64,000 bases of DNA from Haloplanus rubicundus (lineage in GTDB: Archaea > Halobacteriota > Halobacteria > Halobacteriales > Haloferacaceae). The stretch is from contig NZ_CP031148.1 of NCBI RefSeq assembly GCF_003342675.1, forward strand, positions 372,001 to 436,000, read 5' to 3'. Positions 1 through 64,000 of the stretch are shown piece by piece (positions within the stretch are counted from its first letter, which is position 1; every line of letters begins with the position of its first letter). Under the pieces are notes generated by a model. It did not search any database. It was not told the DNA's origin and saw only the letters and a list, made by a program, of their open reading frames with translations. The position numbers and the translations under genes are program-made.

Positions 1-108
1 CGGTGTCGCCGGTGGATACCATACGGGATGGAAGGGCCGCGGACAAAATAAAACCCGTCACGAACGGGTGGCACGAGCTTTTACTACCGATGGGGAGTAG
101 GGGGGCGC

Positions 109-1701
109 ATGGCCGAGTTCGGCTCACTCTCGCTCGTTCCCCCGTTGCTCGCCATCGGGTTAGCTATCGTGACGCGAAAGGCGGTGTTGTCGCTCTTCCT
201 CGGCGTGTGGGCGGGGGGAGTCATCTTCACGGGCGGGTTCGGGCTGGGGCAGACGTTCGAGTGGATCGCCGCCGCCATCGGCGACAGCACGTTCCACGCC
301 CAGATCATCATCTTCACGCTGTTGCTCGGGTCGGCGGTCGCGATGATCTGGCGCCTCGGCGGCTCCCACGCGGTGCGGGACTGGGCCATCGAGCGCCTCG
401 ACACGCGGCGCAAGGTCGGCGTCGCGACGTGGCTGCTCGGCCTCCTCCTCTTTTTCGACGACTACGCCAACACGGCCGTCGTCGGGAGCACGATGCGCGA
501 CGTCTCCGATCACCTGCGGATCTCGCGGGAGAAGCTGGCGTATCTCGTCGACTCGACGGCCGCCCCGGTGGCGACGCTCGCCGTCTCCTCGTGGGTCGCC
601 TTTCAGCTGTCGATGATCGAGTCGGGCTACGAGGCGGCCGACATCGCCGCCAGCGAGGTGCCGAACGCCTTCGCGGTGTTTCTCGAATCGATCCCGTACA
701 ACGCCTACGCCATCCTCGCCATCGCGATGGTGGGTATCGTCGTCCTGAGCGGCCGGGACTACGGCGAGATGCTCGCCGCCGAACATCGGGCCGCCGAGAC
801 GGGGCGGGTCACCCGCGAGGACGCCCGGCCGATGCAGGACGTGGCGGCCGAACTCGGCGAACCGAGCGTCGAGAACCCGCGGCTGCTCGCTTTCTTCCTC
901 CCCATCGGCGTGCTGGTCGTCGCGACGCTCGGGACGGCGCTCTGGACGGGGTACGCGCCGGGCGCCTCGCTGTACGACACGGTGATCGACGCCGACTACG
1001 CGGTGGCGCTCATCTTCGGCTCCTTCGCGATGGTGGTCTCGACGTACGTCCTCGGCTACACCACCGGCCGGCTGACCCTCGGCGAGAGCGTCGACACGAC
1101 CATCGACGGGTTCGGGATCATGCTGACCGCGGTGACGATTCTCGTCCTCGCGTGGTCCATCGGCAACGTCGTCGAGGCGCTCGGGACCGGCGAGTACGTC
1201 GGCGGCGTCGCCGGACAGGTGCTCGATCCGGCGCTGTTGCCCGTCGTCGTGCTCGGTACCGCCGCGTTCGTCGCGTTCTCGACCGGGAGTTCGTGGGGGA
1301 CGATGGCGATCGTGACCCCCATCGCCGTCCCGGTCGCCTGGGAGCTGACCGGTGATCACACCATGGTCGCGGCGCTGGTCGGCAGCGTCTTCTCCGGCGC
1401 CATCTTCGGGGATCACGCCTCGCCCATCTCCGATACGACCGTCCTCTCCGCGACCTTTACCGGTGCGGACCTGGTCGATCACGTCCGCACCCAACTGTAC
1501 TACGCCGTCACCGTCGGAGTCGTCGCCGCCGCCCTGCTCGTCGTGTGGGGATACACCCGCATCACGCCGTGGCTCCTGTTGTCGGTCGGCGTCGTCGCAC
1601 TCGTCGGGCTAGTGTACGGCCTCTCGGCGCTCGACGGCCGCCGGCGCGGTGTCGACCCGGCCGTGTCGGACGACGCGGACGCGGCGGTGGCCGACGACTG
1701 A
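109..1701 (+). CDS. nhaC: NhaC-family Na+/H+ antiporter
   Basis: Integral membrane carrier of the NhaC family, predicted to exchange cytoplasmic sodium for protons; some family members exchange organic acids instead. The 530-residue product has roughly eleven to twelve hydrophobic segments. Family hallmarks seen are FFDDYAN near residue 115, STGSSWGT near 391 and GDHASPISDTT near 434. The ATG at 109 leads almost directly into the first membrane helix. The gene stands alone and ends 9 bases before the convergent next gene. Sodium export fits a salt-in halophile, but ion and direction cannot be read from sequence. Confidence 0.9.
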   Translation: MAEFGSLSLVPPLLAIGLAIVTRKAVLSLFLGVWAGGVIFTGGFGLGQTFEWIAAAIGDSTFHAQIIIFTLLLGSAVAMIWRLGGSHAVRDWAIERLDTRRKVGVATWLLGLLLFFDDYANTAVVGSTMRDVSDHLRISREKLAYLVDSTAAPVATLAVSSWVAFQLSMIESGYEAADIAASEVPNAFAVFLESIPYNAYAILAIAMVGIVVLSGRDYGEMLAAEHRAAETGRVTREDARPMQDVAAELGEPSVENPRLLAFFLPIGVLVVATLGTALWTGYAPGASLYDTVIDADYAVALIFGSFAMVVSTYVLGYTTGRLTLGESVDTTIDGFGIMLTAVTILVLAWSIGNVVEALGTGEYVGGVAGQVLDPALLPVVVLGTAAFVAFSTGSSWGTMAIVTPIAVPVAWELTGDHTMVAALVGSVFSGAIFGDHASPISDTTVLSATFTGADLVDHVRTQLYYAVTVGVVAAALLVVWGYTRITPWLLLSVGVVALVGLVYGLSALDGRRRGVDPAVSDDADAAVADD

Positions 1702-1710
1702 TCGAGGCCG

Positions 1711-2214
1711 TTACGCGCGCCCGTTGAGCGGGCAGATGAAGAAGTCCGGCGGGCCGAAGCCGGGCCGCCCCAGCGTCACCTCGACGTAGTCCGCGTCGAG
1801 CACGTCGTCGACGTTCGTCAGCGGGGCGTCCTCGTTGAACGCGTCGAGGTCAGTCACTTCCGCCGAGAAGTGCGTCCACTTGCCGCCGTTCCAGTCGCGG
1901 TCCCCGGGCGCCGATTCGGAGACGAAGGGCGACGCCTGGTCGTCGCTCGCGTCCGGATTGTCGACGATTGGCCCGCTGCCGTCGTGGAGGAAGTAGATTT
2001 TGTCCTCCGGATCGGGCCGGTCGTCGAGGATTTTCACGACGTGTGTCCGCCAGAGCACGTCGTTCGCGTAGACGCGCCCGAACGTCTTGCCGTTCCCGCG
2101 CTCGTCGCCCTTCCCCGGGTTCGCCGCCGCCGAGGTGGTGAGGGCGACGCCGCCCACACCGAGGGCGGCGCCGTAGCGAAGCAGCCGTCGTCGCGTCGGT
2201 CGATGTCCTGTCAT
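1711..2214 (-). CDS. Tat-signal secreted protein of unknown function
   Basis: Product of about 167 residues starting MTGHRPTRRRLLRYG. The N-terminus has a twin-arginine stretch followed by an alanine-rich hydrophobic segment and AAANPG, so a Tat signal peptide with cleavage after it is likely; no lipobox cysteine is present. The mature part is acidic and contains no family I recognise; it ends FFICPLNGRA with one cysteine. I chose the ATG at 2214 because an in-frame start nine codons upstream only adds residues before the Tat motif. The upstream DNA has AT-rich promoter-like sequence around 2269-2285. Secretion is inferred; the role is unknown. Confidence 0.75.
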   Translation of the reverse strand: MTGHRPTRRRLLRYGAALGVGGVALTTSAAANPGKGDERGNGKTFGRVYANDVLWRTHVVKILDDRPDPEDKIYFLHDGSGPIVDNPDASDDQASPFVSESAPGDRDWNGGKWTHFSAEVTDLDAFNEDAPLTNVDDVLDADYVEVTLGRPGFGPPDFFICPLNGRA

Positions 2215-2418
2215 AGCGATCGGGAGGCGTCTCGCCTCCACCGGTATCGGCGGCGGGCGAGGGCATGAATATTTTTCAAACTATCAACATAATTCGAACC
2301 AGATCGGTCTAGAGTGTCGCTAGAGAACGTCCCGTGCCAACGAGGCACACGTATATGTCGCTGCGCGATCATTCGACGGTATGAATCGGTGTCATCCCGT
2401 CTCGCCGGAGGCGTGAGC

Positions 2419-3393
2419 GTGCCCCACGTTACCGACGCACCGCCGGAGGCGGTCGCGCGCGACCTGCGCGGCCTCCGGGACGCGCTCGACGAGTGCCTGC
2501 CGGCACGGACCATCGACCGCAACCTGCTGATCGGCACCTGGAACGTCCGGCACTTCGGCGGCCTCACCGAGCAGTGGCGGGCGGGCGACGACGACAGCCC
2601 GAAACGCGACCTGCATTCGATCCGGGTCATCGCGGAGATCATCCGCCGGTTCGACGTGGTGGCGGTCCAGGAGATACGGGGCGACCTGAAGGCGCTCCGA
2701 CACACGATGAAGGCACTCGGGCCGGACTGGGGGTTCGTCCTCACGGACGTGACCCGCGGCGACCCCGGGAACGACGAGCGCCTGGGCTTTATTTTCGACC
2801 GGCGGACGACCCGGATCAGCGGGCTGGCCGGCGAACTGGTCGTTCCGGCCGACGAGTTCGACCGCATCGACCCCGACGCCCTCGACCGGCAGTTCGCGCG
2901 GACGCCCTACGCCGTCGCCTTCGAGTCCGGCGGCGAGACGTTCGTGCTCGTGACCCTCCACGTCCTCTGGGGGGATCGACCGGACGAACGCACGCCCGAA
3001 CTCCGCGCCATCGCCGAGTGGCTGGACGAGTGGGCGCGGGACGTGAACGCGTGGGATCACAACCTGATCGCCCTCGGCGACTTCAACATCGACCGCCGGG
3101 GCGACGAGCGCTACGACGCCTTCGTCTCGACGGGACTCGAGGTGCCCGCGGACCTCCACGCGGTGCCGCGGACCATCTTCGCCGACCCGGGCGACCCCGG
3201 CGAACATTTCTACGATCAGATCGCGTGGTTCACCGGCGACGCCGGCCAACCCGCCCTCTCCCTCGACTACGTCCGCGGCGGATCGTTCGACTTCGTGGAC
3301 GTCGCGCTCCCGCGACGGGACCTGACGCGCGCGTCGCTCTCGTGGCGAATCTCGGATCACTACCCGCTGTGGGCGGAGTTCAGCCGCCGATAG
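2419..3393 (+). CDS. Endonuclease/exonuclease/phosphatase-fold protein
   Basis: Member of the DNase I-like endonuclease/exonuclease/phosphatase superfamily, metal-dependent phosphodiesterases acting on nucleic acids or phospho-substrates. Visible motifs in order are IGTWNVRHFG (N-terminal Asn), VAVQEIRGD (catalytic Glu), a TLHVLWG segment, LGDFNIDR (Asp and Asn of the GDFN motif) and the C-terminal ISDHYPLWAEF (SDH motif), so the active site looks complete. I prefer the GTG at 2419, giving about 324 residues; an ATG at 2314 in the same frame would add a Cys-rich, non-acidic leader unlike haloarchaeal proteins. The 3' end overlaps the convergent next gene by 14 bases. Substrate unknown; no secretion signal is seen. 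Confidence 0.85.
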   Translation: MPHVTDAPPEAVARDLRGLRDALDECLPARTIDRNLLIGTWNVRHFGGLTEQWRAGDDDSPKRDLHSIRVIAEIIRRFDVVAVQEIRGDLKALRHTMKALGPDWGFVLTDVTRGDPGNDERLGFIFDRRTTRISGLAGELVVPADEFDRIDPDALDRQFARTPYAVAFESGGETFVLVTLHVLWGDRPDERTPELRAIAEWLDEWARDVNAWDHNLIALGDFNIDRRGDERYDAFVSTGLEVPADLHAVPRTIFADPGDPGEHFYDQIAWFTGDAGQPALSLDYVRGGSFDFVDVALPRRDLTRASLSWRISDHYPLWAEFSRR

Positions 3394-4300
3394 CCCCGTC
3401 GAGGCGGGCGCCGAGGGCGGCGAGGGTGTCGTCGAGCGACCGGCCCGCCTCGATCCGTCGGAGCGCCCCCAGCACCCCCGGATCGACCGGCGGCGAGCGG
3501 ACGAAGGTCGCGCCGCCGGTCGCCGTCGTCCGGAGGAGCCAGCGGACGGCCCGGCGCACGGGACTCCACTGGACGTCCGTCAGGGCGGTCGCGACCCGCC
3601 ACGCCCACGCCCGCCCTTCGGTCATCGAGAACAGCGAGAGCGCCTCGTCGAACCGACCGAGCGTCGCGTCGATGTCGTCGATTCCCGGGGCGTACAGCTC
3701 CGCGAGGGCGACCTGCTGGGCGTCGATCAGGCCGGCCAACACGCCGTTGATCGCGCGGTGGTCGGCGCGTTTCCGCCGGCGAGCGGGGTCGATCCCCACG
3801 TCCCGCAGGGTCAGGGCGAGGTCGTAGTTGATGTGGGCGTTGATGCCGAGGAAGGCGTCCTGTGCGACGAGGGCCGACCCCTCGACGGCGGTGGCGAAGG
3901 CGACGATCCACGGATCGGGGACGGCGTCGAGGGCGCCGCGCTCGAAGTCGCGGAAGGCCCGGCGGTAGTAGTCCGCGAAGGCGACGGTGTAGCGGCGCAT
4001 CCAGTCGGGATCGTGGAACTGGCCGGCAGCGATGGCGTCGCGGACCGCCGCGGTCATGCGGGTGTATATCGTGAGGAAGACGGCGCGGCGGTCGCCGGCG
4101 GCCCGGAGGCGACGTTCGAGGGCACGCAGCCGGTCGAGAACGCCGTCGACGGTGTCGAACGGCTCCTCGACCGCCGCGAGAAGCGACGGGTCGGGGTCGT
4201 GGGGCGGAGCGGTCGCGGCCGGATCGGCCCGGAGGGCGAGGCCGGCGGCTCGGAGGCGACGGGCGTCGAGCAACCGGGGAAGGGTGGCGTAGCCGCCCAT
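3380..4300 (-). CDS. DUF5995-type all-helical protein
   Basis: About 306 residues, predicted mostly helical, with the segment GINAHINYDLAL near the centre. That segment is characteristic of a family I recall as DUF5995, found in haloarchaea and bacteria. Two conserved histidines, one in INAHINYDL and one in KRADHRAING, could bind metal, but this is inference. The start at 4300 (MGGYATLPRLL) avoids a 27-residue leader that reads like untranslated DNA. It overlaps the preceding convergent gene by 14 bases and lies 120 bases downstream of the aminotransferase on the same strand. No biochemical role is known to me. Confidence 0.7.
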   Translation of the reverse strand: MGGYATLPRLLDARRLRAAGLALRADPAATAPPHDPDPSLLAAVEEPFDTVDGVLDRLRALERRLRAAGDRRAVFLTIYTRMTAAVRDAIAAGQFHDPDWMRRYTVAFADYYRRAFRDFERGALDAVPDPWIVAFATAVEGSALVAQDAFLGINAHINYDLALTLRDVGIDPARRRKRADHRAINGVLAGLIDAQQVALAELYAPGIDDIDATLGRFDEALSLFSMTEGRAWAWRVATALTDVQWSPVRRAVRWLLRTTATGGATFVRSPPVDPGVLGALRRIEAGRSLDDTLAALGARLDGAIGG

Positions 4301-4420
4301 GGGGCCAAGAGACGGACCGCGAGCAAATAGCTGGCGGGGCGTGAGACGACGGACGTCGAGGGCGCACGGCTGGACCGTCACGGCGACTACGGCGACGTCG
4401 ACGGGGATGCCGACACGTGA

Positions 4421-5563
4421 CTACCGCTCGACCGTCGCCAACAGCGCGTCGATCCGTTCGATAGCCGTCTCGATGGCGTCGGCGTCGGTCGCGTAGGAGA
4501 ACCGGAGGTAGTCCGAAGCGGCGTCGCCGAAGTCGACGCCGGGGGTGACGGCGACACCCGCCTCCAGAAACAGGTCGGCCACGTCGAGGGCGTCGCCCGG
4601 CAGGTCGCTCACGTCCGCCAGCAGGTAGTACGCCCCCTGTGGCGTGTAGCCGAGGTCGAGTCCCCAGCCCTCGACGGCGTCGACCAGCAGGTCACGGCGC
4701 TCGCGGTACGTCTCCCGAATCTCGTCCAGTCGGTCGGCCGGCGTCTCCAGGGCGGCGACGCCCGCGTCCTGGACGAAGTTCGGCGCACAGATCAGCACGT
4801 TCTGGGCGAGGCGGTTCACCGCGTCGACGTAGTCGGGGGGGACGATCACCCACCCCAGCCGCCACCCGGTCATCGCGAATCGTTTGGAGAAGCCGTTGAG
4901 GACGAACGCGTCGTCGGTGTACTCGAGCATCGTGTGCTCCGCGGCGTCGTACGAGAGGCCGTGATACACCTCGTCGACGACGGGTGTCGCGTCGGCGTCG
5001 GCCGCCACCTCGGCGAGGCCCGCGAGCGTCTCGCCGTCCATCACCGCCCCCGTCGGATTGGCGGGCGAGTTGCAGAGGAGGGCGCTCGTGTCGGGGCCGA
5101 CCGCCGCCGCGAAGTCGTCGACGCGGGGCCGAAACCCCTCGCTCGCGCGGAGGGTGACGGTCCGAACCTCGCCGTCGACGACCCGCACGAAGTTGGGGTA
5201 GCAGGCGTAGTGGGGGTCGGTGAGCACCACCTCGTCGCCGGGATCGACCAGTGCGGCCATCGCGAGAAAGAGGCCGGGCGAGGTGCCGGGGGTGACGACC
5301 ACCCGGTCGGGGTCGATATCGACGCCGTACTCGCGGTCGTAGTGGGCCGCGATGGCGCGGCGGAGTTCGGGCTTGCCCCGCGCGGCGGTGTAGGTCGTGT
5401 GGCCCGCCCGCAGCGAGTCGACGGCCGTCTCGATCACGCGGTCGGGCGGGGCAAAGTCCGGTTCGCCCACCTCCAGATGGATCACGTCGTCGAGTTCGTT
5501 CGCCCGTTCGAGCACGTCCATGGCGATGAACGGGGTCACGTCGGCGGCACGTTGAGAGACCAT
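4421..5563 (-). CDS. Class I/II PLP-dependent aminotransferase
   Basis: Fold-type I aminotransferase of 380 residues, in the aspartate/aromatic aminotransferase group. Visible are LEVGEPDF near residue 31, the cofactor-binding NPTG near 165, DEVY near 197, and the Schiff-base lysine in LNGFSKRFAMTGWRLGW (Lys about 227). These support transamination of an amino acid with 2-oxoglutarate in the cytoplasm. The exact amino-acid substrate cannot be told; aspartate, alanine and aromatic enzymes all look like this. It is separated from katG by about 110 bases and has its own start MVSQRAADVTPF. Confidence 0.88.
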   Translation of the reverse strand: MVSQRAADVTPFIAMDVLERANELDDVIHLEVGEPDFAPPDRVIETAVDSLRAGHTTYTAARGKPELRRAIAAHYDREYGVDIDPDRVVVTPGTSPGLFLAMAALVDPGDEVVLTDPHYACYPNFVRVVDGEVRTVTLRASEGFRPRVDDFAAAVGPDTSALLCNSPANPTGAVMDGETLAGLAEVAADADATPVVDEVYHGLSYDAAEHTMLEYTDDAFVLNGFSKRFAMTGWRLGWVIVPPDYVDAVNRLAQNVLICAPNFVQDAGVAALETPADRLDEIRETYRERRDLLVDAVEGWGLDLGYTPQGAYYLLADVSDLPGDALDVADLFLEAGVAVTPGVDFGDAASDYLRFSYATDADAIETAIERIDALLATVER

Positions 5564-5675
5564 CGGTGCCGCGGTAGGAGGGCGGGACGGGAATACGCTC
5601 CGGTCGGGCGGTGCGGACGGAAGCCGGCGAAGTCAGGGGCCCGTTCCGGCCCGTCGTCGAGGCGAACGGTGTGGC

Positions 5676-7865
<2,190 letters not shown>

Positions 7866-7965
7866 CTACTTCGGGGGAAGTCTTCGCGCCACGCCAAGTG
7901 ATCTATCCGATTCGAGAACTCGTGTCAGCGGCTCACACTGTCGTCAGCGGAGGGTTCGCCGGAAC

Positions 7966-9045
7966 TCACTCCGCGTCCGCGCCCGTCGGCACCCCACACA
8001 GGTTGCCGTCGTCGTCGAACAGTTTCGCCCGGAGGAATCGCGCCCGGAACCGGTTGGCACCGTCGCTCGTGTCGCCGTCGCGAATCTCGTCGACCCGGCC
8101 GTCGGCGACGGCGTCGACGATTCCCTCCAGTTGCTCCTTCTCGCTCGGCGTGAGGTCGAAGGTGTAGGTGCGGGACTGCTCGGATTCGAGGCGCGTCCAC
8201 GTGCGCGCCGCGGCGATCACCAGCGAACACGGCTCGCGGCAGGGGAAGACGCCGTCGCCGCCCGCTACGTCCAGCGGCGTCTCCGCGTCGTACCCCCACT
8301 CGCGGCGCTTCAGACACTGCGAGTCGGCACAGCACGCCTCGGCGACCCAGTTCACGTGGTCGTGGCCCTCGCCGCGATCCCACGTCCGGACGACGCCGTA
8401 GATGCCGGTCTGCCGGCTGACGGCGTCGTGCCAGTGGGTCACGTCGAGGTCCCCCTCGCGCTCGCGGTGCCAGTTCGCTATCGTCGCCGGATAGAAGCCG
8501 TCGATTGCCCGGACGACGGCCGTCGCGTCGAGGTCGACGAACGCCCAGCCGTGCGGGAGCGTCGGCGCCGTCGACAGCGGGCGGTAGTCGCCGCCGTCGT
8601 CGACTTTCCGCAGGCGGCGGGCCTCGTAGGGGTCGGTGTACGTCGACGGGGGGTCGGCGTCCGCCTCGTCGACGTGTCGGAGCGCGTAGCGGCGCCGGCC
8701 GTCGTCTCGGCGAACGGTGACGGCGACCTGCCCCCACTCGCGGGTGCAGCCGTCGGCGAGTCGGTCGTATCGCTCCGGGACGGACCGGTCGTCGGCCCGT
8801 TCGAGCCACCGGAGGAACGCCCACTCGGCCTCGGCCTGTGGCGCGTCCGCGTGCCAGAACAGCCAGTTGTCGACGTACGCGCGGTGGTCGCGGGCGAGTT
8901 CGTCGAACGCCGCCGCCGAGAGTCCGTCGGCGCTCGTCCCGGGGACGGCAAAGCGGAAGCCGTCGGGCGTCCGGGCAGCCCGGAGGCCGTCGAAGTCGAC
9001 GCCGTCGCGAGCGGCCTCGCGCAGGGCCGCGGCGGTATCGACCAT
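7966..9045 (-). CDS. DR2241-type 4Fe-4S protein next to cbiX
   Basis: About 359 residues. The C-terminal half carries a cysteine cluster with CCADSQCLKRREWG followed by FPCREPCS, matching the 4Fe-4S binding domain of the family built around Deinococcus DR2241, in which CbiX-type chelatases are fused or adjacent to this Fe-S module. It follows cbiX directly: the cbiX TGA at 9047-9049 lies one base before the ATG at 9045, and an alternative GTG at 9054 would overlap by 8 bases. Translational coupling and a joint role in cobalt insertion during cobalamin synthesis are inferred. Its precise contribution, electron transfer or chelatase stabilisation, is not established. Confidence 0.8.
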   Translation of the reverse strand: MVDTAAALREAARDGVDFDGLRAARTPDGFRFAVPGTSADGLSAAAFDELARDHRAYVDNWLFWHADAPQAEAEWAFLRWLERADDRSVPERYDRLADGCTREWGQVAVTVRRDDGRRRYALRHVDEADADPPSTYTDPYEARRLRKVDDGGDYRPLSTAPTLPHGWAFVDLDATAVVRAIDGFYPATIANWHREREGDLDVTHWHDAVSRQTGIYGVVRTWDRGEGHDHVNWVAEACCADSQCLKRREWGYDAETPLDVAGGDGVFPCREPCSLVIAAARTWTRLESEQSRTYTFDLTPSEKEQLEGIVDAVADGRVDEIRDGDTSDGANRFRARFLRAKLFDDDGNLCGVPTGADAE

Positions 9046-9046
9046 C

Positions 9047-9910
9047 TCAGTCACCGTCCGTGGCCGCCGTCGGCGTGCGGTTCCCGGTGCCGCGGTCGAC
9101 GTCGGCCCCCGCGTCCGCCGCCCGTTCGAGGATCACGTCGGCCATCAGCGCCTCGGTGCCGATGGCGCCGGCGTACCAGATGTCGTGGCCGTCGAGGCGC
9201 GTCGGGACCGCGTACCCTCCGACACCGTCGGCGATGCCCATGTCGGCTGGGATGTCCTCCTGCGTGTGGTAGCCGTCGGCGACGAAGAGGGGGACGACGA
9301 CCACGTCGTCGCTCTCGAAGTGGTCGGTCACGTCGTCGATTTCGGGGTCCTCGTCCATGAACAGCGCACGAACCTCGTCGAATCGCCCCCGGTCGCGCAC
9401 CCGGTCGGCGTGGTACTCCACCGCCTTCGCGGAGTTCTCGTTGCGTTTGGTGCCGTGGCCGACGACGGCGAGGCCGACGCCCGCGCCCACCTCGGGGTCG
9501 CCGGTCACCGTCTCGGCGCGGCGGACGATCACGTCGGTCATCGCGTCGTGGGTGCCCACCGGCCCGCAGTAGTGGACCGCCTTGGCCACGTCCGCGGGCG
9601 TGCAGGTCACGAAGTCGGCGCTCGTGCCGTCCGAGTCCCAGTCGTCGGCGTCGAAGTCGAGGCGGAGTTCCCGGGGGAGCACCTCCTCGGTGAAGTAGCC
9701 CTCGCTGATGAAGAGGGGGACGACGTACACCTCGTCGGCGGTCACGGTCCGGAGGGCGTTCCGCAGCGACGGCTCCTCCTTCCAGTACGCCTCGCGCACC
9801 TCGTCGACCGCGCCCGCGACCCGGATGGCGTCGGCGTGGTCCTGCGCCGGCGTGCTCGATTTCGGGTTCAGATGTGACCCGTGCGCGACGATCAGCAGTG
9901 CCTCGCTCAT
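9047..9910 (-). CDS. cbiX: Sirohydrochlorin cobaltochelatase (double CbiX domain)
   Basis: Class II chelatase inserting cobalt into sirohydrochlorin in the oxygen-independent cobalamin pathway. The 287-residue protein is an internal duplication: LIVAHGSHLNPKSS near residue 6 and VVGHGTKRNENSAKA near 155 are the metal-binding histidine motifs of two CbiX repeats, each followed by a VVPLF-type strand (YVVPLFISEGY and VVVPLFVADGY). This is longer than the single-domain archaeal CbiXS. It is the first gene of a two-gene operon with the DR2241-type protein. The C-terminus ends in a short acidic, Thr-rich tail. Other cobalamin genes are not in the window. Confidence 0.92.
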   Translation of the reverse strand: MSEALLIVAHGSHLNPKSSTPAQDHADAIRVAGAVDEVREAYWKEEPSLRNALRTVTADEVYVVPLFISEGYFTEEVLPRELRLDFDADDWDSDGTSADFVTCTPADVAKAVHYCGPVGTHDAMTDVIVRRAETVTGDPEVGAGVGLAVVGHGTKRNENSAKAVEYHADRVRDRGRFDEVRALFMDEDPEIDDVTDHFESDDVVVVPLFVADGYHTQEDIPADMGIADGVGGYAVPTRLDGHDIWYAGAIGTEALMADVILERAADAGADVDRGTGNRTPTAATDGD

Positions 9911-9970
9911 TGGGGCCGGTAGGCCCGTCGGACTCTTAGGCCCTCCGTCCGCGCCGACCCGACGGCACGC

Positions 9971-11230
9971 TCACCCGTCTTGGGCCTCTACGAGCTTGTA
10001 CAGCCCGCCCGTCGGCCCGTCGCCGCCGTCGAGATGCGCCGCGGACGCCCGGTCGGTGAAGTAGACGGCGCCGTCGAGGACCGTCGGCGCGCTGGTCACG
10101 TCGCCGACGCCCTCGACCGCCCAGCGCTCCTCGCCCGTCCGCTTCTCCAGCGCGTAACACCGCCGGTCGTAGGAGCCGACGAGGACGGCGTCGCCGGCGA
10201 CGGTCGGACAGCCGGTGATCCACCCGTCGGTGTCGAACGTCCACCGGGCGTCGCCGGTCGCGGCGTCGAGCGCACGGAGCCGGGAGTCGTGGCCCCCGAC
10301 GTAGACGGTGTCGGTCGCCGCCTCGACCGCCGGGCCGGACATCACCATCCCACCCGTCTCGACGGCCCACTCCTCGACCCCGTCGTCGAGGGCGACCCGG
10401 TAGACGTGGTCGTCCCACGAGCCGAAGACGGCGCTGCCGTCGTGGGTGGCGACCGGCCCCTTGATCGCGTCACCGGTCTCGAACGCCCACGCGAACGTCA
10501 GATCGGGATACGTCCACGCGTACAGCCGGCCGTCGTTCGATCCGACCACGAGCCGTCCGGCGTCGCGGTCGATCGCACACGTCGAGTGCGGGTGATCCGT
10601 CGGTCGCCGGTCCTCCCAGACCACCTCGCCGGTGACGGCGTCGACGCCGAACATCGCGCCGCTCGGCGCGTAGTATTCGACGGCGATGTAGACGACGCCG
10701 TCGTGATAGCCGGGGCTCGACCCGATGGCGTCGCCGAGCTTTCGCCGCCAGAACCGCTCTCCCGTGTCGAGGTCGAACGCGTAGAGCGCGCCGTCGTAGG
10801 CGCCGACGTAGACCGTCCCGTTGACGACGGTCGGCGTCCCGTGGATGCCCCGCGCCGCCTCCTCGACGGCGGCCGTCCAGACGACGTCGCCGCCCGGCGT
10901 CACCCGCCACACCTCGCCGGTGTCGCCGGGGACCACGACGTCGCCGTCGGGTGTCGCCACGGGGCTCGCCTTCGCCGCCGTGTGATCCCCCGTGTTCACG
11001 TCGCGGATGGTCCACGCGACCCGTGGCTCGTCGGGCACCGTCGCGTCGGGGGAGACGCCGCGGCGGCGGAGACCACCCCGAAACGTCGTCGTGGCGACGG
11101 CCGACGCGGGGAGGCCGTCGTCGTCGATGCGGCCGGGGGTCGATCGGGGGACGTCGAGACAGCCGGCCACGCCGCCGGTCGCGGCGAGGCCGATGGCGCC
11201 GAGGACGGCGCGACGGGAGGGTGTCCGCAT
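9971..11230 (-). CDS. PQQ-type beta-propeller lipoprotein
   Basis: Secreted outer-face protein of 419 residues. The N-terminus MRTPSRRAVLGAIGL has a twin-arginine motif and ends with the lipobox GGVAGC, so a Tat-exported lipid-anchored protein is likely. The rest repeats blades with the pattern VYVG..DG.LYALDL.TG..W (for example TVYVGAYDGALYAFD and VYVGGHDSRLRALDA), typical of PQQ-like quinoprotein or BamB-type eight-bladed propellers. No PQQ-binding or catalytic residues are obvious, so a scaffold or binding role is as likely as an enzyme. It is transcribed divergently from the AIM24-type gene. Confidence 0.85.
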   Translation of the reverse strand: MRTPSRRAVLGAIGLAATGGVAGCLDVPRSTPGRIDDDGLPASAVATTTFRGGLRRRGVSPDATVPDEPRVAWTIRDVNTGDHTAAKASPVATPDGDVVVPGDTGEVWRVTPGGDVVWTAAVEEAARGIHGTPTVVNGTVYVGAYDGALYAFDLDTGERFWRRKLGDAIGSSPGYHDGVVYIAVEYYAPSGAMFGVDAVTGEVVWEDRRPTDHPHSTCAIDRDAGRLVVGSNDGRLYAWTYPDLTFAWAFETGDAIKGPVATHDGSAVFGSWDDHVYRVALDDGVEEWAVETGGMVMSGPAVEAATDTVYVGGHDSRLRALDAATGDARWTFDTDGWITGCPTVAGDAVLVGSYDRRCYALEKRTGEERWAVEGVGDVTSAPTVLDGAVYFTDRASAAHLDGGDGPTGGLYKLVEAQDG

Positions 11231-11325
11231 GCTGGCGAGGGGTCACGCCGGAGGAATATAGTGGTACGGGCGCAGGAATCGTCGTCCGGCACCACACCTA
11301 TGTGTCAGCTCGTCGAACGCCCCGT

Positions 11326-12006
11326 ATGGATCACGAAATCACCCACCGTCCGTCGTACGCCCAGCTCACGCTCTCGCTCGCCCCCGGCGAGTCGGTGCGC
11401 GCCGAGGCCGGCGCGATGGTGAGCTACGCCGGCGACCTGGACATCGAGACGGGGGCCGAGGGCGGACTCCTGAAGTCGCTCTCGCGGTCGGTGTTCGGCG
11501 GCGAATCCTTCTTCATGAACACGTTCACCGCGAACGGCGAGAGCCACCTCGACCTGGCGCCGGCGCTCTCGGGCGACGTGCAACACCACCGACTGGAGGA
11601 CGAGACGCTGTTCGTCCAGTCCACCTCGTTCGTCGCCTCGGACCCGAGCATCGAAGTCGACACGAAGTTCGGGGGCGGCAAGACCTTCTTCGGCGGCGAG
11701 GGACTCTTCTTGCTCAAACTGTCGGGAACGGGACCGGCGTTCATCTCCAGTTACGGCGCCATCGACGAACACCACGTCGACCCCGGCGAGACGCGTATCG
11801 TCGACACCGGCCACGTCGTCGCGTTCGAGGAGACGCTCGATTTCGAGGTGAAACGCGTCGGCGGCCTCAAGTCGACGCTGTTCAGCGGCGAGGGGCTGGT
11901 CTGTGAGTTCAGCGGCGAGGGCACCGTCTGGACCCAGACCCGAAGTCCCGACGCCTTTCTCTCGTGGCTCATCCCGAAACTGCCGACGGGGAGCGGGTCG
12001 AACTGA
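11326..12006 (+). CDS. AIM24/TIGR00266-family protein
   Basis: 226-residue cytoplasmic protein of the AIM24 (TIGR00266) family, a beta-rich fold of unclear function found in archaea, bacteria and mitochondria. It shows family segments AEAGAMVSYAGDLDIET near residue 25, GGESFFMNTFTA and GGLKSTLFSGEGLVCEFSG near the C-terminus. The ATG at 11326 gives the canonical N-terminus MDHEITHRPSYAQL; the frame stays open upstream but without family similarity. It is followed after 9 bases by a small membrane protein gene, probably cotranscribed. Confidence 0.87.
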   Translation: MDHEITHRPSYAQLTLSLAPGESVRAEAGAMVSYAGDLDIETGAEGGLLKSLSRSVFGGESFFMNTFTANGESHLDLAPALSGDVQHHRLEDETLFVQSTSFVASDPSIEVDTKFGGGKTFFGGEGLFLLKLSGTGPAFISSYGAIDEHHVDPGETRIVDTGHVVAFEETLDFEVKRVGGLKSTLFSGEGLVCEFSGEGTVWTQTRSPDAFLSWLIPKLPTGSGSN

Positions 12007-12015
12007 GGTGAGTCC

Positions 12016-12213
12016 ATGGCCGACCGCACCGTCGTCGACCTGATAGAGGACTGGCAGACCGGCTTCTTCGTCGTGGTGGGGAGCGCCGTCGTCGGCGTCC
12101 TCGTCGGCCTCGCCCTCCGGTCGGTCGCCGGGCCGCCCGGGTTCGTGCTCGGCATCGTCGGCGGGACGGTCCTGGGGTTCCTCGGCTACTCGTATCTCCG
12201 GTACGGGCGGTAG
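12016..12213 (+). CDS. Small two-helix membrane protein
   Basis: 65 residues with an acidic start (MADRTVVDLIEDW) and two hydrophobic segments, about residues 17-38 and 44-60, the second rich in glycine, ending YLRYGR. Two transmembrane helices with a positively charged end inside are predicted. It lies 9 bases after the AIM24-type gene, so one transcript is likely. I do not recognise a family; function unknown. Confidence 0.65.
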   Translation: MADRTVVDLIEDWQTGFFVVVGSAVVGVLVGLALRSVAGPPGFVLGIVGGTVLGFLGYSYLRYGR

Positions 12214-12272
12214 GAAACGGCGAGCGTGGCGGCGGCGTGAGACGGGCGAAGGACCGACGCGGGACCCGGCGC

Positions 12273-12395
12273 TCAGCCCGGCGTCGGCGCGCCGGGTCCC
12301 GTCGGTTTCTCGTCGTCCGGGTCCTCGCGGTTGAGGATGGCGTCGCGGATGCGGTCAAACGCCGATCGGTCCGTGTGGACGCTGGGCACGTGCAT
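12273..12395 (-). CDS. Possible 40-residue acidic small protein
   Basis: A 41-codon ORF on the minus strand begins MHVPSVHTDRSAFDRIRDA and continues with NREDPDDEKPTGPG. The composition (Asp/Glu-rich, one amphipathic helix, proline tail) looks like real haloarchaeal protein rather than random translation, and the start is an ATG. It sits alone in a 500-base gap between the small membrane protein gene and vapC. No family recognised. Evidence is composition only. Confidence 0.42.
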   Translation of the reverse strand: MHVPSVHTDRSAFDRIRDAILNREDPDDEKPTGPGAPTPG

Positions 12396-12715
12396 TGGCC
12401 CACATTCGTGTTAGGTATTGACACACTTGGATCTGGTGGATGACTAGTCCGCTGCGCGCAAGCGCCGCCACTCTCGCCGCCGCGCTCGGTCGGCCTCGGA
12501 ATTCACTTCCGTCGGAAGGACTCTCCTCGCTGTGCCTTCCGACATCTCGACGCCACGAGACTGGTGGGACGGCGCGTTTCACTGCCGTCGTGGGGGTTCT
12601 CCCTGCTGCAACCCGACGCGGTCAACGACGCCGACGACCTACTAGAGTCGCAGGACGGAGAAAATGAGAGAGTGACGACGACAGTCAGAGGCTGGCGAAT
12701 CCCACGACCCTGTTC
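12396..12715. other. Intergenic DNA without a recognisable gene
   Basis: About 320 bases of lower GC than the surroundings. Short open frames exist but none has a haloarchaeal amino-acid profile, and no RNA fold stood out. It marks the start of the accessory patch that continues through vapBC and the insertion sequence; decayed mobile DNA is possible but not shown. Confidence 0.4.
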
Positions 12716-13147
12716 TCAGCCGAACGGATCGTCCGCCGTCGATAGTCGCGTGATCCCTTCGATCACGTCGAAATCGTCGTCGAAACTATACAGATATTCG
12801 ATCCCCTCGCGCTCCATGTACGCGACGGTCGTCGCGTCGCCGAAGGCGAGACGCTCGTGTGTCTCGAAGAGGTCAACGGCTCTGGTGAAATCCTTCTGTG
12901 CACAGTGGACCAACTCGAAGCCTGCGGACTTGACGAGGCGGGTCCGCAGGTCAACGGCGATATCGTGGCGCTGTCGCTCGTGAATCCAGTTCAGCGATTC
13001 CAGCAGCACGTAGTTCGTGATTCGGGCGGTCGGGAGGGAGCCACCGTCGATAGCGGAGACGATACGTTCCGCCCGGTCGTGGCGAGTGTCCGAACTCGTG
13101 TCTTTGTAGTCGATGAGGATGTTAGAATCGACTACCGAAACCGCCAT
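12716..13147 (-). CDS. vapC: PIN-domain toxin ribonuclease (VapC type)
   Basis: 143-residue PIN-domain protein, predicted Mg2+-dependent RNase toxin of a type II toxin-antitoxin pair. The acidic active-site residues are visible: Asp7 in VVDSNILIDYKD, the Glu in YVLLESLNW, the Asp in LAFGDATTVAYM and Asp residues in SFDDDFDVI. Its ATG follows the vapB TGA with no gap (TGAATG), so translation is coupled to the antitoxin. VapC toxins usually cleave tRNA or rRNA; the target here is unknown. Lower GC than neighbours and linkage to a tRNA gene and an insertion sequence suggest horizontal acquisition. Confidence 0.9.
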   Translation of the reverse strand: MAVSVVDSNILIDYKDTSSDTRHDRAERIVSAIDGGSLPTARITNYVLLESLNWIHERQRHDIAVDLRTRLVKSAGFELVHCAQKDFTRAVDLFETHERLAFGDATTVAYMEREGIEYLYSFDDDFDVIEGITRLSTADDPFG

Positions 13148-13420
13148 TCAGGCATCCTCCGTGAACGCGGGGTCCGTTTCGTTCCCGGCGAAGTCGTGTG
13201 TGTCGAGGCTGTCACCTCCCATTGGAGCCTTCATGTCGTCGTCCTCGAAGGCCCGGTAGCGCTGTTTGACCACTTCGACGGAGAGATTGCCTTCTTCATC
13301 GATCTGCCAGCGGAACTTATCCCCTGGCTCGATGTCGAGACGACGGCGGAGCGACGCCGGAATCGTGACCATACCCCGGTCGCTAACCGTCGTCTCTTCC
13401 GGTGCCTCGTCGGTTGTCAT
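13148..13420 (-). CDS. vapB: AbrB/SpoVT-type antitoxin (VapB)
   Basis: 90-residue antitoxin. Residues about 8-50 form an AbrB/SpoVT swapped-hairpin DNA-binding domain, with TVSDRGMVTIPASLRRRL and the following IEPGDKFRW characteristic of the family. The acidic C-terminal tail (about residues 55-90) should wrap and inhibit VapC. The ATG at 13420 gives a normal-length protein; the longer in-frame reading starts in Cys-rich nonsense. It is the first gene of the vapBC operon and is expected to repress its own promoter together with VapC. Confidence 0.9.
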   Translation of the reverse strand: MTTDEAPEETTVSDRGMVTIPASLRRRLDIEPGDKFRWQIDEEGNLSVEVVKQRYRAFEDDDMKAPMGGDSLDTHDFAGNETDPAFTEDA

Positions 13421-13442
13421 ACGTGATCGTACCGGCGTCTCC

Positions 13443-13454
13443 AACATACATGTT
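13443..13454 (-). promoter_or_regulatory. Candidate vapBC operator
   Basis: Inverted repeat AACAT-AC-ATGTT, 23-34 bases upstream of the vapB start codon, in the position of the archaeal TATA box. AbrB-type antitoxins bind such palindromes, so autorepression here is plausible. Inference from position and symmetry only. Confidence 0.4.
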
Positions 13455-13781
13455 GCGCCACATGGGCCGAGTTCGATAGCGGACCAGCACCAAGTTGAGC
13501 GACAGCACCGGCTGTCCGAAACTGGCAGAGACACCGACGCGATCCGGTCGCCGACGTGGTGACCCCTCAGTCCCGGAACGCGCTCTCAAAATCGTGGTGA
13601 GGCCATCCCGAACGGACAGTCCCGCAAGCGCAAGGAGGAGAGTGCGACAAGCGGCGACCCAGCCGAGAACATAAAAATTCTGTCATTCGGACAGAGCGGA
13701 ATTCGGCTATAGTCGCAACAGCGGCTATTCACGAATTATCCGTTGAAGTGGCGTAAGAAGCCTCAAAGTGAGTTAGTAGAA
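13455..13781. other. Intergenic DNA between vapBC and tRNA-Gln
   Basis: About 330 bases with no credible gene. It contains an A-rich stretch at 13671-13677 and a small stem-loop at 13680-13694 (CTGTC, five-base loop, GACAG). Nothing else recognised. Confidence 0.4.
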
Positions 13782-13854
13782 TAGTCCCACCAGGATTCGA
13801 ACCTGGGTCGAAGCCCCCAGAAGGCTTCAGGATTGGCCGCTACCCCATGGGACT
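13782..13854 (-). tRNA. tRNA-Gln (anticodon CUG)
   Basis: Minus-strand cloverleaf. The acceptor stem AGUCCCA pairs with UGGGACU over seven base pairs, the T arm is CCAGG-UUCGAAU-CCUGG, and the anticodon stem AAGCC/GGCUU closes the loop UUCUGGG. The anticodon CUG reads CAG (Gln). The discriminator base is A and the 3' CCA is not encoded, as usual in archaea. No intron is apparent. tRNA genes are common integration points, and an insertion sequence lies about 160 bases upstream. Confidence 0.95.
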
Positions 13855-13950
13855 TGACATGTTTGATTCCGTACGCTTCGTCGGAATCTGCATTAACCAG
13901 TAGCCGCGAATCGCATATGAGTGTTGCGAAGTCGGTGCGTCGGCGGGCAG

Positions 13951-14010
13951 TTACTCCAGTCCGAGCGACGTCTCACCGTCCGCCTCGGGCGGCGTCACGG
14001 CGTCCGGCAT
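13951..14010 (-). pseudogene. Possible 3' remnant of a gene cut by the insertion sequence
   Basis: Reading the minus strand toward the stop TAA at 13951-13953 gives the acidic tail MPDAVTPPEADGETSLGLE, which has the look of a haloarchaeal protein C-terminus. Upstream of it the frame runs straight into the insertion-sequence end. No matching N-terminal part was found beyond the other end near 15.9-16.1 kb, so it may be a leftover or chance. Confidence 0.28.
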
Positions 14011-14012
14011 CT

Positions 14013-15716
<1,704 letters not shown>

Positions 15717-15818
15717 CTATGCATACTATCACAGTCGGTCGGCTTAAGGATTGCGTTGGACCCCCGTCTATGCTGTCGTCGTCGGTTGAATACTGTTGGT
15801 CGGCTTCATCCCCGTCCT

Positions 15819-15894
15819 CGAAAAGCGGAGCTTTTCGGTTGCAGCGAGAGCTTCGCTCTCGCCATGCCCCTGAAAGGGCGAGGCTTTCGCCTCG
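15819..15894. repeat. Array of four hairpins beside the insertion sequence
   Basis: Four successive stem-loops: 15819-15837 (CGAAAAG, loop CGGAG), 15844-15862 (GCGAGAG, loop CTTCG), 15868-15878 (CCC, loop TGAAA) and 15879-15894 (CGAGGC, loop TTTC). They are separated by at most six bases. They may include the element's left-end recognition hairpin, but one would suffice; the array resembles hairpin blocks found elsewhere in this window inside two genes. Confidence 0.6.
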
Positions 15895-16137
15895 AATTTT
15901 CCGTAACTTGCGGGGAGAACGGCCAGTTATGAACCGATCCACACAGTCGTAGATAGCCGCTACTGACCGCTCGACGATCGAGAGGACGCACACGCGATCA
16001 TGAGCGCGGCCGTACATCGAGATGCACGGGTCGGGGCGGTAGTCGGGACGAGGCGTCGGTGCGGTCCGGATCGGTCGGAGCGTCATCGAACCCACGGTGA
16101 GCGACAACGATTATTCCCTCACGGCCGAGGAAGAGGC
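15895..16137. other. Spacer between the insertion sequence and folA
   Basis: About 240 bases without a convincing gene. The folA frame is open upstream of 16138, but its translation there lacks similarity to the family. An A/T-rich segment at 16111-16117 may be part of the folA promoter. Confidence 0.35.
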
Positions 16138-16617
16138 ATGGATCTCGTCTCTGTCGCCGCCGTCGCTGACAACGGCGTGATCGGCACGGACGACGGATTG
16201 CCGTGGCCCGCCATCCCGGCGGACAGACGGCAGTATCGCGCCCGCGTCGCCGGCCACCCCGTGATTCTCGGTCGCCGGACCTTCGACTCAATGCGGGCGG
16301 ACCCGCCCGGGAGCGCACAGATCGCCCTGAGTCGGAGCGCACGTGAAGCGTCGCTCGATACGGTGCAGTACGTTACGGGCGTCGACGAGGCGGTCGCCGC
16401 CGCGGCGACGCTTCCGGCGGAGCGGACGTACGTCCTCGGTGGCGCCACGATCTACGAACTGTTCCAGCCCGTCGTGACGGAGATGGTTCTCAGTCGGATT
16501 CCGGGGACGTACGCGGGCGATGCGTACTTTCCCGACTGGGACCGCGACGCGTGGATGCGACGCGAACGGACCGACTACGACGACTTCACGCTCGAACGCT
16601 GGGTGCGAGTCGACTGA
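16138..16617 (+). CDS. folA: Dihydrofolate reductase
   Basis: Reduces dihydrofolate to tetrahydrofolate with NADPH for one-carbon and thymidylate metabolism. 159 residues, the usual length. Seen are DNGVIGTDDGLPWPAIPAD (substrate and Met20-loop region), HPVILGRRTFDSM (cofactor binding) and YVLGGATIYELF (the GGxxIY motif). The ATG at 16138 starts exactly at the family N-terminus MDLVSVAAVADNG; the open frame upstream of it is not used. It is monocistronic and convergent with the next gene. No thymidylate synthase gene is in the window. Confidence 0.95.
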   Translation: MDLVSVAAVADNGVIGTDDGLPWPAIPADRRQYRARVAGHPVILGRRTFDSMRADPPGSAQIALSRSAREASLDTVQYVTGVDEAVAAAATLPAERTYVLGGATIYELFQPVVTEMVLSRIPGTYAGDAYFPDWDRDAWMRRERTDYDDFTLERWVRVD

Positions 16618-16644
16618 CCGAGTTCCGGCGCCGCCCGAACCACG

Positions 16645-17124
16645 TCACTCCACCTCGATCCCCAGCAACCGGATCACGTGCGCGAAACTCAGCAGGTGAT
16701 CGGCCCGGTCGAGGTCGTCGTCACCCGAATCCAGTACCGCCACCGCGTCGCCGACGCGGGCGTCGAGCGTCGCCGCGGCGTCCTCGCCGAGCCAGCCGAG
16801 GGCGCGGTAGCGGCCGATGGCGTCCCGCGTCGCCGCCTCACCCGCGGTTCGGACGAGATAGGCGATCCAGTCGCGCCCGACGCGGCGGCCGGCGGGCACG
16901 TCCGGGAACGTCGGGAGGTAGGGCCGTTCGCCGAGGGCCGCGGGGTCGACGCCGCCGATGGCGACCAGCCGCTCGCACTGCTCGCGGGAGGGTTCGTCCG
17001 GCGCCGCCGGCCGGTAGCCCGATCCCTCCACGGGCGGGAGGCTGACGCCCGTCCCCGCGTCGGCGTCGTCGACGCCGGCGAGCGAGCGGAGTTCGTTCGG
17101 GTCGTAGTCGGCCGGGTCGAACAC
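16645..17124 (-). CDS. FlaD/FlaE-domain protein
   Basis: About 159 residues starting at a GTG (reads FDPADYDPNELR next). The C-terminal 90 residues resemble the FlaD/E domain of archaellum accessory proteins: YLPTFPDVPAG, then a DWIAYLVRTAGEAATRDAIGRY helix pair split by an acidic turn, then LGWLGEDAAATLDAR. FlaD/E normally works with FlaC at the archaellum base and links it to chemotaxis through CheF. No other archaellum or chemotaxis gene lies in the window, so this may be a stand-alone paralogue with another role. Confidence 0.68.
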   Translation of the reverse strand: MFDPADYDPNELRSLAGVDDADAGTGVSLPPVEGSGYRPAAPDEPSREQCERLVAIGGVDPAALGERPYLPTFPDVPAGRRVGRDWIAYLVRTAGEAATRDAIGRYRALGWLGEDAAATLDARVGDAVAVLDSGDDDLDRADHLLSFAHVIRLLGIEVE

Positions 17125-17330
17125 GGGGCTAGATCGGCGGGAACGCTCAAGGCTCTTTGGGCGCGGACGCCTCCGCACCGGACGACAGTAGCGGGGAATA
17201 TTACTGCTATCTTGGAGGCGGGGGAACGAATAGAATCGAGATTCGACGGATAGACGGGGCGAAACCAGCTATTCCGGCCGTTTGGGTCGATCCGGAGTAC
17301 GGAACAGCCTTGCCAGTTCCCGGCGGGTTA

Positions 17331-17337
17331 TACCGAT
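17331..17337 (+). promoter_or_regulatory. Candidate TATA box of the ABC transporter operon
   Basis: TTATACC-type element about 25 bases upstream of the ATG at 17356, suitable for a leaderless or near-leaderless transcript, which is common in haloarchaea. Confidence 0.4.
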
Positions 17338-17355
17338 CTGTCGACTACCGCGGAC

Positions 17356-18354
17356 ATGACGCAGATTTCACGCCGAACCTATCTCGCGGGGGCGGGCGCC
17401 GCCGCGACGGCCGGGGTTGCCGGCTGCATGGGCGGTGGCGGCGGCGACTCGCTCGCGGTGGCGCACATGCCGATCTTTCCCGACCTCCAGTACTACGTGA
17501 TGGAGTCGGAGGGCTACTTCGAGAACGTCGACGCGACGGTCGAAGGCAGCGAGTTCACCGACGGCCCGGCCATCGTACAGGCGTACGGCGGCGGCGAACT
17601 CGACGTGGCGATGTTCGGCATCGTCCCGTCGATGATCGTCATCGACCGGGGCATCCCGGCGAAGGTGACCGCCGCGAACATCAAAGAGCCGATGGCGATC
17701 ATGGCCCACGAGGACCTGCAGGCGATGTGGGACGACCACGGCGCCGACGCGTTCTCCGTCTGGCAGGAAGAGACGGGCCAAAAGTTCCGCTTCGGCACCT
17801 TCCCGCAGGGGTCGGTGCCGGACGTACTCCTGCGGTACTGGCTCCAACAGGAGGGGGTCGAGGCGTCGGCGGTCGAGATCGTCGAGATCAACGGCGCGAA
17901 CGCGGTGTGGCAGGCCATCGCCAACGGCGAAGTCGACGGCGCGTCGATCATGGAGCCGGTACCGACGCGGGCGGCACGGGAGGGCGTCGCCGTCCGGACG
18001 TTCCGAACCGCCGCGGAGATCATGCCCGGCCAGCCGGCGGCGGTGACGCTCATGAGCGACGACGTGCGCGGGACGCCCGCGGCGACGCAGTTCCTCGAAC
18101 AGCACGTCCGGGCGACGGAGTTCATCCAGGAGAACCCGGAAGCGACGGCCGACATCGTCGAGGCAGGCATCGGCATGGACGCCGAGCAGGCACTCTCGGC
18201 GCTCCAGGGCCCGCTCTCGAACTTCGTGACCGACCCCGAAGCGATCGAGAACGGGACGGCGATCTTCTCGGAGTTCGCCGCCGAGAACGGGCAGATCGAC
18301 GAGGAGCTGTCGCTGGAGCAGATCTTCGACTACAGCGTCTACGAGAACCTGTAA
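17356..18354 (+). CDS. ABC substrate-binding lipoprotein (nitrate/sulfonate/taurine type)
   Basis: Extracellular solute-binding protein of 332 residues of the NMT1/SsuA/TauA group. The N-terminus MTQISRRTYLAGAGAA is a Tat signal and ends in the lipobox AGVAGC, so the mature protein is lipid-anchored at Cys about 25. The body has the family pattern: MPIFPDLQYYVMESEGYF, then ELDVAMFGIVPS and NGEVDGASIMEPVPTRA. It is followed by its permease one base later and by an ATPase. Candidate ligands are sulfonates, taurine, nitrate or a thiamine precursor; sequence does not decide. Confidence 0.9.
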   Translation: MTQISRRTYLAGAGAAATAGVAGCMGGGGGDSLAVAHMPIFPDLQYYVMESEGYFENVDATVEGSEFTDGPAIVQAYGGGELDVAMFGIVPSMIVIDRGIPAKVTAANIKEPMAIMAHEDLQAMWDDHGADAFSVWQEETGQKFRFGTFPQGSVPDVLLRYWLQQEGVEASAVEIVEINGANAVWQAIANGEVDGASIMEPVPTRAAREGVAVRTFRTAAEIMPGQPAAVTLMSDDVRGTPAATQFLEQHVRATEFIQENPEATADIVEAGIGMDAEQALSALQGPLSNFVTDPEAIENGTAIFSEFAAENGQIDEELSLEQIFDYSVYENL

Positions 18355-18355
18355 C

Positions 18356-19162
18356 ATGGCCATCGACGTATCCGAGGACGTCGACCACGCGACCGGCGCG
18401 CTCGGCGGGAGCGTCGCGGACGTCGACGCACGGCGGATCGTCCGTGGTCTCGTCGGCCTCCTCGCCTTCCTCCTCGTCTGGACCGGGGCATCGCTCACCC
18501 AGCCGGCCTACGTCCTTCCCTCCCCGCTCGTCGTCGCGGAGACGTTCGTCGCACAGGCGGCGAGCGGCGAGATGTTCGTCGCGCTGGGCAACAGCGTCCT
18601 CCACTGGATTCCGGGCGCCGTCTTCGGGACGGGATTGGGCGTCGCCGCGGGCATCGCGCTCGCCTGGAGCCCGTATCTCGACGACGTCACCTCGCCCGTC
18701 GTGCGCGTCCTCCGCCCGGTGCCGCCGCTGGCGCTGATCGGCTTCGCCATCGCGTGGTTCGGCATCAACCACGCCGGGGCGGCCTTCGTCATCGCCGTCG
18801 GCGCGTTCTGGATCAACTTCTACGCCACCTACGGCGGCGTCGAGGGCGTCTCGGAGGACCTCCTCGACGTGGCCCGAAGCCTCGGCGTCGAGGGTGATCT
18901 GGCCCTCATCCGGACCGTCGTCGTCCCGGCGTCGCTCCCGGAGATCACGACCGGGATCCGGACCGGCATCGGTCGGTGCTGGATGCTGGTCGTCGCCGCC
19001 GAAATCTTCGGCGTCGCCGGCATCGGCCGGCGCATCCTCCGGGCGTCGAACAACCTCCAGGTCGACGTGGTCATCACTTACATCCTCGTCCTGAGCCTCA
19101 CCTACCTCGTCGTCGACGTGGCGTTCCGGGCGCTCCAACGGAGGGCGCTGTCGTGGCGGTAG
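18356..19162 (+). CDS. ABC transporter permease (SsuC/TauC type)
   Basis: 268-residue membrane subunit with six predicted helices after an acidic cytoplasmic N-terminus. The EAA loop that contacts the ATPase is visible as DLLDVARSLGVEGDLALIRTV followed by VVPASLPEITTGIRTG, the BPD_transp_1 signature. It starts one base after the substrate-binding gene stop and overlaps the ATPase gene start at 19153, so the three genes form one operon. It should form a homodimeric channel. Confidence 0.93.
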   Translation: MAIDVSEDVDHATGALGGSVADVDARRIVRGLVGLLAFLLVWTGASLTQPAYVLPSPLVVAETFVAQAASGEMFVALGNSVLHWIPGAVFGTGLGVAAGIALAWSPYLDDVTSPVVRVLRPVPPLALIGFAIAWFGINHAGAAFVIAVGAFWINFYATYGGVEGVSEDLLDVARSLGVEGDLALIRTVVVPASLPEITTGIRTGIGRCWMLVVAAEIFGVAGIGRRILRASNNLQVDVVITYILVLSLTYLVVDVAFRALQRRALSWR

Positions 19163-19899
19163 CCCCGCGGGTTCGCGTCGACGGCGTCGGCAAGCGATAC
19201 GAGGGGAGCAACGGCCCGGTCCAGGCGCTGGACGGCGTCTCCTTCGACGTGGCCGACGGCGAGTTCGTCTGTATCGTCGGTCCCTCCGGCTGTGGGAAGA
19301 CGACCCTCTTTCGGATCATCGCCGGCCTCGAACCCGCCACCACGGGCCGGGTCGTCCTCGACGGCGACCGAGTCGACGGCCCCAGCACCGACCTCGGCCT
19401 CGTCTTCCAGGAGTATCACCTGTTCCCCTGGCGGACCGTCGCCGGCAACGTCGGCTTCGGCCTCGAACAGGAGGGGGTGGCGACGGCCGAACGGGAGCGA
19501 CGCGTGGACGAACTGCTCGAACTGGTCGGTCTCGACGGCTTCGTGGACACCTACCCGCGCGACCTCTCGGGCGGCATGAAACAGCGGGTGGCGCTGGCGC
19601 GGGCGCTCGCGGTCGATCCCGGTCTCCTCCTGATGGACGAGCCGTTCGGCGCCGTCGACGCCCAGACGAAGAAGATGCTGCAGGACGAACTCCTCGACAT
19701 CTGGCGGGAGACGGGGAAGACGATCCTCTTCGTCACCCACGACGTGGAGGAGGCGGTCAAACTCGCCGACCGCGTCGTCGTCATGGCGAAGGAACCGGGG
19801 CGGGTGCGGGAAGTCGTCGACGTGGGGATCGAGCGCCCCCGCGAGCGCTCGGACGACGCGTTCGGCGCCACCTACCAGCGACTGCTCGATCTCATCTGA
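19153..19899 (+). CDS. ABC transporter ATP-binding protein (SsuB/TauB type)
   Basis: 248-residue ATPase that powers the uptake system. Walker A GPSGCGKTT, Q-loop VFQEYHLFPW, signature LSGGMKQRVALARAL, Walker B LLLMDEPFGAVD and the H-loop VTHDVEEAV are all present. The PFGAVD and LFPW versions are typical of the nitrate/sulfonate/taurine family. The likely start is the GTG at 19153, which overlaps the permease stop by 10 bases. The 3' end overlaps the convergent histidine kinase gene by 8 bases. Confidence 0.94.
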   Translation: MAVAPRVRVDGVGKRYEGSNGPVQALDGVSFDVADGEFVCIVGPSGCGKTTLFRIIAGLEPATTGRVVLDGDRVDGPSTDLGLVFQEYHLFPWRTVAGNVGFGLEQEGVATAERERRVDELLELVGLDGFVDTYPRDLSGGMKQRVALARALAVDPGLLLMDEPFGAVDAQTKKMLQDELLDIWRETGKTILFVTHDVEEAVKLADRVVVMAKEPGRVREVVDVGIERPRERSDDAFGATYQRLLDLI

Positions 19900-21595
19900 C
19901 CGGCATCCGGAGGGTCGCGACGGTGCCGCGGGGCTCCCGGTCGGCGTACGTCACGTCGCCGCCGAGGGTCGCGACGGCCCAGTGGACGACCCAGAGGCCG
20001 AGCCCGGAGCCGTGCTGGAGGTCGGTCTCCTCGCCCGCCTCGATGGCGTCGAGTTCGGCGTCGGGGATGCCGGGCCCGTCGTCTGCGACGCGGACGACGA
20101 GCGCGCCGTCCACGCGGTCGACGGTGACCGTCGCCCACGGCCCGCCGTCGGGGCGCTCGATCCCCTCGCCGTCGTGGTGGCGGACGGCGTTCTCGAGCAG
20201 GTTCTCGACCGCCGCGGCGAGCGCTCGCTCCGCGACCGAGACGGTGGCGTCCGTGCGAACGTCGACGTGGACCTCGGCGTCGGGCGTCGCCTCGCGGGCG
20301 TCGGCGACGATCCGTTCGACGAGCGAGCCGGCCGCTACCGGCGACCGGGGTTCGCCGTCGACGAGCGTCTCGACCGTCCGCGCCTTCTCCCCGAGGGCTT
20401 CGAGCGCGGCCGAACGGCGCTCGATGGCGTCGGCCATCCGAACCAGTTCGGCGTCGTCCAGTCGGTCGACGAGGAAGTCGGCGTAGCCGTGGACGACGCC
20501 CGCGTCGTTGCGGAGGTTGTGTCTGAGAACACGATTGAGGACTTCGAGTTGCTGGCGACGGCGTTCCCGTTCGGTCACGTCGGTCAGGACGACGGTCCAG
20601 CCGACGTGGGTGCCCCCCGGATCGGCGAGCCGGGAGACCGACACCGCGTACGTTCGGCGCTCGCCGTCGACCCGAGTCTCGAAGGGGTCGTTGTCGCCGT
20701 CGAAGGTGAGGTCGAGACCGAGGAGGGCGGACACGGGGCGGTCGAGCGGGTCGGCGGCGTCGCCGGCGAACGCCGCCCGCGCCGCGTCGTTGAGGCTGAC
20801 GACCCGCCCCTCGCGGTCGGCGACGACGATGGGGTCGGCGAGGTCGTCGATGGCGGTGCGCTCCGCGGCCCGGACCGTCGTCGGGTTGCGCTCGAACAGT
20901 TCGGCGCGGCCGAACGCGTAGGCGTCGAGCGCGACGTGCGGGACGAACATGATCGGCGCGAGGTTGAGCTGTGGCACCGGACCGACGCCGCCGGCCCACG
21001 CGAGGAGGGCGAGCCCCGGCGGGAGGGCGCTGACGGCGACGGCGGCCGTCTCGCGGCGATACAGCGGCCCGTAGTTGAGGAAGGTGTCGACGAGGAGGAC
21101 GACGCTCGCGACGACGGCGAGCGTCGCCACGCCGAGGGTGAGATACGCGAGCGGCTGAAGGCGGTAGGTGACGGTGGCGACGCCGAAGACCGGGGCGAGC
21201 CGGAAGTCCGTCCACAGGGCGCCGTGGAGCGGGTTCGTGACGGCGAGGAGGGAGACGCCGACGCCGACGGCGACGACCGCACCGAACGCGGGGCTGGACA
21301 CCACGTCGCCGCGGCCGGTGTACGAGAGCGCGAACGCGAGGAAGGTGAGGCCGGTCCAGACGATGCCGACCCAGACGGTGGCCTCGAAGGCGACGCGGAG
21401 CGTCGGGTCGAAAACGAGGAGGCCGACGCCGTAGGCGAAACACCACAGCGCCTGCGCGGCGAGGACGCCGAGAAACCACGTGGCGCCCGGCTGGTCGCGA
21501 TAGCGGACGACGAAGCGCGCGAGCGCGAGGGAGCCGACGCCGGCGGCGAGGGAGCCGACGGCGGGCCAGCCGGGAACCGTCGCGGCGGCGACCAT
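19892..21595 (-). CDS. Membrane sensor histidine kinase with 7TM and PAS domains
   Basis: About 567 residues. The first 220 contain seven hydrophobic segments (the 7TM histidine-kinase N-terminal module), then a PAS-like domain (about 230-345), then the kinase core. The H-box reads [18 protein letters not shown], the N-box [11 protein letters not shown], and the G-boxes DDGPGIPD and [12 protein letters not shown]. The start at 21595 ([12 protein letters not shown]) puts the first helix right at the N-terminus. No response regulator is adjacent, as is frequent for haloarchaeal orphan kinases. Signal unknown. Confidence 0.92.
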
Positions 21596-21680
21596 GTGTG
21601 GTGAAACGAGGGCGGGGTCAAGGCGCTTGCGGCGCGGAGGAACCGACACCTACATTCGGCGGTCGATGCGAGCATGGAGC

Positions 21681-22250
21681 ATGTACGTCGGCCGCTTCAT
21701 CGTCGTCGGCCCGGGCGTCGGCGCCTACCGCGTCTCGTCCCGGTCGTTTCCGAACCGACAGATCGTCGAGCGCGAGGGCACCCTCACCGTCACCCCGACG
21801 CCGGACGCCCCGGAGACGGACAACCCCTACATCGCGTACAACTGCGTCCGCGAGAGCGAGGGGCGGGCCGTCCTCGGCAACGGCTCCCACGTCGACCCGG
21901 TGACGGAAAAACTGGACATGGGCTACCCCGCCCGCGACGCGCTGGCGACGGCGCTGCTCTCGCTCGACTACGAGAAGGACGACTACGACACGCCCCGGAT
22001 CGCAGGTGTGGTCGCGGACGACGCGGCGACGGTCGGTATCGTCCGCCGGGACGCCCTGCTGGTCGAGGAAGTCACGGAACCGACGCTCGTCGCCACCTAC
22101 GAGGAAGACGAGCCGCGGGCGTTCGACTTCGCGGCGACGGACGCGGCGGGGGCGGCCCGCGAGGCGTACGACTGCGACTTCGAACACGCGGTCTGTGCGG
22201 CGGGCGTCGCCGTCGACGACGGCGTGACGACGGCTATCGTGAACGACTAG
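21681..22250 (+). CDS. purO: Archaeal IMP cyclohydrolase
   Basis: Catalyses the last step of IMP synthesis, closing FAICAR to IMP; PurO replaces the PurH cyclohydrolase domain in archaea. 189 residues, the usual size. The N-terminus [20 protein letters not shown] and the following SFPNRQ segment are diagnostic. The ATG at 21681 fits the family; the open frame upstream to 21594 would overlap the kinase promoter and lacks similarity. It is divergent from the histidine kinase. Confidence 0.93.
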
Positions 22251-22364
22251 TCGGGGAGGTCGCGGCGGCGCACGGCGTCGCGCAGGGAGAGCCGGGGCGA
22301 CCCCGGTACGCGTCGGGATTGGGGGCACGACAAGGCCTAACCGCCGCCGGCCGCAAGCGCCCCC

Positions 22365-23042
22365 ATGCGCCTCGGCGTCATCTCCGACGTACACGGCAAC
22401 CGGGTCGCCCTCGAAGCCGTCCTCGACGACATGCCGAAGGTGGACCGGCTGGTCTGTGCCGGCGACGTGGTGGGCTACAACCCGTGGCCGACCGACTGTG
22501 TCGCGGCGGTCCGCGAGCGGTCGATCCCCACGGTGATGGGCAACCACGACCGGGCCGTCGCGGGCGAGACGCCCTTCCGTTTCAACTCGATGGCGGCGGC
22601 GGGCGTCGACTACGCCCGCGAACAGTTGGCCGACGACGCCCTCGCGTGGCTGGCGGACCTGCCGCCCGAGCGAACCGTCGCGGACGGGCGGGTGAAACTC
22701 GTCCACGGCCACCCGGACGATCCGGACCGCTACACCTACCCCGAGGAGTTCTCTCCGCGGATGCTCCGGGGCGAGGACCTGCTGGTGACGGGTCACACCC
22801 ACGTCCAAGGCCACCGCGTCTTCGAGGAGGGCGTGGTGATGAATCCGGGGAGCGTCGGTCAGCCGCGCGACGGCGACCCGGACGCGGCCTACGCGGTCGT
22901 CGAGCTGGGCGAGGGATCGGGCGGCGACGCGGTGACGGTCGAGGAGCGACGGGTGGCGTACGACGTCGACACGGTCGTCGAGGCGGTGACGGAAGCGGGG
23001 TTGCCGAGCCGGATCGGGACGCGGCTGCTGGAAGGGCGCTGA
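22365..23042 (+). CDS. Calcineurin-like metallophosphoesterase (YfcE/MJ0936 type)
   Basis: 225-residue binuclear metal phosphoesterase. All motifs are present: ISDVHGNRVAL near residue 5, AGDVVGYNP near 36, MGNHDRA near 60, VHGHP near 115 and TGHTHVQGH near 145. The length and motif spacing match the small YfcE/MJ0936-type phosphodiesterases. The physiological substrate is unknown. It ends one base before the stop codon of the convergent aspartate kinase gene. Confidence 0.9.
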   Translation: MRLGVISDVHGNRVALEAVLDDMPKVDRLVCAGDVVGYNPWPTDCVAAVRERSIPTVMGNHDRAVAGETPFRFNSMAAAGVDYAREQLADDALAWLADLPPERTVADGRVKLVHGHPDDPDRYTYPEEFSPRMLRGEDLLVTGHTHVQGHRVFEEGVVMNPGSVGQPRDGDPDAAYAVVELGEGSGGDAVTVEERRVAYDVDTVVEAVTEAGLPSRIGTRLLEGR

Positions 23043-23043
23043 G

Positions 23044-24225
23044 CTATATCGTCTGTTCTTGGACGATTTCGAGCGTCTCCTCGCGGTCGTCCCAACCGAC
23101 GAAGATGGCGACGGAGGTGGCGGAGGTGATGAGGTCGTGGATGTTGATGCCGGCCTCCGAGACGGGCTGGACGATGTCGAGGATGATGCCGGGGCGGTTG
23201 GGGAGTTCGCCGCCGGTCACGCGAATGACGGCGTAGTTGCTCTCCACCGTGACCGACGAGAGCGTCTCGTCGTCGACCACCTGTTCGTGGAGGATGTACT
23301 CGGCGTCCTCGGCGAGGTCCTCGTTGACGTAGAAGGTGACCGAGTCCATGCCGCTGGCGACGGCGTCGATGTTGATGTCCTCGCTCCGGAGCGCCTGCGC
23401 GAGGTCCGCGAGGATGCCCGGCCGGTTCCGCAGCGCGCGCCCCGCGACGGTGATGCAGGCGAGGGGTTCGTCCTGCATGTCGATGAGGTTCTGGAACTGG
23501 CCCTCGATTTTCGTGCCGCCGGTCAACAGGTCGCCGTGCTGGTAGTGGACGACGCGGACCGAGAGGTCCTCGTCCTTATACGAGAGGGCGCTGGGGGCGA
23601 CGACTTCGGCGCCGCGAAAGGAGAGGTTACGGAGTTCGTCGACGGTGATGTGGCCGACGTTGCGGGCGCCTTCGACGACCCGCGGGTCGCCGGTCATCAC
23701 GCCCTCGACGTCGGTGACGATGACGACTTCGTCGGCGTCCATGAACTTCCCGAGCATGACGGCGGTGGTGTCGCTGCCGCCGCGGCCGAGCGTCGTCACC
23801 TTGCCGTCGATGGTCTGGGCGAGGAAGCCGGTGATGACGGGGACGACGTGATCGAGTTCCGCGGCGAGCGACTGGGCGCGCTTCAGCGTCTCCTCGGCGT
23901 CGACCTCGCCGTACTCGTCGGTGATGATGGGCCAGTCCTCGCTGCCGGGTTCGAGGAAGGTGGCCTCGACGCCGCGGGAGCGCAGCGCCGCCTTCAGCAT
24001 CCGGACGCTCGTCCGCTCGCCCATGCTGACGATTTCGGCGCGGTCGGCGTCGTCGGCCTCGAACGTAATCTCTTCGAGGAGTTCGTCGGTCGTCGATCCC
24101 ATCGCGCTGGCGACGATGGCGACTTCGTGACCCTCTTCGACCGCCTTCGCGACGGTGTCGGCCGCACGCTCGATCCGGTCGCCGCTCCCGAGCGACGTCC
24201 CGCCGAACTTCGCGACTACGCGCAT
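23044..24225 (-). CDS. lysC: Aspartate kinase
   Basis: Phosphorylates aspartate with ATP, first step to lysine precursors, threonine and methionine. 393 residues: an amino-acid kinase domain with VAKFGGTSLG at the start, ASAMGSTTDELL near 42 and LGRGGSDTTAVML near 145, then two ACT domains from about 265 to the end (AGRALRNRPGI and VTGGELPNRPGI) for feedback control by end products. The ATG at 24225 gives the canonical MRVVAKFGGTS; the longer frame adds 26 unrelated residues. It is divergent from the formate dehydrogenase-type gene. Confidence 0.94.
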   Translation of the reverse strand: MRVVAKFGGTSLGSGDRIERAADTVAKAVEEGHEVAIVASAMGSTTDELLEEITFEADDADRAEIVSMGERTSVRMLKAALRSRGVEATFLEPGSEDWPIITDEYGEVDAEETLKRAQSLAAELDHVVPVITGFLAQTIDGKVTTLGRGGSDTTAVMLGKFMDADEVVIVTDVEGVMTGDPRVVEGARNVGHITVDELRNLSFRGAEVVAPSALSYKDEDLSVRVVHYQHGDLLTGGTKIEGQFQNLIDMQDEPLACITVAGRALRNRPGILADLAQALRSEDINIDAVASGMDSVTFYVNEDLAEDAEYILHEQVVDDETLSSVTVESNYAVIRVTGGELPNRPGIILDIVQPVSEAGINIHDLITSATSVAIFVGWDDREETLEIVQEQTI

Positions 24226-24314
24226 CGTGGAGCCTCCACGATGGCAGACGGATATGCAGGCATGGCCGGTGGTAGCGAGATGGACGGTAATAACTGTGTT
24301 CACTTGCCACGCGC

Positions 24315-24343
24315 CGGCCGCGGCGGCCGCGGCGGCCGCCGCC
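24315..24343. repeat. GC-only GGCCGC repeat tract
   Basis: Tandem GGCCGCGGC-type run between lysC and the oxidoreductase gene, self-complementary in several registers and made only of G and C. It may be simple replication slippage or a strong hairpin between divergent promoters. Confidence 0.55.
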
Positions 24344-24397
24344 CGCAGGAGGTCTTTTGTTCGTTGGAGTCAATAGAATAACACTTGGGAGATTCAG

Positions 24398-26485
24398 ATG
24401 ACCGAGCAAACCAACACGATCTGTCCGTACTGCGGCGTCGGGTGTGGCATCGCGATCACCGAGGATATGCGGTTCGCGCCGTGGGGCGACGCACCGGTCA
24501 ACGAGGGACGCATCTGCATCAAGGGGGGTGCGGCGATGGAGGTGGTCGAACACGAGGACCGACTGAAAGTCCCCCAGATACGGGGCGACGACGGCGAACT
24601 CCACGAGGCCACGTGGGACGAAGCCTACGGCCTGATCGTCGACGAGATGGAGCGCATTCGCGACGAACACGGTCCGGACGCGATGGGCTTTTTCGGCTGT
24701 TCGAAGGCGACGAACGAGGAGAACTACCTCCTCCAGAAACTCGCGCGGCGCTACGGCACGAACAACGTCGACAACTGCACGCGGATGTGCCACGCCTCGA
24801 CGGTGTACGCCCTCCGCCGGAGTCTGGGCGCGGGCGCGATGACCAACAGCATGCGGGACCTGATGGAGTCGGCCGACGTGCTCTGGATTCAGGGCGCCAA
24901 CCCGGCCGAGCAACACCCCATCGCCAACAGCGTCTACTTCCGGCAGGCGGTGCTGGAGGGGGCGACGGTCATCCAGATCGACCCCCACGCCAACAAGACG
25001 ACGCGGTCGTTCGACATCGAGGGGACCGAGCGACACCAGCATCTCCAGGTGGAACCGGGGACGGACATTCCCCTCCTGAACGTCGTCCTCAAGACGATTC
25101 TGGAGAACGACTGGGTCGACGAGGAGTTCGTCGAGGCGCGGACGGAGGGGTTCGACCATCTCGTGGAGACGCTGGGGGACTTCGACGCGGCGGCCGCCGC
25201 CGACATCTGTGGCGTCCCCCTCGAGGACATCGAACGCGCCGCGGAGGTGTACGCCACGGCGGAGAACGCGGCCATCTTCACCGGGATGGGGATGAGCCAA
25301 CACACCTGCGGCGTCGACAACGTGCAAAACGAGATCAACCTCGCCTTGATCACGGGCAACGTCGGTCGGCCGGGGACGGGCGTCAACCCCCTGCGCGGGC
25401 AGAACAACGTCCAGGGCACCTGTGACGTGGGCGCGATGCCGAACACCCTGCCCGGCTACCAGAACGTCGAGGACGACGAGTTGCGGGCGGCGGTCGAGGA
25501 CGTCTGGGGCTTCGAGGTGCCGTCGAAAGCGGGACTGACGAACGTCGAAATCTCACACGAGGCGGGGCGGTCGATCAAGGGACTCTACGTCATGGGTGAG
25601 AACCCGATCATGAGCGAACCGGACGCCAACGAGGTCGAGAAGCGGCTGGCCGAGTTGGAGTTTCTGGTCGTCCAAGACATCTTCCCGACCGACACCGTCG
25701 CCTACGCTGACGTGGTGTTGCCGGCCACCTCGTGGGCCGAACGCGGTGGTACCGTCGCCAACACGGACCGTCGCGTCCAGTTGATGCGCGGGATCGATAC
25801 CGTGTACGAGAACACGAAAGACGACCTCGACATCCTCGCCGAGGTCGGAACCCGGCTGTTCGGCGCCGACGGTGGCTTCGACTTCGACGGTCCCGAGGCC
25901 GTGTTCGAGGAACTCCGACAGGTGTGTCCGATCTACTACGGCATGACCTACGACCTGCTCGGGACTGAGGGGATCCACTGGCCCTGCCTCGAACCCGGCG
26001 ACGAAGGCGACCCCTACCTCTACGAGGACGCGTTCACGACGCCGAACGGGTTGGGACACATCGAGGGCGTGCGCCACCAGCCGCCGAAGGAGGTGCCCGA
26101 CGACGAGTATCCCCTGATCCTCACGACGGCACGGTTGATCGAACACTACAACACCGGGACGATGAGCCGACGGTCGCCGACGCTCAACCGCCAGCACCCC
26201 GAGAACTTCGTCGACGTGCATCCCGCGGACGCCGAGCGGTACGGCGTCGCGGACGGCGACACGGTGACGCTTCGGTCGCGACGCGGGGAAATCGAGGTGC
26301 GTGCGCAGGTGACCGAGGACATCAAGGAGGGGACGGTGTGGACGACGCCCCACTTCGCAGCGTCGTCGGCGAACCGACTCACGAACGACGTGCTCGACGA
26401 GCGGGCGAAGATTCCGGAGTACAAGGCCGCGGCCGTCGCCATCGAGGCCAGCGGTGGGGACTCGGCGACGGCGGCCGACGACTGA
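24398..26485 (+). CDS. Formate dehydrogenase alpha-type molybdopterin oxidoreductase
   Basis: 695-residue molybdenum or tungsten bis-MGD enzyme of the formate dehydrogenase group. The N-terminal 4Fe-4S site is CPYCGVGCGIAI plus GRICIKG. The putative metal-ligand cysteine is in DNCTRMCHASTV (about residue 132), followed by GAGAMTNS, both typical of FDH alpha. A C-terminal molydopterin-dinucleotide domain (HPADAERYGVADGDTV) is present. There is no Fe-S beta subunit, membrane anchor, NAD-binding subunit or fdhD nearby, and no N-terminal ferredoxin extension, so its redox partner is unknown. Formate oxidation is the best guess; assimilatory nitrate reductases are the closest alternative. Confidence 0.88.
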   Translation: MTEQTNTICPYCGVGCGIAITEDMRFAPWGDAPVNEGRICIKGGAAMEVVEHEDRLKVPQIRGDDGELHEATWDEAYGLIVDEMERIRDEHGPDAMGFFGCSKATNEENYLLQKLARRYGTNNVDNCTRMCHASTVYALRRSLGAGAMTNSMRDLMESADVLWIQGANPAEQHPIANSVYFRQAVLEGATVIQIDPHANKTTRSFDIEGTERHQHLQVEPGTDIPLLNVVLKTILENDWVDEEFVEARTEGFDHLVETLGDFDAAAAADICGVPLEDIERAAEVYATAENAAIFTGMGMSQHTCGVDNVQNEINLALITGNVGRPGTGVNPLRGQNNVQGTCDVGAMPNTLPGYQNVEDDELRAAVEDVWGFEVPSKAGLTNVEISHEAGRSIKGLYVMGENPIMSEPDANEVEKRLAELEFLVVQDIFPTDTVAYADVVLPATSWAERGGTVANTDRRVQLMRGIDTVYENTKDDLDILAEVGTRLFGADGGFDFDGPEAVFEELRQVCPIYYGMTYDLLGTEGIHWPCLEPGDEGDPYLYEDAFTTPNGLGHIEGVRHQPPKEVPDDEYPLILTTARLIEHYNTGTMSRRSPTLNRQHPENFVDVHPADAERYGVADGDTVTLRSRRGEIEVRAQVTEDIKEGTVWTTPHFAASSANRLTNDVLDERAKIPEYKAAAVAIEASGGDSATAADD

Positions 26486-26552
26486 CCGGCGACCCGGCCG
26501 TGCCCACCGCACCGGAGCGAGCGTTTAAACGGCTCCCGCGAGTAAGACGGGT

Positions 26553-26984
26553 ATGGAAGTGCGCGACGCGGTGGAGGCCGACGCCGACGCGCTCTCCGCC
26601 ATCGCGGACGTGCCGGCGGACGTAATTCGGAACCTGATCCACGACCGGACGGTCCGGGTCGCCCGGCGCGAGGCGACGACGGCGGGACCGAACGCCGACA
26701 CGGCCGACGACGACGGGCGGGACGTGGCCGGGTTCGTCAGCTTCGACGTGCGCGACGGTACCGTTCACGTGACCCAGTTGGCGGGGACGACGACAGCCTG
26801 TGAACGACTGCTCGCCGAACCCGTCCGGTTCGCCACGACGGAGGGGATGACCGTCGAACTGCTGGCTATCGCGGACGACGAGTCGATCCGGGAGGCGGCC
26901 GAGGCGGCTGGATTCAGTCGACGCGGCTCGGGACCGCGATTCGACGGGCAGTCGACGGTGCGGTATCGTCTCGACCCCGCCTAG
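26553..26984 (+). CDS. GNAT-fold-like acetyltransferase
   Basis: 143 residues with the order of a GNAT domain: MEVRDAVEADADALSAIAD as first strand-helix, GFVSFDVRDGTVHVTQLAG as central strands, and SIREAAEAAGFSRRGSG as the late helix-strand. The canonical acetyl-CoA P-loop (Q/RxxGxG/A) is not clear, since GTTTACERLL stands in its place, so it may be a degenerate or atypical member. An acidic insertion lies at about residues 45-60. The 3' end overlaps polD1 by 4 bases in convergent orientation. Confidence 0.6.
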   Translation: MEVRDAVEADADALSAIADVPADVIRNLIHDRTVRVARREATTAGPNADTADDDGRDVAGFVSFDVRDGTVHVTQLAGTTTACERLLAEPVRFATTEGMTVELLAIADDESIREAAEAAGFSRRGSGPRFDGQSTVRYRLDPA

Positions 26985-28672
26985 GCGAACTTCCGGACGG
27001 TCAGATCGAGCGTGTCGAGGTCGACGATGGGCGCGAAGCCGGCGTCGGGATCGATGTTGACGCTCTTCTGGAAGGCCGTCTGGGCCTGCCAGCAGCCGCT
27101 GTTGACCGCGAGGACGTTGTGGTACTTCCCGTAGCCGAGTTTGTGGACGTGACCCGTATGGAAGATGTCGGGCACGTCCTCGATGACGAGGTAGTCCCGT
27201 TCCTCGGGCGCGAGGCGCATGTGGCCGCCGTACTTCGGGGCGACGTGCCGTTTCTTCAGGAGGTGGTACATCGCCCGGTGGGGGTGGTCGTAGCTCGCCT
27301 TCTCCTCGGGGAGTTCGGCGATCACCTCGTCGAGCGAGACGCCGTGGTACATCAGGATGGAGACGCCCTCGACCGTGACGGTGGCGGGGTTGCCGACGAT
27401 CCGTGGGTCGTGGGCCGACATGATCTCCCGAAGCTCCTCGTCGAAGCCCGGTTGTGGCTCCGCGAGGCGGACCGCGTCGTGGTTGCCGGGGATCATCACG
27501 ATCTCCAGGTCGCCGGGGACGTCCTTCAGGTGTTCCGAGAACCGGTCGTACTGGTCGTAGATGTCGACGATGTCGAGTTCCTCGTCTTGATCGGGGTAGA
27601 CGCCGACGCCCTCCACCATGTCGCCGGCGATGAGGAGGTACTCGACGGCCGCGGCCTCCTCGGTGTGGAGCCAGTCGGCGAACCGACCCCACGCGTCGGC
27701 CATGAACTCCTGGCTACCGACGTGGACGTCCGAGATCAGGGCGGCCTGTACGTGGCGATCCGCCGTCGAGGGCTTGTACGTCCGGGGCACGTCGGGGAAG
27801 TGGAGGGCGTCGACGAAGACGATGCCCGCGTCGTCAGAGAGGGTCCCCTCGACGGCGACACACTCGTCGAGGAGGAGTTCGTCGACGAGGGGCGCGATGT
27901 CGCGGTCCTTCGTGATCAGACAGGGGAAGGTGCCGGTCGTGTCCTCGAGTTCGACGATCCAGTGGCCGTTGGCCGAGGAACGCACGTCGTTGACGAGACC
28001 GATCATCGCGGCGTCGCTCCCGCCGGGCATGTCCGCGATGGCCGACGCCGGACGGTGGTTTACCCGACCACGGAGCTTGCCGGAAAGCTTCTCGTACCGG
28101 TCGCGGAAGACGGAGACGAAGTCGCCGTACTCGCCGGTGCCGGTGCTGCGGCCGGTCACGTCGCCGGCGACGTCGACGGTTCGGTCGAGGGCGTCGACGC
28201 CGCCAGCGTCCGGGTCCGGGTCCGGGTCCGTGGACGACGGGGACTCTTCCGTTCCATCCGTCGCAGACCCCTTCGTTTCAACTGGAACATCGGGGGCCTG
28301 AGTCCCCGACTGCGTGGGAGACGCTGGAGTCGAAACGGAGGGGTGTTCGGTGGAGGCGTCGGGCGTGGAGTCAGGTGAGGAGGAGTCAGGTGAGGAGGAG
28401 TCAGATGTCGTCTCGGACGAGGGTGGGCCGGCGGGCGTCGATCCGGCGGCAGTCACATCGTCCGCGGCGTCGGCCACATCGTCCGCGTCGAGGGTCGTGC
28501 GGACGTGCGCCACCGTGAGTCGGAGGGCGTCGTCGGGCGCCGCCTCGACGGCGGCGTCGAGGGCGGCCGCCGGGTCCGGGGCACCGGCGAGGAGGGTCAC
28601 GGCCTCGCGTTCGGCGTTGTAGCCGCGGCGAGCGAGTTCGCGAACGATGCGCGCGGGCGTCTCCAGAGGCAC
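26981..28672 (-). CDS. polD1: DNA polymerase D small subunit (DP1)
   Basis: Exonuclease subunit of the archaeal replicative DNA polymerase D. About 563 residues starting at GTG 28672 (reads PLETPARIVRELARRG next, the family start). The order is a helical N-terminus (1-70), a disordered Ser/Pro/Thr/Asp linker (about 75-165), an OB fold (about 215-290) and an Mre11-like phosphodiesterase with ISDVHVGS near 313, LIAGDMVEG near 348, PGNHDAV near 395 and HTGHVHKLGY near 500, so the 3'-5' exonuclease site is complete. The catalytic large subunit is not in the window. The position beside sec11 and orc1 matches the conserved haloarchaeal origin neighbourhood. The linker DNA contains ORB-like sites. 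Confidence 0.95.
   Translation of the reverse strand: MPLETPARIVRELARRGYNAEREAVTLLAGAPDPAAALDAAVEAAPDDALRLTVAHVRTTLDADDVADAADDVTAAGSTPAGPPSSETTSDSSSPDSSSPDSTPDASTEHPSVSTPASPTQSGTQAPDVPVETKGSATDGTEESPSSTDPDPDPDAGGVDALDRTVDVAGDVTGRSTGTGEYGDFVSVFRDRYEKLSGKLRGRVNHRPASAIADMPGGSDAAMIGLVNDVRSSANGHWIVELEDTTGTFPCLITKDRDIAPLVDELLLDECVAVEGTLSDDAGIVFVDALHFPDVPRTYKPSTADRHVQAALISDVHVGSQEFMADAWGRFADWLHTEEAAAVEYLLIAGDMVEGVGVYPDQDEELDIVDIYDQYDRFSEHLKDVPGDLEIVMIPGNHDAVRLAEPQPGFDEELREIMSAHDPRIVGNPATVTVEGVSILMYHGVSLDEVIAELPEEKASYDHPHRAMYHLLKKRHVAPKYGGHMRLAPEERDYLVIEDVPDIFHTGHVHKLGYGKYHNVLAVNSGCWQAQTAFQKSVNIDPDAGFAPIVDLDTLDLTVRKFA
28267..28287 (+). repeat. ORB-like element inside polD1 (site 1)
   Basis: Sequence ACCCCTTCGTTTC, three differing bases, then TGGAA: identical to the oriC ORB core except for the three-base middle. 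Read on the other strand it starts GTTCCAGTTGAAACGAAG, close to ORB motifs known from Haloferax. It encodes part of the DP1 linker (PVETKG). Confidence 0.6.
28324..28346 (-). repeat. ORB-like element inside polD1 (site 2)
   Basis: Opposite orientation to site 1 and about 40 bases from it. The core CGAAACGGAGGGGTG matches the oriC ORB (CGAAACGAAGGGGTG) at 14 of 15 bases, but the outer TTCCACC half is poor. Confidence 0.45.
28368..28403. repeat. Short tandem repeat in the polD1 linker
   Basis: Fifteen-base unit GAGTCAGGTGAGGAG repeated about twice, encoding Ser-Ser-Pro-Asp-Ser copies in the disordered linker. Probably replication slippage in a tolerant region. Confidence 0.6.
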
Positions 28673-28751
28673 ACCGAGGGGTGGGTGGGTTCGGGCAAAA
28701 GCGTGCCGGAAGTCCAGAACCTTCAACTCGGGCGGGGGTAAACGGAAACCG

Positions 28752-29585
28752 ATGAGCGCCGACGACGGTCCCCGCCCTCCGGACGGTCACGGCCCCGAGG
28801 GTGGCGACGGTGGGGCGACCGGCCCGCTCCGACGGGTGCTGACGGCGACGGACGGTCCCCTCCTAGTTGTTCGCGAGACGGCCCTCTCGGTCAGCGCCGT
28901 GGTCGTCATCGGCCTCCTCCTCTTTGCCATCAGCGGCGTCTGGCCGCCGATGGTCGCCGTCGAGAGCGGGAGCATGGAGCCACACATGCACAAGGGCGAC
29001 CTGGTCTTCATCACCGACACCGGCCGGTTCGCGCCCGACGCCGCCCACGGTGACACCGGCATCGTCCCCCGGGACGTGGCCCGCGACACCGACTACTGGA
29101 AGTTCGGGGGCTACGGGTCGGTGATCGTCTACGACGACCCGGGCGACGCCGGCCCACCCGTGATCCACCGCGCCCACTTCTGGGTCGATGAGGGGGAGAA
29201 CTGGTACGACCGGGCCGACCCCGACTACGTGAGCGCGGCGGACTGCGGGGAGATGCGGAACTGTCCCGCGCCCCACGCCGGGTTCGTGACGAAAGGCGAC
29301 GCCAACGGGGGGTACGATCAGGTGAACGGAATCAGCGAACCGGTCAAACCCGGCTGGATCGTCGGAACCGCACGGGTCAGAATCCCGTATCTGGGCTGGG
29401 TCCGCCTCGGCGTCTCCGGGGTCGTCCTCGATTCGACGCCCGGGATGATCGAGAAGGGGACGACGCCGACGGTGGCCGAAGCAGTGACGCCGGTGGAGTC
29501 GACGGGGGCGTCGGCGGGAGCAGGGGCGACGGCGACGGAGCCGACGCCGATTCCGGATCGAACGGCCGCGCTGGCCGGGTCGTAG
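28752..29585 (+). CDS. sec11: Type I signal peptidase, archaeal Sec11 type
   Basis: Membrane signal peptidase (S26B) removing Sec signal peptides. 277 residues: an acidic Gly-rich cytoplasmic start, one helix near 50-70, the catalytic Ser in VESGSMEPHMHKGD, the His of the archaeal Ser-His pair in PVIHRAHFW, and the Asp-containing TKGDANGGYDQ box. A second hydrophobic stretch (about 215-235) is followed by a Thr/Ala/Pro-rich tail. It is divergent from polD1 with a 79-base gap and precedes the convergent orc1. The gene is a conserved neighbour of oriC1 in haloarchaea. Confidence 0.92.
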   Translation: MSADDGPRPPDGHGPEGGDGGATGPLRRVLTATDGPLLVVRETALSVSAVVVIGLLLFAISGVWPPMVAVESGSMEPHMHKGDLVFITDTGRFAPDAAHGDTGIVPRDVARDTDYWKFGGYGSVIVYDDPGDAGPPVIHRAHFWVDEGENWYDRADPDYVSAADCGEMRNCPAPHAGFVTKGDANGGYDQVNGISEPVKPGWIVGTARVRIPYLGWVRLGVSGVVLDSTPGMIEKGTTPTVAEAVTPVESTGASAGAGATATEPTPIPDRTAALAGS

Positions 29586-29654
29586 GGTGGCGTGACGCCG
29601 GGGGCGGCGTTCCGGTCCGTCGACGACGGGGGTGAGAAAACGAGTGGCGGGCGC

Positions 29655-31187
29655 TCAGTTGTCGAATCGCGCCTGTACGAACGGCTGCGCGTCTTCGATG
29701 TTGCCGAGGCGGGAGTCCGAGAGGAGGACGGCTTCGGTCTCCTCGACGGGAACCGAGAGGCTGATCTCTTTCGTGCGGCCGTACCGGCCCTTCGAGACGA
29801 CGACGGCGTTGACGATGCCGAGCATGTCGAGTTCGGAGATGAGGTCGGTGACGCGTCGCTGCGTGAGCACGTCGGCGTCGATCTCCTCGCAGAGGCGCTT
29901 GTAGATGTTGTACACCTCGCCGGTGTTGATGTTGTGGACGCCGTTCTTCTCCAGGAGGATGATCGCGAAGAGGACGATCTTCGACTGCGTGGGGAGGGTG
30001 CGTACTACCTCGACCACCCGGTCGAGTTCGATCTTGTCCTGGGCCTGCCGGACGTGTTCCTCCTCGACGGTGTCGGCCTGACCGCGTTCGGCGAGTTCGC
30101 CGGCGGTGCGCAGGAGGTCGAGTGCCCGGCGGGCGTCGCCGTGTTCCTGCGCCGCGAAGGCCGCACAGAGGGGGATGACGTCCTCGGTGAGGGCGTTCCC
30201 CTTGAACGCCACGTCGGCGCGGTGCTGGAGGATGTCCCGCAACTGGTTGGCGTCGTAGGGCGGGAAGACGATTTCCTCCTCCCCGAGGCTCGATTTGACC
30301 CGTGGGTCGAGGAAGTCGGTGAACTTCAGGTCGTTCGAGATGCCCATGATCGAGATGCGGGAGTTGTCGAGTTCGGAGTTCATCCGGGAGAGATTGTAGA
30401 GCGTGTCGTCGCCGGATTTCTCGACGAGCTTGTCGATTTCGTCGAGCATGATGACGACCACGCGCTCGTGGTAGTCGACGGCCTCGAAGAAGGAACTGTA
30501 GACGCGGTCGGTCGGCCACCCCGTCATGGGGACGGGCTCCATCCCCTCCAGATCCGATTCGAGCGTCTCGACCCGGTCCTCGACGGCGTCGAGGGAGTCG
30601 AACTGGGTGTCGATGAGCGTCTCGCCGCCGTCCGTAACCGCCGAGCGGAGGTCGGCCAGTTCGTCGAGCCGATCCTCGACGACGGCCCGGTTCTTCTCGA
30701 TGAACTTGTTCGCGAGCTGGGCGAGCACCCGATACTGGGTGTCGGTCACTTCGCAGTTGATGTACTCCACCTCGCAGGGAACGTCGTACTTCTGGGAGGT
30801 GGATTCGAGTTCCTTGCTGACGAACTTCGCACTCGCCGTCTTGCCCGTCCCCGTCTTCCCGTAGATGAGGATGTTCGACGGGGTGTCGCCGCGGAGCGCC
30901 GAGACGAGGATGGTCGCCATCTGGTTGATCTGCTCGTTTCGATGCGGGAGTTCGTGCGGTGTGTAGGAGGGACGGAGAACCTCCTTGTTCTCGAAGATCG
31001 GTTCGCCGGAGAGCAGGTCGTCGAACAGCCCCTGGCTGTCGTCTTCCTCGTCGTCGAGGACGTCGTCGATGTCGACGTCGCGGGAGATGTCGGCGGTCCG
31101 GTCGCGTGCGGGGGCGTCACGGAGATCCGTGTCGTCGGACCGCTCGGCATCAGGGCGTTCGTCGGGCGGTGTATCGTTTGAATCCAT
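29655..31187 (-). CDS. orc1: Orc1/Cdc6 replication initiator
   Basis: Origin-recognition AAA+ ATPase that binds ORB elements and loads MCM. About 510 residues from MDSNDTPPDERP; an ATG five codons upstream (31202) is possible. The first 60 residues are acidic and disordered. Walker A is YGKTGTGKT near 110, Walker B IMLDEIDKL near 246, then sensor-type GISNDLKFTDFLDPRVKSS; a helical insert (about 165-222) between them is usual in haloarchaea. The C-terminal winged helix (about 410-500) should contact ORB DNA. It reads away from the adjacent oriC, and ORB1 overlaps the upstream start codon, suggesting self-regulation. Confidence 0.97.
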   Translation of the reverse strand: MDSNDTPPDERPDAERSDDTDLRDAPARDRTADISRDVDIDDVLDDEEDDSQGLFDDLLSGEPIFENKEVLRPSYTPHELPHRNEQINQMATILVSALRGDTPSNILIYGKTGTGKTASAKFVSKELESTSQKYDVPCEVEYINCEVTDTQYRVLAQLANKFIEKNRAVVEDRLDELADLRSAVTDGGETLIDTQFDSLDAVEDRVETLESDLEGMEPVPMTGWPTDRVYSSFFEAVDYHERVVVIMLDEIDKLVEKSGDDTLYNLSRMNSELDNSRISIMGISNDLKFTDFLDPRVKSSLGEEEIVFPPYDANQLRDILQHRADVAFKGNALTEDVIPLCAAFAAQEHGDARRALDLLRTAGELAERGQADTVEEEHVRQAQDKIELDRVVEVVRTLPTQSKIVLFAIILLEKNGVHNINTGEVYNIYKRLCEEIDADVLTQRRVTDLISELDMLGIVNAVVVSKGRYGRTKEISLSVPVEETEAVLLSDSRLGNIEDAQPFVQARFDN

Positions 31188-31195
31188 CCGTTGAG

Positions 31196-31216
31196 ACCCC
31201 ATCGTTTCGAGTGGAA
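31196..31216 (+). repeat. ORB1, overlapping the orc1 start
   Basis: ACCCC followed by ATCGTTTCGAGTGGAA, a good match to the origin recognition box. It covers the upstream in-frame ATG of orc1 (31200-31202), so Orc1 binding here could repress its own gene. Confidence 0.7.
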
Positions 31217-31280
31217 GACGCCAGCGTATCTGGGAAACCCGGACGCCCCCATCCCCAGCACCGGTACCACGCGTCGAGAT

Positions 31281-31310
31281 GATCCAGAGGAAACAGTGGT
31301 GGGGGTGGTA
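31281..31310 (-). repeat. Weak ORB-like site
   Basis: ATCCAGAGGAAACAGTGG followed by a G-rich run; several mismatches in the core but the TCCA...AAAC...GG-run spacing is kept. Confidence 0.35.
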
Positions 31311-31349
31311 GAAAAAGTTTCCCCTCGGGGAGCGAGCGGCGGCGGACCG

Positions 31350-31373
31350 ACACGAAACGGTGGGGCGGGAGTC
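31350..31373 (-). repeat. Weak ORB-like site
   Basis: CACGAAACGGTGGGGCGGG keeps GAAACG and the G-run, but the TTCCACC half is degenerate. Confidence 0.35.
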
Positions 31374-31498
31374 GTCGTCTCGGGCGGCGGATCGGGAGCC
31401 GACGTATCGGAGGTCGACACGACCGTCACGATCACGGCCGAACCAGCGGCTGACCGGGACGGCCACCGACGCTGCCCTCCCAGTCCGCCCCGACCAAC

Positions 31499-31526
31499 CC
31501 CCCCACCCCTTCGTTTCGGGTGGAAC
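31499..31526 (+). repeat. ORB element, left arm of the perfect pair
   Basis: 28 bases containing CCCTTCGTTTCGGGTGGAAC preceded by a C-run. Its reverse complement equals 31708-31735 at every position. Orc1 ORB sites in inverted orientation define the unwinding interval between them. Confidence 0.9.
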
Positions 31527-31576
31527 GCGATAAGAGAGGGGGTGGGGGGAGGGCGCACTGACGGGCTCCTAGACTG

Positions 31577-31640
31577 GGAAAAGTATAAGACATTCCGTCT
31601 AAAACAGTATCCGTACTCCTTATAGAAGAGTTATTTTGTA
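31577..31640. other. AT-rich duplex unwinding element
   Basis: The most AT-rich stretch of the region (AAAAGTATAAGACATT at the left, GAGTTATTTTGTA at the right), lying between the two perfect inverted ORBs, as expected for the melting site of an archaeal origin. Confidence 0.8.
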
Positions 31641-31707
31641 GGGGTGGAAAGGGGAAGCTAGGTCGTCGACGCCGGGATCCGGCCGTCCGACCACCCGGCG
31701 GTTCGGT

Positions 31708-31735
31708 GTTCCACCCGAAACGAAGGGGTGGGGGG
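31708..31735 (-). repeat. ORB element, right arm of the perfect pair
   Basis: 28 bases containing GTTCCACCCGAAACGAAGGG and a following G-run, the exact reverse complement of 31499-31526. Confidence 0.9.
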
Positions 31736-31991
31736 CTTCGCGTTCGGGTGCCGTCCAACCTCGGCCCGATCGAGGTGTCGTCCGTTACCTCCCGCCTACT
31801 GTCTCCCGTCCACCCCTCTCGACCGGAGAGTCGTCAGTCGTCCACTCCCAGTCCGCCGCCGAGCAGTCGGTCGCCCTGAAACTACTGACAGGTCCTTTAT
31901 GGTTGTCTGACGCACACTTAAGTGAACGGCGTGACGTTCATCCCGCATACGCCCCTCTCGCGGCGATAGACGGGAGGTGCGGGAGGATAGG

Positions 31992-32633
31992 ATGGGACTG
32001 CTCACAGGACTCAGAGACAGCATTACACGAGTTACAGAACGACTGTTCTCGGCCAGCGATCCCAAACGCATCGGGATCTACGGCCCGCCGAACGCCGGGA
32101 AGACGACGCTCGCAAATCGCATCGCGCGCGACTGGACCGGCGACGCCATCGGCCCGGAGAGTCACGTCCCGCACGAGACTCGGCGGGCGCGGCGGAAGGA
32201 GAACGTCGAAATCGAACGCAACGGTCGCACCGTCACCATCGACATCGTCGACACGCCGGGCGTGACGACGAAAGTCGACTACAAGGAATTCCTCGAACAC
32301 GACATCGACGAGGAGGACGCGGTCCGTCGCTCCCGCGAGGCGACGGAGGGCGTCGCCGAGGCGATGCACTGGCTCCGCGAGGACGTCGACGGCGTCATCT
32401 ACGTTCTCGACAGCACCGAGGACCCGTTCACGCAGGTCAACACCATGCTCATCGGCATCATCGAGAGCCAGGACCTCCCGGTGCTCATCCTCGCGAACAA
32501 GACGGACCTCGACGACTCGAACGTCAAGCGCATCGAGGACGCCTTCCCCCAGCATCGGACGATTCCGCTGTCGGCGCTCGAGGGGGACAACATGGACGAA
32601 GTGTACGACAAGATCGCGGAGTACTTCGGGTGA
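31992..32633 (+). CDS. oapA: Origin-associated small GTPase OapA/ArvA
   Basis: Era-like small GTPase of 213 residues. G1 is YGPPNAGKTT (residues 30-39), G3 DTPG near 80, G4 NKTD near 171 and G5 SALEGDN near 195; a His/Arg-rich HVPHETRRARRKE segment follows G1. The family is encoded next to oriC in haloarchaea (OapA) and its member ArvA was shown to drive extracellular vesicle formation in haloarchaea. No membrane helix is seen, though the N-terminus is amphipathic. The ATG at 31992 fits the family start MGLLTGLRDSI. Its stop overlaps the oapB start by one base, so the trio is one operon. Confidence 0.92.
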   Translation: MGLLTGLRDSITRVTERLFSASDPKRIGIYGPPNAGKTTLANRIARDWTGDAIGPESHVPHETRRARRKENVEIERNGRTVTIDIVDTPGVTTKVDYKEFLEHDIDEEDAVRRSREATEGVAEAMHWLREDVDGVIYVLDSTEDPFTQVNTMLIGIIESQDLPVLILANKTDLDDSNVKRIEDAFPQHRTIPLSALEGDNMDEVYDKIAEYFG

Positions 32634-33028
32634 TGGAGATGCCTGAAGCCACTCCGACCGACGCCGAGGACGGCGTCCAGATCGACCTCATCAGCGGCGC
32701 CCGGATGGAGGGGATGGCGAGCATGGAGAAGATTCGCCTCATCCTCGACGGCGTCCGCGACGGCAATATCGTCATCCTCGAGGAAGGCCTCTCTCCGGAC
32801 GAGGAGTCGAAGCTCATCGAGGTGACGATGACGGAGATCAGTCCCGACGAGTTCAACGGTATCGAAATCGAGACCTACCCCCGATCCGAGACGGCCGACC
32901 GGAGCTTCCTCGACCGGTTGATGGGCCGCGAGTCGACGAAGAAACTCACCGTCATCGGCCCGGCCAACCAGATCCAGACGCTCCACAAGGACGAAAACCT
33001 CATCAGCGCGCTCGTCTCGCGCAAGTAG
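32633..33028 (+). CDS. oapB: OapB/ArvB (DUF2073) protein
   Basis: 131-residue partner of the OapA/ArvA GTPase, DUF2073 family. A compact alpha/beta protein with DLISGARMEGMASMEKIRLI near residue 18 and ILEEGLSPDEESKLIEVTM near 50, then FLDRLMGRESTKKLTVIGPA. No catalytic motif is evident. Starts overlap: ATG at 32633 shares one base with the oapA stop; a GTG at 32630 and an ATG at 32639 are alternatives. Family knowledge places it with vesicle formation and origin-linked genes; its molecular role is unknown. Confidence 0.9.
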   Translation: MEMPEATPTDAEDGVQIDLISGARMEGMASMEKIRLILDGVRDGNIVILEEGLSPDEESKLIEVTMTEISPDEFNGIEIETYPRSETADRSFLDRLMGRESTKKLTVIGPANQIQTLHKDENLISALVSRK

Positions 33029-33030
33029 CC

Positions 33031-33747
33031 ATGCCCCACCAGTGCACGAACTGTGAGCGGGTCTTCCCCGACGGCTCCAAGGAGATGCTTTCCGGCTGCC
33101 CCGACTGCGGCGGCAACAAGTTCCAGTTCAAGCCGGATTCGTCGACGCCGACGCCGACGCTGGGAGACGACGGCACCGACGATGCCGAGGTGTCCGGCGA
33201 ACCAACGCCCACCCGGTCGGTTCGACCCGGCGACGACGCCGACGCCCGGTCACCGTCCGACGGCACGGCGTCCGACCCGTCACCGGACGGCACCGCCGCC
33301 TCCAATCCGTCCCCGGATGGCACCCCGTCCGACGCCCCGACGGGTCGCGCGCCGTCGGCCCCGGAACCGACCCCCGACGCCGACGCCGACTACATCGAGG
33401 CCGAGTCGGACCCGAGCGTTCTGGAGGAGGACACGGCACAGGCCGACGCCCGCCGTGACGTGGTCACCCGCGACGAACTCGACGACGCGACGACTCCACC
33501 GCCCTCGGCCGACGACGCCGCACGGACGATTCCACCCGACTCGGACGACGAAACCGACGGTCCCGGCATCGAGGACCTGCGGGCGGAGCTCAACGACCAG
33601 TTCGAGAGCATCAAAATCCTCGAACCCGGGCAGTACGAACTCAATCTGATGGAGTTGTACGACCGCCAGGAGTGCATCATCTCGCTCCAGGAGGACGGCC
33701 ACTACGTCATCGAAGTCGTGGACACGTGGCGGGACGGCGAGCCGTAG
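33031..33747 (+). CDS. oapC: OapC/ArvC zinc-ribbon protein
   Basis: 238 residues in three parts: an N-terminal zinc ribbon (CTNCERVF and CPDCGGNKFQF, four cysteines in the first 30 residues), a long disordered acidic Ser/Pro/Thr linker (about 40-185) with three SPDGT-like repeats, and a conserved C-terminal domain (about 188-238) beginning IEDLRAELNDQFESIKILEPG. It starts two bases after oapB. Third member of the oapABC/arvABC operon. A linker of low complexity between two folded ends suggests a tether. The DNA around its stop codon is tandemly duplicated. Confidence 0.9.
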   Translation: MPHQCTNCERVFPDGSKEMLSGCPDCGGNKFQFKPDSSTPTPTLGDDGTDDAEVSGEPTPTRSVRPGDDADARSPSDGTASDPSPDGTAASNPSPDGTPSDAPTGRAPSAPEPTPDADADYIEAESDPSVLEEDTAQADARRDVVTRDELDDATTPPPSADDAARTIPPDSDDETDGPGIEDLRAELNDQFESIKILEPGQYELNLMELYDRQECIISLQEDGHYVIEVVDTWRDGEP

Positions 33748-33764
33748 CCCGACGGCGAGCCGTA
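33733..33764. repeat. Direct repeat across the oapC stop codon
   Basis: GACGGCGAGCCGTA occurs at 33733-33746 and again at 33751-33764, an 18-base period. The first copy encodes the last residues and contains part of the stop; the second is untranslated and is followed by CCTTTTTATC, a possible T-rich terminator. Confidence 0.6.
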
Positions 33765-34068
33765 ATCCTTTTTATCGCGTCGCCAGTCGTTTCGTCTCCG
33801 GACGTCTTCCGCCCCGTGTCGTGCAGTCCCGGGCCGGCCCGTATCGTCCCCTCATCGCGCTCCACGCTTCTATCGGCCAGCCGCTCGCTTCCGACACAAA
33901 CCCCTTCGTTTCTGCTGCAAATACCCATTTTTGACGACTTTGAGTCGTTCTATCCCCAATTACCGCTGGAATAGAAACGACGCTGTGCCGGTTGCGTCGA
34001 GGGGTCGACTCGCTCGGATCACCGTCGACGTTTCCCGTCCACCCGCCCTTGGCGTCGGGACTGAAACG
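33748..34068. other. Intergenic DNA downstream of oapC with an ORB-like site
   Basis: No credible gene. It contains a T-rich candidate terminator (33766-33774), an ORB-like site (33900-33920) and a hairpin at 33934-33948 (ACGACT, loop TTG, AGTCGT). Lower GC than the surrounding coding DNA. Confidence 0.5.
33900..33920 (+). repeat. ORB-like site downstream of oapC
   Basis: ACCCCTTCGTTTC is identical to the oriC ORB left half, followed by TGCTGCAA in place of GGGTGGAA. It lies about 2.2 kb from the central origin pair, on the far side of the oap operon. Confidence 0.5.
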
Positions 34069-34076
34069 GTTATAAG
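34069..34076 (+). promoter_or_regulatory. TATA box for the small membrane ORF and following gene
   Basis: GTTATAAG about 26-30 bases upstream of the ATG at 34099, the spacing expected for a leaderless haloarchaeal transcript starting at that ATG. Confidence 0.6.
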
Positions 34077-34098
34077 ACGCCGTGCCGACTGTTCGGGC

Positions 34099-34188
34099 AT
34101 GAGTCAGGCGACCAAAGTCGTGCTCGGAACGGTTGGAATTTCGGCGGTCCTCGCGGCCGCGCTCGTGGTCGGCATCCTCCTCGGCTGA
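34099..34188 (+). CDS. 29-residue single-helix membrane peptide
   Basis: Reads MSQATKVVLG and then a glycine/alanine/valine-rich hydrophobic stretch ending in Leu-Gly, that is one transmembrane helix with almost no soluble part. Support comes from the TATA box 28 bases upstream and from the TGATG overlap with the next gene, which implies translational coupling. The longer open frame upstream has no protein-like composition. Function unknown. Confidence 0.6.
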   Translation: MSQATKVVLGTVGISAVLAAALVVGILLG

Positions 34189-34973
34189 TGTTCGAGCGCC
34201 GGTCGCTCTCCGGGGAGTTGGCGGCCGTTCGCGCCGACCACGCCCCCGACGTGATCGTTCTCGACGTCGACAGCGACTTCGAGACGCTGCCGCCCGCGGC
34301 CGCCGAGGACCTCGGCCTCCTGGTCGACGCCCTCGACCCGGTCACGCATCCCGCCGCGTGGGTGCCGGACGACGCCCCCCGTCCGCTCCATCGGTACGCC
34401 GGATCGGACTTCACCATCGGCCTCCCGGGCGACGGAACGGTCACGTGGACGCGTCAGACCGATCCCCCTATCGTCCTCTGCAAGGCGCGTGCGGCGGGCA
34501 CGCCAGACGCCTTCCTCGACTTTCTGATCGCCGAGGCGCTCGTCCAGGTGGGTCTCGACGTTCCCGAGTCGTTTCTCCCCTTCTTCGGTGACCGCTACCC
34601 GGACCTCGACGCGGCGGTGCCGCTCGACTCCGCGTCGGTCTATCAGATCGGCGCCGCGCTGTACGACGGGTGGCTGGGACTCCAGACCCGGCCTGTCTTC
34701 CGGTCGTGGGCCGACGACCACCCCGGGCTCCACGACGCGTGGGTCGACGCCGGCGACCGACTCCGGGACCGCGTCGCCGACCTGCCCGGTGCGGTCGCTC
34801 GCGGCGAGACCGAGTTCCCGGACGCGACCGAACTCGCCTGCGCCGCGATCAAGCACGGCCTCGACTTGCCGGCGCCCTTCGCGGCGCTCGATACGACGGC
34901 GTACGTCGACTACGGCGCCGACTACGCGGTTCGGTGGGCGAGCAAGACGTTCGAGACGCTCGGCGACGAGTGA
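34188..34973 (+). CDS. Haloarchaeal conserved protein (DUF7089-like)
   Basis: 261-residue soluble acidic protein near the origin. It has LTWTRQT-like strands early and a helical C-terminal part (DAFLDFLIAEALVQVGLD and following). I recall this as a haloarchaea-specific family, possibly DUF7089, but cannot confirm the number. No catalytic motif is recognised. It overlaps the small membrane ORF by one base and converges on the KaiC-like gene. Restriction to haloarchaeal origin neighbourhoods hints at a lineage-specific housekeeping role. Confidence 0.7.
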   Translation: MFERRSLSGELAAVRADHAPDVIVLDVDSDFETLPPAAAEDLGLLVDALDPVTHPAAWVPDDAPRPLHRYAGSDFTIGLPGDGTVTWTRQTDPPIVLCKARAAGTPDAFLDFLIAEALVQVGLDVPESFLPFFGDRYPDLDAAVPLDSASVYQIGAALYDGWLGLQTRPVFRSWADDHPGLHDAWVDAGDRLRDRVADLPGAVARGETEFPDATELACAAIKHGLDLPAPFAALDTTAYVDYGADYAVRWASKTFETLGDE

Positions 34974-34992
34974 GGACGCTACCGGTACTCGA

Positions 34993-35580
34993 TCAGTCGT
35001 CGACGAAGTCGACGGCCACGCCGCCGTCGACGCCGAGATCGAGGACGCCGTCGAACAGGTCGCGGAAGCGTTCCAGCGTCTCCTCGTCGTGGACCTCTTT
35101 CGAGAGGTGGAAGAGACCGACGGCGTCGTACTCCGCCAGGAGTTCGAGGATCTGTTTCGTCGCCTCGTACACCCGCTCCTCGTCGGCGTAGTACGCCATC
35201 TCGGTGAGCGAGTCGACGCTCACCCGGCGCTTCCCGCCGTGGGAGTCGAGGAACGCCTCGGTTTTGGCGACGATGCCGTCTAGGTCGTCGGGCGAGGCGA
35301 CGTAGTGAACCCGATCCGAGGGGCGTCGGGAGTAGCCCCGCTCGACGGAGAGGGTGTCGAGGATGTCCGCTCGCGACTCGTCGACGTCGTAGTGTTCGAG
35401 TTTCTGTTCGACCTCGCGGGCGGTGGTTCGGGTCGAGATGACGAGGAAGTTGTCGGTGTCGGTCTTCAGAAAGTCGGTGTCGATCCGGTCGGTCTCGCCG
35501 ATGCTCGGGTGGAGGAGGAGCACCCCAGTCCCGCCGGGGATGGTCTCCGGCGCGCCGTCGATGGCGAGCGTGTAATCCAT
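34993..35580 (-). CDS. KaiC/RecA-like protein without a clear P-loop (DUF7090-like)
   Basis: 195-residue protein arranged like a small RecA/KaiC ATPase: TGVLLLHPSIGETDRID stands where Walker A would be but lacks GxxxxGKT, and RRVSVDSLTEMAYYADEE resembles the Walker B strand and following helix. So it probably has the fold without normal ATP hydrolysis. I recall a haloarchaeal family of this kind (possibly DUF7090). It converges with the DUF7089-like gene. Comparable degenerate RecA-fold proteins in haloarchaea are linked to signalling. Confidence 0.65.
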   Translation of the reverse strand: MDYTLAIDGAPETIPGGTGVLLLHPSIGETDRIDTDFLKTDTDNFLVISTRTTAREVEQKLEHYDVDESRADILDTLSVERGYSRRPSDRVHYVASPDDLDGIVAKTEAFLDSHGGKRRVSVDSLTEMAYYADEERVYEATKQILELLAEYDAVGLFHLSKEVHDEETLERFRDLFDGVLDLGVDGGVAVDFVDD

Positions 35581-35636
35581 ATCGATTTCTCCGACCGGAT
35601 GGACTTAAGACTGCGGGTGGTCCGGTTCGGCGGGTC

Positions 35637-36095
35637 TCAAAACAGCGAGTCGGCCGTCGCGGCGCCGACGACGCTGAACACGGCGCCGACGCTGACCGCT
35701 CTGATCGTCACTTCGAGCGTCAGGACGGCGACCTGAAGTGGGCCCACCCCGACCGTCCGTCCCCCAGCGGTGTCGGCGAGGAAGGTTCCGGGCGCGCCGA
35801 ACGCGACGGCGAGGACGAACACCGAACAGTACGACACGAGGACGAGCGAGACGAACCGGAGCGGCACGCCACCCACCTCCGTCTCGCTCTCGGGGTCCCG
35901 GTCGTCGGCCTTGTACAGCGCGCCGTAGCCGATGCCGAAGACGATGGCGACGGTCAACAGCGTCTGGAGCCACGTCATATTCGCAGCCAGAACCCACACC
36001 TCCTCCGTGACGACGAACGGTCCGGCGAGCAGGAACCCGCCCACGACCTGCTGTGCGGTGTCCGCTAGCCTGAATCGTCGCCGTCGGCCAACCAT
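35637..36095 (-). CDS. DUF2391 integral membrane protein
   Basis: 152 residues with four predicted membrane helices. The segment QQVVGGFLLAGPFVVTEEVW near residue 15 is characteristic of DUF2391 proteins, widespread in archaea and of unknown function. Short charged loops (ADDRDPESETE) separate helices two and three. It is divergent from the AI-2E-type transporter gene, with about 100 bases between starts. Confidence 0.78.
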   Translation of the reverse strand: MVGRRRRFRLADTAQQVVGGFLLAGPFVVTEEVWVLAANMTWLQTLLTVAIVFGIGYGALYKADDRDPESETEVGGVPLRFVSLVLVSYCSVFVLAVAFGAPGTFLADTAGGRTVGVGPLQVAVLTLEVTIRAVSVGAVFSVVGAATADSLF

Positions 36096-36195
36096 GTTCG
36101 ACTCTATCCGGGTTCGCCGCGGCTAAAGTCGTGGCGTTTGGCCGCCGTGAGGGGACCGGGAAACCGTTTTCCCCTTCCCTGTTGCACGTGACGCC

Positions 36196-37197
36196 GTGAC
36201 GCTCGACCGGCGGTACGTGCTCGGCGCGCTCTTCGGTCTCATAGCCGTCGGAGCCGCGGTCATGCTCGCGGACGTTCTCGGGACGGTCTTTTTCGCCGTG
36301 ACGGTCGCGTACCTGCTCTTTCCCCTCCGCAAGGAACTGGCCCGGCGTCGGCTCTCGCCGTGGGGCGCAAGTTTCGTCTCGACGGCGGCGGCCGTCATCG
36401 CCGTCGGCGTCCTCGCTCTCCCCCTGATCCTCGTCGTCGTCGTTCGTATCGACGCCATCATCGCCTTCCTCTCCGCACTTCCTCCGACGTTCACGGTCGA
36501 ACTCTACGGAGTCTCGGCGACCATCACCCTCGCCGAGACTCGGGCGGCAGTCGTCGCCTTCGGCCGCCAGATCGCCCGGTCGTTCGCGCTCGCGATTCCC
36601 GTCCTCGCGCTCAAGCTGACGGTGTTCGTGATGGTCGTCTTCGCTCTCCTCTCGCGCACCGCCGAGACCCACCGCGCGATCATCGCCCTCGTTCCGCACA
36701 CCTACCGGAACGTGGTCCAAGCGCTGAGCGACCGAACCCGCGCCACCCTCTTCGGCATCTACGTCCTCCAGGCGGCGACGGCGGCGGGCACGTTCGTGGT
36801 CGCGCTCGTTCTCTTTTTCCTGCTCGGCTATCCGTACTTCCTCACGCTGGCCGTTCTCTCGGCGGTCCTCCAGTTCCTCCCCGTGGTCGGTCCGTCGATC
36901 CTGATCGCTCTGCTCGCCGTTGCCCATCTCGCCGTCGGCGATCCGGCTCGGGCGGCGCTCGTGTTCGTCCTCGGCAGTGTCCTCGTGGCGTGGCTTCCCG
37001 ACGTGTTGATTCGCCCCCGACTCGCCCGGGAGACGGCCGATCTCCCCGGAAGCCTCTACTTCGTCGGCTTCGTCGGCGGCCTCCTGACGCTCGGCCCCGT
37101 CGGCATCATCGCCGGCCCCCTCGCCGTCGCGCTCGTCGTCGAGATGGGGGACCACCTCTCCGAGGAACTCAACGAGGTGGCCGTCTCTGAGGATTGA
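36196..37197 (+). CDS. AI-2E-family transporter
   Basis: 333-residue membrane protein of the AI-2E (TqsA/PerM) superfamily with about seven to eight helices. The family-typical C-terminal part is visible: LYFVGFVGGLLTLGPVGIIAGPL, with LQFLPVVGPSI before it. Members transport signalling molecules or act as Na+/H+ antiporters, and the substrate here is unknown. The start is GTG at 36196 (reads TLDRRYVLG next). Confidence 0.88.
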   Translation: MTLDRRYVLGALFGLIAVGAAVMLADVLGTVFFAVTVAYLLFPLRKELARRRLSPWGASFVSTAAAVIAVGVLALPLILVVVVRIDAIIAFLSALPPTFTVELYGVSATITLAETRAAVVAFGRQIARSFALAIPVLALKLTVFVMVVFALLSRTAETHRAIIALVPHTYRNVVQALSDRTRATLFGIYVLQAATAAGTFVVALVLFFLLGYPYFLTLAVLSAVLQFLPVVGPSILIALLAVAHLAVGDPARAALVFVLGSVLVAWLPDVLIRPRLARETADLPGSLYFVGFVGGLLTLGPVGIIAGPLAVALVVEMGDHLSEELNEVAVSED

Positions 37198-37237
37198 GCT
37201 ACCCGATTTCCTCGCCCAATCCCGTCGCCCTCTGCGC

Positions 37238-38020
37238 TCACTCCACTTCGCTGCCGGCCAGCGGCCCCCCCCGCTCCCTCCACTCCGTCAGGCTCCCCTC
37301 GTAGAAGTCCACATCGTCGTAGCCCAGATGCCGGAGCGCGACGTACGTGTGGCTGATCCGCCGGGCGGTGTTGCAGTAGAGGACGATCCGGCGGTCGGGC
37401 GTGATCCCCCGCTCGCCGAGGATCGATTCGAGTTCGGCGTCGGGTTTCAGCCCCCGCGTCTCGGCGTCGACGAGTTCGCGCCAGTCGAGTTGGACGGCGC
37501 CGGGCAGATGCCCCTCCTCGTACTCCCACTCCTCACGGGTGTCGACGATTACGGCGTCGGAGTCGAGCGCCGCCCGCACGGTCCCGAAATCGACCAGCGG
37601 CGACGCTGCCGGCTCCCGCACCGCGTAGGTCGAGGGTTCGACGGACGGCGCCTCGGTCGCCGTCTCGTGTTCCCGGCTCCACGCGCTGAAGTCGCCGTTC
37701 AGGAGGTGGAGGTTCTCGTGGCCGTACAGGAGGGCGGTGACGAGAAAGCGCGCGGCGAAGACGCCGTGTTCGTCGTCGTACGCGACGACGGTGTCGTCCG
37801 TCTCGATACCTGCCTCCTCCATCAGCGCCGTCCACCGCTCCGCGCCGGGCAACATCCCCTCGTCGCCCTCGCCCCTCCGGAAGCGGTCGAACGGCACGTT
37901 GACGGCGCCGGGGACGTGCCCGATGCCGTCGAACTCCCACGCGTCGCGCACGTCGACGACGCGCACCTCGTCCAGGTGGTCCGCGAGCCAGTCGACCGAC
38001 ACGACGATGTCCTCGGTCAT
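37238..38020 (-). CDS. Thiosulfate/3-mercaptopyruvate sulfurtransferase (two rhodanese domains)
   Basis: 260-residue tandem rhodanese. The N-terminal inactive domain has WLADHLDEVRVVDVRD and DGIGHVPGAVNVPFD; the C-terminal domain carries the catalytic Cys in VLYCNTARRISHTY. The persulfide loop CNTARR suggests thiosulfate sulfurtransferase, but mercaptopyruvate as donor is possible. The ATG at 38020 gives MTEDIVVSVDWL. It is divergent from a second, sequence-diverged sulfurtransferase, with a shared 233-base regulatory region. Confidence 0.92.
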   Translation of the reverse strand: MTEDIVVSVDWLADHLDEVRVVDVRDAWEFDGIGHVPGAVNVPFDRFRRGEGDEGMLPGAERWTALMEEAGIETDDTVVAYDDEHGVFAARFLVTALLYGHENLHLLNGDFSAWSREHETATEAPSVEPSTYAVREPAASPLVDFGTVRAALDSDAVIVDTREEWEYEEGHLPGAVQLDWRELVDAETRGLKPDAELESILGERGITPDRRIVLYCNTARRISHTYVALRHLGYDDVDFYEGSLTEWRERGGPLAGSEVE

Positions 38021-38144
38021 GGCCGGTCGTACAGCCCCGTCGGGTTTATACTGTGGGCGTTTCGGATCCCGTCCCATTTACCGACAATATTTGCTTCTTT
38101 TTGTTCCGCTGTCCGCGGTCCTCCCGCTTCAGTCGTCGCCCACG

Positions 38145-38166
38145 ACCGTTCGTCCGACCGAACGGT
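38145..38166. promoter_or_regulatory. Palindrome between divergent rhodanese genes
   Basis: ACCGTTCG, six-base spacer, CGAACGGT: a perfect 8-base inverted repeat in the shared promoter region. The neighbouring CAATATT sequences may be TATA elements. Candidate operator for coordinated control. Confidence 0.4.
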
Positions 38167-38253
38167 GGCAATATTCTCCGGTTAACCCGAGGAATGGCCG
38201 TGTCTGCCCGTTGTGTGAGGATTATAGGGGAGGGTACCGTACCGGTGAGTGCT

Positions 38254-39114
38254 ATGTCAGACTCAGCGTACGCGAAGGACGTCCTCGTTTCGGCGGACTG
38301 GGTGGAAAACCACCTCGAGGACTTCCAGAGCGACGACCCGGCTCACCGACTCGTCGAAGTCGACGTGGACACGGAGGCGTACGACGAGGGCCACGCCCCC
38401 GGCGCCATCGGCTTCAACTGGGAGACCCAGCTGCAGGACCAGACCACGCGCGACATCCTCTCGAAGGACGACTTCGAGGACCTGCTCGGCAGCCACGGCA
38501 TCTCCGAGGACTCCACCGTCGTACTCTACGGCGACAACTCCAACTGGTTCGCGGCCTACACCTACTGGCAGTTCAAGTACTACGGCCACGACGACGTGCG
38601 CCTGATGGACGGCGGCCGCGACTACTGGCTGGAGAACGACTATCCGCTCACGGAGGAAGTCCCCGAGTTCTCGGCCGTCGACTACGAGGCGTCCGGTCCC
38701 CGCGAGAGCATCCGCGCGTACCGCGAGGACGTGGAGAACGCCGTCGAGCGCGGCCTGCCGCTGGTCGACGTCCGAAGCCCCGAGGAGTTCTCCGGCGAGA
38801 TTCTCGCCCCCCCGGGACTGCAGGAGACCGCCCAGCGCGGCGGCCACATCCCCGGCGCGAAGAACATCTCGTGGGCTGCCGTCACGAACGACGACGGCAC
38901 GTTCAAGACCCGCGAGGAGATTGCGGACCTCTACGCCGAGGAAGGCATCGACGGCGAGGGCACCACCGTCGCCTACTGCCGGATCGGCGAGCGCTCCTCC
39001 GTCGCGTGGTTCGCGCTCCACGAACTCCTCGGCTACGAGGACACCATCAACTACGACGGCTCCTGGACAGAGTGGGGCAACCTCGTCGGCGCCCCCATCG
39101 AGAAGGGCAACTGA
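38254..39114 (+). CDS. Thiosulfate sulfurtransferase (two rhodanese domains)
   Basis: 286 residues with two rhodanese domains. DVLVSADWVENHL starts the N-terminal domain, the catalytic Cys is in VAYCRIGERSSVAWF in the second, and the CRIGERS loop is typical of archaeal and actinobacterial thiosulfate:cyanide sulfurtransferases. It should transfer sulfane sulfur to cyanide or a thiol acceptor. The ATG at 38254 gives MSDSAYAKDVLV. It is divergent from the other rhodanese, with which it shares limited identity, so an old paralogue pair rather than a recent duplication. Confidence 0.93.
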   Translation: MSDSAYAKDVLVSADWVENHLEDFQSDDPAHRLVEVDVDTEAYDEGHAPGAIGFNWETQLQDQTTRDILSKDDFEDLLGSHGISEDSTVVLYGDNSNWFAAYTYWQFKYYGHDDVRLMDGGRDYWLENDYPLTEEVPEFSAVDYEASGPRESIRAYREDVENAVERGLPLVDVRSPEEFSGEILAPPGLQETAQRGGHIPGAKNISWAAVTNDDGTFKTREEIADLYAEEGIDGEGTTVAYCRIGERSSVAWFALHELLGYEDTINYDGSWTEWGNLVGAPIEKGN

Positions 39115-39223
39115 CGACGCCCGTTCGCCCGCGACCCTTCCGACCACCCGTTCTTTCGAGTCGAACTCGCTCCCTCCAGCCGCTGGCGATGCATACAAAC
39201 GAGGGGCCGTCGTATCGCCGCGT

Positions 39224-39826
39224 ATGGACGGTACGACGCTCGTCGACACGGTGACCGACGACCTGGAAACCCAACTCTCCCGACTCGGCTCCTCGAAGTG
39301 GCTGTACGCCCTGACCGACGGCGACATGACCGGCGAGGCGGTCCGTGCCGCCGCGGCCGCCGACGCCGCCGCGGCCGCCGCGACGTTCGGGGCGTGGGCC
39401 GACGCGGACGGTGCCGCCGAGACGTTCGACGCCCTCGCCACGTCGGCGGCCGACCGCCGAGACGCCGTCGACGCCGACGTTTCGCCCGCCGACCGACGCG
39501 TCGACGCCACCCTCGCCGGCCTCGACGGGGCCGTCTCCCGCCTCGGCGGCGCCCTCGGCTACCTCCTCGTCCTCGACCGGACGGTCGGGCAGATGGTGGG
39601 CTTTTTCGTCGGCGACGCCGACCCCTCGACGGCCAACCAGTTCCGTGACCTCCGGGACGGCGTCGACGCCGACCGGAGCCGCGTCGTCGACGCCCTCGAT
39701 TCGGCGTGTGCCGACGACGACTGGGACCGTGCCGCCGACGCCGCGACGGCCGTCGTCGAGGCGGCTTACGACGACTACGTCGAACGGCTAGAGTCGATGG
39801 GCGTCAAGCCGAAAAACGTCTGCTGA
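39224..39826 (+). CDS. Four-helix ferritin/rubrerythrin-like protein
   Basis: 200 residues, almost all helical, very rich in Ala and Asp. It begins MDGTTLVDTVTDDLETQLSR and has an Ala-rich second helix near residues 43-57. The order of helices recalls haloarchaeal proteins annotated as rubrerythrin-like, but the E..H metal ligands of true rubrerythrins are not visible, so iron binding is doubtful. Two cysteines occur, one at the very end (KNVC). It follows the rhodanese gene by about 110 bases; function unknown. Confidence 0.5.
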   Translation: MDGTTLVDTVTDDLETQLSRLGSSKWLYALTDGDMTGEAVRAAAAADAAAAAATFGAWADADGAAETFDALATSAADRRDAVDADVSPADRRVDATLAGLDGAVSRLGGALGYLLVLDRTVGQMVGFFVGDADPSTANQFRDLRDGVDADRSRVVDALDSACADDDWDRAADAATAVVEAAYDDYVERLESMGVKPKNVC

Positions 39827-39835
39827 GGAGGCTAC

Positions 39836-39856
39836 TTCCACCCGAAGCGAAGGGGT
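39836..39856 (-). repeat. Remote ORB-like site
   Basis: TTCCACCCGAAGCGAAGGGG matches the oriC ORB core at all but one position (G for A). It lies between two convergent genes about 8 kb from oriC. Confidence 0.6.
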
Positions 39857-39867
39857 TCGGGACGCGC

Positions 39868-40131
39868 TCACACACCGTCCAGCGTCTCGCGGTAGGCGGT
39901 GATCGACGCCATCGCCGCGTCGACGTGTTCGCCCACCGTCTCACCCGTCGCCGCCTTGATCTCCCGCAGCGCGTTCTCGTGGCGGGCGAGGCGGCCGTGG
40001 TCCGTCCCGCTTTTCGCCAGTTTCGCGAACGCCTCGGCCTGCCCTTCCAGACGCTCGCGTTCCTCGCCGTCGGCCGCCTCGGCCGCGGCCTGCAGTTCCT
40101 CGCTCGCTCGCTGGAGTTCCTCGTGTACCAT
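39868..40131 (-). CDS. Small helical acidic protein (DUF7553-like)
   Basis: 87 residues starting MVHEELQRASEELQAAAEAA, forming two or three amphipathic helices, with KSGTDHGRLARHENALREI in the middle. I recall a haloarchaeal family of this shape (possibly DUF7553). It occupies the end of a much longer open frame that is only the mirror of the transporter gene; the true start is the ATG at 40131. No motif suggests an activity. Confidence 0.65.
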   Translation of the reverse strand: MVHEELQRASEELQAAAEAADGEERERLEGQAEAFAKLAKSGTDHGRLARHENALREIKAATGETVGEHVDAAMASITAYRETLDGV

Positions 40132-40215
40132 GTCCGCCGCTACGCCCGTGGGGGTCAAGGGTCTGTTCCTCCGTCGCCCTCCACCTATATCCCTCCACCC
40201 GTCCAACGACGACCG

Positions 40216-42075
40216 ATGGCGTCGCCCGCTCCGCCCGGCATGGTGCTCGTGTTCGCGCTCATCGCCGGTGCCCTCCTCCTGTTCGTCACCGAGCGGATTC
40301 CCAGCGACACCACCGCCCTCGCCGTCGTCGTCGCCCTCGTCGTCTTCGAGCCGTGGACTCGTGTCTCCGCGACCGAGGCCATCTCGGGCTTCGCCAGCCC
40401 CGCGACGCTCACCATCGTCGCGATGTACATGTTGAGCGAGGGAGTCCAGCGGACGGGGCTCGTCGACCGCCTGGGCGACCTGCTGGGCCGCGCCACGCGG
40501 GGGAGCGAACGGCGCCTCCTCGGGGCGACGATCGGGACGACGGGTCTCGCGGCCGGCGTGGTGAACAACACCCCCATCGTCGCCGTCTTCATCCCGATGA
40601 TCACCGACCTCGCGGGACGACACGGTCTCTCGCCCTCGAAGCTCCTCCTCCCGCTCTCCTACGCCGCCATGCTCGGGGGCACCCTGACCCTCGTCGGCAC
40701 GGCGACGAACATCCTCGCGAGCGACCTCTCCCGACAGCTGCTGGGCCATCCCCTCTCGATGTTCGAGTTCACGAAACTCGGCGTCCTCGTCTTCCTCGCC
40801 GGCGCCGCGTACCTGCTCACCGTCGGCCGGTGGCTCACGCCGGCCCGCATCGACCCCGACGCAGACCTCACGCGCTCGTTCGCGCTGGAGAACCACCTCG
40901 TCCGCCTCGTCGTCCGCGAGGCCTCCCCGCTCGTCGGCCTGACCGTCGACGAGGCCGTCGCGGAGATGGACGCCGACGCCGCCGATCTCGACGTGTTGCA
41001 GATCGAACGCGACGGCGAGTCGTATCTCGCCACCTCGACCGACCGGCAGCTGGAGGCGGGCGACCTGCTCACCGTCCGCACGACCCTGCAGGTCGCCAAC
41101 CGCGTCGCGACCGACTACGGCCTCCGGCACCGCCACCGCGACGAAGTGACCGAGGACGACCTGTCCGAGACGCCCCACGAGGGCACGCTCGTCGAGGTGG
41201 TGATCCCCGGCGAGTCGCGGTTCGTCGGCAAGCGCATCGGCGACTCCGCCCTCGACGAGCGCTTCGATACGACGGTGCTCGCCGTCCGCCGCGGCGACAC
41301 GGTCACGAACCGTGACCTCGACGACGTGGAACTCCGCCGTGGCGACACGCTCCTCCTCCAGACCACCGCCGGCACCGTCGCCTACCTCGCGGACCGCGAC
41401 GAGGTGTTCGTCACTCACGAGGCCGAGGATCCGGGTGACCTCGACGCGGCGGCCCGGGCCGAATCGGCGCCCACCCCGCTCGACCCCCACACGCCAGTCG
41501 CCGCGGGCATCCTCGTCGCCGTCATCGCCGTCGCGGCCCTCGGTCTGTTGCCCATCGTCATCGCCGCCCTCGGCGGCGTCGTAGCGATGATCGTCACCGG
41601 GTGTCTGAAGCCGGCCGACGCCTACGACGCGGTGAGCTGGAACGTCGTCTTCCTGCTCGCCGGCGTCCTCCCGCTCGGCCTGGCGATGCAACGCACCGGC
41701 GGCGACGCGCTCCTCTCTTCCCTGCTCGCCGGGAGCGCCGCCGTCCTCCCCCTGCTGGGCGTGCTCGCGCTGGTGTATCTCCTCTCTTCCCTCCTGGCGA
41801 ACGTCATCACGCCCGTCGCCACCGTCGTCCTGATGATCCCCGTCGCCGTCGACACCGCCGCCCGGATCGGGGCGAACCGGCTCACCTTCCTGCTCGGCGT
41901 GATGTTCGCCGCCTCGACGGCTTTCATGACGCCCATCGGCTACCAGACGAACCTGATGGTGTACGGTCCCGGCGGCTACCGGTTCACCGACTACCTCCGC
42001 GTCGGCGCTCCCCTCCAACTCCTCGTGACCGTCGTGACGACGCTCGGGCTCGCCACCTTCTGGGGACTTCAGTAA
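40216..42075 (+). CDS. SLC13/ArsB-type transporter with two RCK_C (TrkA-C) domains
   Basis: 619-residue carrier of the divalent anion:Na+ symporter/ion transporter superfamily. About five helices (residues 10-210) with NNTPIVAVFIPMI and GTATNILASDL, then a cytoplasmic insert with two TrkA-C domains (about 225-310 and 320-400), then six more helices with ITPVATVVLMIPVA and TPIGYQTNLMVYGPGGY. The mirrored N-T-P / P-Q-T signatures are typical of DASS or citrate/sulfate permeases. Substrate may be sulfate or a dicarboxylate. The ATG at 40216 is chosen because the upstream frame is not hydrophobic. Confidence 0.9.
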   Translation: MASPAPPGMVLVFALIAGALLLFVTERIPSDTTALAVVVALVVFEPWTRVSATEAISGFASPATLTIVAMYMLSEGVQRTGLVDRLGDLLGRATRGSERRLLGATIGTTGLAAGVVNNTPIVAVFIPMITDLAGRHGLSPSKLLLPLSYAAMLGGTLTLVGTATNILASDLSRQLLGHPLSMFEFTKLGVLVFLAGAAYLLTVGRWLTPARIDPDADLTRSFALENHLVRLVVREASPLVGLTVDEAVAEMDADAADLDVLQIERDGESYLATSTDRQLEAGDLLTVRTTLQVANRVATDYGLRHRHRDEVTEDDLSETPHEGTLVEVVIPGESRFVGKRIGDSALDERFDTTVLAVRRGDTVTNRDLDDVELRRGDTLLLQTTAGTVAYLADRDEVFVTHEAEDPGDLDAAARAESAPTPLDPHTPVAAGILVAVIAVAALGLLPIVIAALGGVVAMIVTGCLKPADAYDAVSWNVVFLLAGVLPLGLAMQRTGGDALLSSLLAGSAAVLPLLGVLALVYLLSSLLANVITPVATVVLMIPVAVDTAARIGANRLTFLLGVMFAASTAFMTPIGYQTNLMVYGPGGYRFTDYLRVGAPLQLLVTVVTTLGLATFWGLQ

Positions 42076-42141
42076 CGTTCGCGTCGCCCTCGCACGTCCT
42101 CGGTGCCCTTTTGTCATCACGACGCTCGGCTCCCGTCACGC

Positions 42142-43350
42142 ATGCCGTCACGGAAGCGTCGCGTCCTGCTCGTCGTCGCCGTCGCCGAACTGCTGGCGAT
42201 GTCGCTGTGGTTCAGCGCGACGGCCGCCGCACCCGAACTCGCCGCCGAGTGGGGGCTCACCGACGCCGAAACCGCGTGGCTGACGACGGCCGTCCAGCTC
42301 GGCTTCGTCGTCGGCGCCCTCCTCTCCTCGGCGCTCACGCTCTCCGACGTGATCCGCCCCCGGTATCTCGTCGCCGGATCGGCCGTCGCCGGCGCGGTCC
42401 TCACCGCGACCATCGCCGCCGCCGTCTCCTCGGCGCTCCCGGCCATCGGCCTCCGCTTCCTGACCGGCGTCGCCCTCGCGGGCGTCTACCCGCCGGGCAT
42501 GAAGCTCCTCGCCGGCTGGTTCCGCGAGGGCCGGGGCTTCGCTATCGGCGTCCTCGTCGGCTCGCTCACGGTCGGCTCCGCGCTCCCCCACCTCATCCGC
42601 GCCGTCGGCGGCGTCGGCCAGCCGCGGGTGGTGCTGTACGGCTCCGCCGTCCTCGCCGCCGTCGGCGGTCTCCTCGCGCTGCTGATCGAACCCGGCCCGT
42701 ATCAGGCGCCCGCGGCGCCGTTCGACCCCGGCGCCATCGGGCGCATCCTCCGCGACCGGGGGACGATGCTCGCCAACGGCGGCTACTTCGGCCACATGTG
42801 GGAGCTGTACGCCGTCTGGACGTGGATCCCCGCCTACCTCGTCGCCAGCATCGCCGCGAGCGGCGGCGACGAGTCGGCCGGGCTCGCCTCCCTCCTCGCC
42901 TTCGCGACCATCGCCGTCGGCGGCGTCGGCGCCGTCGCCGCCGGGTCCGCCGCCGACCGATTCGGGCGCACCCGCGTCACCAGCGCGAGCATGGCCGTCA
43001 GCGGCCTCGCCTGCCTCGCCGCCGGCGTCGTCTTCGGCCGCTCCCTTCTCCTGCTCGTCCCCTTCGTCCTGATCTGGGGGGTCGCCATCGTCGCCGACTC
43101 CGCGCAGTTCTCCGCCGCCGTCTCGGAGCTGGCCGAGCCGTCCTACGTCGGGACGGCGCTCACCCTCCAGACCGCCATCGGCTTCCTCCTCACGACGATT
43201 TCGATCCAGCTGATCCCCGTCGTCGTCGACGCCGTCGGCTGGCGGTGGGCCTTCGCCCCGCTCGTCGTCGGCCCGCTCCTCGGGACGCTCTCGATGCAGT
43301 GGCTCGGTCGCCTCCCCGACGCGGCGAAGTTGGCCGGCGGGCGGGGCTAG
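42142..43350 (+). CDS. MFS transporter
   Basis: 402-residue major facilitator with twelve predicted helices. The loop 2-3 region reads PRYLVAG and the second half has GSAADRFGRTRV, the classic MFS loop 8-9 motif. It resembles nitrate/nitrite or cyanate/sugar carriers only loosely. The ATG at 42142 (MPSRKRRVLLVV) follows haloarchaeal practice of a short basic start. The gene lies 66 bases after the SLC13-type carrier and overlaps the convergent patatin gene by 4 bases. Substrate unknown. Confidence 0.88.
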   Translation: MPSRKRRVLLVVAVAELLAMSLWFSATAAAPELAAEWGLTDAETAWLTTAVQLGFVVGALLSSALTLSDVIRPRYLVAGSAVAGAVLTATIAAAVSSALPAIGLRFLTGVALAGVYPPGMKLLAGWFREGRGFAIGVLVGSLTVGSALPHLIRAVGGVGQPRVVLYGSAVLAAVGGLLALLIEPGPYQAPAAPFDPGAIGRILRDRGTMLANGGYFGHMWELYAVWTWIPAYLVASIAASGGDESAGLASLLAFATIAVGGVGAVAAGSAADRFGRTRVTSASMAVSGLACLAAGVVFGRSLLLLVPFVLIWGVAIVADSAQFSAAVSELAEPSYVGTALTLQTAIGFLLTTISIQLIPVVVDAVGWRWAFAPLVVGPLLGTLSMQWLGRLPDAAKLAGGRG

Positions 43351-44359
43351 CGCTCCGCGAGAAACGCCGCGGCCCGCTCCTCGCCCAGTTGCAGTAACTC
43401 GTCGAGAAAGTCGGGGCTCCGATCCACCTTCGTCGAGCAGTGGTACGTCCGACCCAGTTCGATGCGGCGAATCTCCGTTCGCGTGAAGTCGCTCTCGGGG
43501 AGGTGGCCCTCGTCGATCCACGCGTTGACGCGCTCGACGAACCGCAGTTCCTGATTCAGCGAGATGTTGCCGGAGAGCTCGTTTCGGCGGTCGGTGATCT
43601 CCTCCAGCGACGTGGGCTCGCCGGCGCGTTCCTGGGGGTTGATCTGGATCACCCACAGCTCCGCTGGCTTGTGGTGGGCGTCGACGGTCAGCAGGTCGTC
43701 GATGGGCGGGTTCTGCGAGAAGAGGCCGTCCCAGTGGTAGTGGCCGTCGATTTCCACCGCCTCGAACAGGTCGGGGACGGCCGCCGAGGCCAGCACGCCT
43801 CGGGCGTCACGTCCTCGTTCGTGAACGTCTCGAAGACGCCGCCGTTGATGTCGACCGTCCCGACGACGAGTTCGGGCGCCTCGCGGGTACAGAGGTCGGG
43901 CACCGCGTCGAAGTCGATGTGGCGGTTGAGGGTCCGCTCGATGCGTCGCTTGCCCAGCCGGGACCACGGGTTCCGGTACGGGCTGACGCGGGGGAAGGGC
44001 AGGCCGCTGCTCTCGATTCGGTTCAGGCCGACCACCCAGTCGTTCGTCAGCCGGTCGCTCACCGTGTCCGCGGCGAGGTCGGTCCACACGGCGTCGAGGA
44101 GTTCGATCGATCGCTCGGCGTCCGCGGTGACGAGACCGTACCACGCCGCGAGCGCGTTGAACGCGCCGCCGGAGGTGCCGCTGATGCCGACGAGGCGGTA
44201 GTCGTCGTCCCACTCGCGGAACAGCCCCTTCAGCACGCCCGCGGTGAACGCCGTATGACTCCCGCCGCCCTGACAGGCGATGGCGACCGGGAGCGGGTCG
44301 TCGGTATCGCCGCCGGCGCCGTCGTCGCTGTCCCGTCCCTCGCTCCCGCCCTCACTCAT
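43347..44359 (-). pseudogene. phaZ: Patatin-like PHB depolymerase, frameshifted
   Basis: Patatin-family hydrolase whose two halves lie in different frames. The first frame has the oxyanion GGGSHTAFTAGVL and nucleophile GISGTSGGAF and reads correctly to NEDVTPEA, then continues as non-family sequence. The second frame resumes with VLASAAVPDLFEAVEIDG and the dyad Asp in WDGLFSQNPP. One base is missing near 43797-43799. Repaired, it would be about 337 residues. Patatin proteins next to bdhA act as depolymerases of PHA granules in Haloferax mediterranei (PhaZh1). So this copy is inactive, or there is a sequencing error. It overlaps bdhA by 8 bases. Confidence 0.85.
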
Positions 44360-45263
44360 ACGTCGTGCTGTACCCGCCGTCGTGGAGCATGTCGCCGCCG
44401 TTGAGGTGTTTGCCGTGCTTGGAGAAGCCGAAGACGAACAGGTTGGCCACCTCCGCGGGCGTCATCATCTCTTTCGTCCGCGCCTGTCCGAGCATCACGT
44501 CCTCGACCACCTCCCGCTCGGAGATGCCCCGCTCTTCGGCCGTGTCCTCGATCTGGTTCACCATCAGCGGCGTCAGCACGTAGCCGACGCTGACTGAGAA
44601 CCCCCGGAGCCGACCCTCGCCCTCGGCGGCGATGGAGCGCGTCAGGCCGTTCAGCCCGTGTTTGGCGGTGATGTACGCCGCCTTGTCCTGTGTGGCGTAG
44701 CGGCCGTGGACGGAGGACATGTTGCCGATTGCACCGACCCCGTCACCGGACTGCGTCCGGTTGCCCGAGGCGTCGTCAGACGCCTCGCTGTCGTCCGTCG
44801 CCCGGATGTGCGGCATGGCGAGTTTGGCGACGAGGAAGGGCGCTCGGAGCATGATGTCGAGCAGGAGGTCGTACTTCTCCATCGGGAAGTCGGGGATGGA
44901 GGCGATGTGTTGCATCCCCGCGACGTTGGCGACGTAGCGGAGGTCGCCCGCCTCGGCCGCGGCGTCGACCATCGCCGCCACGTCGTCGTCGTCGGTGAGG
45001 TCGGTCGGCACCGCGTGGATCGTCCCCGGCGCGTCGAGGTCGGCGGCTTTTGCCATCGTTTCGTCCAGTCCCGCCTCGTCGATGTCGGCGGCGACGACGG
45101 TGAGGCCGTTGGCCGCGAGGGCAATCGCCGTTGCCCGGCCGATGCCCGACGCCGCGCCCGTCACGATGGCGACCGTCTCCGGGCCGAAGCGTGGGTCGTC
45201 GAGGACGAGGAAGTCCTCGGTCGTCAGTTCGGGTTGACTGAGGTCGAAGTCGTCGGCGGACAT
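44352..45263 (-). CDS. bdhA: 3-hydroxybutyrate dehydrogenase-type SDR
   Basis: Short-chain dehydrogenase of 303 residues, NAD-dependent, predicted to oxidise 3-hydroxybutyrate released from PHB. TGAASGIGRA near 36 binds the cofactor, VANVAGMQ stands for NNAG, and the active site is Ser in NMSSVHG with YITAKHG (Tyr, Lys). Between the fourth helix and NMSSVHG there is an 18-residue insert (about 159-176, SEASDDASGNRTQSGDG-like) made of two perfect DNA hairpins and absent from the family core. It is transcribed ahead of the patatin gene with an 8-base overlap, the known bdhA-phaZ arrangement. Confidence 0.88.
   Translation of the reverse strand: MSADDFDLSQPELTTEDFLVLDDPRFGPETVAIVTGAASGIGRATAIALAANGLTVVAADIDEAGLDETMAKAADLDAPGTIHAVPTDLTDDDDVAAMVDAAAEAGDLRYVANVAGMQHIASIPDFPMEKYDLLLDIMLRAPFLVAKLAMPHIRATDDSEASDDASGNRTQSGDGVGAIGNMSSVHGRYATQDKAAYITAKHGLNGLTRSIAAEGEGRLRGFSVSVGYVLTPLMVNQIEDTAEERGISEREVVEDVMLGQARTKEMMTPAEVANLFVFGFSKHGKHLNGGDMLHDGGYSTTYE
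44745..44787. repeat. Hairpin pair inserted in the bdhA coding region
   Basis: Hairpin 44745-44761 (ACCGGA, loop CTGCG, TCCGGT) and hairpin 44766-44787 (CGAGGCGT, loop CGTCAG, ACGCCTCG), joined by TGCC. Both motifs recur in the helicase gene at 55842-55856 and 55935-55955. It keeps the reading frame. Confidence 0.75.
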
Positions 45264-45374
45264 GGGCGGTACGACGACGCCGAGGCCTAAAGTAGTACGC
45301 CGGCGCCGGGGCGTAAAGTAGTACGCCGGGTGTGCCCCGTAGCGGCGCGAGCGCTCGGCGGGCGCACACGGCCG

Positions 45375-45848
45375 TCACTCCGACGGCGTCAGCGCGTAGG
45401 CGACGGCGACCGGAATCGCGTAGACGACGTGCCCGACCAGCGAGACGAGCGTTCCGGGGTAGGAGACGTTCGGGAACGGCGGCGCGCCCGCGAAGCCGAC
45501 GACGCCGAGCCACACCGGCATCACGAGGACCGCGAGGACGGCCGTCGTCAGGACACCGTACGCGACGCCGAGGCCGAGTGCGGCGGTGCGGTCGCGGGCC
45601 GCGCTCCGTACCCGTCCCGGCAGCGCCCGGACGAGCGCGACGTACGCGAGGCCGAGGGCGACCCCGTGGAACTGGTGGATGGCCCACCCCGCCAGCAGGG
45701 CCGGTCCCTCGATGCCGTACATCGCCGGGATGACGACCGACAGCATCGGCGCCGGAACCACGTACATCATGATCAGGCCGAACAGCACGCTGCCGACGAA
45801 GCCGCCGCCGGCGCCGGCGAGCCACTCGTTCGTCGTGGCGGCCGACAT
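45375..45848 (-). CDS. Four-helix membrane protein (paralogue of the gene at 57.7 kb)
   Basis: 157 residues with four hydrophobic segments. It contains [21 protein letters not shown] near residue 116 and [14 protein letters not shown] near the end. The same pattern, VMPVWLSVVGSPASPPFPNFA and HVVYGAVLGGVYAV, occurs in the protein at 57735-58208, so the two are paralogues. I know no function. It is divergent from uvrB. Confidence 0.72.
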
Positions 45849-46010
45849 CGGTTCGGCCGTCTGAGTCTTGATAGAAATTTTACATTTTCTCCGGAGGTAA
45901 CTACGCGCGAGTCGGTATTAACTCTCGCTCTCACGGCTCGACATGTCCGTTTTCGCGCACTCCTCCGTTGGAGCGAATCGGTCAAGTTCGTCGAGCGACC
46001 ACACTCCACC

Positions 46011-48071
46011 GTGAGCGACACGAACTCCGGGCCGCTCCAGCCGGACCGGCCCGACGCCGACCGGCCCTTCCGGGTCGACGCGCCCTTCGATCCCGCGGGC
46101 GACCAGCCCGACGCCATCGAGGAACTCGTCGCCGGCTACGAGGCCGGGATGGACGAGCAGACCCTCCTCGGCGTGACGGGGTCGGGCAAGACCAACACCG
46201 TCTCGTGGGTGATCGAGGAGCTCCAGCAGCCGACGCTCGTCATCGCCCACAACAAGACGCTGGCCGCCCAGCTGTACGAGGAGTTCCGAAATCTGTTCCC
46301 GGACAACGCCGTCGAATACTTCGTCTCCTACTACGACTACTACCAGCCCGAGGCGTACGTCGAGCAGACGGACACGTTCATCGACAAGGACGCCTCGATC
46401 AACGACGAAATCGACCGCCTGCGCCACTCCGCGACCCGGTCGCTACTCACTCGCAACGACGTCATCGTCGTCGCGAGCGTGTCGGCCATCTACGGGCTGG
46501 GCGACCCCGCGAACTACGTCGACATGGCCATGCGCCTCGAGACGGGTCAGGAGATCGACCGCGACGACCTGCTGGCCCGGCTCGTCGACCTGAACTACGA
46601 CCGCAACGACGTGGACTTCACGCAGGGCACCTTCCGGGTGCGCGGCGACACCGTCGAGGTGTTCCCGATGTACGGCCGCTACGCCGTCCGCGTGGAGTTT
46701 TGGGGCGACGAAATCGACCGCCTGACGAAGCTCGATCCGCTGGAAGGCGAGGTGAAGAGTCAGGAGCCGGCGGCCCTGATCCACCCGGCCGAACACTACT
46801 CCATTCCGGAGGAACGGCTCGAAAACGCCATCGACGAAATCGAGGAGCTGATGCAGGATCGGGTGGCCTACTTCGAGCGGCAAGGGAATCTGGTCGCCGC
46901 CCAGCGCATCGAGGAGCGCACCACCTTCGACATCGAGATGCTGCGCGAGACGGGCTACTGCTCGGGCATCGAGAACTACTCCGTCCACCTCTCGGACCGG
47001 GCGTCCGGCGAGTCGCCCTACACCCTGCTGGATTACTTCCCCGATACCTTCCTCACGGTCGTCGACGAGTCCCACCAGACCCTCCCGCAGATCAAGGGCC
47101 AGTACGAGGGCGACAAGTCGCGCAAGGACTCGCTGGTCGAGAACGGCTTCCGGCTCCCGACCGCCTACGACAATCGCCCGCTCACCTTCGCGGAGTTCGA
47201 GGAGAAGACGGATCGGGCGCTCTACGTCTCGGCGACGCCGGGGGACTACGAGCAGGAACACTCCGAGCAGGTGGTCGAACAGATCGTTCGCCCCACGTAT
47301 CTGGTCGACCCCGCCGTCGAGGTGGCATCGGCGACGGGGCAGGTCGAGGACCTGATGGATCGGATCGACGACCGGATCGAGCGGGACGAGCGCGTCCTCG
47401 TCACGACGCTCACCAAGCGCATGGCCGAGGACCTGACGGAGTACCTCTCGGAGGCGGGCGTCGCGGTGGAGTACATGCACGACGAGACGGACACGCTGGA
47501 GCGCCACGAACTGATCAGGGGCCTGCGCCTCGGCGACTTCGACGTGCTCGTCGGCATCAACCTCCTCCGGGAGGGACTGGACATCCCCGAGGTGTCGCTG
47601 GTCGCCATCCTCGACGCCGACCAGGAGGGCTTTCTCCGCTCGGAGACGACGCTCGTCCAGACGATGGGCCGGGCCGCCCGCAACGTCAACGGCGAGGTGG
47701 TGCTCTACGCCGACGAGGTGACGGATTCGATGCGGTCGGCCATCGACGAGACCCAGCGCCGTCGCCGCATCCAGCAGGAGTTCAACGCGGAACACGGGCA
47801 CGAACCGACGACCATCCAGAAGGAGGTGGGTGAGACGAACCTGCCGGGGAGCGAGACGGACACCTCGGGCGTCACCGGCGACGCACCCGAGAGCGAGGAG
47901 GAGGCCCGCGCCCGCATCGAGGCGCTCGAAGAGCGGATGGCGGCCGCCGCCGACAACCTGGAGTTCGAACTCGCGGCGGACATCCGTGACCGGATCCGCG
48001 AACTCCGCGAGGACTGGGCGTTCGACGACGCCGACGACGGCATCGCCCCGGAGTTCGACGCGGAGTTCTGA
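46011..48071 (+). CDS. uvrB: Excinuclease ABC subunit B
   Basis: Damage-verifying helicase subunit of nucleotide excision repair; with UvrA it loads on lesions and recruits UvrC. 686 residues: Walker [20 protein letters not shown], the beta-hairpin [15 protein letters not shown] near 365, motif [11 protein letters not shown] near 555 and the C-terminal UVR motif ([18 protein letters not shown]) that binds UvrC. The GTG at 46011 fits the family length; the frame is open upstream but not protein-like. uvrA and uvrC are not in the window. Presence of UvrABC in a haloarchaeon is normal. Confidence 0.97.
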
Positions 48072-48457
48072 GAGGGCGGCTGTCCGGCGAGTCTCGCCGG
48101 ACCGTCCCGGCGAGCGTCTCTGCTGGTGGGTGAGACGGCGGTCGTTGGGGCCGACATAAGAGCGCGGCCCGTCGAAGCCAGCGCCACCGATTCGGAGTAG
48201 ACGGACGGAGTCAGAGGCACACTGCATCTTCCGCCCCCGTATAAACGGGTTATACGAATAAGCTACAGAGGGATACGGTCACGATGTGTCGTTCAGTGGT
48301 ATGGCACGTAGACACAGTGGCGGCGACCGAGCCAGAGCTACTGCATCACGATTCTCCCTCCCCGAGAAGGCCTCAACGGCATTCGACGCCAGTCGGTTCC
48401 GGCGTATCTGGACGACGCTAGTCGGCTATTACGCTGGACCACCACTATAGAGCAACG
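48072..48457. other. Intergenic DNA upstream of the GcvT-like gene
   Basis: About 386 bases with lower GC than the surroundings. It contains the palindrome described separately and no convincing gene. A 49-codon ORF at 48301-48450 was considered and not called. Confidence 0.45.
48239..48255. promoter_or_regulatory. Palindrome GTATAA-N5-TTATAC
   Basis: Perfect 6-base inverted repeat around ACGGG, overlapping TATA-like sequence about 200 bases upstream of the GcvT-like gene. It could be a regulator site or the TATA box of an unannotated transcript. Confidence 0.4.
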
Positions 48458-49855
48458 ATGACGAGTAATCACCACCATCCGAACCACCCCGACGTCGACC
48501 AATCGGATCGTACCATCCCCAGAAATCTCCGTCAGACGGGCGACGCAGACGTCGACCTCCTGATATCGACCCGAGTTCGGCAGTCGCCGTTCTGGCACCT
48601 CTCCGTCGAGGCGGGGTGTCGACAGGCGACGGTGTACAATCACATGTACCACCCGCGGGCGTACATCGACCCCGACGAGGGCGGGTTGGACGCCGAGTAC
48701 GATCTGTTGGTCGAGGAGGTGACGCTGATGGACGTCGCCGTCGAGCGTCAGATCCGTGTCGAAGGGCCCGATGCCGAGGCGTTCGTCAACTACGTCATCA
48801 CGCGAGACGCGACCGAGATCGAGCCGATGCGTGGGAAATACGCCATCTGCTGCAACCAGGACGGCGGTATCCTCAACGACTTCGTCCTGTTACGACTCGC
48901 CGACGACGAGTTCTGGTTCTCGATCGCAGATGCCGACCTGAAACAGTGGCTGCAAGGGGTCACGGTCAACTCCGATTTCGAGGTCGACATCGACGAGATC
49001 GACGTCTCGCCGATGCAAGTGCAAGGCCCGAAATCGCCTGCCGTGATGGAGGCACTCGTCGGAGACGTGGTCGAAGACATCCCGTACTACGGACTGATGG
49101 AAGCCACGGTCAACGACATCCCGGTGCTGGTGAGTCAGACCGGCTTCTCCGGAGAGGCGGGGTTCGAGATATACGTCCGTGAGGCGACGGAGAACGCCGA
49201 AGGGGTGTGGAACCCGGTCCTCGAGACGGTCGAAGCCCACGGCGGTGCCGTGACGGGGATATCCCATCAACGACGTATCGCTGCCGGAATCATGTCGCTG
49301 GGACAGGACATGGACGACGAGACGTCGCCGTTCCAGGTCAACCTCGGCTTTCAGGTTCCCGACGACAAGGACGCGGACTACGTCGGCAAGACCGAACTGG
49401 AACGCCAGCAGGAGGCCATCGAGAACGGTGCGTTCCCGTTTACGCACAAACTGGTCGGCCTGAAGATGGCCGGCGAACCGATCCGGGACTACGCCCCCGA
49501 CTTCTGGATCGTCTCGGATCCGGAGACCGGCGAGGAGTGTGGCTACGTGACGTCGGCGTGGTGGAATCCGGGTCTCGAAGCCAATCTCGCCCTCGCATTC
49601 GTGCCGGCGGCGAAACTGCAGGCCGCGACCGACGTGCCGCTCGACGACTCGATATACGACGCGGACGTCGACATGGAGTTCGAAGTTCACCTCCCGGACG
49701 AGTACGCGGAGGAGGCCGGCGACCCCGTCTATGCGACGGTAGCGAAGGTGCCGTTCAAGGAGTCAGTCAATCCCAGCGCTCGCGAACAGGCCAAGATTCA
49801 CGCCAGAGACGAGATGACCGACTCGGGGTCTCGGACATCGGGGGACCGAGAGTAG
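48458..49855 (+). CDS. Aminomethyltransferase (GcvT/DmdA)-family protein
   Basis: 465-residue folate-dependent protein of the GcvT superfamily. LMDVAVERQIRVEGPDAEAF near residue 90, then ILNDFVLLRLADDEFW, PYYGLMEATVN and SQTGFSGEAGFEIY are the typical strands, with Glu of SGEAGFE placed where GcvT binds folate. The C-terminal barrel contains GYVTSAWWNPGLEANLALAF. It resembles dimethylsulfoniopropionate demethylase-like proteins more than glycine-cleavage T protein, and no gcvH or gcvP is near. Codon choice and base composition look less GC-rich than in neighbours, suggesting acquisition. The His-rich N-terminus (HHHPNHP) is unusual. The methyl donor is unknown. Confidence 0.75.
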   Translation: MTSNHHHPNHPDVDQSDRTIPRNLRQTGDADVDLLISTRVRQSPFWHLSVEAGCRQATVYNHMYHPRAYIDPDEGGLDAEYDLLVEEVTLMDVAVERQIRVEGPDAEAFVNYVITRDATEIEPMRGKYAICCNQDGGILNDFVLLRLADDEFWFSIADADLKQWLQGVTVNSDFEVDIDEIDVSPMQVQGPKSPAVMEALVGDVVEDIPYYGLMEATVNDIPVLVSQTGFSGEAGFEIYVREATENAEGVWNPVLETVEAHGGAVTGISHQRRIAAGIMSLGQDMDDETSPFQVNLGFQVPDDKDADYVGKTELERQQEAIENGAFPFTHKLVGLKMAGEPIRDYAPDFWIVSDPETGEECGYVTSAWWNPGLEANLALAFVPAAKLQAATDVPLDDSIYDADVDMEFEVHLPDEYAEEAGDPVYATVAKVPFKESVNPSAREQAKIHARDEMTDSGSRTSGDRE

Positions 49856-50085
49856 CTATCGAGGAACATTCGAGACCGGATGCGTACGCCCCCCGCGCCA
49901 GTCATTTACGAACCCGCGTGCGATGCCGGTGTGGGCCGCACTGACTGCCCGCGAGAATCGCGGCGACGGGTGAGACGGTCCACACGCGTTTCCTGTTCAG
50001 TCGGTTGCCGACACTTAGCACGGCTTGAGGAGTTCGACGACTTCCGCCACTCCCTGTGCGTGCCGGAGTCGTGGCAACTATCACC

Positions 50086-50098
50086 AACGTTTATAGCG
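50086..50098 (+). promoter_or_regulatory. TATA box of the small ORF at 50128
   Basis: CGTTTATAGCG about 30-40 bases upstream of the ATG, a good haloarchaeal TATA match. Confidence 0.5.
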
Positions 50099-50127
50099 CG
50101 GCGGTAATATGCTACTAGGTGACACGG

Positions 50128-50289
50128 ATGAGCCACGAAACTGATCCCTCTCGCCTTCCGGGAGACGAACGACCGACCCCGGACGGTCCGACCTCGCACA
50201 GTCTCCTCGGCCGCCTCGCCGCCCATCTCGCGGAGTGGCCGCGGAAATACGTAGACATGCGGGTCGACGCCCTCGATCCGAAGCGCTGA
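50128..50289 (+). CDS. 53-residue small acidic/basic protein
   Basis: Starts MSHETDPSRLPGDERPTPDG and ends with an amphipathic basic helix (about residues 26-53, with LAAHLAEWPRKYVDM). Supported by an upstream TATA box, an AGGTGA ribosome-binding sequence 8-13 bases before the ATG, and protein-like composition. It ends 14 bases before the convergent TauE gene. No family recognised. Confidence 0.6.
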   Translation: MSHETDPSRLPGDERPTPDGPTSHSLLGRLAAHLAEWPRKYVDMRVDALDPKR

Positions 50290-50303
50290 CGCCTTTTCGC
50301 CGC

Positions 50304-51401
50304 CTATCCCAGCCCCGCCGCCATCAGGAAGAGTGCCGTCGCGATGACGCCGAACAGCCCGGCGACGAAGCGTTTGATCGTCCGCGTGCTGAGCGCGTTG
50401 GAGACGTAGGGGGCGATCTGTCCGCCCGTCACCGTCGCCGGCACGGTGAACACGACCATGTTCCACGGGGTGGACGCGATCGAGAGCGAGTGGCCGCCGA
50501 CGAGGCCGCCGCCGAAGACGTGGACGAGCGAGGCGAGAATCGCCGTCAGCGCGACGACGATGTGGTTCGTGCCGATGGCGACCCGGACCGGCACCTTGGT
50601 CCCGAGCATGGAGATGATGCCGAGTTCGCCGATGCCGAAGCCCGCGAGCCCCTGGAAGGTGCCGCCGATGCTGTAGTTCGCCGCCCGGCGCAGGTAGCCC
50701 CCACGGGTGTAGGAGTAGTCGTCGCCGTCGCGGTCGACGCGCGTGACCGTCCCGTCGGCGGCCGTCTCGACGCCCGCAGGGCCGAGCTTGTCGGCGTCGT
50801 CGGGGAGATCGGCCGCCGCCGATTCGGCCGCCGCCGTCCCGCCGTCGGCCGCCGCGTCGGCGTCGTCCTCGCTCCCGCCGTGATCCAGATTCGTCTTGAA
50901 GAGGAGGTAGGCGGCCGCGAGCAGTGCGAGCCCGAGCAACGCGTGGAAGACGGGTTCCGGAATCACGAAGGAGAGGAGCGCGCCGCCGACGACGAAGGGA
51001 ATCGCCCCGCCGACGAGCGTGAGCGCCAGTCGGCGGTCGACGAGGCCGTACTGGATGAAGGCGACGGAGGAACTCGAGAGGCCGAACGCCTCGCTGATGA
51101 GCCCCACCTTCACCAGCGTCTCGGGTTCGAGGGGGTTGGCGAACAGCGGGAAGATGAAGATGAGGAAGGGGACGAAGATGGCCGACCCGCTGATCCCCAC
51201 GGTGTTCACGATGGTCGCACCCAGCAGGAAGGGGACGAACAGCCACCAGAACTCCAGCCAGTAGTCCAGTCCTGGGTCGTTCGGCGTCGTCGGCGCCGCG
51301 AACACGACGCCGACGATGAACAGCACCGGCGCCGAGAACACGAAGACGTGTTGATACTTCAGGAACCACTTCTGGACGCGGTCGGATGACGAGGCACTCA
51401 T
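50304..51401 (-). CDS. Sulfite exporter TauE/SafE-family permease
   Basis: 365-residue membrane protein with eight or nine predicted helices and a central acidic cytoplasmic loop (about residues 170-240, Asp/Ala-rich). Typical family segments are GISGSAIFVPFLIFIFP near 68 and GFGIGELGIISML near 260. Such proteins export sulfite, sulfoacetate or related anions. It probably shares a transcript with the 35-codon ORF 13 bases upstream, driven by the TATA box at 51551. A GcvT/DmdA-like gene lies nearby, which might fit sulfur compound metabolism, but this is only proximity. Confidence 0.88.
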   Translation of the reverse strand: MSASSSDRVQKWFLKYQHVFVFSAPVLFIVGVVFAAPTTPNDPGLDYWLEFWWLFVPFLLGATIVNTVGISGSAIFVPFLIFIFPLFANPLEPETLVKVGLISEAFGLSSSSVAFIQYGLVDRRLALTLVGGAIPFVVGGALLSFVIPEPVFHALLGLALLAAAYLLFKTNLDHGGSEDDADAAADGGTAAAESAAADLPDDADKLGPAGVETAADGTVTRVDRDGDDYSYTRGGYLRRAANYSIGGTFQGLAGFGIGELGIISMLGTKVPVRVAIGTNHIVVALTAILASLVHVFGGGLVGGHSLSIASTPWNMVVFTVPATVTGGQIAPYVSNALSTRTIKRFVAGLFGVIATALFLMAAGLG

Positions 51402-51414
51402 TGGTCCGTCGTGA

Positions 51415-51522
51415 TCAGGCGTCGATGCGCTCCGTCGTCACCGGCTGGTGCGACGACGCTGGGACGAAGTGGGGAGTGTTCGAACGAATGGGCAACACGC
51501 CGTCGACCGCGTCACGACTCAT
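51415..51522 (-). CDS. 35-residue leaderless small protein ahead of TauE
   Basis: Reads MSRDAVDGVLPIRSNTPHFV then PASSHQPVTTERIDA. The stop at 51415 lies 13 bases before the TauE ATG. A strong TATA box centred about 30 bases upstream of the ATG predicts transcription starting at the ATG itself, which supports this start. Family unknown; it may be a leader peptide or a regulator of the exporter. Confidence 0.5.
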   Translation of the reverse strand: MSRDAVDGVLPIRSNTPHFVPASSHQPVTTERIDA

Positions 51523-51550
51523 TGTCAGCGTGCCCGTAGCGTACTCCGTC

Positions 51551-51558
51551 TAAAAAGC
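51551..51558 (-). promoter_or_regulatory. TATA box for the small ORF/TauE operon
   Basis: Minus-strand CTTTTTAG, a strong haloarchaeal TATA match, 29-36 bases upstream of the ATG at 51522. Confidence 0.6.
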
Positions 51559-51643
51559 CTTGAGGTTCGACGGCAGCGTGGGGGTTCACACCACGCGCCC
51601 CGTCGCCGAAGCGCTTATGATGTAATGTGAAATATCTAACATC

Positions 51644-52498
51644 ATGCCCTCCGGACTCACGGTCGGCGTGGTCGTTCTCCTCGTCGTCGTCGGTGGGAGT
51701 GCGGGTATCGTGCTCGATTCCCCGGTCGCACAGCAGGGTGGTGGAGGACCCGGTGGGGGCGACGGCGGCGACGGCCAGCGGACACCGGGTGGCGGTGACG
51801 GGTCCGGTCCCGGGCCGAACGTGTCGGTGGACCACCGGGGTCCCGGCAACGCCTCGATCACCGTTCGCAACGCCGGGACGAACCGCACCGTACAGGTCCG
51901 CTTCCGGCGTACGGTCGAGAGCCCGGAGACGGGGCTGCGCCTCCGCGAGATGACCGTCACCGCCGGTGACCCCGAGTATCGGGTGGCCGTCCACACGAGG
52001 GCGCGGGCGAGCGCGGGTGCCGAGCGCTTCCCCGGCGCCTCACCCTTCGGCTACCTCAACGTGACCCACACGGTGCCGAACGCGAACGTCACCAACGCCA
52101 CGTTCACGTTCACTTTGAATCGGACGCGCTTGCGCGAGCGAACCGTCGCCGCCGAGAACGTCGGCCTCTATCGCTACCGGACGGAGAATCGGACCTGGCA
52201 GGCCCTCCAGACGCGCGTGCGGGCACAGAATCGGACGCACGTGACTTACCGCGCCGTCTCGCCGGACCTCTCCGAGTTCGCCGTCGCGCCTACCGCCGCG
52301 GCGACGACGTCCACGCCCACGACGACGGCGACGGCGACGGCCACCCCGACGCCCGAACCGACCGTTCGTCCGTCGACGCCCACGCCCACGCCCACGGCGA
52401 CGCCGATGCCCGGTACCGACGGCTCGGCCCCCGGCTTCGGTCCCCTCGCGGCCCTCCTGGCGCTGGCGGGATTCGGCGTCCTCGCCCGACGACGGTAA
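51644..52498 (+). CDS. PGF-CTERM surface protein
   Basis: 284-residue secreted protein: an N-terminal hydrophobic signal, a Gly/Pro-rich region, a PGF-pre-PGF-like domain (about 60-220) with several N-glycosylation sequons (NVSVDH, NASITV, NRTVQV), a Thr/Pro-rich stalk, and the C-terminal tripartite signal PGFGPLAALLALAGFGVLA followed by Arg-Arg-Arg. Haloarchaeal proteins with this tail are cleaved and lipid-anchored by archaeosortase A. The promoter is AT-rich (around 51619-51640). Likely a cell-envelope component. Confidence 0.9.
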   Translation: MPSGLTVGVVVLLVVVGGSAGIVLDSPVAQQGGGGPGGGDGGDGQRTPGGGDGSGPGPNVSVDHRGPGNASITVRNAGTNRTVQVRFRRTVESPETGLRLREMTVTAGDPEYRVAVHTRARASAGAERFPGASPFGYLNVTHTVPNANVTNATFTFTLNRTRLRERTVAAENVGLYRYRTENRTWQALQTRVRAQNRTHVTYRAVSPDLSEFAVAPTAAATTSTPTTTATATATPTPEPTVRPSTPTPTPTATPMPGTDGSAPGFGPLAALLALAGFGVLARRR

Positions 52499-52541
52499 TC
52501 CCGCCACCACACTTTTGCGCGCGCCACGCCCACCGACAGTC

Positions 52542-52730
52542 ATGTCACGCGCCGCCGTCGAAGTCGAGGACCTCCTGAAAGTCGTCCTCGTCCTCGTCGT
52601 CGTCTGGCTCGCCCTCGAAATCGTCGGTGAGGTGTTCGACCTCTTCGTCGGCCTGCTCAACCTCTTCCCGACGGTGATCGGAGTGCTCATCGTCGTGCTG
52701 ATCGTCCTCTGGTTGCTCGACCGGATCTGA
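52542..52730 (+). CDS. Small two-helix membrane protein
   Basis: 62 residues with MSRAAVEVEDLLKVV leading into a long hydrophobic helix and a second helix ending LLDRI. The ATG at 52542 gives a length and composition typical of small haloarchaeal membrane proteins (I recall a family of this form, name uncertain). It lies 43 bases after the PGF-CTERM gene and may be cotranscribed. Confidence 0.65.
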   Translation: MSRAAVEVEDLLKVVLVLVVVWLALEIVGEVFDLFVGLLNLFPTVIGVLIVVLIVLWLLDRI

Positions 52731-52771
52731 CGCTCCGGTACGTTCTTTTCTGCCCCCGCGTATCCCGACTC

Positions 52772-53311
52772 GTGTACAGTCTGAACGTTCCCGTCCCCCC
52801 CGCGGCCGAGCGCCTCGCGGCCGACCTCCACCCGCAACTCGTCGCCTTCGACCGGATTCGCGACCGCCACACGCTCGTCTGCAAGCGCTTCGAGGCCGAC
52901 GAGGCCGAGTACGACCACCTGCGCGAGCGCCTCCGGGTCGCGCTCTCGCCTACCCCTGCCTTTGAGGCGCAGGTTACGGGTATCGACGCCTTCGAGACGC
53001 CCACGCACGGTCCCGGCCCGGTGGTCTACCTCGCCGTCGAGAGTCCCGGCCTCCACGACCTGCACCGGCGACTCGTCGCGGCGTTCGGCGCGGTCCACGA
53101 CGACCTGGAGGGCGAGGCGTACGTCCCGCACGTCACGCTGGCGCGAGGAGGTGGCGAGGCGTCGGCGACGCCGCTGGCCCCCGGCGATGCGTCGGCACTC
53201 GACCGCCTCCGAGCCGTCGACATCGACCCCATCACGTGGACCGTCTCCGAACTCCACCTCTGGAGCCGCGCCCGTCGCGAGGCCGTGTGGACGGTGTCGC
53301 TGCCGCGCTAG
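52772..53311 (+). CDS. 2'-5' RNA ligase-family protein
   Basis: 179-residue 2H phosphoesterase. The two His-x-Thr motifs are RHTLVCKRF near residue 31 and YVPHVTLARGG near 118, the catalytic histidines of RNA ligase/cyclic phosphodiesterase enzymes. The start is GTG at 52772. It may act on RNA ends or cyclic nucleotides. The 3' end overlaps the convergent P450 gene by 4 bases. Confidence 0.88.
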   Translation: MYSLNVPVPPAAERLAADLHPQLVAFDRIRDRHTLVCKRFEADEAEYDHLRERLRVALSPTPAFEAQVTGIDAFETPTHGPGPVVYLAVESPGLHDLHRRLVAAFGAVHDDLEGEAYVPHVTLARGGGEASATPLAPGDASALDRLRAVDIDPITWTVSELHLWSRARREAVWTVSLPR

Positions 53312-54666
53312 CGCCGCTCGACCCGCATCGGCATCCCGCCCTCCGGATGCATCGTCAGCGACCCCTGGAGGTCGAGCGGGCCGTCCCCGCAGTAGTCGAG
53401 GCGGTACTCGCGTCCGATCACGGCCAGGATGAGCGTCGCCTCCAGCAACGAGAACTGCTTGCCGATGCAGTGGCGCGGCCCGCCGCCGAACGGGAAGTGT
53501 GCGAATCGGGGCCGGTCGGCGGCCCGCTCCCGCGTCCACCGGTCCGGATCGAAGCGTTCGGGGTCGTCCCACCATCGCGGCGAGCGGTGGACGGCCCACT
53601 GCGGGCACATCACCGCCGCCCCTTCGGGGATGCGGTACCCGCCGAGTTTCACGTCGACGAGCGGCTCGCGGAACATGGCGTACACCGGGGGATACAGCCG
53701 CATCGTCTCCTGTAAGACCCGATCCAGATACGTCAGCTCCCGCACGTCGGCGAACGTCGGCGCCCCGTCGAGGACCGAATCGAGTTCGGCGTGGAGTCGC
53801 CCCTCGGCCGCCGGATGCTCGGCGAGCAGGTAGCCGGCGTAGGTGAGCGTCAGCGCCGTCGTGTCGTGGCCCGCGAGCAGCATCGTCAGCACCTCGTCGC
53901 GGAGTTGCTGGTCGCTCACCTCGCCCCGATTCCGTGCCCGGAGGAGGATCGACAGCAGGTCCATCGGCGGGTTGTCGGCGTCGGCGTCGCCCTCGGTGCC
54001 GCGCCGCTCCTCGACGATGTCGTCGACGACGCCCTCCAGCCGCTCGACCGCGTCCTCGAACGCCCGGTTTCCGCGGGTCGGGAGCCAGTCCGGCGTGACG
54101 AAGCGGACGGGGTCGGGTTCGAAGCGCTTCCCGAGTGGATCGAGGGTCTCTTGGATCGCCCGCACCCGCTCGGCCGAGAGGTCGACGCCGAGCATGGCGT
54201 CGGCGATGATCCGCACCGTCAGCCGCGCCATCTCGGCTTCGAGGTCCAGGTCGTCGCCCGTCGACCACCTCTCGACCGTCGCCTCGGCGTGGGCGGTCAT
54301 CGTGTCGGCGATGCCCGCGACCCGCGACATGTCGAACGCGGGCGCCGCGAGCCTACGCTGCCGGCGCCACGTCTCACCCTCGCTCAGGAGGAGGCCGTTC
54401 CCGAGGAGGCGGCCGAGTTCGTCCGCCTGAAACTCCGGTTTCCGGTAGCGCGCGTGGTCGCCGACGAGCACCCGTTCGATGTCCGCGGGGTTGGTGAGGA
54501 CGTACGCGGACAGCGGCCCGAAGTCGACGCTCACTACGTCACCGTACACCGCTTCACACGCCGTCAGGAAGCCGAACGGGTCGCGCGCGTACTGTCTGCT
54601 GTTGCCGAAGACGGGTTCGCCGCGGGGGCCGGGGGGCCGTGACCGCGACCGTGACTGCGGGGGCAT
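53308..54666 (-). CDS. Cytochrome P450
   Basis: 452-residue haem monooxygenase. The haem thiolate is in FGGGPRHCIGKQFSLLEA, the oxygen-activating I-helix reads LLAGHDTTALTLTY, and the K-helix ExxR is ETMRLYPP. It has an N-terminal Pro/Arg-rich start (MPPQSRSRSRPPG) with no clear membrane anchor, typical of soluble prokaryotic P450s. Haloarchaeal P450s are often related to the CYP174 group, which I infer but cannot confirm. No ferredoxin or reductase gene is adjacent; substrate unknown. Confidence 0.95.
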   Translation of the reverse strand: MPPQSRSRSRPPGPRGEPVFGNSRQYARDPFGFLTACEAVYGDVVSVDFGPLSAYVLTNPADIERVLVGDHARYRKPEFQADELGRLLGNGLLLSEGETWRRQRRLAAPAFDMSRVAGIADTMTAHAEATVERWSTGDDLDLEAEMARLTVRIIADAMLGVDLSAERVRAIQETLDPLGKRFEPDPVRFVTPDWLPTRGNRAFEDAVERLEGVVDDIVEERRGTEGDADADNPPMDLLSILLRARNRGEVSDQQLRDEVLTMLLAGHDTTALTLTYAGYLLAEHPAAEGRLHAELDSVLDGAPTFADVRELTYLDRVLQETMRLYPPVYAMFREPLVDVKLGGYRIPEGAAVMCPQWAVHRSPRWWDDPERFDPDRWTRERAADRPRFAHFPFGGGPRHCIGKQFSLLEATLILAVIGREYRLDYCGDGPLDLQGSLTMHPEGGMPMRVERR

Positions 54667-54707
54667 CGCCCGGCGTTGGGCTGGGAGCGATATAAGCGCG
54701 TGGCCGG

Positions 54708-55337
54708 TCAGCCCGCGCCGTCGTCCTCGGCCACCAGCCAGTAGTCGTACGGCCGGTCGTCGTAGGCCGCGACCGAGAGCGTCACGCGATGCTGGCCGGC
54801 CGGCCGCCCTTCGACGGTGGTGACGAGTTTGTCGCTCGACCCCCGCATTCCGGTCACCGTCGTCCCGTTCCGGTACGTCGCCGTCGTGTTCGTGGCGATC
54901 AGCGCGTGGCCCGCGGCGAAGCGTCCGGGGGCGGTGAGCCGCACGAACGAGCGTTCACCGTCGAGTTCGGTGAGGTCGACCGTGACCGATTCCGAGCGAT
55001 GACACTCGCCAGTCGGTGGGGCGATGGGCGTTATCGTCGGCTCGTACGGCCCGGAGAACGTCTCGCGCCAGCACGGTCCCATGTCCTCGGTTCGCTCGAC
55101 GAAGACCACCCGGAGGGTGACGGTCACCGACTCGAACTCGTCGGGAATCGTGCCGGCGCGGACGGCGTACTCGACGCCGACGGGCTGGGGGGTGGTCGTG
55201 GTCGTGGCCGTCGGCGTCGCCGTCGCCGTCGCCGTCGCTGAGTCGGTCGGTTCGGCGGTGTCCGGAGGCCCGGCTATCGGGGCCGCACAGCCCGCGAGCA
55301 GTACGGCGAGGATCAGCGGGAGGGCACCGTGCCGCAT
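54708..55337 (-). CDS. Lipoprotein with low-complexity Thr region
   Basis: 209 residues starting MRHGALPLILAVLLAGCAAP: a lipobox LLAGC directly after the hydrophobic stretch, without twin arginines, so a Sec-type lipoprotein. A Thr/Ala/Pro run (about 30-48) is followed by a beta-rich domain with two further cysteines (GPCWRE and GECHRS) that could form a disulfide. The start at 55337 is chosen over a longer frame that merely mirrors the helicase. Function unknown; cell-surface localisation is inferred. Confidence 0.72.
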   Translation of the reverse strand: MRHGALPLILAVLLAGCAAPIAGPPDTAEPTDSATATATATPTATTTTTPQPVGVEYAVRAGTIPDEFESVTVTLRVVFVERTEDMGPCWRETFSGPYEPTITPIAPPTGECHRSESVTVDLTELDGERSFVRLTAPGRFAAGHALIATNTTATYRNGTTVTGMRGSSDKLVTTVEGRPAGQHRVTLSVAAYDDRPYDYWLVAEDDGAG

Positions 55338-55378
55338 ATTTCGGTGCCGTCGGTCCTGCGTGAAATGCTTTCTGCCGG

Positions 55379-57697
55379 TCACGGCGCCGGCGGGTCGCCG
55401 TCGTACGCGTCGAGGTCCGCGTAGAAATTCAGGATCGCGAACTTGAGTTTCTCCGGCGCGACGTCGATGAGTTCGTCCCGCTCCTCCGGCGGGAACGAGT
55501 CGCGGACGCCGTATTTCCCCATGTCGCGGGCGGCGCGCGTGTAGCGTTTGTCCAGCAGAATCCGGACGCCGAAGTCGTCGGGCGAGCGGATCACCCGGCC
55601 GAGGGCCTGCCGCGTCTTGCGGATCGTCGGAATCTCGACGGCGTAGCGCCACCCCGCCTCCCGTCGGTCGTCGTAGACCCGATCGTAGGCGTCCTGTACC
55701 GCTTCGAGGCGCTCCGAGAGGTTGGGGTAGGGGACGCCGACGACGACGACGGTCCGGGCGTCGTCGCCGTCGAAGCTCACGCCCTCGCCGAGCGTCCCCC
55801 ACAGCGAAGTAAAGAGGGTCGATCCGCCGGCTTCGCCGTTACCGGACTGCGTCCGGCTGTCGTCGGCCTCCGGCCGACTGCCCGAGGGACCGCGTCCCTC
55901 GCTGCCCGAGGAGCGTCGCTCCTCGCCGGCGGTTCGAGGCGTCGCCGACGCCTCGCCACCGTTCCGGGATGTCGAAGACGTCCCGCCCGCGACGAACCGC
56001 TGGCGGAGGTCCTCGGTCGGCGTTCCGGCCTCGTCGAGGTAGCTGTTCGCGAGGTCCAGCCGGTCGTGGTACCGCTCGGCCTCCGCGTAGGAGGGACAGA
56101 AGACGAGCGTGTTGCCGGGTGTCATCCGGACGGCGTCGGCGAGCGTCTCGGCCACCGTCGCCTGCGTCTCGGGGTCGTCGCGCTCGCTGGCAAAGAGCGC
56201 CGGGCCCTCGACGGCGAACGTCCGCCGGCGCTCCTCGGGATACGCCAGCCCGTAGGCCATCGTCACCGGATCGCTCAGGCCGAGTACGTCCCCGACCACG
56301 TCGAACGGGCGGAGCGTCGCGCTCATCAGGACGCTCGCGGCCACCTCGTCGAACAGCCCCTCGGTCACCTCCCGCGGGATGCAGGTGTAGAGTTCCGCCC
56401 GGCCGTACACCTCCCCCGTCCCGGCGTCGCGTCGCACCGCGGCCATCGGATGTCGTCCGAGGTCCGTCCCGTGACCCATCCAGTCGGCGATGAAGCCCGC
56501 GGCCTGCAGGGTGGCCGATTCCGTCCGGGTCGTCGTCTCGCCACGGCGGTAGGCCTCCTCGTACGCCTCGTCCAGCAGTTCCCCGACCTGCAGCGCGAGA
56601 TCGACCTCCGTATCGATCCCCTCGCCCTCGTAGGCGTCGAGGAAGGCGAGCGTCAGATCGTCCCGCCGGTCGTCGTTGGCGATGGCGAGGTCGTGCCAGT
56701 CGTCGCCAACCTGTTCGCGCTCGCCGAACCCGAGGGCGTCGTCGACGGCCGTCTCCAGGCCGTGCCGGAAGGCCTCGATCACGTTTCTCGCCCGCCCGGC
56801 GCGCGAATCGTCGGCCTCGTCGAGTTCGGCCAGCGCACCCTCCAGCGTCCGTGCAGAGCACGTCCGGGTCGCGTGCTCCCGGGCCGTCGACTCGACGTTG
56901 TGGGCCTCGTCGAAGACGGTGATCACCTCCGACGGGTCACGATCCAGCCACCGGAAGAAGTGTTCGCGGATCGTCGGATCGAGCAGGTGGTGGTAGTTGC
57001 AGACGGCGAGGTCGATTCCCTCCATCCCCTCCTTGAGGAGTTCGTAGCCACAGAGGCCACGCTCGTCGGCGTAGGCGTAGATCTCCTCCGGCGTCCGCAC
57101 GTCCTCGAACAGCCAGTCGTGGAAGGCGTCGGTGTCGCGGGTGAGGTTCGCGCGGTAGTGGTCACAGACGTTCGCGGCTTCGAGTTCCTCGATCTCCTCT
57201 TCCAGCGCTTCGAGTTCGTCCATCACGGCGGCGCGGGCCTCGCCCGCCTCCTCGCTCCCTGCGCGCACGTCGTCGAGGAGCGCCTCGCTGCGCTCGGCGA
57301 GTTCGCGCCGGTCCGTTTCGGCCTCGACCAGCGACCGCGTCGTCTCCTTCAGGCTCCGGCACTCCTCGTAGCCGACGTCGAGGTGACACATCGAGCCTTT
57401 GCCCTTGAAGACGACCGCCCGAATCGGCTCCTCCTCCCTGATGGCGCGGGCGTCCTCGACGAACTGGCGCATCTGCTGGTGGACGTTCGTCGTGATGACG
57501 ACGGTCCGGTCGTGCTCGCGGGCGTGCGCGAGCGCCGGCACGAGCGCCGAGAGCGTCTTGCCCGTCCCCGGTGCGCCCTCCATCAGCACGTCCTGGCCGC
57601 GTTCGAGGGCGTTGGCGATGCGGTCCATCGCCTCCCGCTGGTTCGGATACGGGTCGTCGTAGGGGAAGAACCGCTCGTACCCCGCCGTTTCTGCCAC
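55379..57697 (-). CDS. XPD/Rad3-like Fe-S DNA helicase with inserted hairpin block
   Basis: 772-residue superfamily 2 helicase of the XPD/Rad3/DinG group. Walker A GAPGTGKT near residue 42, DEAH box VFDEAHNVE near 262, and motif VI RQALGRVIRSPDDFG near 705 are present. Four cysteines in CHLDVGYEEC, NVCDHY and RGLCGYE can hold the 4Fe-4S cluster of this class. Between helicase motifs there is a low-complexity insert of about 55 residues (about 605-660) encoded by five perfect DNA hairpins. It keeps the frame and lies in a loop, so activity may survive. DNA repair or restart role inferred. The next gene upstream is separate. Confidence 0.92.
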   Translation of the reverse strand: MAETAGYERFFPYDDPYPNQREAMDRIANALERGQDVLMEGAPGTGKTLSALVPALAHAREHDRTVVITTNVHQQMRQFVEDARAIREEEPIRAVVFKGKGSMCHLDVGYEECRSLKETTRSLVEAETDRRELAERSEALLDDVRAGSEEAGEARAAVMDELEALEEEIEELEAANVCDHYRANLTRDTDAFHDWLFEDVRTPEEIYAYADERGLCGYELLKEGMEGIDLAVCNYHHLLDPTIREHFFRWLDRDPSEVITVFDEAHNVESTAREHATRTCSARTLEGALAELDEADDSRAGRARNVIEAFRHGLETAVDDALGFGEREQVGDDWHDLAIANDDRRDDLTLAFLDAYEGEGIDTEVDLALQVGELLDEAYEEAYRRGETTTRTESATLQAAGFIADWMGHGTDLGRHPMAAVRRDAGTGEVYGRAELYTCIPREVTEGLFDEVAASVLMSATLRPFDVVGDVLGLSDPVTMAYGLAYPEERRRTFAVEGPALFASERDDPETQATVAETLADAVRMTPGNTLVFCPSYAEAERYHDRLDLANSYLDEAGTPTEDLRQRFVAGGTSSTSRNGGEASATPRTAGEERRSSGSEGRGPSGSRPEADDSRTQSGNGEAGGSTLFTSLWGTLGEGVSFDGDDARTVVVVGVPYPNLSERLEAVQDAYDRVYDDRREAGWRYAVEIPTIRKTRQALGRVIRSPDDFGVRILLDKRYTRAARDMGKYGVRDSFPPEERDELIDVAPEKLKFAILNFYADLDAYDGDPPAP
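55842..55955. repeat. Five-hairpin block inside the helicase gene
   Basis: Perfect hairpins at 55842-55856 (CCGGA, loop CTGCG), 55862-55878 (GTCGGCC, loop TCC), 55883-55901 (CGAGGGA, loop CCGCG), 55907-55925 (CGAGGAG, loop CGTCG) and 55935-55955 (CGAGGCGTC, loop GCC). The linker TGCCCGAG occurs twice. The first and last hairpins match the pair in bdhA. All lie within the reading frame. Confidence 0.8.
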
Positions 57698-57734
57698 AGG
57701 AGGGGTTACGCGTGACGGGATTAAAGTATCGGGG

Positions 57735-58208
57735 TCACACCCGATCCGCAGTCACCGCGTACACTCCACCCAGCACCGCCCCGTAGACGACGTGCCACAG
57801 GAGCGACGGCAGGGCGAAGTTGGGGAACGGCGGCGACGCGGGGGAGCCGACGACGCTCAACCAGACGGGCATCACGAGCGCCGCTAGCCCGACCCACGTC
57901 ACGACGCCCCACGCGGCGCCGAGACCGACGCGCCGGGTCGTGCCCTCGATTCCCAGTGCCCCGACGAGACCCGCGAAGACCACGCCCAACACCGCCCCGT
58001 GGGAGACGTGGACGATCATTCCGAGACCGGGATTCGGTGGCGGCGCCAGCCCGTACAGCGACGGAATCGCCACCGCCAGTACCGGCGGACTCATCGCGAG
58101 GACGAGCACCCCCATCGCCAGCGCCCCGAGGATGCCGCCGAGGACGCCGGCCTGCCAGTTGCCGCCCAGTTCGCCGGTTTCGCCGACCGTTTCTGTCGTC
58201 GTCGACAT
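57735..58208 (-). CDS. Four-helix membrane protein (paralogue of the gene at 45.4 kb)
   Basis: 157 residues, four predicted membrane helices after a Thr/Gly-rich start (MSTTTETVGETG). The shared segment VMPVWLSVVGSPASPPFPNF and the C-terminal HVVYGAVLGGVYAV match the protein at 45375-45848. Function unknown. It lies just upstream of the helicase gene on the same strand and may be divergently controlled with the MetX-like gene. Confidence 0.72.
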   Translation of the reverse strand: MSTTTETVGETGELGGNWQAGVLGGILGALAMGVLVLAMSPPVLAVAIPSLYGLAPPPNPGLGMIVHVSHGAVLGVVFAGLVGALGIEGTTRRVGLGAAWGVVTWVGLAALVMPVWLSVVGSPASPPFPNFALPSLLWHVVYGAVLGGVYAVTADRV

Positions 58209-58388
58209 GATCGGGAAGAGTTCTCACAACGACATTTCCGTTCGGGAGTCGGGCACTGGCGGCGCACGGCGTCAAAAGGGTCATATACGATGTTCGAGCC
58301 TCGATAAGCCCGTTTCGGTGCTGTGCGAACGAGTCACACGACCGGCGCGGCCCCCACGCGGCCGCGACACACTAGTTAATTATTAATA

Positions 58389-58402
58389 ATGTTCATGCGA
58401 AC
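58389..58402. promoter_or_regulatory. Operator-like palindrome before the MetX-like gene
   Basis: TGTTC-ATGC-GAACA, a perfect inverted repeat 9-22 bases upstream of the ATG at 58411, next to a very AT-rich run (TTAATTATTAATAATG from about 58375). A repressor binding here would block the promoter or start site. Confidence 0.45.
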
Positions 58403-58410
58403 AACACGTT

Positions 58411-59487
58411 ATGACGCTCGAAGACCGTCATCTGGAGAACGAGTACTACACGCAGGCCGAACACGGCGACTACGACCTGTTCGACCTCGGCGACTTCGAA
58501 CTGGCGTCGGGCCGGCGGATTCCGGACTGCAAACTGGCCTATCAGACCCACGGCAAACTGAACCAGGGGAAGGACAACGCCATCGTCTTCCCGCACATGT
58601 ACTCGGGCACCCATCGAGACATGGAGATGTACGTGGGCGAGGACATGGCCATCGACCCGAAGGAGTACTTCGTGATCATGCCCAACCAACTGGGCAACGG
58701 GCTCTCCACGTCGCCGCACAACACGCCGCCACAGGACGGCGGCATGGGTAACTTCCCGGACGTGAACATCGAGGACGACATCCGCGCCCAGCACAAGCTG
58801 GTCACCGAGGAGTTCGGCATCGACGAACTGGAGCTCGTCCTCGGGTGGTCGATGGGCGCCCAGCAGACCTACGAGTGGGCAGTGCGGTACCCGGAGATGG
58901 TCAAACGCGCCGCGCCCATCGCGGGGACGGCGAAGGTGACGCCCCACGACCGGTTGTTCATCGACGCGCACATGGAGGCCATCCGGTCCGATCCGGCGTG
59001 GAACGACGGCTTCTACGACGACCCGCACGCGGTCATCACCGGTCTCAAGCGTCACGCCCAGATCTGGTCGGTGATGGGGCTGTGTACGCAGTTCTACCAC
59101 TACGAGGAACGCGCGTGGGAGCGGGCCGGCTTCACGTCCGTCGAAGACTTGATGGCTAACTTCTGGGAGGACTGGTTCCTGCGGATGGACCCGAACGACC
59201 TCTTGGCGATGGCCAAAAAGTGGCAGAACGGGGACGTGAGCCGGAACACCGACGGTGACCTCGAAGCCGCGCTCGGCCGCATCGAGGCCAAGACGTTCGT
59301 CATGCCCTTCGAGGAGGACATGTTCTTCCCCGTCAGCGACTGCGCTCACGAGGAGTCGATGATCCCGGACAGCGAACTCCGGCCGATCCCCAGCCTCTGG
59401 GGCCACTTCGCCATGTTCGGCATCTTCGAGGAGGACAAACAGGCCATCGACGACAACATCCGGGAACTGCTCGAGACGCCGGTCTGA
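58411..59487 (+). CDS. MetX-like alpha/beta hydrolase (homoserine O-acyltransferase family)
   Basis: 358-residue alpha/beta hydrolase of the MetX superfamily. The nucleophile elbow is LGWSMGAQQTYEWA (Ser about 147), an Asp-containing PFEEDMFFP and a late His in SLWGHFAMFG complete a triad. DCKLAYQTHGKLN near 40 fits the family start. Authentic homoserine acetyltransferases show a GGSMGG elbow, so the GWSMGA form and the lack of a methionine gene neighbour make esterase or another acyl transfer possible. The ATG at 58411 follows an AT-rich promoter with a palindrome. Confidence 0.82.
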   Translation: MTLEDRHLENEYYTQAEHGDYDLFDLGDFELASGRRIPDCKLAYQTHGKLNQGKDNAIVFPHMYSGTHRDMEMYVGEDMAIDPKEYFVIMPNQLGNGLSTSPHNTPPQDGGMGNFPDVNIEDDIRAQHKLVTEEFGIDELELVLGWSMGAQQTYEWAVRYPEMVKRAAPIAGTAKVTPHDRLFIDAHMEAIRSDPAWNDGFYDDPHAVITGLKRHAQIWSVMGLCTQFYHYEERAWERAGFTSVEDLMANFWEDWFLRMDPNDLLAMAKKWQNGDVSRNTDGDLEAALGRIEAKTFVMPFEEDMFFPVSDCAHEESMIPDSELRPIPSLWGHFAMFGIFEEDKQAIDDNIRELLETPV

Positions 59488-59491
59488 CGGT

Positions 59492-60391
59492 CTACTCCGC
59501 CAGCAGTTCGACCAGCAACCCCGCCTGCGCGTGCAAGCGGTTCTCGGCCTGCTGCCAGACGATAGACCGGTCGCTCTCGACCACCTCGTCGGTGATCTCC
59601 TCGCCCCGATGGGCGGGCAGGCAGTGCATCACCAGCGCGTCGCTGCCGGCGAGGAGGTCGGCGTTCAACTGGAAGCCCTCGAACGCCTGCAGTTTCTCCT
59701 CGCGAACGTCTTCCTCACCCATCGACACCCACACGTCGGTGTAGACCACGTCGGCGTCGGCGACGGCGTCGGCGGGGTCGTCGACGAATCGGGGCGTCCG
59801 ACCGAGCGCCGCCGCCCGATCCAGCACGTCGTCGTCGATGCCGTACTCGGGCGGCGTCGTCACCGTGAAATCGAGGTCCGCGAGCGCCGCACCGAGGACG
59901 AACGACTGCGCGACGTTGTTGCCGTCGCCCACCCACGCGACAGTCGCGTCGTCGAACCCGCCGAACCGCTCGCGGATCGTCAGCAGGTCCGCGAGCGTCT
60001 GACAGGGGTGGGCGTCGTCGGTCAGGCCGTTGATCACCGGTACGTCGGCGTAGGCGGCGAGTTCCTCGGCGTCGGCGTGGTCGAACAGCCGCGCCATGAT
60101 GGCGTCGGCGTAGCCCGCGAGCGCGCGGGCGGTGTCCTTGACCGGTTCGCCGCTCCCGAGGTGGATGTCGTCCGGGCCGAGGAAGATGGCGTGGCCGCCG
60201 AGCCGGGTCATCGCCGTCTCGAACGACGCGCGGGTACGCGTGCTCGGCTTCTCGAACACCATCGCGAGCGTTTGCCGGTCGAGGTCCGTGTCGTCTTCGC
60301 CGGCCTTGATGGCCGCCGCACGATCCAACACCGTCGTCAGGTCCTCGGCCGTGAGGTCGTCCACGTCGAGGACGTCGGTCGCTTCGATCAT
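59492..60391 (-). CDS. argF: Ornithine carbamoyltransferase
   Basis: Makes citrulline from ornithine and carbamoyl phosphate in arginine synthesis. 299 residues. Carbamoyl-phosphate binding STRTRASFETA near residue 51, HPCQTLADL near 128, the SMG loop (DVWVSMGEEDV) near 223 and HCLPAHRGEEI near 260 are present. It is the last gene of the operon lysY-lysZ-lysJ-lysK-argF; its ATG overlaps the lysK stop by 4 bases. Presence of argF in the cluster points to arginine as at least one product of the LysW-type pathway. Confidence 0.96.
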   Translation of the reverse strand: MIEATDVLDVDDLTAEDLTTVLDRAAAIKAGEDDTDLDRQTLAMVFEKPSTRTRASFETAMTRLGGHAIFLGPDDIHLGSGEPVKDTARALAGYADAIMARLFDHADAEELAAYADVPVINGLTDDAHPCQTLADLLTIRERFGGFDDATVAWVGDGNNVAQSFVLGAALADLDFTVTTPPEYGIDDDVLDRAAALGRTPRFVDDPADAVADADVVYTDVWVSMGEEDVREEKLQAFEGFQLNADLLAGSDALVMHCLPAHRGEEITDEVVESDRSIVWQQAENRLHAQAGLLVELLAE

Positions 60392-61461
60392 TGTAGTCGT
60401 TGGCAGGCGTCGATCAGCACCTCGATGGAGCGATCGTACTCGTCGAGGAGGAGGTGTTCGTTCGGCGCGTGATCCAGATCCGAGTCGCCGGGTCCGTACG
60501 TGACCATCGGGCAGTCCCAGGCGGACGCGAAGACGTTCATGTCGGCGGTCCCCGTCTTTCGGAGGAGGCGCGGTTCGCCGCCCGCCTCCCGGATGGCGGC
60601 GCGGAACGCCCGCGCGGCGTCGGTGCGGGGGCTCTGCATCACCGGCGGGACGTGATCGTACCAGTGGACGGTCCCGATGTCGAGCTGGCCGTCAGCCATC
60701 TCCCGTACGTCGTCGACGGTGTACTTCGGCGGCACGCGGAACTGCACCTCCATCGTCGCCTCGACGGAGAGGCCGTCCGCGCTGGGGCCGCCCTCGAACG
60801 CCGTCGGCTTGCAGGTCACCCGCTCGAAGACGGGGAGGTACTCGTCGGGGTCGAACTCGTCTTCCACCCGCGTCCACCAGTCCATCGCGTCCTGAATCGC
60901 GTTGTTTTCCGGGCGGGAGGTGTGCCCCGACTCGCTGGTGGCGACGTACGTCCCCGCCAGCAGCCCACGGTAGCCGAGCGTGATGCCCGTCCACCCGCTC
61001 GGCTCGCCGTTGACGACGGCGCCGGGCTCCGCGCGGCCGCTCTCGACGACGTGCCGGGAGCCACGGGAGTCGACTTCCTCGCCGACGACGCCGAGGAAAC
61101 TCACGCCCGTCTCCACCGCGGCGACGGCCATCGCCGAAAGCGGGCCGGTGGCGTCGACGCTCCCCCGGCCCCAGAGTTCCTTCCCCTCCTCGCCGTCCCG
61201 AATCTCGACCGGGATGTCGCCCGGCACGGTGTCGATGTGGGAGGTCAGGAGGACGGCGTCGTCGGCCGGGGCGTGGACGTTCCCCACCTCGTCGACCCAC
61301 ACCTCACGGTCGTGGGCCTCGAAGAAGTCGACGAGGCGTTCGGCCGCTGCGGCCTCCTCGCCCGACGGCGAGGGGATGGAGACGAGGTCGACTAGCAAGC
61401 GCTGGGCCTCGGTCAACTCCACGTCGCCCACGTCGGGCAGTACCTCCTCGCTCGCGGTCAT
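60388..61461 (-). CDS. lysK: [LysW]-lysine/ornithine hydrolase
   Basis: M20-family zinc deacylase that releases lysine or ornithine from the LysW carrier. 357 residues: LLVDLVSIPSPSGEE near the start, the first metal ligand in LLTSHIDTVPG, catalytic GEEVDSRGS and the metal-binding C-terminal NEHLLLDEYD. Start and stop overlap lysJ and argF by 4 bases each. In haloarchaea the same enzymes serve arginine and probably lysine synthesis. The lysW carrier itself is not in this window, presumably upstream of lysY. Confidence 0.93.
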   Translation of the reverse strand: MTASEEVLPDVGDVELTEAQRLLVDLVSIPSPSGEEAAAAERLVDFFEAHDREVWVDEVGNVHAPADDAVLLTSHIDTVPGDIPVEIRDGEEGKELWGRGSVDATGPLSAMAVAAVETGVSFLGVVGEEVDSRGSRHVVESGRAEPGAVVNGEPSGWTGITLGYRGLLAGTYVATSESGHTSRPENNAIQDAMDWWTRVEDEFDPDEYLPVFERVTCKPTAFEGGPSADGLSVEATMEVQFRVPPKYTVDDVREMADGQLDIGTVHWYDHVPPVMQSPRTDAARAFRAAIREAGGEPRLLRKTGTADMNVFASAWDCPMVTYGPGDSDLDHAPNEHLLLDEYDRSIEVLIDACQRLQ

Positions 61462-62579
61462 AACACCGCCTCCAGCGACTCGACGAACCGGTCGGCGTGC
61501 TCCTCGTCGATGATCAGCGGCGGGAGCAAGCGGAGGACGGTCCGGCCGGCCGGGAGCGCGAGCACCTGCTCGTTCAGCGCGAGGTCACGGAGCAGGCGGT
61601 TCGACCCCCGCTTCACTTCGAGGCCGATCATCAGCCCCTGCCCCCGCACCTCGCGGATCGGCAGGTCGGCGTCCTCGACGGACTCCATCAGGTAACTGCC
61701 GACGTCCGCGGCGCGGGTGGGCAAGTCCTCCTCGACGACCACGTCGAGAGTGGCGTTGGCGGCGGCACAGACCACCGGCCCGCCGCTGAACGTCGAGCCG
61801 TGTTCGGGGTCGGCGTCGGCGATCCAGTCCGCACACACCGTCGCGCCGAGGGGGAGGCCGCTGGCGATGCCCTTGGCCGTCGTGAGGATGTCCGGTTCCA
61901 CTTCGGAGCGTTCGCAGGCCCAGAGCGTCCCCGTGCGGCCGACGCCGGTCTGAATCTCGTCGAAGACGAGGGCGGCGCCCGCCTCCTCGGTCACTTCTCG
62001 GGCGCGACGCAGATACGTCGCGTCCGCGGGGTGGATGCCGCCCTCGCCCTGGATGGGTTCGAGGAAGACGGCGGCCGTCTCCTCGTCGACCGCCTCCGCG
62101 AGTTCCTCGCTATCGCCGTAGGAGACGAACTCGACGCCGTCGATCAGGGGTTCGAACGGCTTCTTGTACTTGTCCTTCCACGTCATCGAGAGGGCGCCGA
62201 GGGTGCGGCCGTGGAAGCCGCGGCGCGTGGCGACGATCTTCCCCCGGCCCGTGGCGTTGCGCGCGAACTTGATCGCCGCCTCGTTGGCCTCGGTGCCCGA
62301 GTTGCAGAGCCAGACGTTGTCCAGTCCCGGCGGCGACACCGTCGCCAGTTTCCCGTACAGTTCCGTCCGCGCCTCGACGGGATAGGACGCCTGGACGTAC
62401 ATGAGGTCCTCGACCTGTGCCTTCACGGCGTCGACGACCCGCGGGTGACAGTGGCCGACGGGCGTGACGGCGTAGCTCGCACCGAAGTCGAGATACTCGG
62501 TGCCGTCGTCGGCGTAGAGGAAGGCCCCCTCGCCGCGTTCGATCCCGATTGGTTTCTCGGAAAAGACGAAACCGCTCAT
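61458..62579 (-). CDS. lysJ: [LysW]-aminoadipate semialdehyde/glutamate semialdehyde transaminase
   Basis: Class III PLP aminotransferase of the acetylornithine group, 373 residues. CNSGTEANEAAIKFAR near residue 90, VFDEIQTGVGRTG near 205 and the Schiff-base Lys in TTAKGIASGLPLGA near 235 are present. It converts the LysW-bound semialdehyde to the amine. ATGA overlaps with lysZ and lysK indicate coupled translation. Without LysW it would be called argD. Confidence 0.95.
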   Translation of the reverse strand: MSGFVFSEKPIGIERGEGAFLYADDGTEYLDFGASYAVTPVGHCHPRVVDAVKAQVEDLMYVQASYPVEARTELYGKLATVSPPGLDNVWLCNSGTEANEAAIKFARNATGRGKIVATRRGFHGRTLGALSMTWKDKYKKPFEPLIDGVEFVSYGDSEELAEAVDEETAAVFLEPIQGEGGIHPADATYLRRAREVTEEAGAALVFDEIQTGVGRTGTLWACERSEVEPDILTTAKGIASGLPLGATVCADWIADADPEHGSTFSGGPVVCAAANATLDVVVEEDLPTRAADVGSYLMESVEDADLPIREVRGQGLMIGLEVKRGSNRLLRDLALNEQVLALPAGRTVLRLLPPLIIDEEHADRFVESLEAVL

Positions 62580-63400
62580 GGGTCCTCTAGAGCACTCCGA
62601 TGAATGTGTGTACCGCTTCCGCCCAGTGCTGCCGTAACGGGGGCGTCGGCGTTGGCGTCGGCGACGATCACTTCGCTCGCTCCCGACTCCAGTGCTTCGG
62701 TAGCGGCCATCACCTTCTTGGTCATGAACCCCTCCGCGGCGTCGGTGAGCGCGTCGTACTCCGCGGGCGTGGTCACCGACTCGATCAGGGTACTGGAGTC
62801 GTCGGGGTCGGCGTACACCCCCGCCACGTCGGTGAGGACGACGAGCGTCGCGCCGAGGGCGCCCGCCACCGCCGCGGCCGCGCGGTCGGCGTCCGTGTTG
62901 ACCGGGACGCCGTCGTCGGCGAGCATCGGCGGGCCCGCGACGGGCGTGTAGCCCTCCCCGAGCAACGTCTCCAGCAGGTCGGCGTTCACCGATTCGATCT
63001 TCCCCGAGTGATCGCCGCGCTTGATCTTCTTCTTGCCGTCCTCGATCACGCGGACCGCGGACTTCCGGGGGCCGGTGATGAGGCCGCCGTCGACGCCCGA
63101 TAGACCGACGGCGTCGACGCCCGCCTCGCGGAACGTCGCCACGAGGTCGCTGTTCACGCGGCCCATCGCCATCGTGAACGCCTCCATCGTCGCCTCGTCG
63201 GTAAAGCGCCCGACGACGCCGCCCGGCGTCTCGACGTACGTGGGGTCGATCCCCAGCCGATCCAGCAGGTCGTCGACGGCGGTGGAGCCGCCGTGGACGA
63301 CGGCGACGGGTTCGCCGTCGTCGACGAGGCCGGCGATGTCGGCGACGGCGCCCGCCGGATCGACCGCCTTCGCGCCGCCGATCTTGACTACCACCGACAT
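62576..63400 (-). CDS. lysZ: [LysW]-aminoadipate/glutamate kinase
   Basis: Amino-acid kinase of 274 residues phosphorylating the LysW-bound side chain (argB-like). It begins VVVKIGGAKAVDP with the phosphate-binding GG, has GRVNSDLVATFREAGVDAVGLSG near 95 and the late VNTDADRAAAAVAGALGA nucleotide site. The length and KIGG start are typical of LysZ. It starts one base after the lysY stop and overlaps lysJ by 4 bases. Confidence 0.94.
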   Translation of the reverse strand: MSVVVKIGGAKAVDPAGAVADIAGLVDDGEPVAVVHGGSTAVDDLLDRLGIDPTYVETPGGVVGRFTDEATMEAFTMAMGRVNSDLVATFREAGVDAVGLSGVDGGLITGPRKSAVRVIEDGKKKIKRGDHSGKIESVNADLLETLLGEGYTPVAGPPMLADDGVPVNTDADRAAAAVAGALGATLVVLTDVAGVYADPDDSSTLIESVTTPAEYDALTDAAEGFMTKKVMAATEALESGASEVIVADANADAPVTAALGGSGTHIHRSALEDP

Positions 63401-63401
63401 C

Positions 63402-64000
63402 CTACGGCGCCCCCACCGGATGTAGCCCCTCGAACTCCAGGCCCGCCGTCTCCTCGATGCCGAGGGCGACGTTCGCGGCGTGGACCGCCTGTCCCGCCGA
63501 GCCTTTCATCATGTTGTCGATGGCCGAGAACACTACTAACCGTTTGTTCGAGGGATCGATTTCGAAGCCGACTTCGCCGTAGTTGGTGCCCGCCACCGCC
63601 TTCGGTTCGGGGTAGCGGTAGACGCCACCGCCCCCGGCGACGGTGCGCATGAACGGTTCGTCGCCGTACGAGTCCCGGTAGGCGCTCCACAGCTCTTTTT
63701 TCTTGACCGGGCCGTCCGGGAAGACGTGACAGGTCGCGGCCGCGCCGCGGATCATGTCCACCGCGTGGACGGTAAAGGAGACGGAGAGGCCGAGGAACTC
63801 CTCGATTTCGGCCTCGTGGCGGTGGCCCGTCGGGGCGTAGGGGCGGACGATGCCCGAGCGTTCGGGGTGCGAGGAGGCCGCGCCGCCGCCGGCGCCGCCC
63901 TCCGAGGACCCCACCTTCACGTCGACGACGACCTGTTCGTCGCCCGCGAGGATGCCGGCGTCGAAGAGGGGCTTGAGTCCCAGAATCGTCGCCGTCGCGT
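63402..64000 (-). CDS. lysY: [LysW]-aminoadipyl/glutamyl phosphate reductase, 5' truncated by the window edge
   Basis: C-terminal 199 residues of an argC-type reductase that makes the LysW-bound semialdehyde. Present are ILGLKPLFDAGILAGDEQVV, VDVKVGSSEGGAGG, RHEAEIEEFLGL with the catalytic-region His, VFSAIDNMMKGSAGQAVHAAN and the end FEGLHPVGAP. The catalytic Cys would be just upstream, beyond base 64000. First gene of the visible operon; lysX, lysW and argininosuccinate genes are expected further on. Confidence 0.92.
   Translation of the reverse strand, partial: ATATILGLKPLFDAGILAGDEQVVVDVKVGSSEGGAGGGAASSHPERSGIVRPYAPTGHRHEAEIEEFLGLSVSFTVHAVDMIRGAAATCHVFPDGPVKKKELWSAYRDSYGDEPFMRTVAGGGGVYRYPEPKAVAGTNYGEVGFEIDPSNKRLVVFSAIDNMMKGSAGQAVHAANVALGIEETAGLEFEGLHPVGAP

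Follow-up and report, generated by a model that had tools for sequence, protein, structure and literature searches.

A dispersed family of in-frame palindromic units in haloarchaea, and its probable young array in a helicase gene of Haloplanus rubicundus

Introduction

A gene encoding an XPD/Rad3/DinG-like helicase in Haloplanus rubicundus carries an in-frame array of hairpins that occurs in full in none of 11 further genomes of this genus. We consider it probable that this array is a young representative of a family of coding palindromes dispersed among haloarchaea, whose members would be mobile DNA, copied by way of a fold-back intermediate. The original prediction, made from the letters of the 64-kb stretch of DNA analyzed here (the window), had proposed a palindromic mobile DNA that becomes protein. 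Its coding aspect was borne out by a family of in-frame units that sister species often lack; mobility is suggested by this pattern of presence and absence, and the units show no association with Y1 transposases.

Mobile DNA that has turned into protein is known mainly from Rickettsiales, while the similar behavior described here extends widely through an archaeal order that can be cultured and has genetically tractable species. The clean presence or absence of units in close relatives, together with arms that vary yet remain complementary, makes 2 questions testable: by what route short palindromes spread with no recognized transposase, and how new loops arise in proteins.

A helicase gene contains an in-frame array of hairpins

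The helicase (minus strand, 57697-55379) was assigned by its domain matches (Table 1). All 5 perfect hairpins predicted at 55842-55955 were found at these positions, and both the TGCCCGAG linkers and the uninterrupted reading frame are real. The predicted boundaries were too narrow, however, as comparison with relatives places the insert at 55823-55987. Within it, a split pair of GCCGGC arms (55826-55831 with 55925-55930) can be recognized. When the window was simulated 40 times with a second-order Markov model, no stretch of 114 nt contained five hairpins with arms of at least 6 bp, and the maximum of 4 was reached twice. Shuffling synonymous codons of the helicase gene 500 times left no more than 3 hairpins in the insert region, versus the 5 observed.

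Table 1. Coordinates of features in the window.
Position	Strand	Feature	Basis or comment
55379..57697	-	XPD/Rad3-type helicase ORF hosting the insert, 772 aa	ORF; TIGR00604 rad3, Helicase_C_2, DEAD_2
55823..55987	-	Whole insert, 165 nt / 55 residues, GGTSSTSRNGG...GNGEAGG	Junctions versus relatives
55833..55922	-	90-nt step (two unit lengths) in GAA loop of older GCCGGC-GAA-GCCGGC hairpin; CGGCGA repeats flank	Alignment to G009 precursor
55842..55856	-	Hairpin CCGGAC/GTCCGG, 6 bp	
55859..55904	-	A+B unit as model defines it: CAG-CGAGGGAC-gcg-GTCCCTCG-GGCA-GTCGGCC-gga-GGCCGAC-GAC	Best match of covariance model R1, E 3.3e-12
55862..55878	-	B-type hairpin GTCGGCC/GGCCGAC, 7 bp	
55883..55901	-	A-type hairpin CGAGGGAC/GTCCCTCG, 8 bp	
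55907..55925	-	A-type hairpin CGAGGAGCG/CGCTCCTCG, 9 bp	
55935..55955	-	Hairpin CGAGGCGTCG/CGACGCCTCG, 10 bp	Core of 30-nt step missing in G009
55968..55986	-	Sixth, imperfect hairpin GGGACGTC-TTC-GACATCCC, one G-T pair	Within oldest 36-nt step
44742..44790	-	Second unit, peptide DDSEASDDASGNRTQSGD, in frame in short-chain-dehydrogenase-like gene	Missing in G005, G009, G002

In an AlphaFold2 model of the helicase (42 homologs), the second helicase domain has a loop of very low confidence (block means ~27-40) at residues 574-623, which connects a helix to a strand; the insert is modeled as a disordered loop. A second, unrelated stretch of variable length lies upstream of the insert, between AEAERYH and LDE in homologs, and is Gly/Ala-rich in Halorubrum.

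The motifs RFV and LFTSLWG, which border the insert, are 165 nt apart in the window, whereas the spacing is 9 nt in 9 of the 11 other Haloplanus genomes, 15 nt in one, and 45 nt in one (G009). This corresponds to 3-5 residues in 10 of the 11 and 15 in G009. The net gain amounts to 156 nt, or 52 residues (55 residues versus 3 in most homologs). Among 80 named haloarchaeal homologs, no insert was found wherever the motif was readable, and nearly all others have the length of an uninserted ORF; a few are slightly longer ORFs in which the motif was not read in detail. The expectation that related helicases would do without the block therefore held for the 11 Haloplanus genomes and the readable named homologs.

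The helicase of G009, with 92% protein identity, holds a short precursor of the array. Alignment to this precursor shows that a 36-nt step came first, followed by steps of 30 nt and 90 nt in the window species. The 3 steps add up to the net gain, and each is a multiple of 3, so that the frame was kept. The 30-nt step surrounds the 10-bp hairpin, and the 90-nt step splits the loop of the older hairpin.

Similar units are dispersed across haloarchaeal genomes

A DNA search found 48 places in the same genome that resemble the helicase block. The unit emerging from these consists of hairpin A (mostly CGAGG.. or CGTGG..), the linker GGCA or AGCA, hairpin B (mostly GTCGGCC or ACCGG..), and the linker GACAG, and usually spans 45 nt, or 15 codons. 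The exact-arm pattern CGAGGGAC-NNN-GTCCCTCG occurred 7 times in the genome, versus 0 for the reversed control, while the pattern TGCCCGAG-N8-CTCGGGCA, whose geometry was wrong, had 0 matches there. The suggestion that linked hairpins land in coding sequence also held beyond the helicase: dozens of further coding sites carry them, in frame and often absent in sister species.

A covariance model of the unit, covering 46 positions, was used with a copy threshold of E ≤ 0.1. It yielded 68 copies in the H. rubicundus genome, which was covered by searches and stretches rather than base by base, and all lie on the 3.4-Mb contig. The contigs C1 (225 kb) and C3 (147 kb), which make up ~10% of the genome, contain 0 of the 68. 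Copies were detected in 104 of 147 haloarchaeal genomes, with most in Haloplanus and in a genus (g14) that looks like Halorubrum, judging by its helicase. Many haloarchaeal genomes had zero copies, making false positives caused by high G+C less likely, and among 120 genomes drawn from the phylum, the only match outside the haloarchaeal order was a marginal one.

Rfam contained no relevant match for the units, returning only tRNAs near some loci and one chance match. The helicase block was unmatched in phage and plasmid records at E ≤ 1e-3, a sensitivity that shorter or diverged copies could escape. An earlier description of the family in haloarchaea was not found in the full texts of an open-access library, subscription papers being outside the scope of this search.

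Arms differ among copies but stay complementary

In 21 aligned copies, part of which were picked because their hairpins were visible, paired cells were standard in 98.7%, and both sides had changed in 49 cells, compared to 12.5 in shuffles. Among 53 parsed copies, hairpin A and hairpin B each showed 27 arm sequences; counting G-T pairs as paired, 38 of the 53 copies were perfect at A and 38 at B, and the loops vary freely. The nearest neighbor of a recent copy was often 80-87% identical, and a near-identical donor was seldom present in the genome, which is odd for plain transposition. Some copies at different loci are 93-98% identical, and gene duplication may account for some of the copies in histidine kinases.

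Copies common to this species and G005 showed few arm differences, which were one-sided in this small sample compared by eye. Rapid palindrome correction within a locus was rejected as a candidate, as complementarity is seemingly not maintained in place. Rather, copies with perfect arms seem to be the young ones, and arms of new sequence apparently become perfect during copying. In the route we favor, units would be copied through a self-folding intermediate, in which one arm serves as template for the other. Such fold-back templating would explain both the perfect, ever-different arms of new copies and the one-sided decay of old ones, although the proposal draws on few orthologous sequence comparisons.

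The palindromes could instead have arisen locally, without a mobile element, through template switching by the polymerase together with palindrome correction, with the Asp/Gly-rich codons of haloarchaea favoring convergence. Template switching (quasipalindrome mutation) likewise gives perfect inverted-repeat arms in coding DNA and homogenizes them (PMC8604942). Arms do differ among loci, the helicase array grew within the loop of an older hairpin, and the left A arm of histidine-kinase copies falls on the native N-box codons. However, template switching alters existing repeats in place, and alone spreads no shared linker or unit to many loci. A local origin does not predict the GGCA/GACAG linkers, the A-then-B order, or the 45-nt length that are shared across unrelated genes and families, and the 93-98% identity between some copies at different loci also speaks against it. 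We therefore regard a purely local origin as unlikely, and prefer copying of the units as mobile DNA.

Copy number does not follow Y1 transposases

Mobile hairpins are also known from REP/REPIN and IS200/IS605-like non-autonomous elements, whose Y1 (RAYT/TnpA) transposases recognize hairpins and act in trans. REP/REPIN elements resemble the haloarchaeal units as short, paired hairpin repeats that occur in many copies and in tandem clusters (PMC3116915). The presence of 2 hairpins per unit, insertion beside a short motif, tandem arrays, and 9 Y1 transposase genes in the H. rubicundus genome would all fit such an element. However, the number of Y1 genes was uncorrelated with copy number among 147 genomes (Spearman 0.015, p 0.86). 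No Y1 gene was present in 13 of the 32 genomes with at least 10 copies, while several Y1-rich genomes had no copies. In addition, REPs are extragenic, conserved in sequence, and linked to RAYTs, whereas the haloarchaeal units are mostly coding and have variable arms. Given that copy number is unrelated to Y1/RAYT-type transposases, the units are not ordinary REP/REPIN elements, and a Y1-driven origin appears still less probable than a local one.

No mobilizing enzyme was found for the units in this screen of Y1-type transposases. A bolder reading of the preferred fold-back copying, which we put forward only tentatively and hold to be rather doubtful, is that the units constitute a new class of archaeal mobile coding DNA. 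In this class, 15-codon, two-hairpin units would have their perfect arms restored by fold-back at each copying without a conventional transposase, and would feed disordered loops into essential proteins.

Units are present or absent in unrelated host genes

Genes hosting units in frame include those for enolase, MutL, Hel308, Trm5, TrpE, DapB, MenD, ThiD/ThiN, polyphosphate kinase, and histidine kinases, as well as a HerA-like helicase, a glucose/sorbosone dehydrogenase, and an E2 acyltransferase. The identities of MenD and Hel308 are putative, being our own reading of Pfam domains and sequence. Orthologous regions were compared for 20 loci in 3 sister species, and for 12 of these in 7 more Haloplanus genomes as well. 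Most loci compared showed exact in-frame indels of ~39-48 nt, typically 45 nt, and most tested sites were empty in some sister species. Several units were unique to H. rubicundus, including those of the Trm5-like gene (VTLAADSEGRRPSGSRPKADDDC versus VTLAGDDC) and of MutL (VHVDGAGPRSAGSRPAAGDDVTV versus VTVDGDDVTV), each found in this species alone among 11. At other loci, the unit was common to the sister G005, the difference was one whole unit (a paralog of XPD), or different units occupied the same loop depending on the species.

Precise loss of ancient insertions, between short direct repeats, could in principle produce the same pattern. The flanking GACRGCG-like repeats would permit exact deletion, and a few loci are patchy among species, but units found in only one of 11 species compared, along with the lack of the helicase insert in the readable named homologs, would demand many parallel losses, making this explanation highly improbable.

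Several observations concern particular groups of loci. In histidine kinases, eleven loci map to the N-box, and arrays occur there in the H. rubicundus genome (G000:C2:886649, 1097002, 1828742, and 2806676, among others) and at locus L391, where up to 4 units occur within one gene. These arrays read FRNSVEHGSTSSR...DDSVEHGST..., the left arm of hairpin A being formed by the native N-box codons, and they could reflect either a hotspot or inheritance through gene duplication. As a caution, such loops in haloarchaeal proteins, including the N-box repeats of histidine kinases, may be insertions rather than functional motifs.

Intergenic units adjoin a conserved stretch like TGCCCCTTTGAGTCCCACCC, both at loci L376-L382, L384, and L392-L395 and in the H. 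rubicundus genome at G000:C2:2747332 and 43248. No Rfam family covers this stretch. Several of the intergenic loci of genus g14 also carry CGCACCTCACGCCTCCCCAGCC, and some identical units recur at different loci. The intergenic copies of this genus beside TGCCCCTTTGAGTCCCACCC are a possible reservoir.

Coding units share one strand and one frame

Strictly intragenic copies used a single strand and frame in 18 of 18 cases in the H. rubicundus genome, one of which is listed one base off, with its model match beginning at position 2, and in 8 of 8 cases in other genomes. By our own, looser count, ~39 of 46 loci have the unit in frame within an ORF, and ~six look intergenic. Translation gives a hydrophilic peptide of the DSEGRGPSGSRPEADD type. 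Units are preferentially flanked by GAC upstream and G-G/A-C-G downstream. This short flanking similarity (GAC / GACRGCG) is embedded in variable flanks, too variable for an exact target-site duplication to be fixed.

The target motif was rejected as the cause of the frame bias: the opposite strand has a comparable number of target-like GACRGCG sites (33% versus 42%). The bias therefore calls for either a strand-specific mechanism or selection acting on the encoded peptide, the latter being the simplest reason. In the proposed mechanism, units would enter loops of unrelated proteins in frame, with a GAC (Asp) codon mostly preceding and GAC or GGC following, and only the orientation and frame yielding a hydrophilic, disordered Asp/Ser/Gly/Glu/Arg peptide would survive.

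That the segments were instead selected as low-complexity linkers or as mRNA hairpins functional in each gene, with palindromes as a by-product, would agree with the single reading frame of all intragenic copies and with peptides as hydrophilic as halophilic surface loops, but is scarcely credible given that synonymous shuffling of the helicase does not regenerate the hairpins, that the hosts are functionally unrelated, that sister species do without the segment, and that some copies are intergenic.

Relation to known palindromic elements

The comparison with Rickettsia palindromic elements (RPEs) drawn in the original prediction fits as an analogy. Like these and similar elements in Wolbachia, which are palindromic repeats lying in frame in many unrelated genes with the peptide kept (PMC10969869), the haloarchaeal units occur in frame in unrelated genes. 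They thus appear to behave like RPEs, which does not imply kinship. By description, RPEs are set apart by their length of ~150 bp and conserved family sequences (PMC10969869), whereas the haloarchaeal unit has ~45 nt, 2 hairpins, covarying arms, and tandem arrays. RPEs are found in Rickettsiales, while the units occur in Haloplanus and across haloarchaea.

Perfect inverted repeats inside translated genes are likewise known from the mitochondria of nematomorphs (PMC6649704). There, however, the arms encode conserved protein regions and reach up to 284 bp (PMC6649704), whereas the haloarchaeal units are extra sequence that homologs lack.

Elsewhere in the window, 2 adjacent, AT-richer hairpins lie at 15819-15862, ~130 bp from a Y1 transposase gene (15354-15692). 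These probably represent the end of an IS200/IS605-type element.
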